Shown here one piece after another: positions 1-50,471 of a DNA stretch of 50,471 nt; the first letter of the stretch is position 1; every line of letters begins with the position of its first letter. Source of the stretch: Kushneria aurantia DSM 21353 (lineage in GTDB: Bacteria > Pseudomonadota > Gammaproteobacteria > Pseudomonadales > Halomonadaceae); contig NZ_KB907888.1 of the NCBI RefSeq assembly GCF_000382245.1, positions 1 to 50,471 of the forward strand, given 5' to 3'. The notes below the pieces were generated by a model, which did no database searches, was not told where the DNA came from, and worked only from the letters and a program-made list of their open reading frames with translations. The translations under genes and the position numbers were made by a program.

Positions 1-334
1 TGTCGCCTTGGTTTTCACCTTGAGCCACAACCTCCGGCTTTGCCGGACTCGGTGCCAGGCTTCCCCGGTTACTGCACCGGCTCCCTGTTAACGATGCCAC
101 CCTCAAGCACAACACAGGTCTGACTGAGTATTGGGCGTCGCGCTATTTTGCACGCTTACCCACCTGTGCTGCCGAAGCAGGTTCACTTGCGTTGTGTACC
201 GTTAACTTCCTATGGCTTCCTTTAGACCCCACCGTTGGCCAGTGACGCCCTTGCCAGTCGGATTGTCTTCCCCTCAGTCGGGGTGACGACACCTTCTTTC
301 AGGTGTCCGGGTTTGCCGGCTTCGCCGGGCAAAC
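1..334 (-). mobile_element. Group II intron, 5' portion (domain I), truncated by the window edge
   Basis: No convincing ORF lies here. Read on the minus strand the stretch begins GTTTGCCCGGCG immediately after the T-run of the terminator at 335-370. It continues as dense stem-loops, with internal stretches resembling domain I of bacterial group II introns (for example the TCTAAAGGAAGCC block near 210-230). Group IIC introns are known to insert just behind intrinsic terminators, which fits this position. The reverse transcriptase would lie beyond position 1. A second intron 3' end in the same orientation sits at 50178-50471. The assignment rests on recall of intron sequences and on context, without a covariance search. 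The subclass is not decided. Confidence 0.55.
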
Positions 335-370
335 AAAAAACCCCGCTCGCTATAGCGAACGGGGTTTTTT
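335..370 (-). terminator. Intrinsic terminator of the tRNA operon
   Basis: A 10-bp stem (CCCCGTTCGC / GCGAGCGGGG, with one G-T wobble) closes a TATA loop and is followed on the minus strand by six T residues. The A-run on the other side makes it potentially bidirectional. It ends the tRNA-Ser / tRNA-Arg / tRNA-Arg transcript and abuts the putative intron. Confidence 0.85.
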
Positions 371-379
371 GCGAATATC

Positions 380-456
380 TGGCGCGCCCGGGAGGATTCG
401 AACCTCCGACCACCTGATTCGTAGTCAGGTACTCTATCCAGCTGAGCTACGGGCGC
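380..456 (-). tRNA. tRNA-Arg (anticodon ACG), distal copy
   Basis: A 77-nt cloverleaf with acceptor arms GCGCCCG / CGGGCGC and anticodon loop CTACGAA (ACG). The T-arm reads GGAGGTTCGAATCCTCC, the discriminator is G, and CCA is encoded at 382-380. It is identical to the copy at 480-556, so the two arose by tandem duplication. ACG is the wobble-modified arginine anticodon reading CGU, CGC and CGA. Confidence 0.96.
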
Positions 457-479
457 AGATTAAAAGCAGGAAACAGGAG

Positions 480-556
480 TGGCGCGCCCGGGAGGATTCG
501 AACCTCCGACCACCTGATTCGTAGTCAGGTACTCTATCCAGCTGAGCTACGGGCGC
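480..556 (-). tRNA. tRNA-Arg (anticodon ACG), proximal copy
   Basis: Identical in sequence to the tRNA at 380-456, including the encoded CCA, and separated from it by only 23 nt. It is the second tRNA of a three-tRNA transcript initiated upstream of tRNA-Ser. Confidence 0.96.
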
Positions 557-624
557 GTGAGATATCCTGCTTGTGATCTAATGTCGTTTTTCGGTGTCAA
601 TCAACCGACATCAGACTTACCGAA

Positions 625-719
<95 letters not shown>

Positions 720-737
720 TTGATCGGTACGGCGCGC

Positions 738-766
738 ATATTACCGATTGTACCTGTCGATGTCCA
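738..766 (-). promoter_or_regulatory. Sigma-70-type promoter of the tRNA operon
   Basis: On the minus strand TGGACA (-35, 761-766) is followed by a 17-nt spacer and TAATAT (-10, 738-743). A GC-rich discriminator (GCGCGCC) comes next, as expected for a stable-RNA promoter under stringent control. It lies 19 nt upstream of tRNA-Ser. Confidence 0.65.
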
Positions 767-833
767 GCCCCGAGTCAAAAACTTTACGATATTCAATCAA
801 TTCGGCCGACATCGTGCATCTCACGGAAGATGC

Positions 834-1037
834 TCAACCTTTATTGCCGCCCTCGTCGGTTTCGGTTTCGACCCGCTCCTGCTGGATGCGCTGGTAAATT
901 TCCTCGCGATGAACCGAGACATTACGCGGCGCATTGACGCCAAGGCGCACCTGGTTGCCCTTGACGCCCAGTACAGTGACGGTAATTTCATCGCCGACCA
1001 TGAGTGTCTCGCCTACCCGGCGAGTCAGTATAAGCAT
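834..1037 (-). CDS. csrA: Carbon storage regulator CsrA (RsmA)
   Basis: A 67-residue CsrA, the normal family length. It starts [10 protein letters not shown], with the beta-strand core and the RNA-binding residues L4 and R44 (in the block [13 protein letters not shown]) intact. CsrA is a dimeric RNA-binding protein that binds GGA motifs in 5' leaders and blocks or activates translation; CsrB/RsmZ-type sRNAs titrate it. The start at 1037 is preceded by AAGGAGGTCAGC; a longer reading from 1088 would add 17 residues foreign to the family. A likely antagonist sRNA lies in the same window at 10892-11106. The order lysC - csrA - tRNA-Ser - tRNA-Arg is a conserved gammaproteobacterial arrangement. 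Confidence 0.98.
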
Positions 1038-1117
1038 GCTGACCTCCTTATCATTGCCTCTCCCTGCTGTTTTCTGGCCCGCTTGCATACCAAAGCACGT
1101 AAATATGACGGCCTGGT

Positions 1118-1146
1118 ATTATGCGCCAGGCGATCGCTTTATCCAA
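1118..1146 (-). promoter_or_regulatory. Candidate csrA promoter
   Basis: Minus-strand TTGGAT (1141-1146), a 17-nt spacer and CATAAT (1118-1123, five of six -10 matches). This predicts a start near 1111 and a leader of about 70 nt ahead of csrA, so csrA can be transcribed independently of lysC. Confidence 0.5.
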
Positions 1147-1255
1147 CCTGAGTTAAAAACCAGTGGCTCGATTTACTCTGCCGAGAGGATGAAGCCGGCT
1201 TTCGATCAGTGCCATCCGCTTCGTCCACTATGGCGTTCAAGCCTGTCTACAGCGC

Positions 1256-2512
1256 CTAGTGCTGGTTTTTCTCTTCGTTGACATCGTCCCGGTCAAGACC
1301 GAAAGCGGTATGCAGGGAGCGCACTGCCAGCTCAAGGAATTTCTCGTCGATAACCACCGAAATCTTGATTTCCGAAGTAGACACCATCCGAATGTTGATA
1401 CCTTCGTCGGCCAGCACGCGGAACATCTTTGTCGCAACACCGGCGTGAGAGCGCATGCCGACGCCGACCAACGACACCTTGACGATCTTGTCGTCGCCGC
1501 GAACTTCACCACCGCCGAGTTCGGGGATCACCTTCTCCTGCAGAATGCGCTGGGTCTGACGAAAATCACTTTTCGCCACGGTGAAGGTAAAGTCAGTGTA
1601 GTCGCCGGCAGGCGCCACGTTCTGGACGATCATGTCCACTTCGATATTGGCATCCGAGATCGGACCCAGAATCTGCGAAGCCACACCCGGCACGTCGGGC
1701 GTGTTGAGCACGGTCAGCTTGGCTTCGTTCTGATTGAAGGCGATACCCGAAATCAGCGGCTCTTCCATATCGGTAATCTCTTGCTCGGTGGTAATCAGGG
1801 TACCCGGTCCCTCCTCGAAGGAGGAGAGCACACGTAGCGGTACGTTGTATTTACCGGCGAACTCCACGGCGCGAATCTGCAGCACCTTCGAGCCCAGACT
1901 GGCCATCTCGAGCATCTCCTCAACGGTGATGCTGGAGAGGCGCCGGGCCCTGTCGCAGACCCTCGGGTCGGTGGTGTAGACGCCGTCGACATCGGTATAG
2001 ATCTGGCACTCGTCGGCGCCCAGCGCCGCCGCCAGCGCCACTCCGGTGGTATCCGAGCCACCACGCCCCAGGGTGGTAATGTTGCCTTCGGCATCGACAC
2101 CCTGAAAGCCGGCGACCACTACCACCTGCCCCTCGTCGAGATCTTCACGAATCTCGTCGGTCTCGATGCGCTGAATGCGCGCCCGGGTGTGGGCACTGTC
2201 GGTCTGAATGCCGACCTGAGCGCCGGTATAGGAGGTAGCCCGTACGTTCAACTGCTGCAGCGCCATGGCCAGAAGCGAAATGGTGACCTGTTCGCCGGTC
2301 GACACCAGCATGTCCATTTCGCGCGGCGTGGGCTCCTCGTTGATCTGCGAGGCGAGCTCGATCAGGCGATTGGTCTCACCGCTCATGGCGGAGACCACGA
2401 CCACCACCTGGTGGCCCTGATCGCGAAAGCCCTTGACCTTCTCGGCTACCGCCTTGATTCGTTCGACGCTGCCCACCGAAGTGCCGCCGAATTTCTGCAC
2501 GTAAAGCGCCAT
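1256..2512 (-). CDS. lysC: Aspartate kinase
   Basis: Catalyses ATP-dependent phosphorylation of L-aspartate, the first step towards lysine, threonine, methionine and, in halophiles, the ectoine precursor aspartate semialdehyde. The 418-residue protein opens with the family motif KFGGTS (residues 7-12) and has the amino-acid kinase fold to about residue 240. Two ACT domains follow, the last containing [11 protein letters not shown] and the regulatory [11 protein letters not shown] strand. The length matches the single-function Pseudomonas-type enzyme and not the ThrA/MetL fusions. The start at 2512 has GGAAGC at ribosome-binding distance. It lies 43 nt downstream of alaS and is probably co-transcribed with it. 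No lysine riboswitch fits in the short upstream gap. Confidence 0.97.
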
Positions 2513-2555
2513 AGTGCTTCCTGTTGTGATTTATTCCTGAATCCTGTGCCGGAGA

Positions 2556-5162
2556 TTACCGCCCGAGCCGGTCGGCAATCCATTGGCGCGCTGCCGCCAG
2601 GGCGTCGTCCAGCCCCGCCACATCGCTACCGCCAGCCTGCGCCATATCGGCCCGGCCACCACCGCGACCGCCGACCTGCGGGGCGATGGCGCCCACCAGC
2701 TGCCCGGCGTCGATGCGCGCGGTGAGATCCTTCGTCACCCCGACGATCAGGTTGACCTTGTCGTCACCGGCCACGCCCAGCACCGCCACGCCGGAGCCGA
2801 GACGATTTTTCATCTGATCCATCACGCCGCGCAGCTCCCTGGGGCTGACGCCCTCCAGACGGCGCGTCAGCACCTGCACGCCGGCGATCTCCTCGGCCTC
2901 GTCGAGCATGTCGTTACCCGCCTGACTGGCCAGCTTCGAACGACTGCGCTCCAGCTCGCGCTCCAGATCTCGATTGCGCTCGACAAGCGCAGCCACTTTC
3001 GCTTCGAGCTGCTCGGGCCGAGTGCGCAGCTCATCGGCCAGCCGCGCAAGCTGATCGCGCTGAGATTCAAAGCGCGCCAGCGCCGCCATGCCGGAGAGCG
3101 CCTCGACGCGGCGCACGCCGGCCGCCACGCCGGACTCACCGATCAGCTGTACGGGACCGACATCACCGGTGCGCGGCACATGAGTACCGCCGCAAAGCTC
3201 GATGGAGAAGTCATCGGTACCCATCGTCAGCACCCGCACGCTTTCGCCGTATTTGGCCTCGAACAGCGCCTGCGCGCCCAGCTCGCGCGCCTTGTCGAGA
3301 CTCATATGCCGGGTGGTCACCGGGGTATTGGCCAGCACCTGTCGGTTGACGATGTGTTCTACCTCGCGAAGCTGCTCCTCGGTGACCGCTTCCATATGGC
3401 TGAAATCAAAGCGTAGACGCTCATCGCTGACCAGCGAGCCTTTTTGTTGTACGTGATCGCCCAGCACCCGCCGCAGCGCCTCGTGCAGCAGATGGGTGGC
3501 GGAGTGGTGGCGCATGATCGCCTGACGCCGCTCGGCATCGACCTGCGCGGTGACAGGCGAGGACACCGGCAGTACGCCCTCGACGACCTCGCCGAAGTGA
3601 ACGCTGTGACGGCCGCGCTTTTGCGTGTCGCGTACCGCAAAACACACTCCCTCGAGAGTCAGCGTGCCGCAGTCGCCCACCTGGCCGCCGGCTTCGGCGT
3701 AGAAAGGCGTGCGGTCGAGCACCACCGCCCCGCTCTGCCCCGCCTCGAGCCGCTCGACCCGCTCGCCATCGTCGTTGAGCAGGGCCCGCACCTCGGCCTC
3801 GCCGGTGAGATGTTCATAGCCGATGAAGGTACTCTCCCCTTCCAGCTCCAGCTGCACCTCGAGCCGGGCGCCAAAGCGACTGGCGGCGCGAGCACGGCTG
3901 CGCTGTGCCTCGAGTTCGCGCTGAAAGCCCACTTCGTCGAGCATGATGTCGCGCTCGCGGGCGATATCGGCGGTCAGATCGAAGGGGAAGCCGTAGGTGT
4001 CATAGAGTTTGAAGATGGTCTCGCCATCCAGGGTGGTACCGGTGAGCGATGCCAGCGCCTCGTCAAGCAGGCGCATGCCGTGATCCAGAGTGCGCGCGAA
4101 CTGCTCCTCTTCGCGCAGCAGCGTCTTCTCGATCAGCTCACGGCGTTCGCGCAGCTCCGGGTAGGCCTCACCCATCTCCGCGTCGAGCGCTCCCACCAGC
4201 CGATAGAAGAAGGGTTCGCGCACGCCCAGTTTGTGGCCGTGGCGCACCGCGCGGCGGATGATACGCCGCAGCACGTAGCCGCGCCCTTCGTTGGCGGGGA
4301 TCACGCCGTCGGCGATCAGAAAGGCACAGGAGCGGATATGGTCGGCAATCACCCGCAGCGAGGGCTGCTGAATATCGTTCTGGCCGGCGATTTCGGCCGC
4401 CGAGGCGAGCAGGCGGGCAAACAGGTCGATCTCGTAGTTGGAGTGCACGCCCTGCATGACGGCAGCGATACGCTCGAGCCCCATGCCGGTATCGATCGAG
4501 GGGCTGGGCAGCGGCGTCATCTCTCCGGAGGCGTCGCGGTCATACTGCATGAAGACCAGGTTCCACACCTCGATGTAGCGATCGCCATCCTCGTCGGGAC
4601 TGCCCGGGGGGCCGCCGGCAACCTCCGGGCCGTGATCGTAGAAGACCTCCGAGCAGGGACCACAGGGACCGGTATCTCCCATCTGCCAGAAGTTGTCTTC
4701 ATCCAGCCGCGAAAAGCGCTCGGAGCTGACACCGATTTCGTCGAGCCAGATGGCGGCGGCCTCGTCGTCACTCTCATGCACCGTGACCCATAGTTTCTCC
4801 GCCGGCAGACCGAGGGTGCCGGTCAGAAACTGCCAGGCGAAGTTGATCGCCTCGCGCTTGAAGTAGTCACCGAAGCTGAAATTGCCCAGCATCTCGAACA
4901 GCGTGTGGTGACGCGCCGTGTAGCCGACGTTGTCGAGATCATTGTGCTTGCCGCCGGCCCTTACGCAGCGCTGCGCCGAGGTGGCACGCACATAGGGGCG
5001 CGGGTCACGACCCAGAAACACGTCCTTGAAAGGCACCATGCCGGCGTTGGTGAAAAGCAGCGTGGGGTCGTTGTCGGGCACCAGCGAGCTGGAGGGCACC
5101 CGGGTGTGTCCGTGGTGTTCAAAGAATTCCACAAACGCTTGTCGTATCTCGGCGCTTTTCAT
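2556..5162 (-). CDS. alaS: Alanyl-tRNA synthetase
   Basis: Charges tRNA-Ala and edits mischarged Ser or Gly. The protein is 868 residues, full length for the family. The class II catalytic domain comes first (the [19 protein letters not shown] start and the [10 protein letters not shown] motif near residue 45). The editing domain follows, with its HxxxH zinc site H553-SAT-H557 and C657-GGT-H661. A leucine-zipper-like helix and the C-Ala domain ([17 protein letters not shown]) close it. The ATG at 5162 is chosen because GGAAAGAGC precedes it and [10 protein letters not shown] aligns with the family start; a TTG six codons earlier has no support. It sits between recX and lysC, as in Pseudomonas. 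Confidence 0.98.
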
Positions 5163-5402
5163 GCTCTTTCCGTAAAACAATGGATCGGATAATCAGGGGA
5201 CGCAGGGCGGCCGCCGGCGGTACACGCGCGGCCGGGGTCGATCAATACGGGCGCACGCACCCGGCCCTTTGGTCACTCAATGTATCAGTATGCCGCACCC
5301 GGGCGCGAATATGGCCTGTGTAAATATTGTCGGCGACTGCACAAGACCGGGGCGAATGGCGGGATGGAATGGGAGGGAGAGAAGATGCTGCCCCGAGTGG
5401 AT

Positions 5403-5852
5403 TTACGCTTCGCCGTCGAGGCTTTCCAGCGCATGACGGCTCTGCTCGCCGTCAAAGCCGCGCGAGGCGAGAAAGCGCTGACGCTTCGCACGCGCCTTCA
5501 TATCCGCGCCCGGCGTAGAGAAACGCCGCGCCAGCGCCTGCGCTGCCAGCTCGAACCAGTCGACGTCACTCTCGTCAAGCGCTTCACGCACCAGCTCCCG
5601 GTCGATGCCGCGAGCGGCCAGCTCGGCGCTGATTTTGCGCGGCCCCTGTAGCCTGCCGATTCGCGAACGTACGAAATGTTCGGCAAAGCGCGCATCGGAC
5701 TGCAGATTGTCGTTGGCCAGGCAATCGAGCGTCGCCTCCACCTCGTCGGCGTCGTGATCGTGACGCAAAAGCCGCTCGCGCAGTTCGGCGCGGCTGTATT
5801 CGCGCCGCGCCAGTAGCCCAATGGCGCGCTCGTGCGGCGTCGTGTCGGTCAT
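5403..5852 (-). CDS. recX: Regulatory protein RecX
   Basis: Binds RecA filaments and limits recombinase activity. The 149 residues form the typical tandem three-helix repeats: REYSRAELRERLLRH near 17, LQGPRKISAELAARGID near 90, and the RFSTPGADMKARAKRQRFLASRGF block at the C terminus. It lies 121 nt downstream of recA on the same strand, separated by the hairpin at 5897-5921. That layout is standard for partial read-through from the SOS-controlled recA promoter. Confidence 0.95.
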   Translation of the reverse strand: MTDTTPHERAIGLLARREYSRAELRERLLRHDHDADEVEATLDCLANDNLQSDARFAEHFVRSRIGRLQGPRKISAELAARGIDRELVREALDESDVDWFELAAQALARRFSTPGADMKARAKRQRFLASRGFDGEQSRHALESLDGEA

Positions 5853-5896
5853 CGAGGTTTTCCCTTCGGCTTACAGGCTCGACCTGGCCACAACGA

Positions 5897-5921
5897 AGGG
5901 CGCGTTCGTTGAACGCGCCCT
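5897..5921 (-). terminator. recA-recX intergenic hairpin (probable attenuating terminator)
   Basis: A perfect 11-bp inverted repeat, AGGGCGCGTTC / GAACGCGCCCT, around a 3-nt loop. There is no real U-tract on the minus strand, so termination is probably partial, giving low-level recX expression. Beside it lies a tandem near-duplication of about 15 nt (CTCGACATGCGG twice, 5927-5957). Confidence 0.55.
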
Positions 5922-5973
5922 GCTGTCTCGACATGCGGCTTCCTCGACATGCGGTTTCGACCCCTTCAAAAGA

Positions 5974-7053
<1,080 letters not shown>

Positions 7054-7099
7054 GCCAATGCCTCCGGTCGGATCAGTCCGGCATTTCAGTGCCGTACAT

Positions 7100-7115
7100 C
7101 TGTATGCTTGTCCAG
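7100..7115 (-). promoter_or_regulatory. LexA operator (SOS box) of recA
   Basis: On the minus strand the box reads CTGG-N8-ACAG within TACTGGACAAGCATACAG. One base differs from the gammaproteobacterial consensus CTGT-N8-ACAG. It lies directly downstream of the -10 element and about 47 nt from the recA start, a repressing position. Confidence 0.8.
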
Positions 7116-7116
7116 T

Positions 7117-7145
7117 ATTCTAACCCAATAATGGCGCGACGTCAT
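7117..7145 (-). promoter_or_regulatory. recA promoter
   Basis: Minus-strand ATGACG (-35, 7140-7145), a 17-nt spacer and TAGAAT (-10, 7117-7122; five of six matches). The LexA box follows at once and overlaps the predicted start site. Confidence 0.6.
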
Positions 7146-7177
7146 ATCCCGTCAGGCCCAACGCAGCGTCAACGGTT

Positions 7178-7681
7178 TCATTCGAAAGGAGACTGCTCGA
7201 GCCGCGCAATCAGCCCTTCGAGCGCCAGCCGCACCGCCTCGCGGCGCACCTCGAGGCGCTCGCCGGCAATACGGTGGCACTGCGCCTGGCTCTGGGTAGC
7301 GGTGCCCCAGGCCAGCCATACCGTACCCACCGGTTTTTCGCTGGTGCCGCCGCCGGGACCGGCGATACCGCTTATCGCCACGCCCAGATCGGCGCCGCTG
7401 TCGCGGCAGGCGCCACGCACCATTTCGTGTACCACGGTCTCGCTAACCGCGCCGAACAACTCCAGCGACACCTGTGATACGCCCAGCAGGCGCTGCTTGG
7501 CGCTGTTGGCGTAGGTCACGTAGCCGGTTTCAAAGCAGGCCGAACTGCCGGCGATATCAGTGATCGCCCGCGCCACGCCACCGCCGGTGCAGGACTCGGC
7601 GGCGGTCACCGTCACGCCCTGCTGCTCGCAGAGGGTGCAGAGCCGGCTCGCCAGCGCCTGAATGCCTGATGCCTTTGCCAT
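7178..7681 (-). CDS. pncC: Nicotinamide-nucleotide amidase (CinA C-terminal family)
   Basis: Deamidates nicotinamide mononucleotide to nicotinic acid mononucleotide in the pyridine-nucleotide cycle. The 167-residue protein is only the CinA C-terminal domain, the normal PncC/YgaD form. Family motifs are [10 protein letters not shown] (residues 26-35), [13 protein letters not shown], the SETVVHEM helix, and [19 protein letters not shown] with the catalytic-site glycines. The gene precedes recA on the same strand, as in many proteobacteria, and is divergent from mutS. Confidence 0.95.
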
Positions 7682-7849
7682 GGTGAGACTCGCTCACATC
7701 AAGATGGGAAAATGCCCATCATGATAAACGAAGGTGTTGCCGGAAGGCAGGCCTGTCGAATAGCCGTCGCGTTTTGTCACGCCACCGGCGGCCGGTTCGT
7801 GATAGCCTCGTGGGTCGATTTTATCTCTTCTCCGACAGGGCCTTTTCAC

Positions 7850-10438
7850 GTGGCAGGCAGCAGCGATTCACAGCATACGCCGATGATGGCGCAATATTTT
7901 CGCATCAAACGCGAGCACCCCGAGGTGCTGCTGTTCTATCGCATGGGAGATTTCTACGAGCTGTTCCACGACGACGCGCGACGCGCCGCCGAGCTGCTCG
8001 ATATCACCCTGACCGCCCGCGGCAGCTCCAACGGCGCCCCCATCCCGATGGCCGGTGTGCCCTATCACAGCGCCGAGAGCTACCTCGCGCGGCTGGTGCG
8101 CCTCGGTGAGTCGGTGGCGATCTGCGAGCAGATCGGCGATCCCAACACCGCCAAAGGGCCGGTAGAGCGCCGCGTGGTGCGCATCGTCACCCCCGGCACG
8201 CTGCACGACGAGGCCCTGCTCGACGAGCGCCGCGACAACCAGGTCGCCGCCCTCTACCCGGAGGGCCAGCACTGGGGGCTGGCGTGGCTGGAGCTCTCCA
8301 GCGGTCGCTTCTGCGTGCTGGAGGCCGACAGCGAAGCCGATATGCTGGCCGAGCTGGAGCGCATCGACCCCGCCGAACTGCTGCTGATGGAGAGCATGAC
8401 ACTGCCGCAGCGCCTCGAACAGCGCCGCGGCCTGCGCCGTCAGAGTGACTGGCACTTCGATCTCGAGACCTCGCGACGGCTGCTGTGCGATCAGCTCCAG
8501 GTGCAGAACCTCGCCGGCTTCGGCTGCGAGCATCTGCCACGGGCGCTGACCGCCGCCGGCGTATTGATCGACTATGTGCGCGACACCCAGCGCTCGGCGC
8601 TGCCCCATATCACCGCCATCGGCGTCGAGAGCCGCGACGACTCGGTGGTGATCGATGCCGCCAGCCGCCGCAACCTGGAGATCGACCGCAACCTGACCGG
8701 CGGCAGCGACAATACCCTCGCCGCCGTTCTGGATACCACCGCCACCGCCATGGGCGGGCGACTGCTGCGCCGCTGGCTCAACCGGCCGCTGCGCAACCGC
8801 GGCGAGATCAATGCCCGCCAGCACGCCGTTACCCTGCTGGACGAAGCGGATCATATCGAGCGCTTCGGCGATACGCTACGTGGTATCGGCGATATCGAGC
8901 GCATCCTCGCCCGGGTGGCGCTGCTCAGCGCCCGCCCGCGCGACCTGGCGCGGCTGCGCGACGCCCTCAATGCCCTGCCGGCACTCGCCGAGCGGCTGGC
9001 GACCTTCACCGAGGGCAGCACGCTGGACGAGCTGGCACGCCATATCGTGCCCTGGCCGGAGCTGGCCGATACTCTCAGCCGCGCGCTGGTCGACAATCCG
9101 CCGGTGGTGATCCGCGACGGCGGCGTGATTCGCGAGGGCTTCGACGACGAACTCGACGAACTACAGGCGCTGCACGAAAACGCCGGCGACTACCTGGTGA
9201 AGCTGGAGACCCGCGAACGCGAACGCACCGGCCTGGCAGGCCTCAAGGTGGGCTACAACCGGGTCCATGGCTACTACATCGAGATTCCCCGCGCCCAGGC
9301 GCGGGAGGCGCCGGCCGACTACATTCGCCGTCAGACGCTGAAAAACGCCGAGCGCTTTATTATCCCCGAGCTCAAGGAGTTCGAGGATCGCGCCCTGTCG
9401 GCCCGCACCCGCGCGCTGGCGCGCGAAAAACTGCTTTATGACAGCCTGCTGGAGGCACTTAACGCCGAGCTGACGCCGCTGACGCGGATGGCGCAGGCGC
9501 TGGCCACCCTCGATGTGCTGACCGCCTTCGCCGAACGCGCTCGCAGCCTGTCGCTGGTGCGCCCGCAGCTGCGCGAAGCGCCGGGCATGGTGATTCGCGA
9601 AGGCCGCCATCCGGTGGTCGAGCAGGTCAGCGAGCACCCCTTCGTGCCCAACGATCTCGCCTTCGAGGACGACACCCGCATGCTGGTGATCACCGGCCCC
9701 AATATGGGCGGCAAGTCCACCTTCATGCGCCAGAATGCGCTGATCGCCCTGCTCGCCCATACCGGCTGTTTCGTGCCCGCCGCCAGCGCCGAGATCGGCC
9801 CCATCGACCGCATCTTCACCCGCATCGGCTCCTCCGACGACCTCGCCGGGGGCCGTTCCACCTTCATGGTGGAGATGACCGAAACCGCCAGCATTCTGCA
9901 CAACGCCACCGCCGAGAGTCTGGTACTGATGGATGAGATCGGTCGCGGCACCAGCACCTTCGACGGTCTGTCGCTGGCCTGGGCGGCGGCCGAGCACCTC
10001 GCCGCCAGCCGCGCCTTTACCCTCTTCGCCACCCACTACTTCGAGATGACCTCACTGGCCGAGCAGCTGCCGGAAGTCGCCAACGTCCACCTCAGCGCCA
10101 CCGAACACAACGACGGTATCGTCTTCATGCATCGCGTCGAACCCGGCCCCGCCAGTCAGAGCTACGGCCTGCAGGTGGCGCAGCTGGCCGGCGTACCGCG
10201 GGCGGTGATCGAGCGCGCCCGAAAGCGGCTGAGCGAGCTGGAGACGCAGGAGTTCAGCCCTGCATCCACGCCCCCTGCAGCGCCGGGAGCGCCGGAATCA
10301 ACCACAGTGCCACAGCAGAACGACCTGTTCGCCAGTGCACCGCATCCGCTGATCGAGGCGCTGGAGCAGCTCGATCCGGACAGCCTGTCGCCGCGCGAGG
10401 CGCTGGCTCTGCTGTACGAGTGGCGCGCACGCCTCTAG
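7850..10438 (+). CDS. mutS: DNA mismatch repair protein MutS
   Basis: Recognises mismatches and recruits MutL. From the GTG at 7850 it is 862 residues. Domain I holds the mismatch-binding Phe-x-Glu in the block [24 protein letters not shown] near residue 20. The connector, lever and clamp regions follow, then the ATPase with Walker [10 protein letters not shown] (616-624), Walker [17 protein letters not shown], and the ATHYFEMT motif. A C-terminal tetramerisation peptide ([19 protein letters not shown]) is present. The frame is open back to 7712, but the extra 46 residues do not resemble MutS. GTG 7850 puts HTPMMAQY at the family position, though its ribosome-binding site is weak. Divergent from pncC. 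Confidence 0.97.
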
Positions 10439-10468
10439 AATAGGCGCCCGCCTGCGCTACATCTTTCA

Positions 10469-10493
10469 CGCCGCTGACAGGAAGTCGGCGGCG
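10469..10493 (+). promoter_or_regulatory. fdxA leader hairpin with AGGAA loop (candidate CsrA site)
   Basis: Arms CGCCGCTGAC / GTCGGCGGCG (one wobble pair) close the loop AGGAA, between mutS and fdxA. The core ACAGGAAGT is close to the CsrA SELEX core ACA(R)GGAUGU. A second GGA is in the fdxA ribosome-binding site (AGGAG, 10505-10509). There is no U-tract, so it is a poor terminator for mutS. The CsrA function is an inference. Confidence 0.4.
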
Positions 10494-10517
10494 CATGTTT
10501 CATCAGGAGTTCGTCAC

Positions 10518-10841
10518 ATGACCTTCGTCGTCACCGAGAACTGCATCAAGTGCAAATATACGGACTGCGTGGAAGTCTGCCCGGTCGACTGCTTTTATGA
10601 GGGCCCCAATTTCCTGGTGATCCATCCCGACGAGTGTATCGACTGCGCGCTGTGCGAGCCGGAGTGCCCGGCCGAGGCAATCTTTTCCGAGGACGAGCTG
10701 CCCGAGGGCCAGGAGAAGTTCATCGAGCTCAACGCCGATCTGGCCGAGGAGTGGCCCAATATCAACGAACGCAGCGACCCGCCCGCCGATGCCAACGAGT
10801 GGAACGGCGTGCCGGGCAAGCTGGAAAAGCTGGAGCGCTGA
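10518..10841 (+). CDS. fdxA: Seven-iron ferredoxin FdxA
   Basis: Small electron carrier with one 3Fe-4S and one 4Fe-4S cluster. Of its 107 residues the N-terminal half carries the cluster ligands: [18 protein letters not shown] (residues 9-26) and [12 protein letters not shown] (40-51). The acidic C-terminal extension ([15 protein letters not shown]) is typical of the Azotobacter FdI / Pseudomonas FdxA type. An AGGAG precedes the ATG. In Pseudomonas fdxA follows mutS and borders rsmZ and rpoS. Here mutS is conserved upstream, and a GGA-rich RNA gene lies convergent downstream, but rpoS is absent. Confidence 0.97.
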
Positions 10842-10891
10842 CGCCCCTTCCCAACCCCACAAAACCGGCCTTTGTGTCGGTTATTGAAACC

Positions 10892-10915
10892 AAAAAAGGC
10901 GGCCCTGGGGCCGCC
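10892..10915 (-). terminator. Terminator of the RsmZ-like RNA
   Basis: Stem GGCGGCC / GGCCGCC followed on the minus strand by TTTTTT. It has no T-run in the fdxA direction, so it serves the minus-strand transcript. With no minus-strand CDS upstream before eno's own terminator, it implies a separate RNA gene. Confidence 0.85.
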
Positions 10916-11106
10916 CACTGCATCCTGCTTCCTTGAGCCTGTCCGTTTGCTCCGGGTCCCTTGGCGCCTTCCATGCAGGGAGATCGAATCCATTCGATAC
11001 CCGGCGCGCCATTAAAAAAAGAAGATTTTGTGCTGTCCCGTCACCTTGCGTGACGGTCATCGCCACTGCCTGCGGCAGTTGGCAAAGGGCCTGTTCCATT
11101 GGCCCG
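10892..11106 (-). ncRNA. rsmZ: RsmZ/CsrB-like CsrA-sequestering small RNA
   Basis: No protein gene lies between fdxA and eno. The minus strand here shows nine GGA motifs in about 215 nt. Several sit in hairpin loops: GGGCC / GGCCC closing AATGGAACA (11087-11105), ATCGAA / TTCGAT closing TGGA (10983-10998), and GAGC / GCTC closing AAACGGACAG (10935-10952). Near the 3' end the run AAGGAAGCAGGATGC contains the CsrB core CAGGATG. Two further stable stems lie at 11038-11056 and 11065-11079. The RNA ends in a GC-rich terminator with six U (10892-10915). A weak -10 (TAAATT, 11114-11119) sets the 5' end near 11106. The position next to fdxA matches rsmZ of Pseudomonas. Such RNAs titrate CsrA, whose gene is 10 kb away. 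The 5' end and the family call are inferred. Confidence 0.72.
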
Positions 11107-11196
11107 GACGAGAAATTTATTGCGGATCAGGTCTGTCCCGCAGATGTTTTTTCCGCTCAACATCCCTTGCGACATTGACGACCTTTCCGGGTAGTA

Positions 11197-11212
11197 GAGA
11201 TTGATAAATCTC
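11197..11212. promoter_or_regulatory. Palindrome upstream of the sRNA
   Basis: Arms GAGATT / AATCTC are separated by GATA, about 100 nt upstream of the predicted sRNA start. GacA-controlled rsm genes carry an upstream activating palindrome. This one does not match the Pseudomonas consensus TGTAAG-N6-CTTACA, so its role is open. Confidence 0.25.
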
Positions 11213-11305
11213 CGCCGTCATCGACTGAGTCTTATGGTGGGTGCCGGGCTGCCGGGGGGTCAAGCGACTGATACAGGATTCGTAAAATTCAAGCACTCAT
11301 GCATT

Positions 11306-11335
11306 AAAAAATCCGGTCGCACCCACGACCGGATC
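11306..11335 (-). terminator. eno terminator
   Basis: On the minus strand stem ATCCGGTCG / CGACCGGAT closes a 6-nt loop and is followed by six T. It lies 35 nt beyond the eno stop codon. The sequence between it and the sRNA promoter region holds no other gene that I can see. Confidence 0.9.
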
Positions 11336-11370
11336 AAAATAATTGATTGAGGTGTGCTCAAGGCGTCACA

Positions 11371-12729
<1,359 letters not shown>

Positions 12730-12795
12730 TCAGAACTGCTGCTTCACCGACAGCAGGTTGCCGCAAGGGCGCTGTAAACCCTTCCCCGGGCGCTA

Positions 12796-12816
12796 CTTTC
12801 GACATCCTGTCGAAAG
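12796..12816 (-). promoter_or_regulatory. eno leader hairpin with GGA loop (candidate CsrA-binding site)
   Basis: A perfect 9-bp stem CTTTCGACA / TGTCGAAAG with GGA as the whole loop on the eno-sense strand, 133 nt before the eno start. The core ACAGGATGT agrees with the CsrA high-affinity consensus at every core base. No U-tract follows, so it is not an intrinsic terminator. Confidence 0.55.
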
Positions 12817-12852
12817 ACCCTTGCTTCAACCTGCTATCGACTCCGTCACAAC

Positions 12853-12882
12853 CGATGTTTTGAAATACGCTCCAGAACATCG
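12853..12882 (-). promoter_or_regulatory. Second eno leader stem-loop
   Basis: Seven-bp arms CGATGTT / AACATCG enclose a 16-nt loop that contains CTGGAGC on the eno-sense strand. It lies 36 nt upstream of the GGA hairpin at 12796-12816. It could add a second CsrA contact or simply be leader structure. The rest of 12664-12987 shows no ORF or clear promoter. Confidence 0.3.
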
Positions 12883-12987
12883 ACAAGCATAAGGGAGACG
12901 CCCGCCGCTCGCCATGCCGCTCGGTCTCAGTCGCCACGAGCGAGCGGCACAGCGCAGAACGCCGACTCACGGCCGGCGTCGAATGTC

Positions 12988-15619
<2,632 letters not shown>

Positions 15620-16099
15620 CTACTTCTGCACTTCGCGGCGCAGCCGCAGCGGCGGCGCGCTCTGCTTCACCCGGCGAGTGACGATGTAGGTGAAATAGCG
15701 CTTGATGGCGAGATCGTCGACCAGCCACTGATCGACGAGACGCTGGTACTGATCGATGCTCTCCGCCTCGATCAGCAGCAGATAGTCGACCCCGCCGCCC
15801 ACCGCCACGCAGTCGGTCACCTCGGGAGTGGCTTTCATGGTGCGCTCGAAGCGCTCGAAGACCGCCGCGCTGTGCGTCTCCAGTTCGATCTGCACCCATA
15901 CGGCAGTGAGATTGACCCGTACCCGGTCGCTGATACGCGCCTCATAGCCCTCGATGATGCCGGCGCGCTCCAGCCGCCTGACCCGCTCCCAGCAGGGGCT
16001 GACCGAGAGGTTGATCGCCTCGGCCAGCCGCGACTTGGTAATGCGCCCGTCGCCAGCGAGGATCTCCAGAATGCGCAGATCGAACTGGTCGAGTTTCAT
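15620..16099 (-). CDS. doeX: Lrp/AsnC-family regulator DoeX
   Basis: Transcription factor of 159 residues. An N-terminal helix-turn-helix (LDQFDLRILEILAGDGRITKSRLAEAINLSVSPCWERVRRLE) is followed by an Lrp-type ligand/oligomerisation domain (about 65-150, with VTDCVAVGGGVDYLLLIEAES). Its ATG overlaps the doeB stop by 4 nt (ATGA), so it is translated with doeB. In Halomonas elongata a gene of this family, doeX, accompanies doeA and doeB and controls ectoine degradation; that context gives the name. The ligand is not visible from sequence. Confidence 0.88.
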   Translation of the reverse strand: MKLDQFDLRILEILAGDGRITKSRLAEAINLSVSPCWERVRRLERAGIIEGYEARISDRVRVNLTAVWVQIELETHSAAVFERFERTMKATPEVTDCVAVGGGVDYLLLIEAESIDQYQRLVDQWLVDDLAIKRYFTYIVTRRVKQSAPPLRLRREVQK

Positions 16100-17103
16100 C
16101 GCTCCAGCTTATCGACGATTTCGCCGATCACCACGATGGTGTCGCCCATCGACACCCGCGCCGGAAAACGCCGCGCCAGCACCAGACCATCACGCGCCGC
16201 GCGGTACTCGACCGGCGCCACCCCGGTGCGGTTGATGTCGTAAAGGCGCGCCACCACCTCGCCCTCGCGCACCGTACCGCCCAGCGCGCAGGTCATCTCC
16301 AGAAGCCCCTCGTGCTCGCTCTGCACGTAGCAGGAGGCATCGGGCATCTCGACATACTGCTGGCGTGACGGACGCTGAATCTCGCCCTCGATGATGCCGG
16401 TGAAGATCAGGAAATTACGCACACCGCGTTCGCTGATCTCGATACTGCCCGGCGTCGAGGTACCGCCGCCGCCCAGTTCGGTGGTCACCAGCACCTTGTG
16501 CTGATTCTCCACCGCGGTGTCGTAGAGCGCCGCGGCGTCCAGCTCATACATCATGATGGCGGTGGCAGCGCCGAAATCGATGGCGCCCTGCAGACTCCTG
16601 CGCTCCAGCTCCAGATCATCAAGGCGGTGGGCGGCGGCAAACGGCAGGATATCCAGGGTGCGGCCACCGGAGTGAAGATCCAGCGCATAGTCGCACAGCG
16701 GCACCAGGTAACGGGTGAAATAGTCGGCGATCTGTTTCGTCGGCCCGCCATCCGGGTCGCCCGGAAAGCTGCGGTTGAGATTGCCGCGATCGAGCGGCGA
16801 GGTGCGCCGTCCGACATCGGCGGCGGGCTTGTTCATCATCGGCACGATAATCACCCGGCCGCTGACCTCCTCCGCCGTCAGCCGATTGGCCAGCTTCAGC
16901 AGCGCGGTAATGCCCTCGTACTCGTCGCCATGGTTGCCGCCTGTCAGCAGCGCCGTAGGCCCCTCGCCATTTTTGACCACCGTGACGGGGATCATCACCG
17001 CGCCCCAGGCGGACTCGTCGTGGGAGACCGGCAGCTTGAGAAAGCCGTGCTGAACGCCGTCGGCGTCGAAATCGACGGTGGTGGAAATGGGGCTTGGACG
17101 CAT
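16096..17103 (-). CDS. doeB: N-alpha-acetyl-L-2,4-diaminobutyrate deacetylase DoeB
   Basis: A succinylglutamate desuccinylase/aspartoacylase-family zinc hydrolase of 335 residues. Zinc ligands lie in GGNHGDEYEG (about residues 54-63) and LDLHSGGR; the catalytic region TTELGGGGTSTPGSIEISERG and a C-terminal beta domain follow. In the doe pathway it removes the acetyl group from N-alpha-acetyl-diaminobutyrate, the product of ectoine hydrolysis by DoeA. AGGAGA precedes the ATG at 17103. It lies 60 nt downstream of doeA and overlaps doeX. The specific substrate is inferred from these two neighbours; the fold alone would allow other N-acyl amino acids. Confidence 0.9.
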   Translation of the reverse strand: MRPSPISTTVDFDADGVQHGFLKLPVSHDESAWGAVMIPVTVVKNGEGPTALLTGGNHGDEYEGITALLKLANRLTAEEVSGRVIIVPMMNKPAADVGRRTSPLDRGNLNRSFPGDPDGGPTKQIADYFTRYLVPLCDYALDLHSGGRTLDILPFAAAHRLDDLELERRSLQGAIDFGAATAIMMYELDAAALYDTAVENQHKVLVTTELGGGGTSTPGSIEISERGVRNFLIFTGIIEGEIQRPSRQQYVEMPDASCYVQSEHEGLLEMTCALGGTVREGEVVARLYDINRTGVAPVEYRAARDGLVLARRFPARVSMGDTIVVIGEIVDKLER

Positions 17104-17163
17104 GAAAGTCTCCTCTCGGGCGGCTCGACAGGCCGCGCGGATTGGGTGATGGGCCAATGAAGG

Positions 17164-18351
17164 CTACTTGACGAACAGCTGGCGCGGAAAATGGCTGAGG
17201 GTTTCCGGCTCGCTTTCGGTAATCAGAATCGACTCGGTGATCTCCAGGCCCCAGTCGTCCATCCACATGCCGGGCATGAAGTGAAAGGTCATGCCGGGTT
17301 CGAGCACGGTCTGGTCGCTGGGGCGCAGGCTCATGGTGCGCTCCCCCCAGTCGGGCGGATAGCTCAGGCCGATCGGATAACCGCAGCGCGCGCCGCCGCG
17401 ATCAAAGCCCCACTTGTCCATGGCCGCCCCCAGCGCCATCGCCAGATCGCAGCAGCGGTTGCCCGGGCGCGCCAGTTCGAGGCCGTTCTCGATGCCCTCC
17501 AGCAGCGCCGACTCGCCGCGCAGGAAATTGCGCGGCGGTCGGCCCAGAAAGACGGTGCGCGACAGCGGCGCATGGTAGCGCTTGTAGACGCCGGCGATCT
17601 CGAAAAAGGTGCCTTCGCCGCTGCGAAAGGGAGTGTCATCCCAGGTAAGGTGCGGCGCAGCGGCATCCTTGCCGGTGGGCAGCAGCGGCACAATGGCGGG
17701 ATAGTCGCCGCCGTTGCCATCGACACCCTCGACGCCGGCGCGGTAGATCTCCGCCACCAGAGTGCTCTTGGGCAGGCCCGGCTCGACCATATCGAGAATG
17801 CGCGCATGCATCTCGTCGACGATGCGCCCGGCCATTTTCATGTACTCGATCTCGGTGGGCGACTTGATCGCCCGACACCAGTTGACCAGACCGTTGGCAT
17901 CGACCAGCGACGCCTCCGGCAGGTTGGCCATCAGGCTGAGGTAAGCCTTCGCCGAGAAGTAGTAGTTGTCCATCTCCACGCCGATGCGCCCGCGATGCCA
18001 CTGCCACTGCGGCATGATCGACTGCGCCAGATAGTCCATCGGGTGCATTTCGGGGTTCTGCACGTAGTAGTCGGGGTACCAGGCGACGTTGCGCTCCGGG
18101 TCCATCCAGCAGGTGCGCACCGCCCCATTACCGTCCTGGCGACGGCCGTACCATACCGGGTCCTGATCGAAACTCACCAGCACGCACTGATGGACATAAA
18201 AGGACCAGCCGTCATAGCCCGTCAGCCACGCCATGTTGGAGGGATCGGAGACGATCAGCAGATCCAGCTCCGCGCGTGCCATGGCAGCGCGCACGCGGGA
18301 TAGACGCTCGGCATACTCCTCGCGCGAAAAGGGCAGTTCAATGTCGTTCAT
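17164..18351 (-). CDS. doeA: Ectoine hydrolase DoeA
   Basis: A creatinase/M24-family hydrolase of 395 residues. The N-terminal creatinase-like domain (MNDIELPFSREEYAERLSRVR start; SNMAWLTGYDGWSFYVHQ near 40) precedes the pita-bread fold from about residue 165 (IKSPTEIEYMKMAGRIVDEMH). Motifs GEGTFFEIAGVYKRYHAPLSRT and PGMTFHFMPGMWMDDWGLEITES are present. DoeA opens the ectoine ring and releases N-acetyl-diaminobutyrate, allowing the compatible solute to be used as carbon and nitrogen. It heads doeA-doeB-doeX; the later pathway genes doeC and doeD are not in this window. A TATAAT box at 18532-18537 faces it. Confidence 0.92.
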   Translation of the reverse strand: MNDIELPFSREEYAERLSRVRAAMARAELDLLIVSDPSNMAWLTGYDGWSFYVHQCVLVSFDQDPVWYGRRQDGNGAVRTCWMDPERNVAWYPDYYVQNPEMHPMDYLAQSIMPQWQWHRGRIGVEMDNYYFSAKAYLSLMANLPEASLVDANGLVNWCRAIKSPTEIEYMKMAGRIVDEMHARILDMVEPGLPKSTLVAEIYRAGVEGVDGNGGDYPAIVPLLPTGKDAAAPHLTWDDTPFRSGEGTFFEIAGVYKRYHAPLSRTVFLGRPPRNFLRGESALLEGIENGLELARPGNRCCDLAMALGAAMDKWGFDRGGARCGYPIGLSYPPDWGERTMSLRPSDQTVLEPGMTFHFMPGMWMDDWGLEITESILITESEPETLSHFPRQLFVK

Positions 18352-18402
18352 CAGCGCTCGCTCACATGTCCCGGTTGGCCCGGCATTTGTTGTGGTGATG
18401 TG

Positions 18403-18416
18403 CCCTGCGCGCAGGG
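18403..18416. promoter_or_regulatory. Perfect palindrome in the doeA leader
   Basis: CCCTGCGCGCAGGG is a perfect 14-bp palindrome 52 nt upstream of doeA and downstream of its predicted -10 box. Lrp-type regulators such as DoeX bind short palindromes, so it is a candidate operator. The link is positional only. Confidence 0.3.
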
Positions 18417-18531
18417 CCCGGTATCTTCACTGCGCGCCGACAGCACCACCACCGTGGAGTCTGCACCGCAGTACGCAACAGGGTAAAGCCCTGACGCCTG
18501 CCGATGTACCGCTCGGGTGTTTGTATCTCTG

Positions 18532-18537
18532 ATTATA
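18532..18537 (-). promoter_or_regulatory. Perfect -10 box facing doeA
   Basis: The minus strand carries an exact TATAAT with no good -35 at the usual distance, which suggests an activated promoter. Transcription would start near 18525, about 170 nt before doeA, back to back with the sigma-28-type promoter at 18547-18574. Confidence 0.4.
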
Positions 18538-18546
18538 GACAGGGGC

Positions 18547-18574
18547 TGAAGTTTGCCTGCGGCGCTGCCGATAA
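18547..18574 (+). promoter_or_regulatory. Sigma-28 (FliA)-type promoter of the chemoreceptor operon
   Basis: TGAAGTTT, a 12-nt spacer and GCCGATAA. The enteric consensus is TAAAGTTT-N11-GCCGATAA, so the -10 is exact and the -35 has one mismatch with the spacer one longer. It lies 110 nt upstream of the chemoreceptor start and places the operon with late flagellar genes. Confidence 0.7.
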
Positions 18575-18684
18575 CCAACACACATAAGTGGATCGCGCGC
18601 TATCTCAAAGCAGAAGACCTATCTGTCGCGCGTCGTCGTGCCTATCTCAATTCAGCAACGGCATGGAAGCCCGGAGACCCGATA

Positions 18685-20805
18685 ATGAGCGACGCCAGTG
18701 TCGATACACGCGCGGAAAAACCCGCTACCGCGCAGACGCCAGAAGACTATTTTCGAGCCGCCATCGATCGCGCTCAGGCGGTAATCGAGTTCACCCCTGA
18801 AGGCATCATCCTTGACGCCAACCAGAACTTCCTGGCCACCATGGGCTATGAACTCGACGATATTCGTGGTCAGCATCATCGCATCTTCTGCGACCCGGAG
18901 GAGATTATCCGTCCCGAGTATCGCGCCTTCTGGCAGAAGCTGGGCCGCGGCGAGTTCGAAACCGGCGAATACCGCCGCATTGCCCGGGGCGGCCGGGAAG
19001 TGTGGCTGCAGGCAACCTACAATCCCATTTTCGACGAGCACGACCGACCGGTACGGGTCATCAAGTTCGCCTCGGATATTACCGAACAGAAGCGTCGTGA
19101 CGCCGAGTTCGAAGGCAAGGTCGAGGCGATCGGTCGCGCCCAGGCGGTGATCGAATTCGATCTTGAGGGGTATATCCTCAGCGCCAATGACAACTTCCTG
19201 AAAACGGTCGGCTATCGTGCCAGCGAAGTGCTGGGCGAGCACCACCGCATGTTCTGCGAAGAGTCATTCTGGCGCAGCGACGCCTATCAGGACTTCTGGA
19301 AGCGGCTGGCCCGCGGCGAGTTCATCCACGGCGAGCACAAGCGCCTGCGCAAGAACGGCGAGGAAGTGTGGCTGCAGGCCAACTACAACCCCATCCTCGA
19401 TGCCAACGGCCGCCCCTACAAGATCGTCAAGTTCGCCACCGATATCACGCAGCGTAAACTGGAAAATGCCGAGTTCGAGGGCAAGGTCGAGGCCATCGGG
19501 CGCTCCCAGGCGGTGATCGAATTCGATCTGGAAGGCTATATTCTCGCCGCCAACGATCTCTTTTTGCGGGCCAGCGGCTACCGGGTGGAAGAGATCGTCG
19601 GCGAACATCACCGCATATTCTGCGAACCCGACTACGCCGAAAGCGATGAATACTATCGCTTCTGGGAGGAACTGGGCCGCGGGCGCTTCAAAAGCGGCGA
19701 GTTCCGCCGGCGCACCCGTGACGGCAAGGAGCTGTGGCTACAGGCCACCTATAACCCCATCCTCGATATGTCGGGCAAGCCCTTCAAGGTGGTCAAGTTC
19801 GCCACCGACATTACCGAAAGAAAGCGCCAGACGGCCGACTTCGAAAGCCGCCTCAACGCCATCGACCGTGCCCAGGCAGTGGTCGAATTCGACCTGCGCG
19901 GCAATATTCTGACCGCCAACCGCAACTTCCTGCACACCATGGGCTACACCCTGGAGGAGATCGAGGGGCAGCATCACCGTATCTTCTGCGACAACGACTA
20001 CATCGTCAGCACCGAATACCGCGATTTCTGGCAGAAGCTGGGTAACGGCGAGTTTCACAGCGGACGTTTTTTGCGGCGTGGCAAATTCAATCGCCGGGTA
20101 TGGATTCAGGGCACCTACAACCCCATCCTCGATGCCAATGGCCAACCCTACAAGGTGATCAAGTTCGCCACCGATATCACCAGCCAGGTCGCGCTGGAAG
20201 AAAATATTCGCGATCAGGCCGCGGCGATGAGCGACAGCGTGGTCAGGCTCAACGCCTCGATCAACGCCATCGCCGAAAACAGTCGACTGACCCAGCAGCT
20301 GGCGCAGCAGACCCAGCAGGAAGCGCATCGCGGCAGCGACACCCTGAGCCGCTCGGCAACCGTCATGGAGGCGATCCGCAAATCCTCCGAGGATGTCGAC
20401 GCCATCGTGCAGGTGATCGGCGAAATCGCCAGTCAGACCAACCTGCTGGCGTTCAACGCCGCCATCGAGGCGGCGCGCGCCGGTGAGCACGGCCTGGGGT
20501 TCTCGGTAGTGGCCGATGAGGTGCGCAAGCTGGCGGAAAAATCCGCTGACGCCACGCGCCGCATCGACCGTCTGCTACACGACTCCAATCGCCATATCGA
20601 GGAGGGCAACAAGGTCACCCGTGAAGCGCTCTCCTCCTTCGAGCGCATTGTCGCAGGCATCGACAATACCGGCGCCTCGATCGACGAGATCAGTCAGGCG
20701 ACCCGCGCCCAGCTGGAAAACGCCGAACTGGTGGAGCGCTCGATCCATCAGCTCAACGACGCCACCAGCCACAATTCCGGCCAGGCGGGAGGTGGCAGGA
20801 CATGA
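18685..20805 (+). CDS. Soluble methyl-accepting chemotaxis protein with four tandem PAS domains
   Basis: A 706-residue receptor with no signal peptide or membrane segment, hence cytoplasmic. Four PAS domains repeat with an exact 122-residue period (QAVIEF-type motifs at 31, 153, 275 and 397), each ending KFA(S/T)DIT. A short signalling hairpin follows, with the conserved tip IASQTNLLAFNAAIEAARAGEHG near residues 580-602. PAS domains of this kind often hold haem or FAD or sense redox; the cofactor is unknown. BdlA of Pseudomonas is a two-PAS relative in architecture. GGAGA precedes the ATG at 18685; the frame is open to 18553, upstream of the likely transcription start. The stop overlaps the next gene (ATGA). 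No CheR-docking pentapeptide is seen. Confidence 0.93.
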   Translation: MSDASVDTRAEKPATAQTPEDYFRAAIDRAQAVIEFTPEGIILDANQNFLATMGYELDDIRGQHHRIFCDPEEIIRPEYRAFWQKLGRGEFETGEYRRIARGGREVWLQATYNPIFDEHDRPVRVIKFASDITEQKRRDAEFEGKVEAIGRAQAVIEFDLEGYILSANDNFLKTVGYRASEVLGEHHRMFCEESFWRSDAYQDFWKRLARGEFIHGEHKRLRKNGEEVWLQANYNPILDANGRPYKIVKFATDITQRKLENAEFEGKVEAIGRSQAVIEFDLEGYILAANDLFLRASGYRVEEIVGEHHRIFCEPDYAESDEYYRFWEELGRGRFKSGEFRRRTRDGKELWLQATYNPILDMSGKPFKVVKFATDITERKRQTADFESRLNAIDRAQAVVEFDLRGNILTANRNFLHTMGYTLEEIEGQHHRIFCDNDYIVSTEYRDFWQKLGNGEFHSGRFLRRGKFNRRVWIQGTYNPILDANGQPYKVIKFATDITSQVALEENIRDQAAAMSDSVVRLNASINAIAENSRLTQQLAQQTQQEAHRGSDTLSRSATVMEAIRKSSEDVDAIVQVIGEIASQTNLLAFNAAIEAARAGEHGLGFSVVADEVRKLAEKSADATRRIDRLLHDSNRHIEEGNKVTREALSSFERIVAGIDNTGASIDEISQATRAQLENAELVERSIHQLNDATSHNSGQAGGGRT

Positions 20806-22307
20806 ATGGCGCGACGCCGGCAAAGCACTCCCTGGGAATTTTCGAACTGGATCGTGGCCGCGTCGCACTGCCTATCGAGCTGCTATGCGAGGTGATACAC
20901 CGACCACCAAAGCTCACTGCCCCGCCTCGCGCGGCGCCCTTTGTGCTCGGCATGCTCAGCCTGCGCGGTCAGCTGCTGCCGGTGGTCGACCTCGCCGGGC
21001 TGCTCGATATCGCCAGCAAAGAGGCATCCGGGACCGACATCCTGGCCATTGTCGAGTGGCGCGAGCAGCGCTTTGCACTGCGCATGAGCGCCGTCGGCGA
21101 TATTGTCGAGCCGGCGCTACAGTCACTGAACGCCGGCAATGCCCTGACGCCGGCGGCTTTCAGCGATCCACAAAGCGGCGAGCCGGTCTACCTGCTCGAC
21201 TTCGACGCCCTGATGGCGCTGGAGGGCATGCAGGCGGTGCAGACACAGGCCGGCTGTGGTCATGTGCCCTCCTCGTCGTCAACGGGCCGCCTGAGCGCGC
21301 GCGCTTTGATTGTACGCTGCGGCGACCTGCAGCTCGCCCTGCCCAGCGCCATGGTGGACGAAATTCAGCCGCTGGCGGAGATCGCCCCACCGGTGGTCAA
21401 CGCACGCGGCCTGGTCGGCACCGTCACCCTGCGCGGCCGGCAGCTGGCGCTGTTCAGCCCGCGACCGCTGCTTTGTCAAAAACCGCCCCGGCAGGATGAC
21501 AATATCATGATGGTGGTCGTCACCATTGACCGGCAGCCGCTGGCGATGGCGGTCGAAAGCGTGGTCAGGATGGTCGACTACGATACCGGCGCCGTGCTGG
21601 CGCTGCCCGACCGACAGGAGAGCTGCACCAGTATCATCGCCGGGCTGTTGCCGCATGCCGAGCTGGGCGAATCACTGCTGCTCGACGCACAACAGCTCGC
21701 CGAGGAGCAGGATCTGCTGTCGCTGGCCGCCCTCTACGCCCGGGCATATCAGGAGCGGCAGCAGGAGAGCAGCCAGTGGCGACGTTTCGCCTTCGTCCAT
21801 TTCGAGGCCGAAGGGCAGTTCGTCACCCCGCTGGAACAGTTCAATGAAGTGATGGCGATGCCTTCGCACTACACGCCGGTGACCCATAGCGACCCGGCCT
21901 GGCGGGGTGTCGTGTCGCACCGCGAACGCCTGCTGACGCTGATCGACCTGCGTCAGCTATTGGGCCATCCGGGCGGCAGACCCGCACAGGAGGTGCTGGT
22001 CGTGGAGAGCGGCAGCACCCTGATCGGCTTCATGGTCGAACAGACCCGCCGCATCGAGTATATCCACGCGCCCGCCGACAGCCTGATCATCCGCTGGCGC
22101 GGCGACCAGGAGCCCGACGCCCTGCCTGTCGAACAGTGCAAGCGGCTGGTCATTCTCGGCCATGGCAGCCGCAAGCGCGTGCTGTCGGTGCTCTGCCTGG
22201 AGTCGCTGGCGGCGCTGCTGACCCATGACGCAGAAGCCGTCAACTGCCGACTGATCGACGGTCAGGCGCGCAGTGCCGCCGCCATGACCGACACCAACCG
22301 CGAATAA
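20802..22307 (+). CDS. Protein with three CheW domains
   Basis: A 501-residue protein made of three CheW-like modules, about 1-145, 160-315 and 330-490. Each has the LxLRG/HRxxLLxLIDLRxLL-type signature (FVLGMLSLRGQLLPVVDLAGLL; GLVGTVTLRGRQLALFSPRPLL; GVVSHRERLLTLIDLRQLLG). CheW couples receptors to the kinase CheA. No kinase, response-regulator or methylation domain is present. It overlaps the four-PAS receptor by 4 nt, so the two should be made together, and it shares its sigma-28-type promoter. The second module is the most divergent. Whether it bridges arrays or acts as a scaffold or decoy cannot be told from sequence. Confidence 0.85.
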   Translation: MNGATPAKHSLGIFELDRGRVALPIELLCEVIHRPPKLTAPPRAAPFVLGMLSLRGQLLPVVDLAGLLDIASKEASGTDILAIVEWREQRFALRMSAVGDIVEPALQSLNAGNALTPAAFSDPQSGEPVYLLDFDALMALEGMQAVQTQAGCGHVPSSSSTGRLSARALIVRCGDLQLALPSAMVDEIQPLAEIAPPVVNARGLVGTVTLRGRQLALFSPRPLLCQKPPRQDDNIMMVVVTIDRQPLAMAVESVVRMVDYDTGAVLALPDRQESCTSIIAGLLPHAELGESLLLDAQQLAEEQDLLSLAALYARAYQERQQESSQWRRFAFVHFEAEGQFVTPLEQFNEVMAMPSHYTPVTHSDPAWRGVVSHRERLLTLIDLRQLLGHPGGRPAQEVLVVESGSTLIGFMVEQTRRIEYIHAPADSLIIRWRGDQEPDALPVEQCKRLVILGHGSRKRVLSVLCLESLAALLTHDAEAVNCRLIDGQARSAAAMTDTNRE

Positions 22308-22373
22308 AGTTTTGGCACTGTCGCCGCGATTGGGGATGATGGGGGACTCGCATCACCCGTTGGAAGTCAGCAC

Positions 22374-23321
22374 ATGATCAGAACCTACAGTCTCGACAAG
22401 CACACCATTCAGGAGTTCAGCGAGGATGCGCTGCCGCAGAGGCTGTCCCGGGCGACCTGGGTTGACGCCCACGAACCGGATGACCTGGAGCGTCAGGCGC
22501 TCACCCCCTTTCTGGCCGACGAGCTGCCCGAAAGCACCGATGTCGAGGAGATCGAGTCCTCGGCGCGCTACTTCGCCGACGCCGATGGCCTGCACGTTTA
22601 CTCGCTGTTTCTATCGCGGGTCGAGGGCAAGCACCAGAACACCACCGTCGCCTTTATTCTGCAGCCACAGCGGCTGATTACACTGCGCGAGGATGATCTG
22701 GCCGACTTTCGCCTGCTGCGGCTGCGCGCTCGGCGCGGTCAGGTCGAGGCGGACTCGCCGCGAGCACTGATGCTGACCATCTTCGAGCAGAAGGTGGAAA
22801 ACCTTGCCGACGGCGTGGAGGACATGCACCGCGACCTCGAACAGATCAGCCACCTGGTGCTGGAGGTCGAGGATTCGGATCTGGAAGAGGCCATCGACGG
22901 TCTCGCCCGCGCCGAGGACAGCGTCGGCAAGATTCGCCTGTGCCTGATGGATACCCAGCGCTCACTGAACTTTCTGCTGCGCCATCTGCGCCGCTATCCG
23001 GAGCTGCAGGATCAGGCGCGTGAGATCCTGCACGACATTGACGCCCTGACATCGCACAACACCTTCCTCTCTGACAAGGTCAACTTCCTGATGGACACCA
23101 CCCAGGGGTTCATCAATATCCAGCAGAACCAGATCATCAAAATCTTCTCGATCGCCTCGGTGGTTTTTCTGCCCCCTACCATGATCGCCAGCATCTACGG
23201 TATGAACTTCGACATCATGCCGGAACTGCACTGGTCGTTCGGTTATCCACTGATTCTGGGCATCATGGTACTGTCGGGGATCTCGCCCTATCTCTACTTC
23301 AAGCATCGCGGCTGGCTCTGA
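22374..23321 (+). CDS. corA: Magnesium/cobalt transporter CorA
   Basis: Inner-membrane pentameric channel for Mg2+, also Co2+ and Ni2+. It is 315 residues and aligns along its whole length with E. coli CorA (316). The large cytoplasmic funnel is 1-250, with AREILHDIDALTSHNTFLSDKVNFLMD. The pore helix follows (NIQQNQIIKIFSIASVVFLPPTMIASIYGMNF; GMN at 276-278), then a second membrane helix and the basic tail YFKHRGWL. No Mg riboswitch is visible in the 66-nt upstream gap. Confidence 0.97.
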   Translation: MIRTYSLDKHTIQEFSEDALPQRLSRATWVDAHEPDDLERQALTPFLADELPESTDVEEIESSARYFADADGLHVYSLFLSRVEGKHQNTTVAFILQPQRLITLREDDLADFRLLRLRARRGQVEADSPRALMLTIFEQKVENLADGVEDMHRDLEQISHLVLEVEDSDLEEAIDGLARAEDSVGKIRLCLMDTQRSLNFLLRHLRRYPELQDQAREILHDIDALTSHNTFLSDKVNFLMDTTQGFINIQQNQIIKIFSIASVVFLPPTMIASIYGMNFDIMPELHWSFGYPLILGIMVLSGISPYLYFKHRGWL

Positions 23322-23347
23322 ACGCCGCCCCCGAGGAGCTTCACCCC

Positions 23348-24271
23348 TTGCGAATCCTGATTCATACCCCGGAAGCCGAAGCCTGGCGCGAAGCGCTGGT
23401 CATGCAACTTGGCGACGCTCCCTTCGACGCCGAAATCGTCACCACCGAGACGGCCGGTGAACTGCCCGCCGACTACCTCATTGCCTGGAAGCCGCCCGCC
23501 TCACTGCTGGCCGCACAGGACAGCCGGCTGAAGGCGATCTTCAATGCCGGCGCCGGCGTCGATGCGCTGCTGGCCAATCCCGAACTGCCCGCCGACGTGC
23601 CCATCGTGCGCCTGCGCGACGCCGGCATGGGCGAGATGATGGGCGACTACCTGCTCTACGCCCTGCTGCACTTTCAGCGCGACATGGACCACTACCGCGC
23701 GCAGCAGCAGGCGCAGCACTGGCAGGAGCAGCCACTGGCAGACAAAAGCGCCTGGCCGGTGGGCATTCTGGGGCTGGGCACGCTGGGCAGCGTCGCCGGC
23801 CGCTGGGTGCATCGCTGCGGCTACCCGGTACGCGGCTGGAGCCGCGCACCCAAAAATCTCGACGGCATCGACAGCTTCCACGGTGACGCCGGGCTGGATA
23901 AGATGCTTGCCGATAGCCGAATGCTGTTCAATCTGCTGCCGGACACCCCCGCCACGCGCGGCCTGCTCAACGAGCGCCGGCTACGCCGGCTGATGCCGGG
24001 TGCGGTGGTGGTCAACGCCGGGCGCGGCGCAACCCTGGTGGCCGACGACCTGCTCAAGCTGCTTGATGAAGGCCATCTACGCGGCGCGCTGCTGGATGTC
24101 TTTGCCGAAGAGCCGCTGCCGGCGACACATCCGCTGTGGCACCACCCGAGGGTCATCATCACCCCTCACGTCGCCGCACCGACACCGCCCGGCCCCGGCG
24201 CCGAGCAGTTCGCCGCCGACCTGCTGGCGCTGGCACGCGGCGAGCGGGTCGAGACCGTCGCGCGTGACTGA
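23348..24271 (+). CDS. ghrA: Glyoxylate/hydroxypyruvate reductase A
   Basis: NAD(P)H-dependent D-2-hydroxyacid dehydrogenase that reduces glyoxylate to glycolate and hydroxypyruvate to D-glycerate. It is 307 residues, with Rossmann motif GILGLGTLGSVAG (about 138-150), NLLPDTPATRGLLNERRLRRLMPGAVVVNAGRG, and the catalytic His region in PRVIITPHVAAPT. It starts at a TTG (23348) with GAGGAG upstream; no ATG fits the alignment. It follows corA by 26 nt and could be co-transcribed. Confidence 0.92.
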   Translation: MRILIHTPEAEAWREALVMQLGDAPFDAEIVTTETAGELPADYLIAWKPPASLLAAQDSRLKAIFNAGAGVDALLANPELPADVPIVRLRDAGMGEMMGDYLLYALLHFQRDMDHYRAQQQAQHWQEQPLADKSAWPVGILGLGTLGSVAGRWVHRCGYPVRGWSRAPKNLDGIDSFHGDAGLDKMLADSRMLFNLLPDTPATRGLLNERRLRRLMPGAVVVNAGRGATLVADDLLKLLDEGHLRGALLDVFAEEPLPATHPLWHHPRVIITPHVAAPTPPGPGAEQFAADLLALARGERVETVARD

Positions 24272-24384
24272 GGCGTCTCGGGCGGGCAAGATTGTGCCAG
24301 CGCAGTCGTAGCGGCTTGCCTGACGCCATATTGGCGCTATACCTGGCATTACCCCTTCACATCGCCCATAGGCTCAGAGGTGTC

Positions 24385-25962
24385 ATGGCTCGCCGCGTTT
24401 TCTACATCACCATTCCCGTTGTATTCGCGCTGATTCTGCTCGGCGCCCTTTTCTCCCCCGCTCTGCTGTGGTGGCTGCTGCCGCTGGCACTACTGGGCGG
24501 GGTGGGCCTGCGCGATCTGCGCAGCCACAGCAACGTACTGCACAACTATCCGGTGATCGGCCATCTGCGCTACCTGCTGGAGTTCGTGCGTCCCGAAATG
24601 CGCCAGTACTTTTTCGAGTCGGAGACCAGCGGGCGCCCCTTCTCCCGCGAGCAGCGCGAACTGATCAACGCCCGCGCCGAGGGCGCCAGCGACACCTCGC
24701 CGTTCGGCACCGTGCGCGATATCGATGCCGCCGGCTACAACTTCTCCGGCCACTCGCTGGCGCCGGTGGAGATCGACGACAGCCAATATCGCATCATGAT
24801 CGGCGGTCCGCAGTGCCGGCGTCCCTATAGCTCATCGCGGCTCAACATCTCGGCGATGAGCTTCGGCTCGCTGTCCGGCAAGGCGGTCGAGGCGATGAAT
24901 CTGGGGGCGAAAATGGGAGGCTTCGCCCATGATACCGGCGAGGGAGCGATCAGCCCCTACCATGAAAAGCACGGCGGCGATCTGATCTGGGAGCTGGGCA
25001 CCGCCTACTTCGGCTGCCGTCACGACAACGGCCGCTTCGATGCCGACACCTTTCGCGACAAGGCGCGCCGCGATCAGGTGAAAATGGTCGAGATCAAGCT
25101 GTCGCAGGGTGCCAAACCGGCCCACGGCGGGTTACTGCCGGGTGCCAAGGTCAACGACGAGATCGCCAGCACACGCCAGATCACGGCGGGCGAGGACTGC
25201 CTGTCACCGCCCTCGCACCCCGAATTTTCCACCCCGCGCGAGATGCTGGCGTTCGTTGCCAGGCTGCGCGAACTCTGCGACGGCAAGCCGGTGGGCATCA
25301 AACTGTGCCTCGGCCGGCGCAGCGAGTTTCTGAGCCTCTGCAAGGCGATGGTGGAGACCGATACGCTGGTCGATTTCATCACCGTGGACGGTGCCGAAGG
25401 CGGCACCGGCGCCGCCCCCCAGGAGTTCTCCGATCATCTCGGCGTTTTCATCGACGAGGCCCTGCCCTTCGTTGACAACGCCCTGCGCGGTGTCGGCCTG
25501 CGCGATCATATCCGCGTCATCGCCAGCGGCAAGGTGGCGCTGGGCTACGACATGGTGGTCAAGACCGCGCTGGGCGCCGACATGTGCAACGCCGCCCGCC
25601 CCTTCATGTTCGCAGTGGGCTGCATTCAGGCAAGGCGCTGCCATACCAATCGCTGCCCGACCGGCGTGGCCACCCAGGACCCGAAACGCGCGGCGGCGAT
25701 CGACGTACCCGACAAGGCCAGGCGCGTCAGGCAGTACCAACGCGCTACCCTCGACGCCTTTGCAGCGCTCACCGGCGCCATGGGCGTGGCGAGTTTTGAC
25801 GCGCTGAAGCCCGAGCACATCCGCCACCGCCGCGACTACGGCCCGGCGCAGGGCATGGATCATTTCAACCTGCCGGCACTACGCGACGGCCAGTTGCTGG
25901 GCGACGACATCCCCGCCGCATGGCGCGACGAGTGGCAGGCAGCCGGCGTCGATCACTATTGA
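24385..25962 (+). CDS. Membrane-anchored FMN-binding glutamate synthase family protein
   Basis: A 525-residue protein. Two hydrophobic stretches near the N terminus (FYITIPVVFALILLGALF, then LLWWLLPLALLGGVGL) form a membrane anchor. The GltB2-like FMN barrel follows: SRLNISAMSFGSLSGKAVEAMNLGAKMGG, GEGAISPYHEKHGGDLIWELGT and DGAEGGTGAAPQEFSDH. The segment CIQARRCHTNRCPTGVATQDP has Cys residues as in the 3Fe-4S motif of glutamate synthase. The amidotransferase and GltD modules of true glutamate synthase are missing, so the donor and product are unknown. AGAGG precedes ATG 24385; the open frame back to 24292 includes intergenic sequence. Confidence 0.88.
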   Translation: MARRVFYITIPVVFALILLGALFSPALLWWLLPLALLGGVGLRDLRSHSNVLHNYPVIGHLRYLLEFVRPEMRQYFFESETSGRPFSREQRELINARAEGASDTSPFGTVRDIDAAGYNFSGHSLAPVEIDDSQYRIMIGGPQCRRPYSSSRLNISAMSFGSLSGKAVEAMNLGAKMGGFAHDTGEGAISPYHEKHGGDLIWELGTAYFGCRHDNGRFDADTFRDKARRDQVKMVEIKLSQGAKPAHGGLLPGAKVNDEIASTRQITAGEDCLSPPSHPEFSTPREMLAFVARLRELCDGKPVGIKLCLGRRSEFLSLCKAMVETDTLVDFITVDGAEGGTGAAPQEFSDHLGVFIDEALPFVDNALRGVGLRDHIRVIASGKVALGYDMVVKTALGADMCNAARPFMFAVGCIQARRCHTNRCPTGVATQDPKRAAAIDVPDKARRVRQYQRATLDAFAALTGAMGVASFDALKPEHIRHRRDYGPAQGMDHFNLPALRDGQLLGDDIPAAWRDEWQAAGVDHY

Positions 25963-26038
25963 AAAGCGCTGCCGGCAGGGCGCCAAAGGCCGCCGGCGCG
26001 GTCTGAAAGGCCATCTGATACCGCTGCACGGAGCCGCC

Positions 26039-26725
26039 ATGTTGCGTTCTCTGCTTTTACTGCTCGCTCTGCTGCCGCTATCGGTGCAGGCGGCCGAGGT
26101 CGCGCCCTTCGAGGCGCATTATCACCTCGCCATCGACGGCTGGCCGGATGCCGACGTCAGCCACAGCCTCGCCCCCGACGAGGACGGCTGGCGCTCGACC
26201 ATGCAGGCATCGATCAGCATCGCCAGCGGCGTCGAGTTCAGCCGCTTTCACCTCGACAGCAGCGGCCTGGCCACTCCCTGGTCGTTCTACAGCCGCTACC
26301 GACTGTTCGGTTTCGGCGACGACTACCGTCTCGACGCCCGACAGCTCTCAACGGCGCGCCCCGACCGCCAGGCGGCCCTCTTCGATCTTTCGCGCCTGGC
26401 CTTTGACTCCCCCGCCTGTCGTGGCCGCAGCGCCACGCCCTGCCAACTCGACTATGTCGATCATCGCGAACGCAACAAAACACTGGCGTGGCGGGTGATC
26501 GACAACCCCCAGATGCCGGTGCCGGCGGGAGCGTGGGCGACCCGCCACGTCGAGGCGTGGGACATAAAGCGCCCGGAGCGGCGCCTGAACTTCTATTTCT
26601 CGCCACAGCATCCCGGACTGCTGGTGCAGGTCGACTATTTCCGCGATGGAAAGCTGCGCGCGCGCATGCAGCTGACCGACTTCAGTGCCACATCGCAGCG
26701 ACACAATGCGTCACAATCGAGTTAG
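26039..26725 (+). CDS. DUF3108 domain protein, exported
   Basis: A 228-residue protein with a clear signal peptide (MLRSLLLLLALLPLSVQAA, cut near residue 19). The rest has the DUF3108 pattern of alternating beta strands: FEAHYHLAIDGWPDADVSHSL at the start, YFSPQHPGLLVQVDYFRDGKLRARMQLTDF at the end. Function of the family is unknown; members are periplasmic and often encoded near cell-envelope genes. CGGAG precedes the ATG. It follows the GltB-like gene by 76 nt. Confidence 0.82.
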   Translation: MLRSLLLLLALLPLSVQAAEVAPFEAHYHLAIDGWPDADVSHSLAPDEDGWRSTMQASISIASGVEFSRFHLDSSGLATPWSFYSRYRLFGFGDDYRLDARQLSTARPDRQAALFDLSRLAFDSPACRGRSATPCQLDYVDHRERNKTLAWRVIDNPQMPVPAGAWATRHVEAWDIKRPERRLNFYFSPQHPGLLVQVDYFRDGKLRARMQLTDFSATSQRHNASQSS

Positions 26726-26763
26726 ACTGAACCGGCATTCATTCGATGGAAGGGGGCAACATC

Positions 26764-27639
26764 ATGATGCTGGAACCTCATCTGCAGCTCACCATGGCGC
26801 TTGGCGAAGGTCCGCAGTGGGACGACAACGAACAGCGCCTTTACTGGGTCGATATCAAGGCCGGCGAACTGCATCGTCTCGATCCGCTCAACGCACAGCA
26901 CGAGGTGTTCCACTTCGACGAGCCGGTCGCTCATGTGGTAGCCCATGAGGGAGGCGGCTACCTCGGCGCCTTTCGCTCGGGGCTGTGGCGTCTCGACGAT
27001 CAGTTGCGCAAGCAGCAGCAGCTGGTTGAAGGCCCGCAGGACCCGGCGATCAGCTGGTGCAACGACTGCCTCTGCGACCCCGCCGGGCGCTTCTGGGTCG
27101 CCACCAAGAACGATGCCGAACGTCATCCGGTCGCGGCGCTTTTCAGCTACCAGGGCGAGCTGCGCGAGCACTTCGGCGGTGTCACCATCGGCAACGGCCT
27201 GGCGGTCAGCCCCGACCAGCGCTGGCTCTACTTCAGCGACACGCCGCGCTATCGCATCGAGCGCTACCCGCTGGACATCGACAGCGGCACTCTCGGCGAA
27301 GCGCAACTGTTTGCCGATACCAGAGCGCTGGCGCTGCCGGGCGCTCCGGACGGCGGCGCCGTGGATGAAAACGGCCACTACTGGATCGCCATGTACGGCG
27401 GCGGCGTTGTAGTGCACTTCAATGCCGAGGGCGAGGTGATCGATAGCCTGCCGCTGCTGGCGCCCAACCCCACCAAGGTGATCTTCGGCGACAGCGACCT
27501 GCGCACGCTTTACGTCACCTGTGCCCGCCAGGAGCTCGAACAGGCGACCCTGGATCAGTACCCGGACGCCGGTTCGCTGTTTTCGACGCGAGTCGAGACA
27601 CCTGGACTGCCGCCTCACCGCTACCGCGATCCGGCGTAA
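26764..27639 (+). CDS. SMP-30/gluconolaconase-family sugar lactonase
   Basis: A six-bladed beta-propeller of 291 residues. The metal-ligand Glu is in LGEGPQWDD (about 13-21), the NDCLCDPAGRFWVATKNDAE block holds the Asn/Asp ligands, and GGVTIGNGLAVSPDQRWLYFSDT is the family signature. It would hydrolyse an aldono-lactone to the open acid. The neighbours are a mutarotase and an aldose dehydrogenase, so it is the second step of a sugar-oxidation route. The ATG at 26764 is preferred over 26746 because AAGGGGG lies 7 nt before it. Confidence 0.9.
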   Translation: MMLEPHLQLTMALGEGPQWDDNEQRLYWVDIKAGELHRLDPLNAQHEVFHFDEPVAHVVAHEGGGYLGAFRSGLWRLDDQLRKQQQLVEGPQDPAISWCNDCLCDPAGRFWVATKNDAERHPVAALFSYQGELREHFGGVTIGNGLAVSPDQRWLYFSDTPRYRIERYPLDIDSGTLGEAQLFADTRALALPGAPDGGAVDENGHYWIAMYGGGVVVHFNAEGEVIDSLPLLAPNPTKVIFGDSDLRTLYVTCARQELEQATLDQYPDAGSLFSTRVETPGLPPHRYRDPA

Positions 27640-27734
27640 CCGCATCGTCCTGCGCGAGGATATCGGCTCCCCGCGCTGTCGCCGCGATCCACAGGGTGCG
27701 GTGACCTCATAAGTAAAAAATTTTCGAGAGCAGC

Positions 27735-28478
27735 ATGACCGGCAAAGTGACCAGTGGCGACAACAATCTCGCCGACCAGCTGATGGCGGCGATTCTCGGC
27801 GGCCAGTACCAGCCGGGCGACTTCATTCCCAAGGAGATGGCGATCTGTCGCGATTACGGCCTCAGCCGCAATCAGGTGCGCCACCATCTGGCCACTCTGG
27901 TGCGCGGTGGCATCATCGAACGTATCTCGGGCCACGGCTCGCGGGTGCGCGATTTTTCACAGTGGCAGATCCTCGACCCCGCAGTGACCGACTGGATTGC
28001 CCGCTACGGCGCGCCGCATCCGGATATCCAGCGTGAAGTGCTGCACTTTCGTCTCACTGTCGAACCCTGGGTGGCGATGATGGCCGCCACCAGCGCCACA
28101 GCGCACGACCTGGTGGCCATCGAGGAGGCTTTCGAGGGCATGCAATGCTGTCTGCGCGAGACCGGCAGCGAGCGCTACAACGATCAGGACGTCGCCTTTC
28201 ATATCGCCATCTATCGCGCCACCCACAATATCGTCTGGTCACAGCTCTCTCACGTGCTGCGCCCCTCCATTCACATGCTGGTGGTACGCAGTAACATCGG
28301 CACCCATGACCCGCTGCCAAGTCTCGACCGTCACCGCGAACTGATGAATGCGATCCGCATGCGCCAGCCCGAAAAGGCCCGTCAGGCGGCGGTGACCATA
28401 CTGGAGGGCACCGCTCTGGCACTGGGCGTGGAGATTTCTGACCCGGGCGACAGCCTGCCCGCTCTTCTGTCGAAGTAG
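27735..28478 (+). CDS. GntR-family (FadR/FCD subfamily) transcriptional regulator
   Basis: A 247-residue regulator. The winged helix (about 10-75: LADQLMAAILGGQYQPGDFIPKE, SRNQVRHHLATLVRGGIIER) precedes an FCD ligand domain with the metal-binding His/Asp pattern (EVLHFRLTVEPW, DQDVAFHIAIYRATHN, DRHRELMNAIRMR). Members such as DgoR respond to sugar acids. Its place between the lactonase and the mutarotase/dehydrogenase pair suggests that it controls this sugar-oxidation cluster in response to an aldonate. The inducer is not known. Confidence 0.88.
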   Translation: MTGKVTSGDNNLADQLMAAILGGQYQPGDFIPKEMAICRDYGLSRNQVRHHLATLVRGGIIERISGHGSRVRDFSQWQILDPAVTDWIARYGAPHPDIQREVLHFRLTVEPWVAMMAATSATAHDLVAIEEAFEGMQCCLRETGSERYNDQDVAFHIAIYRATHNIVWSQLSHVLRPSIHMLVVRSNIGTHDPLPSLDRHRELMNAIRMRQPEKARQAAVTILEGTALALGVEISDPGDSLPALLSK

Positions 28479-28499
28479 ACCTGCCCCCTGCCAAAGTTC

Positions 28500-28530
28500 A
28501 TGTTGCTCATACGTCATAAATGTTCAACAT
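28500..28530. promoter_or_regulatory. Candidate operator upstream of the mutarotase gene
   Basis: ATGTTG and CAACAT flank a 19-nt spacer, and the right end contains the compact palindrome ATGTT-C-AACAT (28520-28530). It lies between the GntR-type regulator and the genes it probably controls. The motif does not match a consensus that I can name. Confidence 0.3.
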
Positions 28531-28627
28531 AGGGTAAGGTTACTGGCCGCTTCAATCGTCTCCTGTCATGCCAACAGGGCCTGAATCGTGCTGTTTGATC
28601 GAACCCCTTACACCAACGGGAGCCGAC

Positions 28628-29695
28628 ATGTCATTACACTGCCTTCAGGACCAGGTCGGCCGGGACCGCCACGGCCGACCTTTCCAACGCTTTCGACTGG
28701 CCAACAGCGCCGGCATGCAGATCGATATCCTCGACTACGGCGCCACCCTGGCGTCGCTCAGAGTACCCACCGAGGCGGGCGATACCGAGCTGGTCGTGGG
28801 CTTCGATGACCCGGCCGACTACGAGCAGCAGCCGCACCCCTACTTCGGTGCGCTGGTGGGGCGCTACGCCAACCGCATTGGCGGCGCCTGCTTCAGCCTC
28901 GACGGTGCCGACTTTCACATTCCGCCCAACGAGGGCCGCAATGCTCTTCACGGCGGGCCCGAGGGGCTGAGCGAGCAGCGCTGGCGGGGTGAACTGTTCG
29001 AAAGCGCCGAGAAGGTCGGCGTGACCCTGCGCTACCACTCTGCCGATGGCGAGATGGGTTTTCCCGGCAATCTGGAAGTGGCCGTGCACTACAGCCTCGA
29101 CGAGCACAGCCGGCTCTGTATCGACTATGAGGCGAGCAGCGACGCGGCCACCGTGGTCAGCCTGACCAATCACAGCTACTTCAACCTCGGCGGCGCCGAC
29201 GTGCGCCGCTATCGTCTGCAGTGCCACGCCTCGCGCTATCTGGTGATCGACGACGAGATGATTCCCACCGGCGAGGTCGCCAGCGTCAACGGCACCCCCT
29301 TTGACTTCCGCGAGCCGGCGGTGATCGGCGAGCGCGCACGTCTGGATAACCCGCAGCTGGCCGCCGCCGGCGGTCATGATGTGGCCCTGGTGCTCGATGG
29401 CGTCGACGACGCCACGCCGGTGGCGACCCTCGATGATCCCGATAGCGGCCGACGCCTCGAGCTTTTCACCGACCAGCCCTCGCTGCAGCTCTATACCGGT
29501 ACTCAGCTCGACGCCAGCCTGATCGGCCACGGCGGCCGTCCCATCGAGGCGTTCTCCGGCATTGCGCTGGAGGCACAGCGCTACCCGGATGCCCCCAACC
29601 ACGACAACTTCCCGTCGGCGCGGCTCAACCGCGGCGAAAGCTATACCCAACACAGCTGTTACCGCTTCCATTTCGATCGGAGCTCGACCTCATGA
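28628..29695 (+). CDS. galM: Aldose 1-epimerase (mutarotase)
   Basis: Interconverts alpha and beta anomers of aldoses. It is 355 residues, with family motifs YGATLASLRVPT, YFGALVGRYANRIGGACF, NALHGGPEGLSEQRW (catalytic His), SLTNHSYFNLGG (second His) and the catalytic Glu in EAFSGIALEAQRYPDAPNH. GGGAG precedes ATG 28628. Its stop overlaps the start of the dehydrogenase gene (ATGA), so the mutarotase likely supplies the correct anomer to that enzyme. Confidence 0.94.
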   Translation: MSLHCLQDQVGRDRHGRPFQRFRLANSAGMQIDILDYGATLASLRVPTEAGDTELVVGFDDPADYEQQPHPYFGALVGRYANRIGGACFSLDGADFHIPPNEGRNALHGGPEGLSEQRWRGELFESAEKVGVTLRYHSADGEMGFPGNLEVAVHYSLDEHSRLCIDYEASSDAATVVSLTNHSYFNLGGADVRRYRLQCHASRYLVIDDEMIPTGEVASVNGTPFDFREPAVIGERARLDNPQLAAAGGHDVALVLDGVDDATPVATLDDPDSGRRLELFTDQPSLQLYTGTQLDASLIGHGGRPIEAFSGIALEAQRYPDAPNHDNFPSARLNRGESYTQHSCYRFHFDRSSTS

Positions 29696-30612
29696 CCACC
29701 CTCGCCATCGTCGGCTTCGGCAAGATCGCCCGCGATCAGCACCTGCCGGCCCTCTCCGCCAGCGACCGTTTTGACCTGATCGCGGTTGCCAGCCGCCACT
29801 CGAGTCTCGACGGCGTCGACAACTACCCCGATATCGATACCCTGCTGACCGAGCAGCCGGCGCTTGAGGCGGTATCGCTGTGTACACCGCCGCAGGGGCG
29901 CTACCAGCAGGCGCTGGCGGCAATCGAGGCGGGACGCCACGTGATGCTGGAGAAACCCCCCGGCATCACCCTCAGCGAAGTGGAAGACCTTGCCCGCCGC
30001 GCCCAACGGGCCGGCGTGACGCTTTTCACCAGCTGGCACGCGCGCGCCGCGGCGGGCGTCGAGCCGGCACGCGACTGGCTCGCCGAGCGGCACATCCGCA
30101 AGGTGGATATCGAGTGGCGCGAGGACGTGCGCCACTGGCACCCCGGCCAGCAGTGGATCTGGGAGCCCGGCGGGCTGGGCGTGTTCGATCCCGGCATCAA
30201 CGCCCTGTCGATCGTCACCCATATGCTGCCGCAGCCCTTCTTTCTGAGCGAGGCGACGCTGGAAGTGCCGGAAAACTGCCAGTCGCCGATTGCCGCTCGG
30301 CTGAACTTCACCGACGCTCTGCAAACGCCCATCCACGCCGATTTCGACTGGCGACAGACCGGGCCGCAGACATGGCGTATCACTGTCGTCACGGATGATG
30401 GCACCCTGGTGCTGGACGACGGCGGCAGCCGACTGACCATCGGCGACGATCTCAAACTCGATGGCGAGGACGTGGAGTACGCAGGGTTATACCGGCGCTT
30501 TGCCGAACTGATCGAGCGCGGCGAAAGCGAGGTCGATATCACCCCTTTCCGCCACGTGGCGGACGCCTTCATGCTCGCCCGGCGCCAGCGGGTAGAAGCC
30601 TTCATCGAGTAG
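29692..30612 (+). CDS. Gfo/Idh/MocA-family aldose (D-galactose-type) 1-dehydrogenase
   Basis: A 306-residue NAD(P)-dependent oxidoreductase. The Rossmann motif is VGFGKIARDQHLPAL (8-22), the family EKP appears as MLEKPPGITLSEVEDL near residue 85, and the C-terminal sheet domain includes GGLGVFDPGINALSIVTHMLP. The pattern resembles the D-galactose dehydrogenase of Pseudomonas fluorescens and the L-arabinose 1-dehydrogenase of Azospirillum. Product lactone would go to the SMP-30 lactonase. The true sugar cannot be read from sequence: galactose, arabinose or glucose are possible, and the adjacent gluconokinase slightly favours glucose use. Confidence 0.88.
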   Translation: MTTLAIVGFGKIARDQHLPALSASDRFDLIAVASRHSSLDGVDNYPDIDTLLTEQPALEAVSLCTPPQGRYQQALAAIEAGRHVMLEKPPGITLSEVEDLARRAQRAGVTLFTSWHARAAAGVEPARDWLAERHIRKVDIEWREDVRHWHPGQQWIWEPGGLGVFDPGINALSIVTHMLPQPFFLSEATLEVPENCQSPIAARLNFTDALQTPIHADFDWRQTGPQTWRITVVTDDGTLVLDDGGSRLTIGDDLKLDGEDVEYAGLYRRFAELIERGESEVDITPFRHVADAFMLARRQRVEAFIE

Positions 30613-30629
30613 CGCAGGCGGAGGGGAAT

Positions 30630-30652
30630 GCGCCGGCCGTGAAGGCCGGCGC
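30630..30652. terminator. Hairpin between convergent dehydrogenase and gluconokinase genes
   Basis: Arms GCGCCGGCC / GGCCGGCGC around a GTGAA loop, in the 47-nt gap between two convergent genes. No T-run follows on either strand, so any termination would be inefficient or Rho-assisted. Confidence 0.4.
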
Positions 30653-30659
30653 GCAGGGT

Positions 30660-31190
30660 TCAATCCAGTGCTTCAAGCGCCTCGACGCACTGATCGATAA
30701 CGTTGTCGAAGGATTTCGAGATATCGATAGCAATTGCCTCGTCGTCACCCGGGGCTTCGAGCGTCTCGAACTGGCTGGTGAGCATTTCCGGCGAGAAAAA
30801 GTGCTGACGCTCCTGCATGCGCTGCAGAATCAGATCGTATTCGCCTTTCAGGAACAGAATGGTCAGCTGCGGGTCGCCTTCACGCAGAATGTCGCGATAG
30901 CGGCGCTTGAGCCCGGAGCAGCCGATCAACACGGTCTCGTCCGCTTCGCGATAGCGCCCAAACAGCCGCGCCAGCTCCTCCAGCCAACCGCGCCGGTCGT
31001 CATCGTTGAGCGAATGGCCGCTGGACATCTTGCGGATATTTTCCGGCGGGTGATACTTGTCACCGTCGATGTAGTGGCAGCCGATACGCTCGGCTACCGC
31101 CTCACCGATGGTCGATTTACCGGACCCGGATACCCCCATGATCAGTACGCGTCGCGAAATAGCGTGACGCTGATCAAAACTCTCTGCCAT
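30660..31190 (-). CDS. gntK: Gluconokinase
   Basis: Phosphorylates D-gluconate to 6-phosphogluconate for the Entner-Doudoroff or pentose phosphate routes. It is 176 residues, the GntK/IdnK size. Walker A is GVSGSGKST (19-27), followed by DGDKYHPPENIRKMSSGHSLNDDDRRGWL, CSGLKRRYRDILR and RQHFFSPEMLTSQFETLE. The ATG at 31190 gives the family start; the open upstream part is unrelated. It is convergent with the sugar dehydrogenase gene. Confidence 0.95.
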   Translation of the reverse strand: MAESFDQRHAISRRVLIMGVSGSGKSTIGEAVAERIGCHYIDGDKYHPPENIRKMSSGHSLNDDDRRGWLEELARLFGRYREADETVLIGCSGLKRRYRDILREGDPQLTILFLKGEYDLILQRMQERQHFFSPEMLTSQFETLEAPGDDEAIAIDISKSFDNVIDQCVEALEALD

Positions 31191-31344
31191 AACCGGGCTC
31201 TCTTTTCGTGGTATGAAGGCGTCGATAGCCATAAGCTGACAAATCATTCTTTCAAAGGGGACATGGCGTCGCAACCGAGTAGCCACAACCCTTCGACTAT
31301 CGTCCAGGAGGATGTTTCAACACAGCCGCTCCTGAAACGCACTC

Positions 31345-31902
31345 TTACGCTGTACTGTCATGGCCCAACCGCTGCGCCACGGCATCGAATGCCCGGGCAT
31401 CGTCAGCGCTGAAAAAACACAGCCCGACCTCGATATCGCCCTCGGCAAGCTCACCGGCCATCACCTCGAGCACCACCTCGGCGGCGGCTTCGAAGGGGTA
31501 GCCGTAGACGCCGGTGGAGATCGCCGGAAAGGCGAGAGTGTGCATCCTCTGCCGTCGCGCCAGCGCCAGTGCATTGCGGTAGCAGGCGGCCAGCGTGACC
31601 GAGCGATCCTCACCCCGGGCGTAGACCGGTCCGACGGTGTGAATGACATACCGCGCCGACAGCGCGAATCCCTCTGTCAGCGCCACTTCGCCGGCCGGCA
31701 ATCCATCGGGCCAGTCGCGGCGGCGCAGCTCACGGCAGGCCGCCTTCAACTGTCCTCCGGCGGCGCGATGAATGGCACCATCTACCCCGCCGCCACCCAT
31801 CAGCGAGCTATTGGCGGCGTTGACGATGGCGTCCACTTCCAGCGTGGTGATATCGCCGCAAAACACCTTCAGCCGACCGTTCATGTAATGCGTCGTGGCC
31901 AT
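31345..31902 (-). CDS. Macro-domain protein (ADP-ribose / O-acetyl-ADP-ribose binding)
   Basis: A 185-residue single macro domain of the YmdB type. Motifs are [34 protein letters not shown] (about 15-48), [11 protein letters not shown]-like [24 protein letters not shown], and [19 protein letters not shown]. Such proteins hydrolyse O-acetyl-ADP-ribose or remove ADP-ribose from proteins or nucleic acids. GGAGGTGGAC precedes the ATG at 31902. It lies only 31 nt downstream of fruA on the same strand, so it is probably the last gene of the fructose PTS operon, an unusual partner. Confidence 0.92.
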
Positions 31903-31933
31903 GTCCACCTCCGCCAATCGAATGTCGCGACTG

Positions 31934-33724
31934 TCAGGCCCCACTGCCGCTCTGCGCGGCGCTGCCCTCGGGCGCTTCGATTTTCTGCGGCGAAGGCTTG
32001 AGAATGGCATAGACCACGCCGATGAACGCCGAGCCAATGGCGATGGTCATCAGATAGAGCAGCGCATGATTGACCGCACCGGGAATCAACAGCACGAAGA
32101 GACCGCCGTGGGGCGCCATCAGGTGGATGCCCAGAAACATCGAGATCGCTCCGGTGATCGCGCCGCCAACGATGGAGATAGGAATCACCCGCAGCGGATC
32201 CTTGGCGGCGAAGGGAATCGCCCCCTCACTGATGAAGCAGAGCCCCAGCACGAAAGCCGCCTTGCCGCTGTCGCGCTCCACCTCGGAGAACTTCGAGCGG
32301 GCCAGAAAACTGGCCACCCCCATGCCGATCGGGGGGATCATGCCGGCCGCCATGATCGCCGCCATGGGCGCGTAGGTCTGCGTCGACAACAGCCCCACGC
32401 CGAAGGTGTAGGCCGCCTTGTTGACCGGCCCGCCGAGGTCGACGCACTGCATACCGCCCAGCAGCATTCCCAGCAGAATGGCGTTGGTGGTGCCCATGTT
32501 GTTGAGGAAATCGGTCAGCGTCGCCAGTAGCGCCGAGACCGGCCCGCCCACGATATAGATCATCGCCAGGCCGGTAACCAGACTCGCCAGCAGCGGAATG
32601 ATCAGAATCGGCTTGAGCGATTCGATACTGGCCGGCAGCTTCACCGAGCGGGTGATCAACTTCGCCGCATAGCCGGCCAGAAAGCCGGCCAGGATACCGC
32701 CGATAAAGCCGGCGCCACTGGAGCTGGCCAGCATGCCGCCGATCATGCCCGGGGCGATACCCGGTCGGTCGGCGATCGAGTAGGCGATGTAGCCCGCCAG
32801 CACCGGCACCATCAGCGCGAAGGCGGTACCGCCGCCGATCTGCATCAGCGCCGCCGCCAGGGTGCCCTCCTCTTCGTAGGCGTTGATACCGAACACGAAG
32901 GAGAGCGCAATACACAGACCGCCGGCCACCACCATCGGCAGCATGAAGGAGACGCCGGTCAGCAGGTGCTTGTAGACGCCGCGCTCCTTGACGCTTTTTT
33001 TGCCGCTACCGCCGGAAGCGGCAGCCCCGCTGCCTTCGCTTTCGATCTGCGCCTCGGCGAGCGCCGCCTTCACCGTCTGCTGCGACTTCTTGAGCGCCGC
33101 CCCGGTCGAGGTGCGATAGATCGGCTTGCCGGCGAAGCGCTCGTCGTCGACCTCGATATCACAGGCCAGCAGCACCAGGTCAGCGTCGCGAATCTCCTCC
33201 TCGGTGAGCTGATCCTGAGCACCCACCGAGCCCTGGGTCTCGACCCGAATATGGTGCCCCATGGCGCGCGCCGCCTCGGCCAGCGCCTCCGCCGCCATGA
33301 AGGTATGCGCCACCCCGGTGGGACAGGCGGTCACCGCCACGATGCGCTTTTTACCGCTGTCGCCGGAGGCCGCCGGTTTCGCCGTAGCGGCCGCTGCCGC
33401 CTCGTCGTCGCTGCCCTGCCAGGGGGCAGCCTGCTCGCGAGCGCGGTTCAGAAAACCGTCGGGGTCGGGCAGCGCCGCCGACAGCTGATCGCGGTAGAGC
33501 GGCTTGCCGCGAAAGCGCTCGAGTTTGATCGGGAGAGAGGTGGCCACCACCACCAGCTCGGCGTCGGCAATCTGCTGCTCGGTGAGCGTACTGTTGTCGA
33601 ACTGGCCCTGCATCTCTACGGTAGCCTGCCAGCCCAGCCGCCGGGCGGCCTGCTCCAGCCGTCGAGCGGCGATATAGGTAGTCGCCGTGCCGTTGGGGCA
33701 GGCGGTGACGATTACGATATTCAT
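31934..33724 (-). CDS. fruA: PTS fructose transporter subunit IIB'BC
   Basis: Inner-membrane permease that imports fructose as fructose 1-phosphate. It is 596 residues. An N-terminal IIB' domain has CPNG (Cys9). An Ala-rich linker leads to the active IIB domain, with phosphocysteine C134 in [17 protein letters not shown]. The IIC domain starts near residue 240 ([19 protein letters not shown]) with about eight to ten membrane segments and the GGPVNKAAY motif. AAGGAGATCGC precedes ATG 33724; the open frame to 33934 is not fruA-like. It follows fruK by 97 nt. Confidence 0.97.
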
Positions 33725-33821
33725 GCGATCTCCTTCGCCAGTGCCTGCCACTGGTCGACATGGCGTCCCGGACGCTGCGGGACGGTGCGTGCAATACGAA
33801 ACGAATGGCGTGCTCCGGTTG

Positions 33822-34757
33822 TCATGCGGGCAACTCCTCGATCTCCACTGCTGCCGAGAGCGCCGCAAAATCCTCGCTGTCGGCGCGCCCCACGCCGATA
33901 CGGCGCACGGCATCGGCCGACAGGGCGGTGGCAAAACGCAGCGTATCGGCGCGCGACCAGCCGCTCAGCTCACCGTGCAGGGCGCCCGCCAGCAGGGTGT
34001 CGCCGGCGCACACGGTGCTGACCACCTCGACCTTTGGCGGCCGCGCGCGCAGCGCACCGCCGTCGAAAAACCACATCACGCCGTCGCCGCCCAGTGACAG
34101 CAGCACGTTGTCCACGCCGTCGTGCTGCACCTCGCGTGCCGCGGCGATCAGCGCCGCTTCATCAGTCAGTTCACGGCCCAGGCACTGCGCCAGTTCGTCT
34201 TCGTTGGGCTTGATCAGCGCCGGCCCGGCCGCCGTACCGGCCACCAGTGCCGCACCGCTGCTGTCGAGCCACACCGGCAGTTGGCGCGCGGCCAGCGCCG
34301 CAATCAGCTCGGCCAGCTGCTCGGGACTGATACCGGGTGGCAGACTGCCGGCGATCACCACCGCGTCGAGCTCTTCGAGAGCATCGAGACGCCGCACCAG
34401 CGCCTCCAGATCGGCACTACCAATCCGCGCGCCGGGGCCGTTGATGTCGGTGACGCGGCCGTCGGCCTCGGAAAGCTTGACGTTGATGCGGGTCTCTCCT
34501 GCTACCCGCACAAAGTGATCGGCAACGCCCCAGTCGCTGAAGGCGCGCTCGAAGGCAGCGCTGTTATCGCTGCCCAGAAAACCGCTCGCCAGCACTTCGT
34601 GGCTCTGCATGGCGAGCACTCGGGCGACGTTATTACCCTTGCCGGCCGCGGTCAGCGAGCTCTCCAGGGCGCGGTTGACCTCGCCGGGCGCCAGCGTCGA
34701 CAGCCTGATCCCGAGATCCAGCGCCGGGTTGAGCGACAGCGTCAGTACCCGCCTCAT
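33822..34757 (-). CDS. fruK: 1-phosphofructokinase
   Basis: A PfkB-family kinase that converts fructose 1-phosphate to fructose 1,6-bisphosphate. It is 311 residues, with the substrate motif LNPALDLG near the start, AAGKGNNVARVLA (PfkB signature 1), AGSLPPGIS, and the catalytic VCAGDTLLAGALHG (signature 2, Asp base). It overlaps fruB by 4 nt (ATGA). Confidence 0.97.
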   Translation of the reverse strand: MRRVLTLSLNPALDLGIRLSTLAPGEVNRALESSLTAAGKGNNVARVLAMQSHEVLASGFLGSDNSAAFERAFSDWGVADHFVRVAGETRINVKLSEADGRVTDINGPGARIGSADLEALVRRLDALEELDAVVIAGSLPPGISPEQLAELIAALAARQLPVWLDSSGAALVAGTAAGPALIKPNEDELAQCLGRELTDEAALIAAAREVQHDGVDNVLLSLGGDGVMWFFDGGALRARPPKVEVVSTVCAGDTLLAGALHGELSGWSRADTLRFATALSADAVRRIGVGRADSEDFAALSAAVEIEELPA

Positions 34758-37606
34758 GTCAGCTCCTCCTCCAGCAGGGCGCGCACCTCGGCGGCGGTAG
34801 AGAGCGTCAGCACCCGTTCGGCCAGCGCCCGGCTGCGGTCCAGCGACAGGCGTCGAATGCGCTGTTTGACCAGCGGTACCTGACGGCTGGAGACCGACAG
34901 CTCATCGACACCCAGCCCGGTCAGCACCGGGATCGCCTGGGGGTCGCTGCCCAGCTCGCCGCATACGCCCACCCAGCGCCCGCGCGCATGGGCGGCCGCC
35001 ACCGTCATGCGGATCAGCGCCAGCACCGCCGGGTGCAAACCGTCCGCCTGGGCGGAGAGACGCGAGTGGCCGCGGTCGATCGCCAGGGTGTACTGGGTTA
35101 GATCGTTGGTGCCGATCGAGAAAAAGTCGACGTGCTCGGCCAGGCTCGGCGCCAGCAGCGCACAGGAGGGCACCTCGATCATCACCCCCAACTGCACGTC
35201 GGGGGCGGCCACTTCGGCCTGCACCCGATCGAAGATCGCCTTCGCGGCGTGGAACTCCTCGACGTCCTTGACCATCGGGAACATGATGCGCAGCGGGCGG
35301 CTCTCGGCGGCCATCAGCAGGGCACGAATCTGGGTCTCCAGCACCTCGGGACGGGTCAGCGCGAGGCGAATACCGCGCAGGCCGAGGAAGGGGTTGTCCT
35401 CCGGCGGCACCGGCCAGTAGTCGAGCGGCTTGTCGCCGCCGACATCCAGCGTGCGCGCCACCAGCGGGCGGTCGCCCAGCGCGTCGAAAGCGCGGCGATA
35501 CTCGGCGATCTGGGTGTCGAGATCGGGCGCCTCGGGGTGAGCCATGAAGATGAACTCGGTGCGCAGCAGCCCCACGCCCTCGGCGCCGCGCTCGACGGCG
35601 TCCTCGGCGTGGGCGGTATTGCCCAGGTTGGCGGCCACCTCGACGCGATGGCCATCCTCGGTCACCGCCTGCTCAAAGCGCACCTCGAAGGCCTCACGCT
35701 CGAGTTTCTCGCGCTCACGGATGGAGAGTTCGGTGCGAGCACGACGCTCGCTGTTGGGAGCCGGAATCGCTCGACCGCGCTCGCCGTCGAGAATCAGTTC
35801 GACGCCGTTCTCCAGCGCCATGATCGACTCGCCGGCGCCCACCACCGCCGGAATACCCAGCGAGCGGGCCAGAATGGCGCTGTGCGACGTGGCACCGCCG
35901 CGGGCGGTGAGAATGCCGCGCACCCGCTGGGTATCCAGCCGCGCCACGTCGGAGGGGCCAACGTCGTCGGTTACCAGGATGTAGGGATGGTCGGGCGGAT
36001 CGGGCATCTGCACGCCGCACAGATTGCCCAGCACCCGCCGGCCGACGTCGCGCAGGTCGGCGGCACGCTCCGCCAGCAGGCGGTCGGCAAGCGCTTCCTG
36101 GGCCCGGGCGGCGACATCGATAGCGCGCCACCAGCCGGCCTCGGCGCTGGCGCCCTCGTCGATCGCCTCGCCGGCGGCCTGCTCCAGTTCGGGATCGCTC
36201 AGCATCTCCTCGTGCATGGAGAGAATCTCGGCCACCTCGCCGCCGGAGCCCGCGATCATCCCGGCGAGCTGCGTATTGGCCTCGCCAATCGCCTCGCCGA
36301 GCCGCGACTTCTGGCGAGCGGGATCGGCAGCCGTCTCCTCATAGTGAAACTCCGGCGGGCGCATCACGAACACCGGCGCGATCGCCATGCCGGGGGAGGC
36401 CGGCACCGCCGCCAGCGGCGTATCCGCCTGCGGCGCCGGGACCGGCTCGCGCGGCGTGGTGCGGTTGCGCGAGGGGCGTGCATCGCTGGTCTCGCCCAGC
36501 GGCGCCACCTCTTCACCAAGCCCGCCGCGCAGCGCCTCGGCCATGGCATCCACCGCCTCGCGGGCGCCATCGCCCTCGGCGGAGAAGATCAGCATCTGAC
36601 CGCGCCGCGCACCAAGGCCGATCACTTTGGTCAGGCTGGCGGCGGAGACCGGCTCGGCGCCGCCGTCGGCGAGGCGCACCCGCACGGCCAGCGGCTGATT
36701 GCGCGCCACCTGTACCAGCTGCTTGGCAGGACGGGCGTGCAGACCGTGGGCGTTGCGCACCCGCACCTTCGCCGTCTCGGCGCTGGCCGACTCGCCGGAC
36801 AGCCGCGACAGCAGCGCCTCGCGGGAGAGCCGTGACAGCTCCTCGCCCCGACCCTCCTCCAGCACGCCGATCAGACGGTCGAGCAGCGCACGGTGGCCGT
36901 CACCGCTCTCGGCGAGACAGAAAAGCCCCGCCACGCCCTCGACCGGCGACTCCGGCAGGGCCAGCGCCAGCGCCGGGGTGGCAACGCCGGTGGCACTGCG
37001 GGTCAGCCACAGCTGCTGGCCCAGCGCCACCGGCTCGCTGGCGAGCACATCGGCAAGGAAAGTGGTATCGACGCAGCCCAGCTGATTGAGGCGGCTGGCC
37101 GCAACGGCGGCAAGCTCGAGGGTGGAGCGCGCCGGCACCTTCGAGATAATGGTGTCGCCGTCAAAGCGCGCCTCGACCGGCGCCTTCGACAGCAGCGCGA
37201 TCACCTCTTCGGGATCGTCGGCGGCAGCCAGTTTCTCGGCGACCCCTTCACGATCGATGACGTGGGTCAGTCGGCGCAGAATATCGAGATGCTCATCGCT
37301 CTGGGCGGCGATGGTGACCAGCAGGTGAACGCGGTTGCCATCGTGCCACTCGACCCCCTGCGGAAACTGCAAAAGGCGCAGCCCGGTGGTCTTCACATAG
37401 TCGCGGCTGGCCGGCGTGCCGTGAGGAATGGCGATACCGTTGCCCAGCCAGGTGGAGGACTGCTGCTCGCGTTCGAACAGCGCCTCGCCGTAACCCTGCT
37501 CGGCGAGGCCGCCATCCACGAGGGCGCGCCCCGCCTGTTCGAGGGCATCACGCCAGCCCTCGGCGTGTCGGTTGAGCGATACGGCATCACTCTGGAGTGT
37601 GAGCAT
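34754..37606 (-). CDS. fruB: Multiphosphoryl transfer protein FruB (EIIA-HPr-EI fusion)
   Basis: Delivers phosphate from PEP to FruA. It is 950 residues. EIIA is 1-145 (phospho-His H62 in IPHG). An EIIA-like middle segment, about 147-270, lacks the His (GQQLWLTRSA at the equivalent place). HPr is 278-365 (H290 in GLHARP) and Enzyme I 398-950 (H575 in GGATSHSAILARS; C-terminal PEP site VGVCGELGSDP). The degenerate middle module corresponds to the M domain of enteric FPr. The start at 37606 has AGGAG upstream; an open frame reaches 37702 without one. First gene of fruBKA, behind a FruR-like operator. Confidence 0.97.
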   Translation of the reverse strand: MLTLQSDAVSLNRHAEGWRDALEQAGRALVDGGLAEQGYGEALFEREQQSSTWLGNGIAIPHGTPASRDYVKTTGLRLLQFPQGVEWHDGNRVHLLVTIAAQSDEHLDILRRLTHVIDREGVAEKLAAADDPEEVIALLSKAPVEARFDGDTIISKVPARSTLELAAVAASRLNQLGCVDTTFLADVLASEPVALGQQLWLTRSATGVATPALALALPESPVEGVAGLFCLAESGDGHRALLDRLIGVLEEGRGEELSRLSREALLSRLSGESASAETAKVRVRNAHGLHARPAKQLVQVARNQPLAVRVRLADGGAEPVSAASLTKVIGLGARRGQMLIFSAEGDGAREAVDAMAEALRGGLGEEVAPLGETSDARPSRNRTTPREPVPAPQADTPLAAVPASPGMAIAPVFVMRPPEFHYEETAADPARQKSRLGEAIGEANTQLAGMIAGSGGEVAEILSMHEEMLSDPELEQAAGEAIDEGASAEAGWWRAIDVAARAQEALADRLLAERAADLRDVGRRVLGNLCGVQMPDPPDHPYILVTDDVGPSDVARLDTQRVRGILTARGGATSHSAILARSLGIPAVVGAGESIMALENGVELILDGERGRAIPAPNSERRARTELSIREREKLEREAFEVRFEQAVTEDGHRVEVAANLGNTAHAEDAVERGAEGVGLLRTEFIFMAHPEAPDLDTQIAEYRRAFDALGDRPLVARTLDVGGDKPLDYWPVPPEDNPFLGLRGIRLALTRPEVLETQIRALLMAAESRPLRIMFPMVKDVEEFHAAKAIFDRVQAEVAAPDVQLGVMIEVPSCALLAPSLAEHVDFFSIGTNDLTQYTLAIDRGHSRLSAQADGLHPAVLALIRMTVAAAHARGRWVGVCGELGSDPQAIPVLTGLGVDELSVSSRQVPLVKQRIRRLSLDRSRALAERVLTLSTAAEVRALLEEELT

Positions 37607-37730
37607 GGCGCTGTTATCTCCTGGTAGCGAAATCTTCGAGGTCAGCGAGCCACGACGCAGCGAACGGCTGGCAGCATCCCCGTCGTCCCGGTCGCCATTC
37701 ATGGGAGCGGAGCCTCAATGACAGGGCAGC

Positions 37731-37746
37731 TGAATCGTGTCACCTT
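37731..37746. promoter_or_regulatory. FruR/Cra-type operator between fruB and fruR
   Basis: GCTGAATCGTGTCACC: the left half matches the Cra/FruR site GCTGAATCGATTCAGC exactly, the right half is degenerate. On the fruB strand it follows a TATAGA -10-like box (37752-37757), a repressing position. A TTGACA-like -35 for fruR lies at 37799-37804. Confidence 0.45.
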
Positions 37747-37894
37747 CTATACGGCAATGCTGTAAGTTTTCTGCCGGCGAATCAAGCGGCTCGGCATTGA
37801 CATTTGGTCGCATTGAAAGCACTCATTGCAGAGCGCGTCGGGGTCGCCCGGGCCGGGGATACGCCGAATCTACATGGATGGGAACAGGAAGGCC

Positions 37895-38917
37895 ATGACA
37901 CTGGCAGAGATAGCGCGACTGGCGGGCGTGTCGCGCACCACCGCAAGCTACGTCATCAACGGCAAATCACGCCAGCGGCGCATCAGCGACGCTACCGTGG
38001 CACGCGTCATGGCGGTGGTTGAAAGCCACGGCTATCAGGTCGATGCGCGCGCCGCGGCGCTGCGCAGCGGCGTGACCCGAACGCTGGGCTTTATCCTCCC
38101 GGACCTGGAGAACACCAGCTATGCGCGCCTCGCCAAGCTGATCGAACAGGGCGCGCGGCGGGCCGGTTATCAACTGCTGATTGCCAGCTCCGGCGATGAC
38201 CGCGACACCGAACGGGAGCTGGCCGCCACACTCCAGGCGCGCCGCTGCGACGCCCTGATCGTCGCCTCAGCGCTGCCTGCCGACGACCCGCTCTACCCGC
38301 GATTGATTGACGAAGGTCTGCCGGTGGTGGCCGTCGACCGTGCACTGGACGAGCGCTGCATTCGCAGCATCATCAGCGAAAACCGTGTTACCGCCAGCAG
38401 GCTGACCGCCTCGGTCGTGGACGACGACACCCGCCATGTCCTGTGGCTGGATGCGGTGGCCACGCTGGGCAATACCCTCGAGCGGCGCGCCGGCTTCGAG
38501 GCGGCGGTGGCTGCCACCGCTTCTCAGCCGATGGCCTACAAACTGTGCGGCGAGCACTACGAGCGCGATTCGGGAGCAGCGCTGATGGCGCAACATCTCG
38601 CCCGCCACGGCCTGCCGCAGGCCCTGGTCAGCGCGTCACGCACCCTGCTCGACGGCGCGCTGGACGTGCTGCTGCAGCACTTTTCGATGAATCAACTGAT
38701 CGACAGCGGCCCCAAGCTGGCGACCTTCGGCAACGACCGGCTGCTCGACTTTCTGCCGCTGGGCATCAACGCCATGCAGCAAAACCACGAGCGTATCGCC
38801 GAACGGGTGCTGCATCACACCCTCGAAGCCATTGCCGGGCAGGCGCAGCCGGGTCGCGTGGAGGTGCCGCGCCAGTTGATCATACGCCACAGACCAGCCG
38901 GCGCGCCGCTAGTCTGA
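37895..38917 (+). CDS. fruR: LacI-family fructose repressor FruR (Cra-type)
   Basis: A 340-residue regulator. The LacI headpiece (MTLAEIARLAGVSRTTASYVINGKSRQRRISDATVARVMAVV) is close to that of E. coli Cra. The effector domain follows, with LGFILPDLENTSYARLAKLIEQGARRAGYQLLIASS and LATFGNDRLLDFLPLGINAMQQNHE. Its expected effector is fructose 1-phosphate. It is divergent from fruBKA, the common arrangement for local control. The start at 37895 (AGGAAGG upstream) gives the Cra-like N terminus; ATG 37874 lacks a ribosome-binding site. Confidence 0.94.
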   Translation: MTLAEIARLAGVSRTTASYVINGKSRQRRISDATVARVMAVVESHGYQVDARAAALRSGVTRTLGFILPDLENTSYARLAKLIEQGARRAGYQLLIASSGDDRDTERELAATLQARRCDALIVASALPADDPLYPRLIDEGLPVVAVDRALDERCIRSIISENRVTASRLTASVVDDDTRHVLWLDAVATLGNTLERRAGFEAAVAATASQPMAYKLCGEHYERDSGAALMAQHLARHGLPQALVSASRTLLDGALDVLLQHFSMNQLIDSGPKLATFGNDRLLDFLPLGINAMQQNHERIAERVLHHTLEAIAGQAQPGRVEVPRQLIIRHRPAGAPLV

Positions 38918-39496
38918 CGCCGTGGTTTCCACTGCCTGCCAGGCATAGACCCCATACTGCCAGTGGCTGCTGCCGGGACGGCGCGGCCCCAGCCAGCCGC
39001 GGGCCAGCAGTTCGCGGGCCAGCAGCTGATTGAACAGCGCGTGGCCGACAAAGAGTACCGAGTGGTGATCGCGGGCCAGCGCAACCAACCGGTCGGCGGC
39101 GTGGCGAATACGGATACGCACCTCGTGGCGGCTTTCAGCGTGGCCGTGGTAGCCGAACAGCCACAGCAGGCGAAAGGTGATCAGCCATACCGATATGGGC
39201 AGCGCCGGCGTGGGCCAGCGGCCGCTGCCATGAGGCAGATCGATCTCGCGCAGCAGGTTGTCGCTGACCACCACGTTGTGCGCCTCCAGCCGCGCCGCCG
39301 ACTCCAGCGAGCGCGGCAGGTCGCTGCAGGCCACCACTGCACATTCGCGGGCGATCGTGGCCGCCCGCTCGCAGCGCGAATCGCCGGTGATACCGGCCAG
39401 TCGGTAGCGCGCTACCCAGCCGCGAAAATCCGCCGCTGCCATGCGCCCTCCCACCTCCTCCTGTGAAGCGCCATGGCGCATCAGCACAATCTTCAA
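38909..39496 (-). CDS. Histidine phosphatase family protein
   Basis: A 195-residue protein with the RHG motif (MKIVLMRHGASQEE, His8) and a second catalytic His in VLFVGHALFNQLLARELL near 150. A predicted helix with many Trp/Leu (ISVWLITFRLLWLFGYHGH) is inserted between them. The substrate is unknown: sugar phosphates, nucleotides or a phosphoprotein are possible. Its 3' end overlaps the end of fruR by 9 nt in convergent orientation. Confidence 0.85.
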   Translation of the reverse strand: MKIVLMRHGASQEEVGGRMAAADFRGWVARYRLAGITGDSRCERAATIARECAVVACSDLPRSLESAARLEAHNVVVSDNLLREIDLPHGSGRWPTPALPISVWLITFRLLWLFGYHGHAESRHEVRIRIRHAADRLVALARDHHSVLFVGHALFNQLLARELLARGWLGPRRPGSSHWQYGVYAWQAVETTASD

Positions 39497-39644
39497 GCGT
39501 GGCGCCCCTCATCCTGTTTCTGTCTCTTCACGAATCCATCATAGTGGGCGATCCAGCGGTCGTCCCGTTGGCTTCAGCGACATATCAAAGCACGCTGTCC
39601 TACAGTAACGGACCATCCATTTGATTCCGGAGTGCCCCGCCGTC

Positions 39645-41573
39645 GTGAATCACAACGCTTCCCGCCCCCACGCCGCGTCCGAAGTCCCTGCCGGCGACGT
39701 ACTGGCCGGCCCCCTGCTGCGCTCACTGCTGGCAGAGCGCATGACCCTGTGGCTGGTCGCCGAAGCGCCGCTGCGGCTACGGCTGTGCCTGCTGCGCCAC
39801 GGTGGCGAGCAGGTCATCGAACTCGATGACGCCCCGCAGTGTCGTCGGCTGCCGCTGGGCGAGCGCGCTCATCTGCACCTGATCGATGTCGCCCTGTCGC
39901 CGGCCCTCGAGGAGGGCGAGGTGTTCGACTATGACCTGCAGATCGCCATCGATAGCGACTGGCAGGGCGTGGCAGGCTGGGCACCGGAACTGCTCTATGA
40001 CGGCGAGCAGTATCTGCGGGTGCGCCACGCCATGAACCTGTCGAGACTGGTACACGGCTCCTGTCGCAAGCCGCATTTCGACGGCGCCGACGGCCTGGCA
40101 CGGCTCGATCGCTGGCTCGCCGAGCGCCGTGACAGTCCCGAACAGTGGCCGTCGCTTTTGATGATGACCGGCGATCAGATCTACGCCGACGACGTCGCCG
40201 GCCCCATGCTGTTGGCGATTCGCAATCTGAGCCGCCATCTGGGCCTGCCCGGCGAGCGCTTCGAGGAGGCCAGCATCGCCGACAGTAGCGAACTGGAGAG
40301 CGACCCGCGGCTATACCGGCGCGGCGAATTACTGCCCTTCACCGCCGACAACCGCGCGCTGCGGCGCTACTTCTTCGGCGGCAAGGAGAAGCCCATCTTT
40401 ACCGCTGCCGGGGCCGACAATCATCTGATCACGCTGGCCGAGATCCTCGCCATGTACCTGTTGGTGTGGTCACCGCGACCCTGGCGCCTGTTCGAGCGCG
40501 ACACCCCCGAACTTGACGACGAGCTGACAGAGCGCTATCGCCATGAGCAGCGCGTCATCGACGACTTCGTCGCCGAACTGCCGGCAGTGGCACGGGTGCT
40601 GGCGCACCTGCCGAGCTGGATGATCTTTGATGACCACGACGTCACCGATGACTGGAACCTCACCGCCGAGTGGGAGCGCGCCGCCCACGAACACCCCTTC
40701 TCGCGGCGCATTCTGGGCAACGCCCTGATCGGCTATCTGCTCTGTCAGGGCTGGGGCAACCGCCCGCAGGCCTTCGACGGCGAAGTGATGGCCCGGCTGG
40801 AAGCCTACCTGCACACGCCCGACGCCGAGCAGCAGGACCAGTTGATCACCACTCTGGAACGCTTCGAGCGCTGGCACTACAGTTTGCCCACCGAACCCGC
40901 CATGCTGGTGCTCGACACCCGCACCCGGCGCTGGCGCAGCGAACGCGGGCTGCACAAGCCCTCCGGACTGATGGACTGGGAGGCGCTGACCGAACTACAG
41001 CAGGCACTGATGGACCGCGAATCGGTCATCATGGTATCGGCGGCGCCGGTGTTCGGCGTCAAGCTGATCGAGACCGTGCAGCGGGTGTTCGTGTGGCTCA
41101 ACCGGCCGCTATTGGTCGATGCCGAAAACTGGATGGCCCACCGCGGCGCGGCCTATGTGATGCTCAACATCTTTCACCACCGCAAGACGCCGCGGCGTTT
41201 CGTGGTACTGTCCGGAGACGTGCACTACAGCTTCGCCTATGACGTGCGCCTGCGCGAGCCGGGCCGCAGGGACGGCCCGCAGATCTGGCAGATCACCAGC
41301 AGCGGCATTCGCAATCAGTTTCCCGACCGCCTGCTGGACACCTTCGACCGCCTCAACCGCTGGCTGTTCGCCGCCTGGTCGCCGCTCAACCTGCTCACCA
41401 AGCGCCGTCACATGCGCATCAAACCGCGCCAGCCGGACAGCCGCTCGCCCGGCGAGCGGCTGGTCAATCTCTCCGGCATGGGGCTGGTCGACCTCGACGC
41501 CGAGGGGCGGCCGATCGATATCGTCCAGCTCGGCGGCGACGACCGGGACGTCAGATTCGAACGCGACGAATAG
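39645..41573 (+). CDS. PhoD-like metallophosphatase family protein
   Basis: About 642 residues. An N-terminal beta-rich domain precedes a calcineurin-like phosphoesterase core: LVHGSCRKPHFDG, MMTGDQIYADDVAGPM, IFDDHDVTDDWN and VVLSGDVHYSFAYDV, which give Asp/His metal ligands of the PhoD type. No signal peptide is seen, so it is probably cytoplasmic, unlike secreted PhoD alkaline phosphatases. A GTG at 39645 is chosen; a TTG at 39621 is possible and neither has an ideal ribosome-binding site. It is convergent with the NUP gene, with only 4 nt between stops. Confidence 0.85.
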   Translation: MNHNASRPHAASEVPAGDVLAGPLLRSLLAERMTLWLVAEAPLRLRLCLLRHGGEQVIELDDAPQCRRLPLGERAHLHLIDVALSPALEEGEVFDYDLQIAIDSDWQGVAGWAPELLYDGEQYLRVRHAMNLSRLVHGSCRKPHFDGADGLARLDRWLAERRDSPEQWPSLLMMTGDQIYADDVAGPMLLAIRNLSRHLGLPGERFEEASIADSSELESDPRLYRRGELLPFTADNRALRRYFFGGKEKPIFTAAGADNHLITLAEILAMYLLVWSPRPWRLFERDTPELDDELTERYRHEQRVIDDFVAELPAVARVLAHLPSWMIFDDHDVTDDWNLTAEWERAAHEHPFSRRILGNALIGYLLCQGWGNRPQAFDGEVMARLEAYLHTPDAEQQDQLITTLERFERWHYSLPTEPAMLVLDTRTRRWRSERGLHKPSGLMDWEALTELQQALMDRESVIMVSAAPVFGVKLIETVQRVFVWLNRPLLVDAENWMAHRGAAYVMLNIFHHRKTPRRFVVLSGDVHYSFAYDVRLREPGRRDGPQIWQITSSGIRNQFPDRLLDTFDRLNRWLFAAWSPLNLLTKRRHMRIKPRQPDSRSPGERLVNLSGMGLVDLDAEGRPIDIVQLGGDDRDVRFERDE

Positions 41574-41577
41574 GCGC

Positions 41578-42708
41578 TCAACCGCTGCCGCCCTGCTCCG
41601 CCTGCGGACCTTCGGCCTGGCGCGCTTCCTCCTGCCGGTCAGCGGGTGGCAACCCCTGTCGCCAGGCCGACCAGTCGCCGGCAATCGCCTCCACAAGCGG
41701 ATAACCGGCGCGCACCATGTTGGTCAGCGCCGGTCGGTAGCCTCCCTGGCGGGCATAGCCGGTCAGTCCGTCGGCATCGCTCAGGCCTTCATAGGGGCGA
41801 TAGAAGCTCGCCCCGACGTTGAGCACCGCAGTACGCTCACGGCTGAGCCGCCCCGCCTCGTCGGCGCGCTTGAGAGCGGTGACAATGGCGTTGTCCTCCT
41901 GCTGGGCGCTGCACAGCCTGGCGGCGCCGTCGGAGAGCTGTTCGGCAAGCTGCTCGGCCCGGTCGGCGAGTCGGTTGCCGTACCACCAGGTATCGCTGGA
42001 AACGCTGTCGCACTGCACCACGGCCGGCGGCTGATTGGCCGGCGCTGTGGTGTAGTGGTTGCGGTAGACCGCCGCAGCGTCGCTGTCGGCCAGTTCGACG
42101 CCTTGCGATAGCGCTACGGCGCGATCCACCAGCGCATCGTCGAGATGGTAGTACTCGGTGCCGTATTCCTGATGCGGACTCTGGGTCGGCGAATAGGTGT
42201 TGATGCTCAGATAGCCGGTGGTCCACTCGGCGGGAATATCGCGGGCGTCGAGCTCCCACTGAATGCCGAAGTCAATCAGATAGCGCGGCCAGGTGGGCGA
42301 ACCGAGGGTTGCGTAGTGGGGGTCGACGCCGGCCACACCGCTGACCAGAAACCAGCTGTCGGAGAAGTCAAAGCGCGGCGAAAAGGCCAGTATCGCCATC
42401 GAGGTGGCGGCGTTGGCATAGCCGCGGCCGGTGGTGAACAGACAGATATCGTCTTCATTGCACAGCACCTCGGGGTAGCTGCCGTGCAGCCCCGGTACCT
42501 CGATGGCGCTGTCCGGCGCCAACCGCTCGCGCCAGGCGCTGCGCTCGGGCCCGAAGGTAGTGATCACCAGCGCCCTGACATGGCGGGGGGCGCCTTCGCC
42601 CGGGCTTTCGCCGCCCTCAGCAGGGGGAGGCCCCTCTTCGGCAACGGTTGCCCCCGGCGCCAGGGCTATAGCCAGCAGGGCCGCTTTCAGATAGTAAGCG
42701 TGATTCAT
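41578..42708 (-). CDS. NUP-family (purine nucleoside permease-like) exported protein
   Basis: A 376-residue protein with a signal peptide (MNHAYYLKAALLAIALAPGATVA). The NUP family pattern follows: VRALVITTFGPERSAWRERL, FTTGRGYANAATSMAILAFSPRFDFSDSWFLVSGVAGVDPHYATLGSPTWPRYLIDFGIQWELDARD, and GNRLADRAEQLAEQL. Fungal NUPs move purine nucleosides; bacterial members resemble nucleoside phosphorylases in fold and their role is unclear. GGAGGGCGC precedes ATG 42708. It is divergent from the diguanylate cyclase gene. The C terminus is rich in Gln and Glu. Confidence 0.85.
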   Translation of the reverse strand: MNHAYYLKAALLAIALAPGATVAEEGPPPAEGGESPGEGAPRHVRALVITTFGPERSAWRERLAPDSAIEVPGLHGSYPEVLCNEDDICLFTTGRGYANAATSMAILAFSPRFDFSDSWFLVSGVAGVDPHYATLGSPTWPRYLIDFGIQWELDARDIPAEWTTGYLSINTYSPTQSPHQEYGTEYYHLDDALVDRAVALSQGVELADSDAAAVYRNHYTTAPANQPPAVVQCDSVSSDTWWYGNRLADRAEQLAEQLSDGAARLCSAQQEDNAIVTALKRADEAGRLSRERTAVLNVGASFYRPYEGLSDADGLTGYARQGGYRPALTNMVRAGYPLVEAIAGDWSAWRQGLPPADRQEEARQAEGPQAEQGGSG

Positions 42709-43019
42709 GCGCCCTCCGGTCATCATCGCATCGCGCTGCCATCTTCTCATATTCGCGATGCCGGGTCGGCCGATCGGCACTCCGACAATGGTAGATAGCC
42801 TGCCATTTGATAACACATAATAAAGAAAAAACCTGAATTGCCGTTAAGACCAACATCGTATACATGCCGCTGGCTGTTTCGGCAAACCAGTGTATACCGG
42901 CGGCTCGCCCCGCACGGAACAGTGCCATCTCACTGTCCGGTGTAACAGTCATGGCCGCGACGCAAGCGCCTCCCGGGGGCGGCATGCAAGTCGACGGCGC
43001 TTAAAGGACTGGCAGCCCC
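42709..43019. other. Divergent intergenic region with a leader hairpin
   Basis: A 311-nt gap between the NUP and diguanylate cyclase genes. The middle is AT-rich (42800-42845), unlike the rest, and probably holds both promoters, but I see no clear -35/-10 pair. Arms AAGCGCC (42964-42970) and GGCGCTT (42996-43002) can pair just before the cyclase ribosome-binding site (AAAGGA, 43003-43008). No ORF is supported. Confidence 0.35.
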
Positions 43020-44642
43020 ATGCTTCTCAAACCAGGCTCACTGCAACAGCGATTTCTGCGGATCACACTCACCATGCTGCTGCTGGTGATGGTATTCATG
43101 GGCTACGCCCTCTACACCATCCTGGTGCCCTGGCTGCAGGACCAGGAGCGTCAGAGCGCGCTGATCTCGGTCTACCGGGTGAACCAGCAGTTTGACCGGG
43201 ATATCGCGGAACTTGACGAGCTGGCGCATCTCCTGGCTGGCAGCAACAGCATCCGCAGCCTGCTCGGCGGCGCCGGCGCACCGGCGATGGTCGCTCACGA
43301 CGATGTCGACCTGTGGCTTGTGACCGACCGCCGCGGCGCGCTGGTGATGGCCGACGGACACCTCCCCGGCAGCGATGATTGGCAGCGCTGTGACGCGCGA
43401 CTCGAGGATTGCCGATGGCTGCTTAATGGACTGCCCTCGCTGCTCACCCGGCGTGCCGGAGAGACAATCTTCAACCCCCTCAACCAGAGTGGCATGGGCG
43501 GCCTGAATGATCGGACGTTTTTCATGCTGGCCAGCTACCCGGTGCAGGCAGGTACCCGCAGTGAAATGCTCGGTCGGGTACACGCCCTGCGCTTCATCCC
43601 GAAACGCTGGCGCATCGGCGAGGCAAGCCGTCAGGCCTTCATTATGAGTCTGGACAGCAGCGACGCCGTGATCACGCAGAATAGCGCGGCGCAGATCGTG
43701 CCGGTCAGCAGCAGATGGCTGCGCGCCCGGCTGCTGCGTCAAGGCGTTGTCCCGGGCAGGACGGTCGAGCTGACGGCATCCGTCTCGCGCAGCGACCTTG
43801 GCGGCACGCTGACCACCCTCTACATGAGCCTGCTGGCGGTAGGCGCGCTACTGCTGACGACGCTGCTCGCCATGCTGATCCTGTTTCGCACCGTAATCCT
43901 GCGCCCCATTACCCGGCTTTCCGACTACGCTCGCCGCCTGCGTGACAACATTGGCGAGCATCTCGAGGCACCGCCCGCCTGGCTACAGGGGCGTGACGAC
44001 GAACTGGGGGTGATGGCGCGGGAATTTCAGCATCTGATCCACACCCTCGACGAGCGCAACGCCCATCTCAAGGCGCTCAGTCAGCGCGACGCCCTGACCG
44101 GGCTGAGCAACCGCCGGCTGCTGGACCGCCAGCTGCCGCGCACCCTGTCGCTGACCCACCGACTGGATCGTCCGGTGGCGCTGATCATGATCGATGTCGA
44201 CCACTTCAAGCTCTACAACGACTGCTACGGCCATCCCGAGGGCGACGAGTGCCTGAAGATGATCGCCGCTACCCTGCGCGATATCTTCCAGCGCGACTCC
44301 GATCTAATCGCCCGCATCGGTGGCGAGGAGTTCGTCATCGTGCTGCCCGATTTTGATGAACACCAGGCGCTGGAGATCGCCTGCGGGCTGTGCACCGCCA
44401 TCAAGGCACAGTGCATGCCCCACGAACGCTCGCCGACCCACCGCTACGTGACCATCAGCGCGGGCATTGCGGTCTCGCACCCGGACGAACCGCTCTCCGG
44501 CGAAGCGCTGCTCAAGCAGGCCGACGAGGCGCTCTACGAGATCAAGAAAAGCGGTCGCGATGCGGTGGGCGGCGTCAACGCCAGCAGCAGCACTGCCGCT
44601 ATCGATGCACTATTCGATCTGCACGGCACCGAGCATCAATAG
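43020..44642 (+). CDS. Membrane-bound diguanylate cyclase
   Basis: Makes cyclic di-GMP from two GTP. It is 540 residues. Membrane helix 1 is near 14-36 (ITLTMLLLVMVFMGYALYTILV), then a periplasmic sensor of about 230 residues with CHASE4-like layout. Membrane helix 2 is near 268-292, then a HAMP-like linker (RPITRLSDYARRLRDN), and a GGEDF-family domain from about 355. The active-site motif GGEEF is intact (434-438). The inhibitory I-site RDSD (425-428) sits exactly five residues before it, so product inhibition is expected. The ligand is unknown. Confidence 0.95.
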   Translation: MLLKPGSLQQRFLRITLTMLLLVMVFMGYALYTILVPWLQDQERQSALISVYRVNQQFDRDIAELDELAHLLAGSNSIRSLLGGAGAPAMVAHDDVDLWLVTDRRGALVMADGHLPGSDDWQRCDARLEDCRWLLNGLPSLLTRRAGETIFNPLNQSGMGGLNDRTFFMLASYPVQAGTRSEMLGRVHALRFIPKRWRIGEASRQAFIMSLDSSDAVITQNSAAQIVPVSSRWLRARLLRQGVVPGRTVELTASVSRSDLGGTLTTLYMSLLAVGALLLTTLLAMLILFRTVILRPITRLSDYARRLRDNIGEHLEAPPAWLQGRDDELGVMAREFQHLIHTLDERNAHLKALSQRDALTGLSNRRLLDRQLPRTLSLTHRLDRPVALIMIDVDHFKLYNDCYGHPEGDECLKMIAATLRDIFQRDSDLIARIGGEEFVIVLPDFDEHQALEIACGLCTAIKAQCMPHERSPTHRYVTISAGIAVSHPDEPLSGEALLKQADEALYEIKKSGRDAVGGVNASSSTAAIDALFDLHGTEHQ

Positions 44643-44735
44643 CCGCGCAGTGTGCAGCGCAGCCCGTACACCGCCGCCGCGACAGGCAATGCGTGATATC
44701 GGCGCATCAATGCTTTCGCGAAGCAGCCGATCCGC

Positions 44736-45809
44736 TCAGCCGGCACTGCCGGCGAGGCTGGCGCTGCGAATCAGGGCGATGACGTCATCGCCCGGCGACA
44801 GCGCCAGGGCTTCGCTCGCTTCCAGCGTAATCCGTGACAGAAGCCGCTGCCCCGCCAGCCGCAGGCTGACTTCGACCATGCCCGGCTCGCCGTCATCGAG
44901 CTGCTCGACGGTGGCGCGCAGGCGGTTGCGAAAGCTGCTTTGCGACGGCATCTCGCGGGCCAGCGCCACGTCGCGGCGGCGAATGCGCAGCCGCACCCTT
45001 TCACCCGGCGCATGATCGATTCGCGGCAGGGTCATCAGCTGACCGTCATCGAGCGCCAACCGTGTCGCGTGGTAGCGCTCGTCGTGCGCCTCCACCCTGG
45101 CGCTGATCGGCGTGCTGGCTTCGAAGCCGCCCAGCCAGGGGGCCAGCTCGGCGCGCCCCAATAGCTCATCCAGTTCGCCGTCGGCCACGACCCTGCCACT
45201 GTCGAGCAGCACCAGCCGCTCGGCGATCGCCATCAACTCCTGGGTGTCATGGCTGATGAACAGAATCGGCAGTTCGATTTCGCGGGTCAGGCGCAGGATA
45301 TAGTCGAGCAGCTCACGCTTGCGCGCGCCGTCGAGGCCGGTCAGCGGCTCATCGAGCAGCAGCATATCGGGCTCGGCCAGCAGTGCCCGGCCGATCGCCA
45401 CGCGCCGTGCCTCACCGCCGGAGAGCGCATCGGGCATGCGCGCCAGCAGGGGTTCGATACCCAGCAGCGACACTACTCGATCAAACGCCTCGCCGCCGGT
45501 AAGGCGTCGGGCGTAGGTGAGATTGCCGCGTACCCGGTAGTGGGGGAACAGCCGCGCCTCCTGAAACACCACGCCCAGACGCCGGCGATGAGGCGGCACG
45601 AAAAGCCGCTGCCGGGTATCGACATAGGTGCGCTCGCCGAGCCTGATATGGCCGTCATCGGGACGATCGAGGCCGGCCAGCATGCGCAGCAGGCTGGTCT
45701 TGCCGCTGCCTGAGTGGCCAAACAGCGCCGTGACCCCCTGCTCGGGGGCGCGGATATCGACATCCAGATGGAAGTCGCCCTGGCGGTGGTCGATTCGCAG
45801 TTCCAGCAT
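44736..45809 (-). CDS. modC: Molybdate ABC transporter ATP-binding protein
   Basis: A 357-residue ATPase with Walker A GHSGSGKTS (about 31-39), signature LSGGEARRVAIGRALL, Walker B LLLDEPLTG and switch His ISHDTQE. A C-terminal TOBE/mop domain (about 290-350: RRDVALAREMPSQSSFRNRLRATVEQL) is typical of ModC. It energises uptake through ModB. It is the last gene of modE-like/modA/modB/modC, 11 nt after modB. Confidence 0.96.
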   Translation of the reverse strand: MLELRIDHRQGDFHLDVDIRAPEQGVTALFGHSGSGKTSLLRMLAGLDRPDDGHIRLGERTYVDTRQRLFVPPHRRRLGVVFQEARLFPHYRVRGNLTYARRLTGGEAFDRVVSLLGIEPLLARMPDALSGGEARRVAIGRALLAEPDMLLLDEPLTGLDGARKRELLDYILRLTREIELPILFISHDTQELMAIAERLVLLDSGRVVADGELDELLGRAELAPWLGGFEASTPISARVEAHDERYHATRLALDDGQLMTLPRIDHAPGERVRLRIRRRDVALAREMPSQSSFRNRLRATVEQLDDGEPGMVEVSLRLAGQRLLSRITLEASEALALSPGDDVIALIRSASLAGSAG

Positions 45810-45820
45810 GGCGCCCTCTT

Positions 45821-46522
45821 CTAAAGACCTGTATCACGCCCCGCCATACGCCTGCGGGTACGCCGCGCCAGCCACTCGGAGACCACCAGCGAGGCCATCG
45901 CCACCGCCACCGAAATCGCACACAGCCGCGCCGCGGCGCCCTCCATGCCGGGGGTCTGAATGGTCGAGTAGAGTGCCAGCGGCAACGTGCGGGTCTCGCC
46001 GGGAATGTTGGAGGCGAAAGTGATGGTGGCGCCAAATTCGGAGAGCGCGCGGGCGAAGGCCAGCACGCCCCCGGTAATCACCCCGGGTAGCGCCAGTGGC
46101 AGGGTAATGGTGATAAAGACCCGCAGGCGCGTCGCTCCCAGGGTGCGTGCCGCCGCCTCAAGCTTCGGATCGACCGCCTCCAGCGACAGCCGCACGGCAC
46201 GCACCAGCAGCGGAAAAGCCATTACGCCGCCGGCCAGTGCCGCGCCCTGCCAGGTGAAGGGCAGCGAGATGCCGAAAGTCTCCAGAAGCCAGCTACCGAT
46301 CACGCCGCGCCGGCCCATCACCACCAGCAGCAGATAGCCTACCACGACCGGCGGCAGTACCAGCGGCAGATGCACGATGCCATCGAGCAGCGCCTTGCCG
46401 GGAAACTCATGCCGCGCCAGCAGCCAGGCGACCAGGATGCCGGGGACGACAATGATCGCCAGCGCGCTGCCGGCCACCTGCAAACTGATCCATAATGCCT
46501 GCTGTTCCAGCTCGGTCAGCAC
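45821..46522 (-). CDS. modB: Molybdate ABC transporter permease
   Basis: Inner-membrane permease of about 233 residues with five or six hydrophobic segments and the EAA loop (LEAVDPKLEAAARTLGATRLRVFITITLPLALPGV). The GTG at 46522 is used because AAGGAG lies 5 nt before it; the GTG at 46528 would overlap that site. It lies 29 nt after modA. Confidence 0.95.
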   Translation of the reverse strand: MLTELEQQALWISLQVAGSALAIIVVPGILVAWLLARHEFPGKALLDGIVHLPLVLPPVVVGYLLLVVMGRRGVIGSWLLETFGISLPFTWQGAALAGGVMAFPLLVRAVRLSLEAVDPKLEAAARTLGATRLRVFITITLPLALPGVITGGVLAFARALSEFGATITFASNIPGETRTLPLALYSTIQTPGMEGAAARLCAISVAVAMASLVVSEWLARRTRRRMAGRDTGL

Positions 46523-46551
46523 GCTCACTCCTTGTTGAACCGCCCGCCGAA

Positions 46552-47337
46552 TCAGTCGTTGGCCATTTCAAAGCCGTACTGCTCGAAAGTCTCGCGGGCC
46601 GCGTCACTGCTCAGCCAGTCAAGGAAGGCACCTGCCGCGTCGCCGGGATGCTCACCGATCAGGGCCGCCGGATAGATGATCGGGTCGTGGCTGTCGGCGG
46701 GGAAGAGGCCAAGCTGTTTAACACCATCGCTGGCCTGCGCATCGGTAGCATAGACCACGCCCAGCGGCGTCTCGCCACGCTCGACCAGCGCCAGCGCCGC
46801 GCGCACGTCGCTGCCACGCGCCAGGCGGGGCTCCAGCGTCTGCCACTGACCGGTGGATTCGAACGCCTGTTTGGCGTAGATACCGGCCGGCACGTGAGCC
46901 GGATCTCCTACCGACACGCGCTCTCCATCCTCGAGATAGTCCACCAGCGGATGCTCGGCGTCGGGGGTGAAGGATGGAATGTCGGTATCATCGGGAGCGA
47001 TCAGCGCCAGCCGGTTACGCAGCAGGTTATGGCGCTGACTGACCACCACACCGCCCTGATCCTGCAGCCAGTCCATCCACTTGACGTTGGCCGAAAGATA
47101 GACATCAGCAGGTGCCCCCTCGCCGATCTGACGCGCCAGCGTCGAGGAGCTGGCATAGACCGGCACCAGATCGACGTCGTGATTTTCCTCATACTGCTCG
47201 ACCAGCGCGTTCATCACATCGGTCAGCGAAGCGGCAGCGTAAACGTCGACGCTGTCGGCAGCCCGGGCCTGGCTTGCCAGGCACAGCGGCGAGAGCAGTA
47301 GAGCGGCGAAAAGGCCGGTGGCCAGCGGCTTGAACAT
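46552..47337 (-). CDS. modA: Molybdate-binding periplasmic protein
   Basis: A 261-residue solute-binding protein. The signal peptide ends near residue 26 (LASQARA). Then come VDVYAAASLTDVMNAL (oxyanion-binding Ser), SSTLARQIGEGAPADVYLSANVKWMD and the C-terminal ligand Tyr region GVVYATDAQA, matching ModA. It binds molybdate or tungstate and delivers it to ModB. The start at 47337 gives the signal peptide; the open frame to 47418 runs across the palindrome at 47378-47401. Confidence 0.96.
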   Translation of the reverse strand: MFKPLATGLFAALLLSPLCLASQARAADSVDVYAAASLTDVMNALVEQYEENHDVDLVPVYASSSTLARQIGEGAPADVYLSANVKWMDWLQDQGGVVVSQRHNLLRNRLALIAPDDTDIPSFTPDAEHPLVDYLEDGERVSVGDPAHVPAGIYAKQAFESTGQWQTLEPRLARGSDVRAALALVERGETPLGVVYATDAQASDGVKQLGLFPADSHDPIIYPAALIGEHPGDAAGAFLDWLSSDAARETFEQYGFEMAND

Positions 47338-47377
47338 GATGACGTTCCCCTTGACAGCTTGAATGACGTTCTCTTTT

Positions 47378-47401
47378 CGATGTGCTTTTAAATGCACATC
47401 G
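47378..47401. promoter_or_regulatory. Perfect inverted repeat upstream of modA (candidate ModE-type operator)
   Basis: Arms CGATGTGC / GCACATCG are separated by 8 nt (TTTTAAAT), 40 nt before the modA start. ModE binds long palindromes in front of modABC in E. coli, although with a different core (TATAT). This repeat lies between the ModE-like gene and modA, the expected place for its operator. Confidence 0.55.
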
Positions 47402-47479
47402 GGAGAATAGCCCATCATTTTTGCACTGTCGCGCCCCCTTCAGGAATTTCCCGTTCGCGGGAACGAGCCCGGCACGCAC

Positions 47480-47884
47480 TCAATCGTCGTCATCCAGCCC
47501 CAGGCTGTGGCGGCTGAACTGCTCGGTGGCGCGCGCGGCGGTATCGTGTTCCAGCGCCCGGTAGCGCGCGATCAGACGTTCGCCCAGCGGGGTCAAATGG
47601 GCACCGCCGTGTTCGGCGCCACCACGGCTGGAGTGGACCACCGGGCGGTCGAAGGCGATGTTGAGCTCATCGATCAGGGTGCGCGTCTTGCGGTAGCTGA
47701 TACCGGTGCGGCGCGCGGCGGCGGCGATCGCTCCGCACTCGCGGATCGCCTCCAGCAGCGCGATGCGGCCGGGGCCGATCAGCACGCCACTGCCCACCAC
47801 GAGCCGCAGCTTGACTTCGGGGTCGGATGGGCCCTGGCGCGTCGCGGGGCTGTTGCGATGTTCACTGTCATCCTGCAATGGCAT
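47480..47884 (-). CDS. ModE-like winged-helix regulator, DNA-binding domain only
   Basis: A 134-residue protein with the ModE N-terminal winged helix (RLVVGSGVLIGPGRIALLEAIRECGAIAAAARRTGISYRKTRTLIDELN, about 28-76). The wing segment GGAEHGGAHLTPLGERLI follows. E. coli ModE adds two molybdate-binding mop domains (262 residues); here the protein ends after the wing with an acidic tail. It either senses molybdate indirectly or is a constitutive regulator. AGGAGGCAAGA precedes ATG 47884. It lies upstream of modA in the same direction. Confidence 0.88.
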   Translation of the reverse strand: MPLQDDSEHRNSPATRQGPSDPEVKLRLVVGSGVLIGPGRIALLEAIRECGAIAAAARRTGISYRKTRTLIDELNIAFDRPVVHSSRGGAEHGGAHLTPLGERLIARYRALEHDTAARATEQFSRHSLGLDDDD

Positions 47885-47960
47885 TCTTGCCTCCTGTGAC
47901 CGCCACCATAAGCCGTCATCGTCGCGCTGGCGACTGCCTTTCGACCGAGGAGACCGTTTT

Positions 47961-48382
47961 TTGCACATTCACCCTTTCGCCGCGAGGAGCGCGACGCCGT
48001 CATCGCGCTCTGGCAGCGCTGCGAACTGACCCGCCCCTGGAACGACCCGGTACGCGACATCGAACGCAAGCTCAGTGAGGACCCTGCCCTCTTGCTGATC
48101 GGTGCCGACGAACTCGACCGGCCGATCGCCTCGGCGATGGTGGGCTACGACGGCCATCGCGGCTGGCTCTATTATCTTGCCGTGGACACGCAGTGGCGCG
48201 GCAGAGGCTACGGCCGGGCGCTGGTCGAACGCGCCGAGACGCTGCTGATCGAGCGCGGCTGCCCCAAACTGATGCTGATGGTACGCCAGGGTCAGCCGTC
48301 ACTGGAGCGCTACTATCACCAGTTGGGCTTCAGCGACAGCGAAACGGTGACGCTGGGCAAGCGTCTAATCCGCGACGAATGA
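47961..48382 (+). pseudogene. GNAT acetyltransferase (YpeA type) with an apparent one-base frameshift
   Basis: A ribosome-binding site (GGAG, 47949-47952) precedes TTG 47961, which reads (M)HIHPF and then runs into a stop in that frame. Shifting back one base at the run CCCTTTC (47972-47978) gives [36 protein letters not shown]. This aligns without gaps to the YpeA N terminus. The rest, including the acetyl-CoA motif VDTQWRGRGYGRALVE and LGKRLIRDE, is intact to 48382. A missing C in a former CCCC run explains it; sequencing error, a real mutation or -1 slippage are all possible. The in-frame part alone would have to start at a TTG (48092) and lose the N-terminal 44 residues. Confidence 0.75.
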
Positions 48383-48406
48383 AAAAGCCGCCCGGATGAG
48401 CGGCTT
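48382..48406 (-). terminator. Terminator of the C69 peptidase gene
   Basis: On the minus strand stem AAGCCGC / GCGGCTT closes an 8-nt loop and ends in TTTTT, 24 nt beyond the stop codon at 48430. It overlaps the end of the convergent acetyltransferase gene. Confidence 0.75.
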
Positions 48407-48429
48407 ATAGCGAAGACGCTATACTGGCC

Positions 48430-49974
48430 CTACTGCTGAGCCGCAGCGGGGCGATCAGGATCGAAGTTTTCAAGGCAGGTAACCACGCTACCGCTCTGCA
48501 GATTGACGCTTCCATTCCGTGGCGTCTGGAGTTGACCGGTCAGCCGAGCCGAGGCCTCAAGCCAGTCGGTAAGAGTAGCGCCCAGCGCCATGGCATCCTC
48601 GGCACGGCCCGTGGCGTAGTGCGTCAACAGCTCTCTGGCCTGCGCCCGTTCGCCCTGCGCTATCAGCGTTTGGGCAGAGGTCTCCAGCCAGGACATATCA
48701 TCCATGCTCTGCTGCTCGAAACCTTCGAGTAGAGGTGTGACCTGCGGTAGATAACGTCCGGGATCGGCACACATCCAGTACATTACCTGCTTGAACCGCC
48801 GTCCCGCGAAATCGGAGGCCTCCTGCTGCTGATAATCGGGATTCAGGAAGCTGGCAGAAGCACCATCGGTAAGATAACGATGCTGCCCGTAAGACATCGG
48901 AACTTCTTCAACGCCCAACCACCAGGGGAGAAAGGGTGCGGCCACGGAACCAGTGGGCGCCACCCAGATTCGGACAAGATCGGAATCGACACTGCCATCG
49001 AGCGTCGTGACCTGACCATAGCCTGCCGAGTCGTCGGTGATACGCGGATCGCGCACTCTTGTCATCAGGTCGCGCTCGCTAACGGGAGCCATCTCGCGAG
49101 TGGCTTCTTCAAGCTGCGCCTGGGTCATGTATTTATAGCCCCCGGTGCGGGCTCTGGCATCTTCCCTCTGCGGCCCATACACCTCGAAGACATTGAACGC
49201 ATCACCGCTGTCAGGATCGAACCAGCCCTGTTCCACGGCAAAATCGATCAGATTGTCGGCGCCCATGAAATCGGCGCGGTCGGCGTAGTCCAGCGGAAAG
49301 TCCTCTATGTAGCCCGGATAAAGGACGCGAACTTCGTCGTTATCGAGTCGCTCGGCGGCCCAGAGCCCCTGCCCACCGGCAAACTCCCATACCACCCAGG
49401 CTTCGTTGGGATCAGCGATCAGATGTGTGTTACCACCATAGGTGGCGTAGCCATACTGCTCGATCAGTTCACCGATAAGCTCGACCCCTGCCCGCGCAGT
49501 TTTTGAACGCTCCATGACCAGACGAGCCAGATCACTGTACTGAACGCCGATTTGTGGCTCGGGTGTCATGGCGATCAATTCATCGCGATTGGTCGCCCAA
49601 ACGTCACGCACTGCGACATGGTGCTCATTGACCCCACCATTGGTCAGCGGTGCGGGGAACCCCTCGAAGTCGGAATAGTTCATGGTCAGATAGCGAAAGG
49701 TATGGGCCACCTGTGGAATTTCAATCAACTCGCCGGGGATCGAAGCGTTGTCGGTAACACCAACGCTTATGGCATCACCCTCGGCATGATCGCGGGCCGG
49801 TACGATTTCGAGCCAGTGACTCGAGACCTCTTCACCCGTACCGCCCAGCATGGGATGGCCACTCTCCGTCAACTCACCGCCGACATAAAAGGCGTAACTG
49901 GCCAGTGCCGGTGGTGCAGTCATCAGCGCAGCGCAAGCCGTCAACGCCATTAGCTTCCCGTGCCTAACCTTCAT
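48430..49974 (-). CDS. Peptidase C69 (dipeptidase) family protein, exported
   Basis: A 514-residue protein. The signal peptide ends ...PPALA at residue 25, leaving Ser26-YAFYVGGE as the mature N terminus. The C69/U34 layout follows: NSDFEG-like YSDFEGFPAP, GVNEHHVAVRDVWATN, LIEQYGYATYGGNTHLIADPNEAWVVWEFAGGQGLWAAERL. The family uses an N-terminal Cys nucleophile at the place occupied here by Ser26. Ser can serve as an Ntn nucleophile, or the protein may be inactive. Base composition is slightly less GC-rich than its neighbours. It is preceded by an AT-rich stretch (50005-50035) that probably holds its promoter. Confidence 0.85.
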   Translation of the reverse strand: MKVRHGKLMALTACAALMTAPPALASYAFYVGGELTESGHPMLGGTGEEVSSHWLEIVPARDHAEGDAISVGVTDNASIPGELIEIPQVAHTFRYLTMNYSDFEGFPAPLTNGGVNEHHVAVRDVWATNRDELIAMTPEPQIGVQYSDLARLVMERSKTARAGVELIGELIEQYGYATYGGNTHLIADPNEAWVVWEFAGGQGLWAAERLDNDEVRVLYPGYIEDFPLDYADRADFMGADNLIDFAVEQGWFDPDSGDAFNVFEVYGPQREDARARTGGYKYMTQAQLEEATREMAPVSERDLMTRVRDPRITDDSAGYGQVTTLDGSVDSDLVRIWVAPTGSVAAPFLPWWLGVEEVPMSYGQHRYLTDGASASFLNPDYQQQEASDFAGRRFKQVMYWMCADPGRYLPQVTPLLEGFEQQSMDDMSWLETSAQTLIAQGERAQARELLTHYATGRAEDAMALGATLTDWLEASARLTGQLQTPRNGSVNLQSGSVVTCLENFDPDRPAAAQQ

Positions 49975-50177
49975 TCCATTACCTCTTGTTTTCGTGGAGA
50001 ATTATTTTCATCAAAAGATATAATACTATATAGACCGGTTCCATTCCGATGAGGAAATGTCGGCGCTTCAACAATGGTGGCGCTTCAATAGTGCAGATCA
50101 GAACGATCGCGCGGGTAAATAGTGCATCGTACCGGAAGGCATCGGCACAGCCTTTACGCCGAATTCCCTTCCAAAGC

Positions 50178-50471
50178 ATCGAGTAGGGTGAGGCGTTACC
50201 GCCTCATCCCTCTCACAGAACCGTACATACGGGCCACGTATACGGCTCATGCCATTAACTTACCCCGAACTCGGGGACAGTGATGCCCGTTTTGACCTGG
50301 GTTAAGTCCAGCAACCTCAGATCGTCATGCAGGTAGGCATTGGATATCGCCAGATGAGCCAGCGGCGACGCCGCGTTACGCCAGCTTTGCATCTTGATAA
50401 ACTTGAACGGCGGGCGGTAGCCCAGCTGTTTAAGCCTTCGATGCAGCCGACTCGGCTTCTTCCACTGTTTG
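50178..50471 (-). mobile_element. Group II intron, 3' portion (reverse transcriptase end, domains V-VI)
   Basis: After the reverse transcriptase stop, the minus strand carries a domain V hairpin (50248-50218): GAGCCGTA pairs with TACGGTTC through the conserved G-T, with an inner TACG / CGTA stem. A domain VI stem follows (GAGGCG / CGCCTC with GTAA loop) with an unpaired A before CCC, the likely branch point, and a 3' end near 50178 (CTCGAT). The 5' part lies beyond the window. The flanking exon sequence is the upstream region of the C69 gene. Confidence 0.88.
50255..50471 (-). CDS. ltrA: Group II intron reverse transcriptase/maturase, C-terminal end (partial)
   Basis: The last 71 residues of an intron-encoded protein cut by the window edge. 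It reads KQWKKPSRLHRRLKQLGYRP, then KMQSWRNAASPLAHLAISN and a terminal GITVPEFGVS before TAA. This is the basic maturase/DNA-binding tail of group II intron proteins. Its stop lies 7 nt before domain V, the normal arrangement. Confidence 0.88.
   Translation of the reverse strand, partial: KQWKKPSRLHRRLKQLGYRPPFKFIKMQSWRNAASPLAHLAISNAYLHDDLRLLDLTQVKTGITVPEFGVS

Follow-up and report, generated by a model that had tools for sequence, protein, structure and literature searches.

An RsmZ-like, CsrA-antagonist-type RNA family between eno and fdxA in the Halomonadaceae, apparently Gac-free in Kushneria

Results

A predicted RNA with a terminator of its own lies between eno and fdxA

The window, the whole 50,471-nt stretch of Kushneria aurantia DSM 21353 DNA analysed here (contig NZ_KB907888.1), carries the ferredoxin gene fdxA on the plus strand (ORF at 10518–10841) and the enolase gene eno on the minus strand (ORF at 11371–12714, GTG start). 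Between them, on the minus strand at 10892–11106, an earlier note had proposed an unannotated RNA of the RsmZ/CsrB type. This RNA is convergent with fdxA, its 3′ end lying ~50 nt from the fdxA stop codon, and it closes with a Rho-independent terminator (10892–10916, minus) made of an 8-pair stem at 10897–10916 followed by U6. The earlier note saw no upstream protein gene that could use it, and eno is served by a separate predicted terminator (11310–11335, minus) that is conserved in the same-genus alignment. The presumed partner, the 67-residue CsrA, is encoded at 834–1037 (minus), about 10 kb from the RNA as had been stated; it matches PF02599 with 90.7 bits, the sole match in the genome, and csrA is single copy in 18 of 18 genomes.

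Recounting the 215 nt from 10892 to 11106 returned the nine GGA motifs reported for the minus strand (first G at 11097, 11038, 10991, 10972, 10959, 10953, 10944, 10932 and 10925) and one GGA on the plus strand of the same stretch. The CAGGATG core is present too, and the three hairpins named earlier (11087–11105, 10983–10998 and 10935–10952) all appear in predicted folds, a GGA in each loop. Mononucleotide shuffles of the stretch (2000) average 4.9 motifs (fraction at least as high as nine, 0.034) and dinucleotide shuffles (500) average 5.6 (0.038); of the overlapping 215-nt windows in the 50 kb, both strands counted, 0.36% have at least nine GGA. By itself this excess is only mildly unusual and, the count alone being weak, it is the comparison with relatives that decides. 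The fold z-score is −2.62 for 10892–11130 and −2.19 for a 325-nt version (10892–11216). For the 125-nt core at 10892–11016 it is −0.44, no better than shuffles, so folding stability alone is no proof of structure.

The RNA is widespread in the Halomonas family

The earlier note had judged the RNA diverged from Pseudomonas RsmZ, and the Rfam covariance scan bears this out: the window RNA has no match at the gathering threshold or up to E 10, the only Rfam match over the stretch being to a microRNA model on the opposite strand (E 7.6). A DNA search with the RNA found it in nine of 38 genomes, eight of the same genus (its own included) and one other, but missed two same-genus genomes, and a covariance model was therefore needed. 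Relatives of fdxA are present in all 121 family genomes searched. At 53 of 70 family loci eno lies opposite fdxA, giving an intergenic region (10 of these from Kushneria); the other 17 gave none because eno was not opposite fdxA within reach, three of them being cut by contig ends. Our extraction yielded a GGA-rich RNA from 34 of the 43 other-genus regions, representing 13 genera, and with the window's genus the RNA is found at the eno–fdxA site in 14 of 24 family genera.

From these we built R1, a covariance model of the 3′ domain of the RNA, using 27 other-genus sequences only; the window's genus was excluded, as were seven of the 34 extracted RNAs (L042, L054, L057, L058, L060, L062 and L078). 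The training RNAs are 170–196 nt long with 9–12 GGA each. R1 matches the window at 10894–11016 on the minus strand with 80 bits (E 3.5e-21, 117 kb searched), the sole match in that genome at E 0.001, and thereby marks the conserved core, or 3′ domain, at 10892–11016 (minus). The R1 RNA is present in all ten Kushneria genomes, with scores of 68.7–87 bits at the nine other loci and a core of 116–122 nt. Second, weak matches in five of the ten (best 28.6 bits), like those of 24–32 bits elsewhere, are taken as chance.

Among 80 named loci, R1 placed the RNA beside fdxA in Halomonas lysinitropha, Larsenimonas, Cobetia, Modicisalibacter tunisiensis and Vreelandella jeotgali, and ~1.2 kb from fdxA in Halomonas sp. 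M20; there was no match in two Salinicola records or in Modicisalibacter ilicicola. Outside the family, the same loci gave five weak matches of 14.7–21 bits. Four of these (in L148, L115, L127 and L109) are in the right orientation and within ~240 nt of the end of fdxA; the remaining one, also in L148, has the opposite strand.

Several loci depart from the single-copy arrangement. Larsenimonas suaedae (L088) has four tandem copies on the minus strand beside fdxA (2994–3114, 3197–3319, 3363–3483 and 3560–3669), each an R1 match of 55.6–83.4 bits; the array is a local expansion of the sponge, and its copies were not reported by Tandem Repeats Finder. The eno–fdxA regions L057 (G051) and L058 (G015) are 1279 and 1166 nt long. 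Their eno strand carries 46 and 39 GGA and the opposite strand 8 and 9, and R1 matches each region once, which would fit either a sponge grown much larger or additional, diverged copies. A 65-bit match in G024 (L182, G024:C7:19838-19961) lies ~16 kb from fdxA, giving the RNA a different neighbourhood in that genome. The region of G039 (L059) contains about twenty copies of the 7-nt repeat GCCACCT and, after them, GCCAACA repeats; a GGA-rich RNA was not seen in it. G040 has a second GGA-rich stretch away from fdxA (L211, G040:C18, ~350–512, minus), with a GacA box and a terminator and no Rfam match; related sequence occurs on contigs C131 and C78 of G040 and, weakly, in G010, G106, G023 and G115. 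A DNA search with this second RNA, an insensitive method, found none in six Kushneria genomes, and another sponge RNA may exist in the genus.

The fold covaries and the GGA sites stay unpaired

The core opens with an outer stem and an inner stem that bears GGA in its apical loop; a single-stranded GGA, a hairpin with GGA and a further single-stranded GGA follow, and the terminator closes it. The 27 other-genus RNAs align well, and RNAalifold, applied to their structure-blind MAFFT alignment, predicted 41 pairs, 20 of them with pairing kept through two-sided changes. When 44 sequences (43 distinct) were fitted to R1, 94.3% of paired cells held standard pairs, compared with 37.7–47.0% in slid controls in which the partners were moved by 1–3 columns, and 26 of the 32 R1 pairs showed changes on both sides; among loci with matches, L027, L034, L073, L057, L058 and L088 are left out of this alignment. 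Because its rows had been fitted to R1, we recounted the pairing on the 20 rows that R1 had not seen and obtained 91.8% versus 37.0–42.9% (slides 1–2); for the ten Kushneria rows the figures are 89.9% versus 37.5–44.9%. The terminator helix (helix 6) is paired in 98.2% of cells across the 43 distinct sequences. The window RNA itself forms 28 of the 32 pairs, and in nine of these both partners differ from the majority of 24 training rows. The eno–fdxA RNA is thereby shown to be a conserved, covarying structure with a terminator.

Five GGA sites recur in this structure (all minus). The first hairpin holds one in its apical loop (10989–10991, conserved in 38 of 44 sequences), and the internal loop that follows the inner stem holds another (10970–10972, 44 of 44). 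A third is single-stranded between the hairpins (10957–10959, 42 of 44), a fourth is looped out in the second hairpin, GAGC...GCTC (10942–10944, 40 of 44), and the fifth is single-stranded before the terminator (10930–10932, 39 of 44). The earlier note had named loss of the GGA loops in close relatives as evidence against its reading, and the loops have not been lost: within Kushneria the five sites, in the same order, are kept in 10, 10, 10, 9 and 9 of ten sequences. The window core has seven GGA, five of them fully unpaired, and each of the ten same-genus sequences has 4–6 fully unpaired GGA. A sixth, partly paired site occurs in 30 of 44 sequences, and at that column in none of the ten from Kushneria. 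Stems that change while remaining paired, around GGA loops that stay constant, are what selection for CsrA binding predicts.

A conserved block upstream suggests an earlier start

Within the Kushneria intergenic region conservation is seen in the core and in a promoter-like block, CTTGACC...CATAAG (11231–11264, minus), the stretch between them being variable and, in several species, AT-rich. CTTGACC is found in all ten same-genus intergenic regions, ACGAATCCTG precedes the block in seven of ten genomes, and a longer exact motif is common to five of the ten, the window not among them. The distance from block to core is 249–257 nt in eight of the ten genomes and 280–282 nt in two. The block suggests a transcription start near 11225, and with a start just after it the window RNA would be ~334 nt long with 14 GGA. 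Its putative 5′ part (11017–11225, minus), proposed from the block and its near-fixed distance, is sequence-variable between species and contains seven GGA, including the one in the hairpin at 11087–11105; shuffles of 11016–11225 gave 4.0 (0.07) and 5.2 (0.21) for the seven observed, an excess that is not significant. Since the stretch between block and core is variable and, in several species, AT-rich, a start nearer the core is also possible. Of the extent first proposed, 10892–11106, the 3′ end agrees with the terminator and the 5′ end at 11106 lacks support, the conserved landmarks being the cross-genus core at 10894–11016 and the block at 11231–11264.

We considered and rejected a standard sigma-70 promoter at the block as unsupported: a sigma-70 consensus scan returned no site and the spacer of the block, 20–21 nt, is unusual. 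Such a spacer resembles that of MerR-type activated promoters, and partial dyads can be seen by eye in the block region; a MerR-type or a sigma-32 promoter would be candidate readings. In other genera, a TTGAGA element is separated from the −10 element by exactly 16 nt in 15 of 34 RNA regions.

Signs of GacA control in relatives are missing in Kushneria

The GacA site of Pseudomonas aeruginosa rsmZ, TGTAAG-N6-CTTACA, is placed at −196 in a passage of PMC4950607. With at most two mismatches, the box TGTARGN6CYTACA is present in 33 of the 34 RNA-bearing regions of other genera (22 exact, nine with one mismatch and two with two), and in 25 of the 34 it starts 185–191 nt (~188 nt) before the RNA start, which in other genera is an estimate from the −10 element. 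The sole region without the box (L042) is from G018, a genome without a GacA-level match, whose single exact box is at an unrelated position. In the window's genus the best box has 3–5 mismatches in all ten regions, no better than shuffles, and there is no exact box genome-wide in any of nine Kushneria genomes, as against 1–9 in twelve GacA-bearing genomes. A reversed control pattern gave 0–2 matches per genome, so that box counts of 1–2 are not above chance and the position of the box is the stronger evidence.

GacA itself was sought in 26 genomes, with Kushneria genome G004 left out. The GacA model scores at most 110.3 bits in nine of nine same-genus genomes, three of them single-contig, versus 243–293 bits in 15 others, of which ten pass the curated cut-off of 280 bits and five fall below it. 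GacA was also looked for beside uvrC and was not found there. We read the 66–110-bit matches in Kushneria as paralogues, because GacA-bearing genomes carry secondary matches of similar strength. A search for GacS/BarA gave 115–289 bits in three Kushneria genomes and 602–665 in three others, none over the cut-off; GacA-bearing G012, also below it, scores 236 bits, as low as the window's genus, so that these scores make a poor case for absence of GacS.

Four GacA-bearing genomes, G012, G058, G115 and G120, lack the RNA at the eno–fdxA site; their regions (L041, L040, L074 and L075) are short, no strong R1 match occurs elsewhere in them, and the sponge may have been replaced. G016 has neither a GacA-level match nor an RNA at this site. 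Together with the RNA-less GacA genomes, it indicates that the coupling of GacA and RNA is not strict. With no GacA-level protein and no box found in nine Kushneria genomes, the window RNA is not simply another Gac-Rsm RNA, and in this genus something other than GacA probably controls it.

Pseudomonas rsmZ occupies the same place and strand

In a scan of 20 named loci, RF00166 (PrrB_RsmZ) was found in the four Pseudomonas loci, on the strand opposite fdxA and with its nearest base 58–239 nt past the fdxA stop codon. This agrees with the earlier statement that Pseudomonas rsmZ adjoins fdxA, and the place and strand are those of the window RNA. The window RNA does not reach the RF00166 gathering threshold (44 bits); of two relatives, one has 10.8 bits for RF00166 and the other 12.8 for rsmX (RF02144), both at full length with E >2 and far below threshold. 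Sequence similarity alone is no proof of kinship with rsmZ, whereas position and design favor common descent, and on that basis we infer that the two RNAs share an ancestor.

Discussion

We are confident, if short of certain, that in the Halomonadaceae the window RNA takes the part of rsmZ as a CsrA sponge, kept in Kushneria in genomes where neither GacA nor its box is found. What the earlier note proposed at heart, an RsmZ/CsrB-type RNA of the Halomonadaceae at the rsmZ position next to fdxA, is strongly supported; what does not carry over is the usual GacA controller, which is missing here. We infer that the RNA is transcribed and binds CsrA. More generally, a CsrA-antagonist-type RNA family of the Halomonadaceae, so far unrecognized, is well supported, with an apparently Gac-free version in the window's genus.

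In the mechanism that we propose, CsrA dimers would dock on several GGA loops and on single-stranded GGA sites of the RNA, and this sequestration would release the mRNAs that CsrA binds, as described for molecular-mimic RNAs in a passage of PMC7366521. In most RNA-bearing relatives GacA would control it through the box ~188 nt before the RNA. In Kushneria, where fold and GGA sites are maintained in the apparent absence of GacA and box, the sponge would have to be constitutive or otherwise driven, perhaps by a regulator acting at the block around 11231–11285. We lean, with some reserve, towards a genus-wide history in which the rsmZ-type sponge was kept and rewired after the loss of GacA, with CTTGACC...CATAAG as a possible new control site.

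The RNA could instead be a product of the eno 3′-UTR, released by read-through and processing. It is on the eno strand, P. aeruginosa RsmW is apparently derived from a 3′-UTR (as given in a passage of PMC4950607), and no sigma-70 consensus promoter was found before the RNA. Yet eno has its separate terminator, other genera carry TTGAGA elements and GacA boxes between eno and the RNA, and the CTTGACC block is conserved in that same interval in Kushneria. We regard such an origin as unlikely; it would be compatible with sponge function and overlaps with the reading that we prefer.

A second possibility is that the RNA is a relic that stopped working when GacA was lost and has drifted since. In Kushneria its 5′ part is poorly conserved, R1 scores are lower than in the training rows (69–87 versus 82–129 bits), helix 5 of R1 (three pairs) is mostly broken, and G016, likewise without a GacA-level match, is devoid of the RNA at the eno–fdxA site. 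Against decay stand the fold kept in all ten Kushneria sequences, their fully unpaired GGA together with double compensatory changes, and the upstream block at its near-constant distance. These point to continued selection, and we hold a relic to be very unlikely.

Less likely still is that the RNA acts mainly as an antisense regulator of fdxA with CsrA binding secondary, as a passage of PMC9788540 proposes for the dual-function RNA CsrR2. The RNA does converge on fdxA and ends ~50 nt from its stop codon, and the same source describes the fdxA-neighboring arrangement in Alcanivorax and Pseudomonas, but the terminator stops the RNA short of the fdxA coding sequence and the conserved parts are GGA loops and stems. 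The least likely alternative is a small protein gene, a 72-residue open frame at 10881–11099 (minus) with a possible inner ATG where the core begins, for although the frame is stop-free within the core in seven of ten Kushneria genomes and ATGGCGCGC is present in nine of ten, it has stops in the other three (L014, L015 and L056), the core lengths differ by non-multiples of three, and it is base pairs that changes preserve across genera.

The sponge reading sets the RNA beside several known systems. It shares with PrrB/RsmZ (RF00166) its position and strand just beyond fdxA, GGA motifs in loops and single strands, and a terminator, and the sister-genus GacA box near −188 recalls the −196 given for P. 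aeruginosa rsmZ (a passage of PMC4950607); it differs in going unrecognized by the Rfam model, in being possibly longer, and in belonging to a genus with no GacA-level protein or box detected. With CsrB and CsrC of enterobacteria it shares the many-GGA sponge design, with 14 GGA in 334 nt if it starts near 11225, a length similar to that of CsrB. Unlike them, it has no Rfam match, and UvrY/GacA-type control was not found in its genus. CsrB is credited with 18 CsrA sites in a passage of PMC7366521.

CsrR2 of Alcanivorax dieselolei is, in the portion of PMC9788540 consulted, likewise a predicted CsrA-related RNA opposite a ferredoxin gene, and its authors point out the fdxA–rsmZ parallel; it is described as antisense to the fdx gene itself, however, and our comparison with it is by description, not sequence. 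RsmW and RsmV of P. aeruginosa bind the CsrA family and are transcribed independently of GacS-GacA (passages of PMC7366521 and, for RsmW, PMC4950607). They are regarded as specific to P. aeruginosa and probably of independent origin, in a host that has GacA (PMC7366521, same passage), whereas in Kushneria it is the RNA at the rsmZ position itself that seems Gac-independent, and this across the whole genus.

For Halomonas anticariensis, a table of Gac-Csr systems excerpted from PMC7366521 enters the sponge RNA as 'Unknown'. The eno–fdxA family is a strong candidate for this missing entry and might be made a new Rfam family; among the matches listed, in openly licensed papers, none described a CsrB/RsmZ-type RNA of Halomonadaceae, and an earlier prediction is possible. 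A 2017 study (PMC5568370) states, in the part consulted, that all species with experimentally validated RsmA-regulating RNAs have GacA/S orthologues and that for Gac-less species there are only predictions. Kushneria offers a clean case, a homologue of Gac-controlled RNAs in genomes with no detectable GacA, which makes other drivers of a CsrA sponge directly testable. The rewiring, if true, would be a natural demonstration of a Csr/Rsm module passed to a different input.

Two further features of the window lie apart from the RNA. Pieces of group II introns occur on the minus strand at both contig ends (76–245 and 50178–50250), which suggests that the assembly was broken at a multi-copy intron. 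Near csrA, two tandem tRNA genes with identical scores lie on the minus strand at 383–456 and 483–556.
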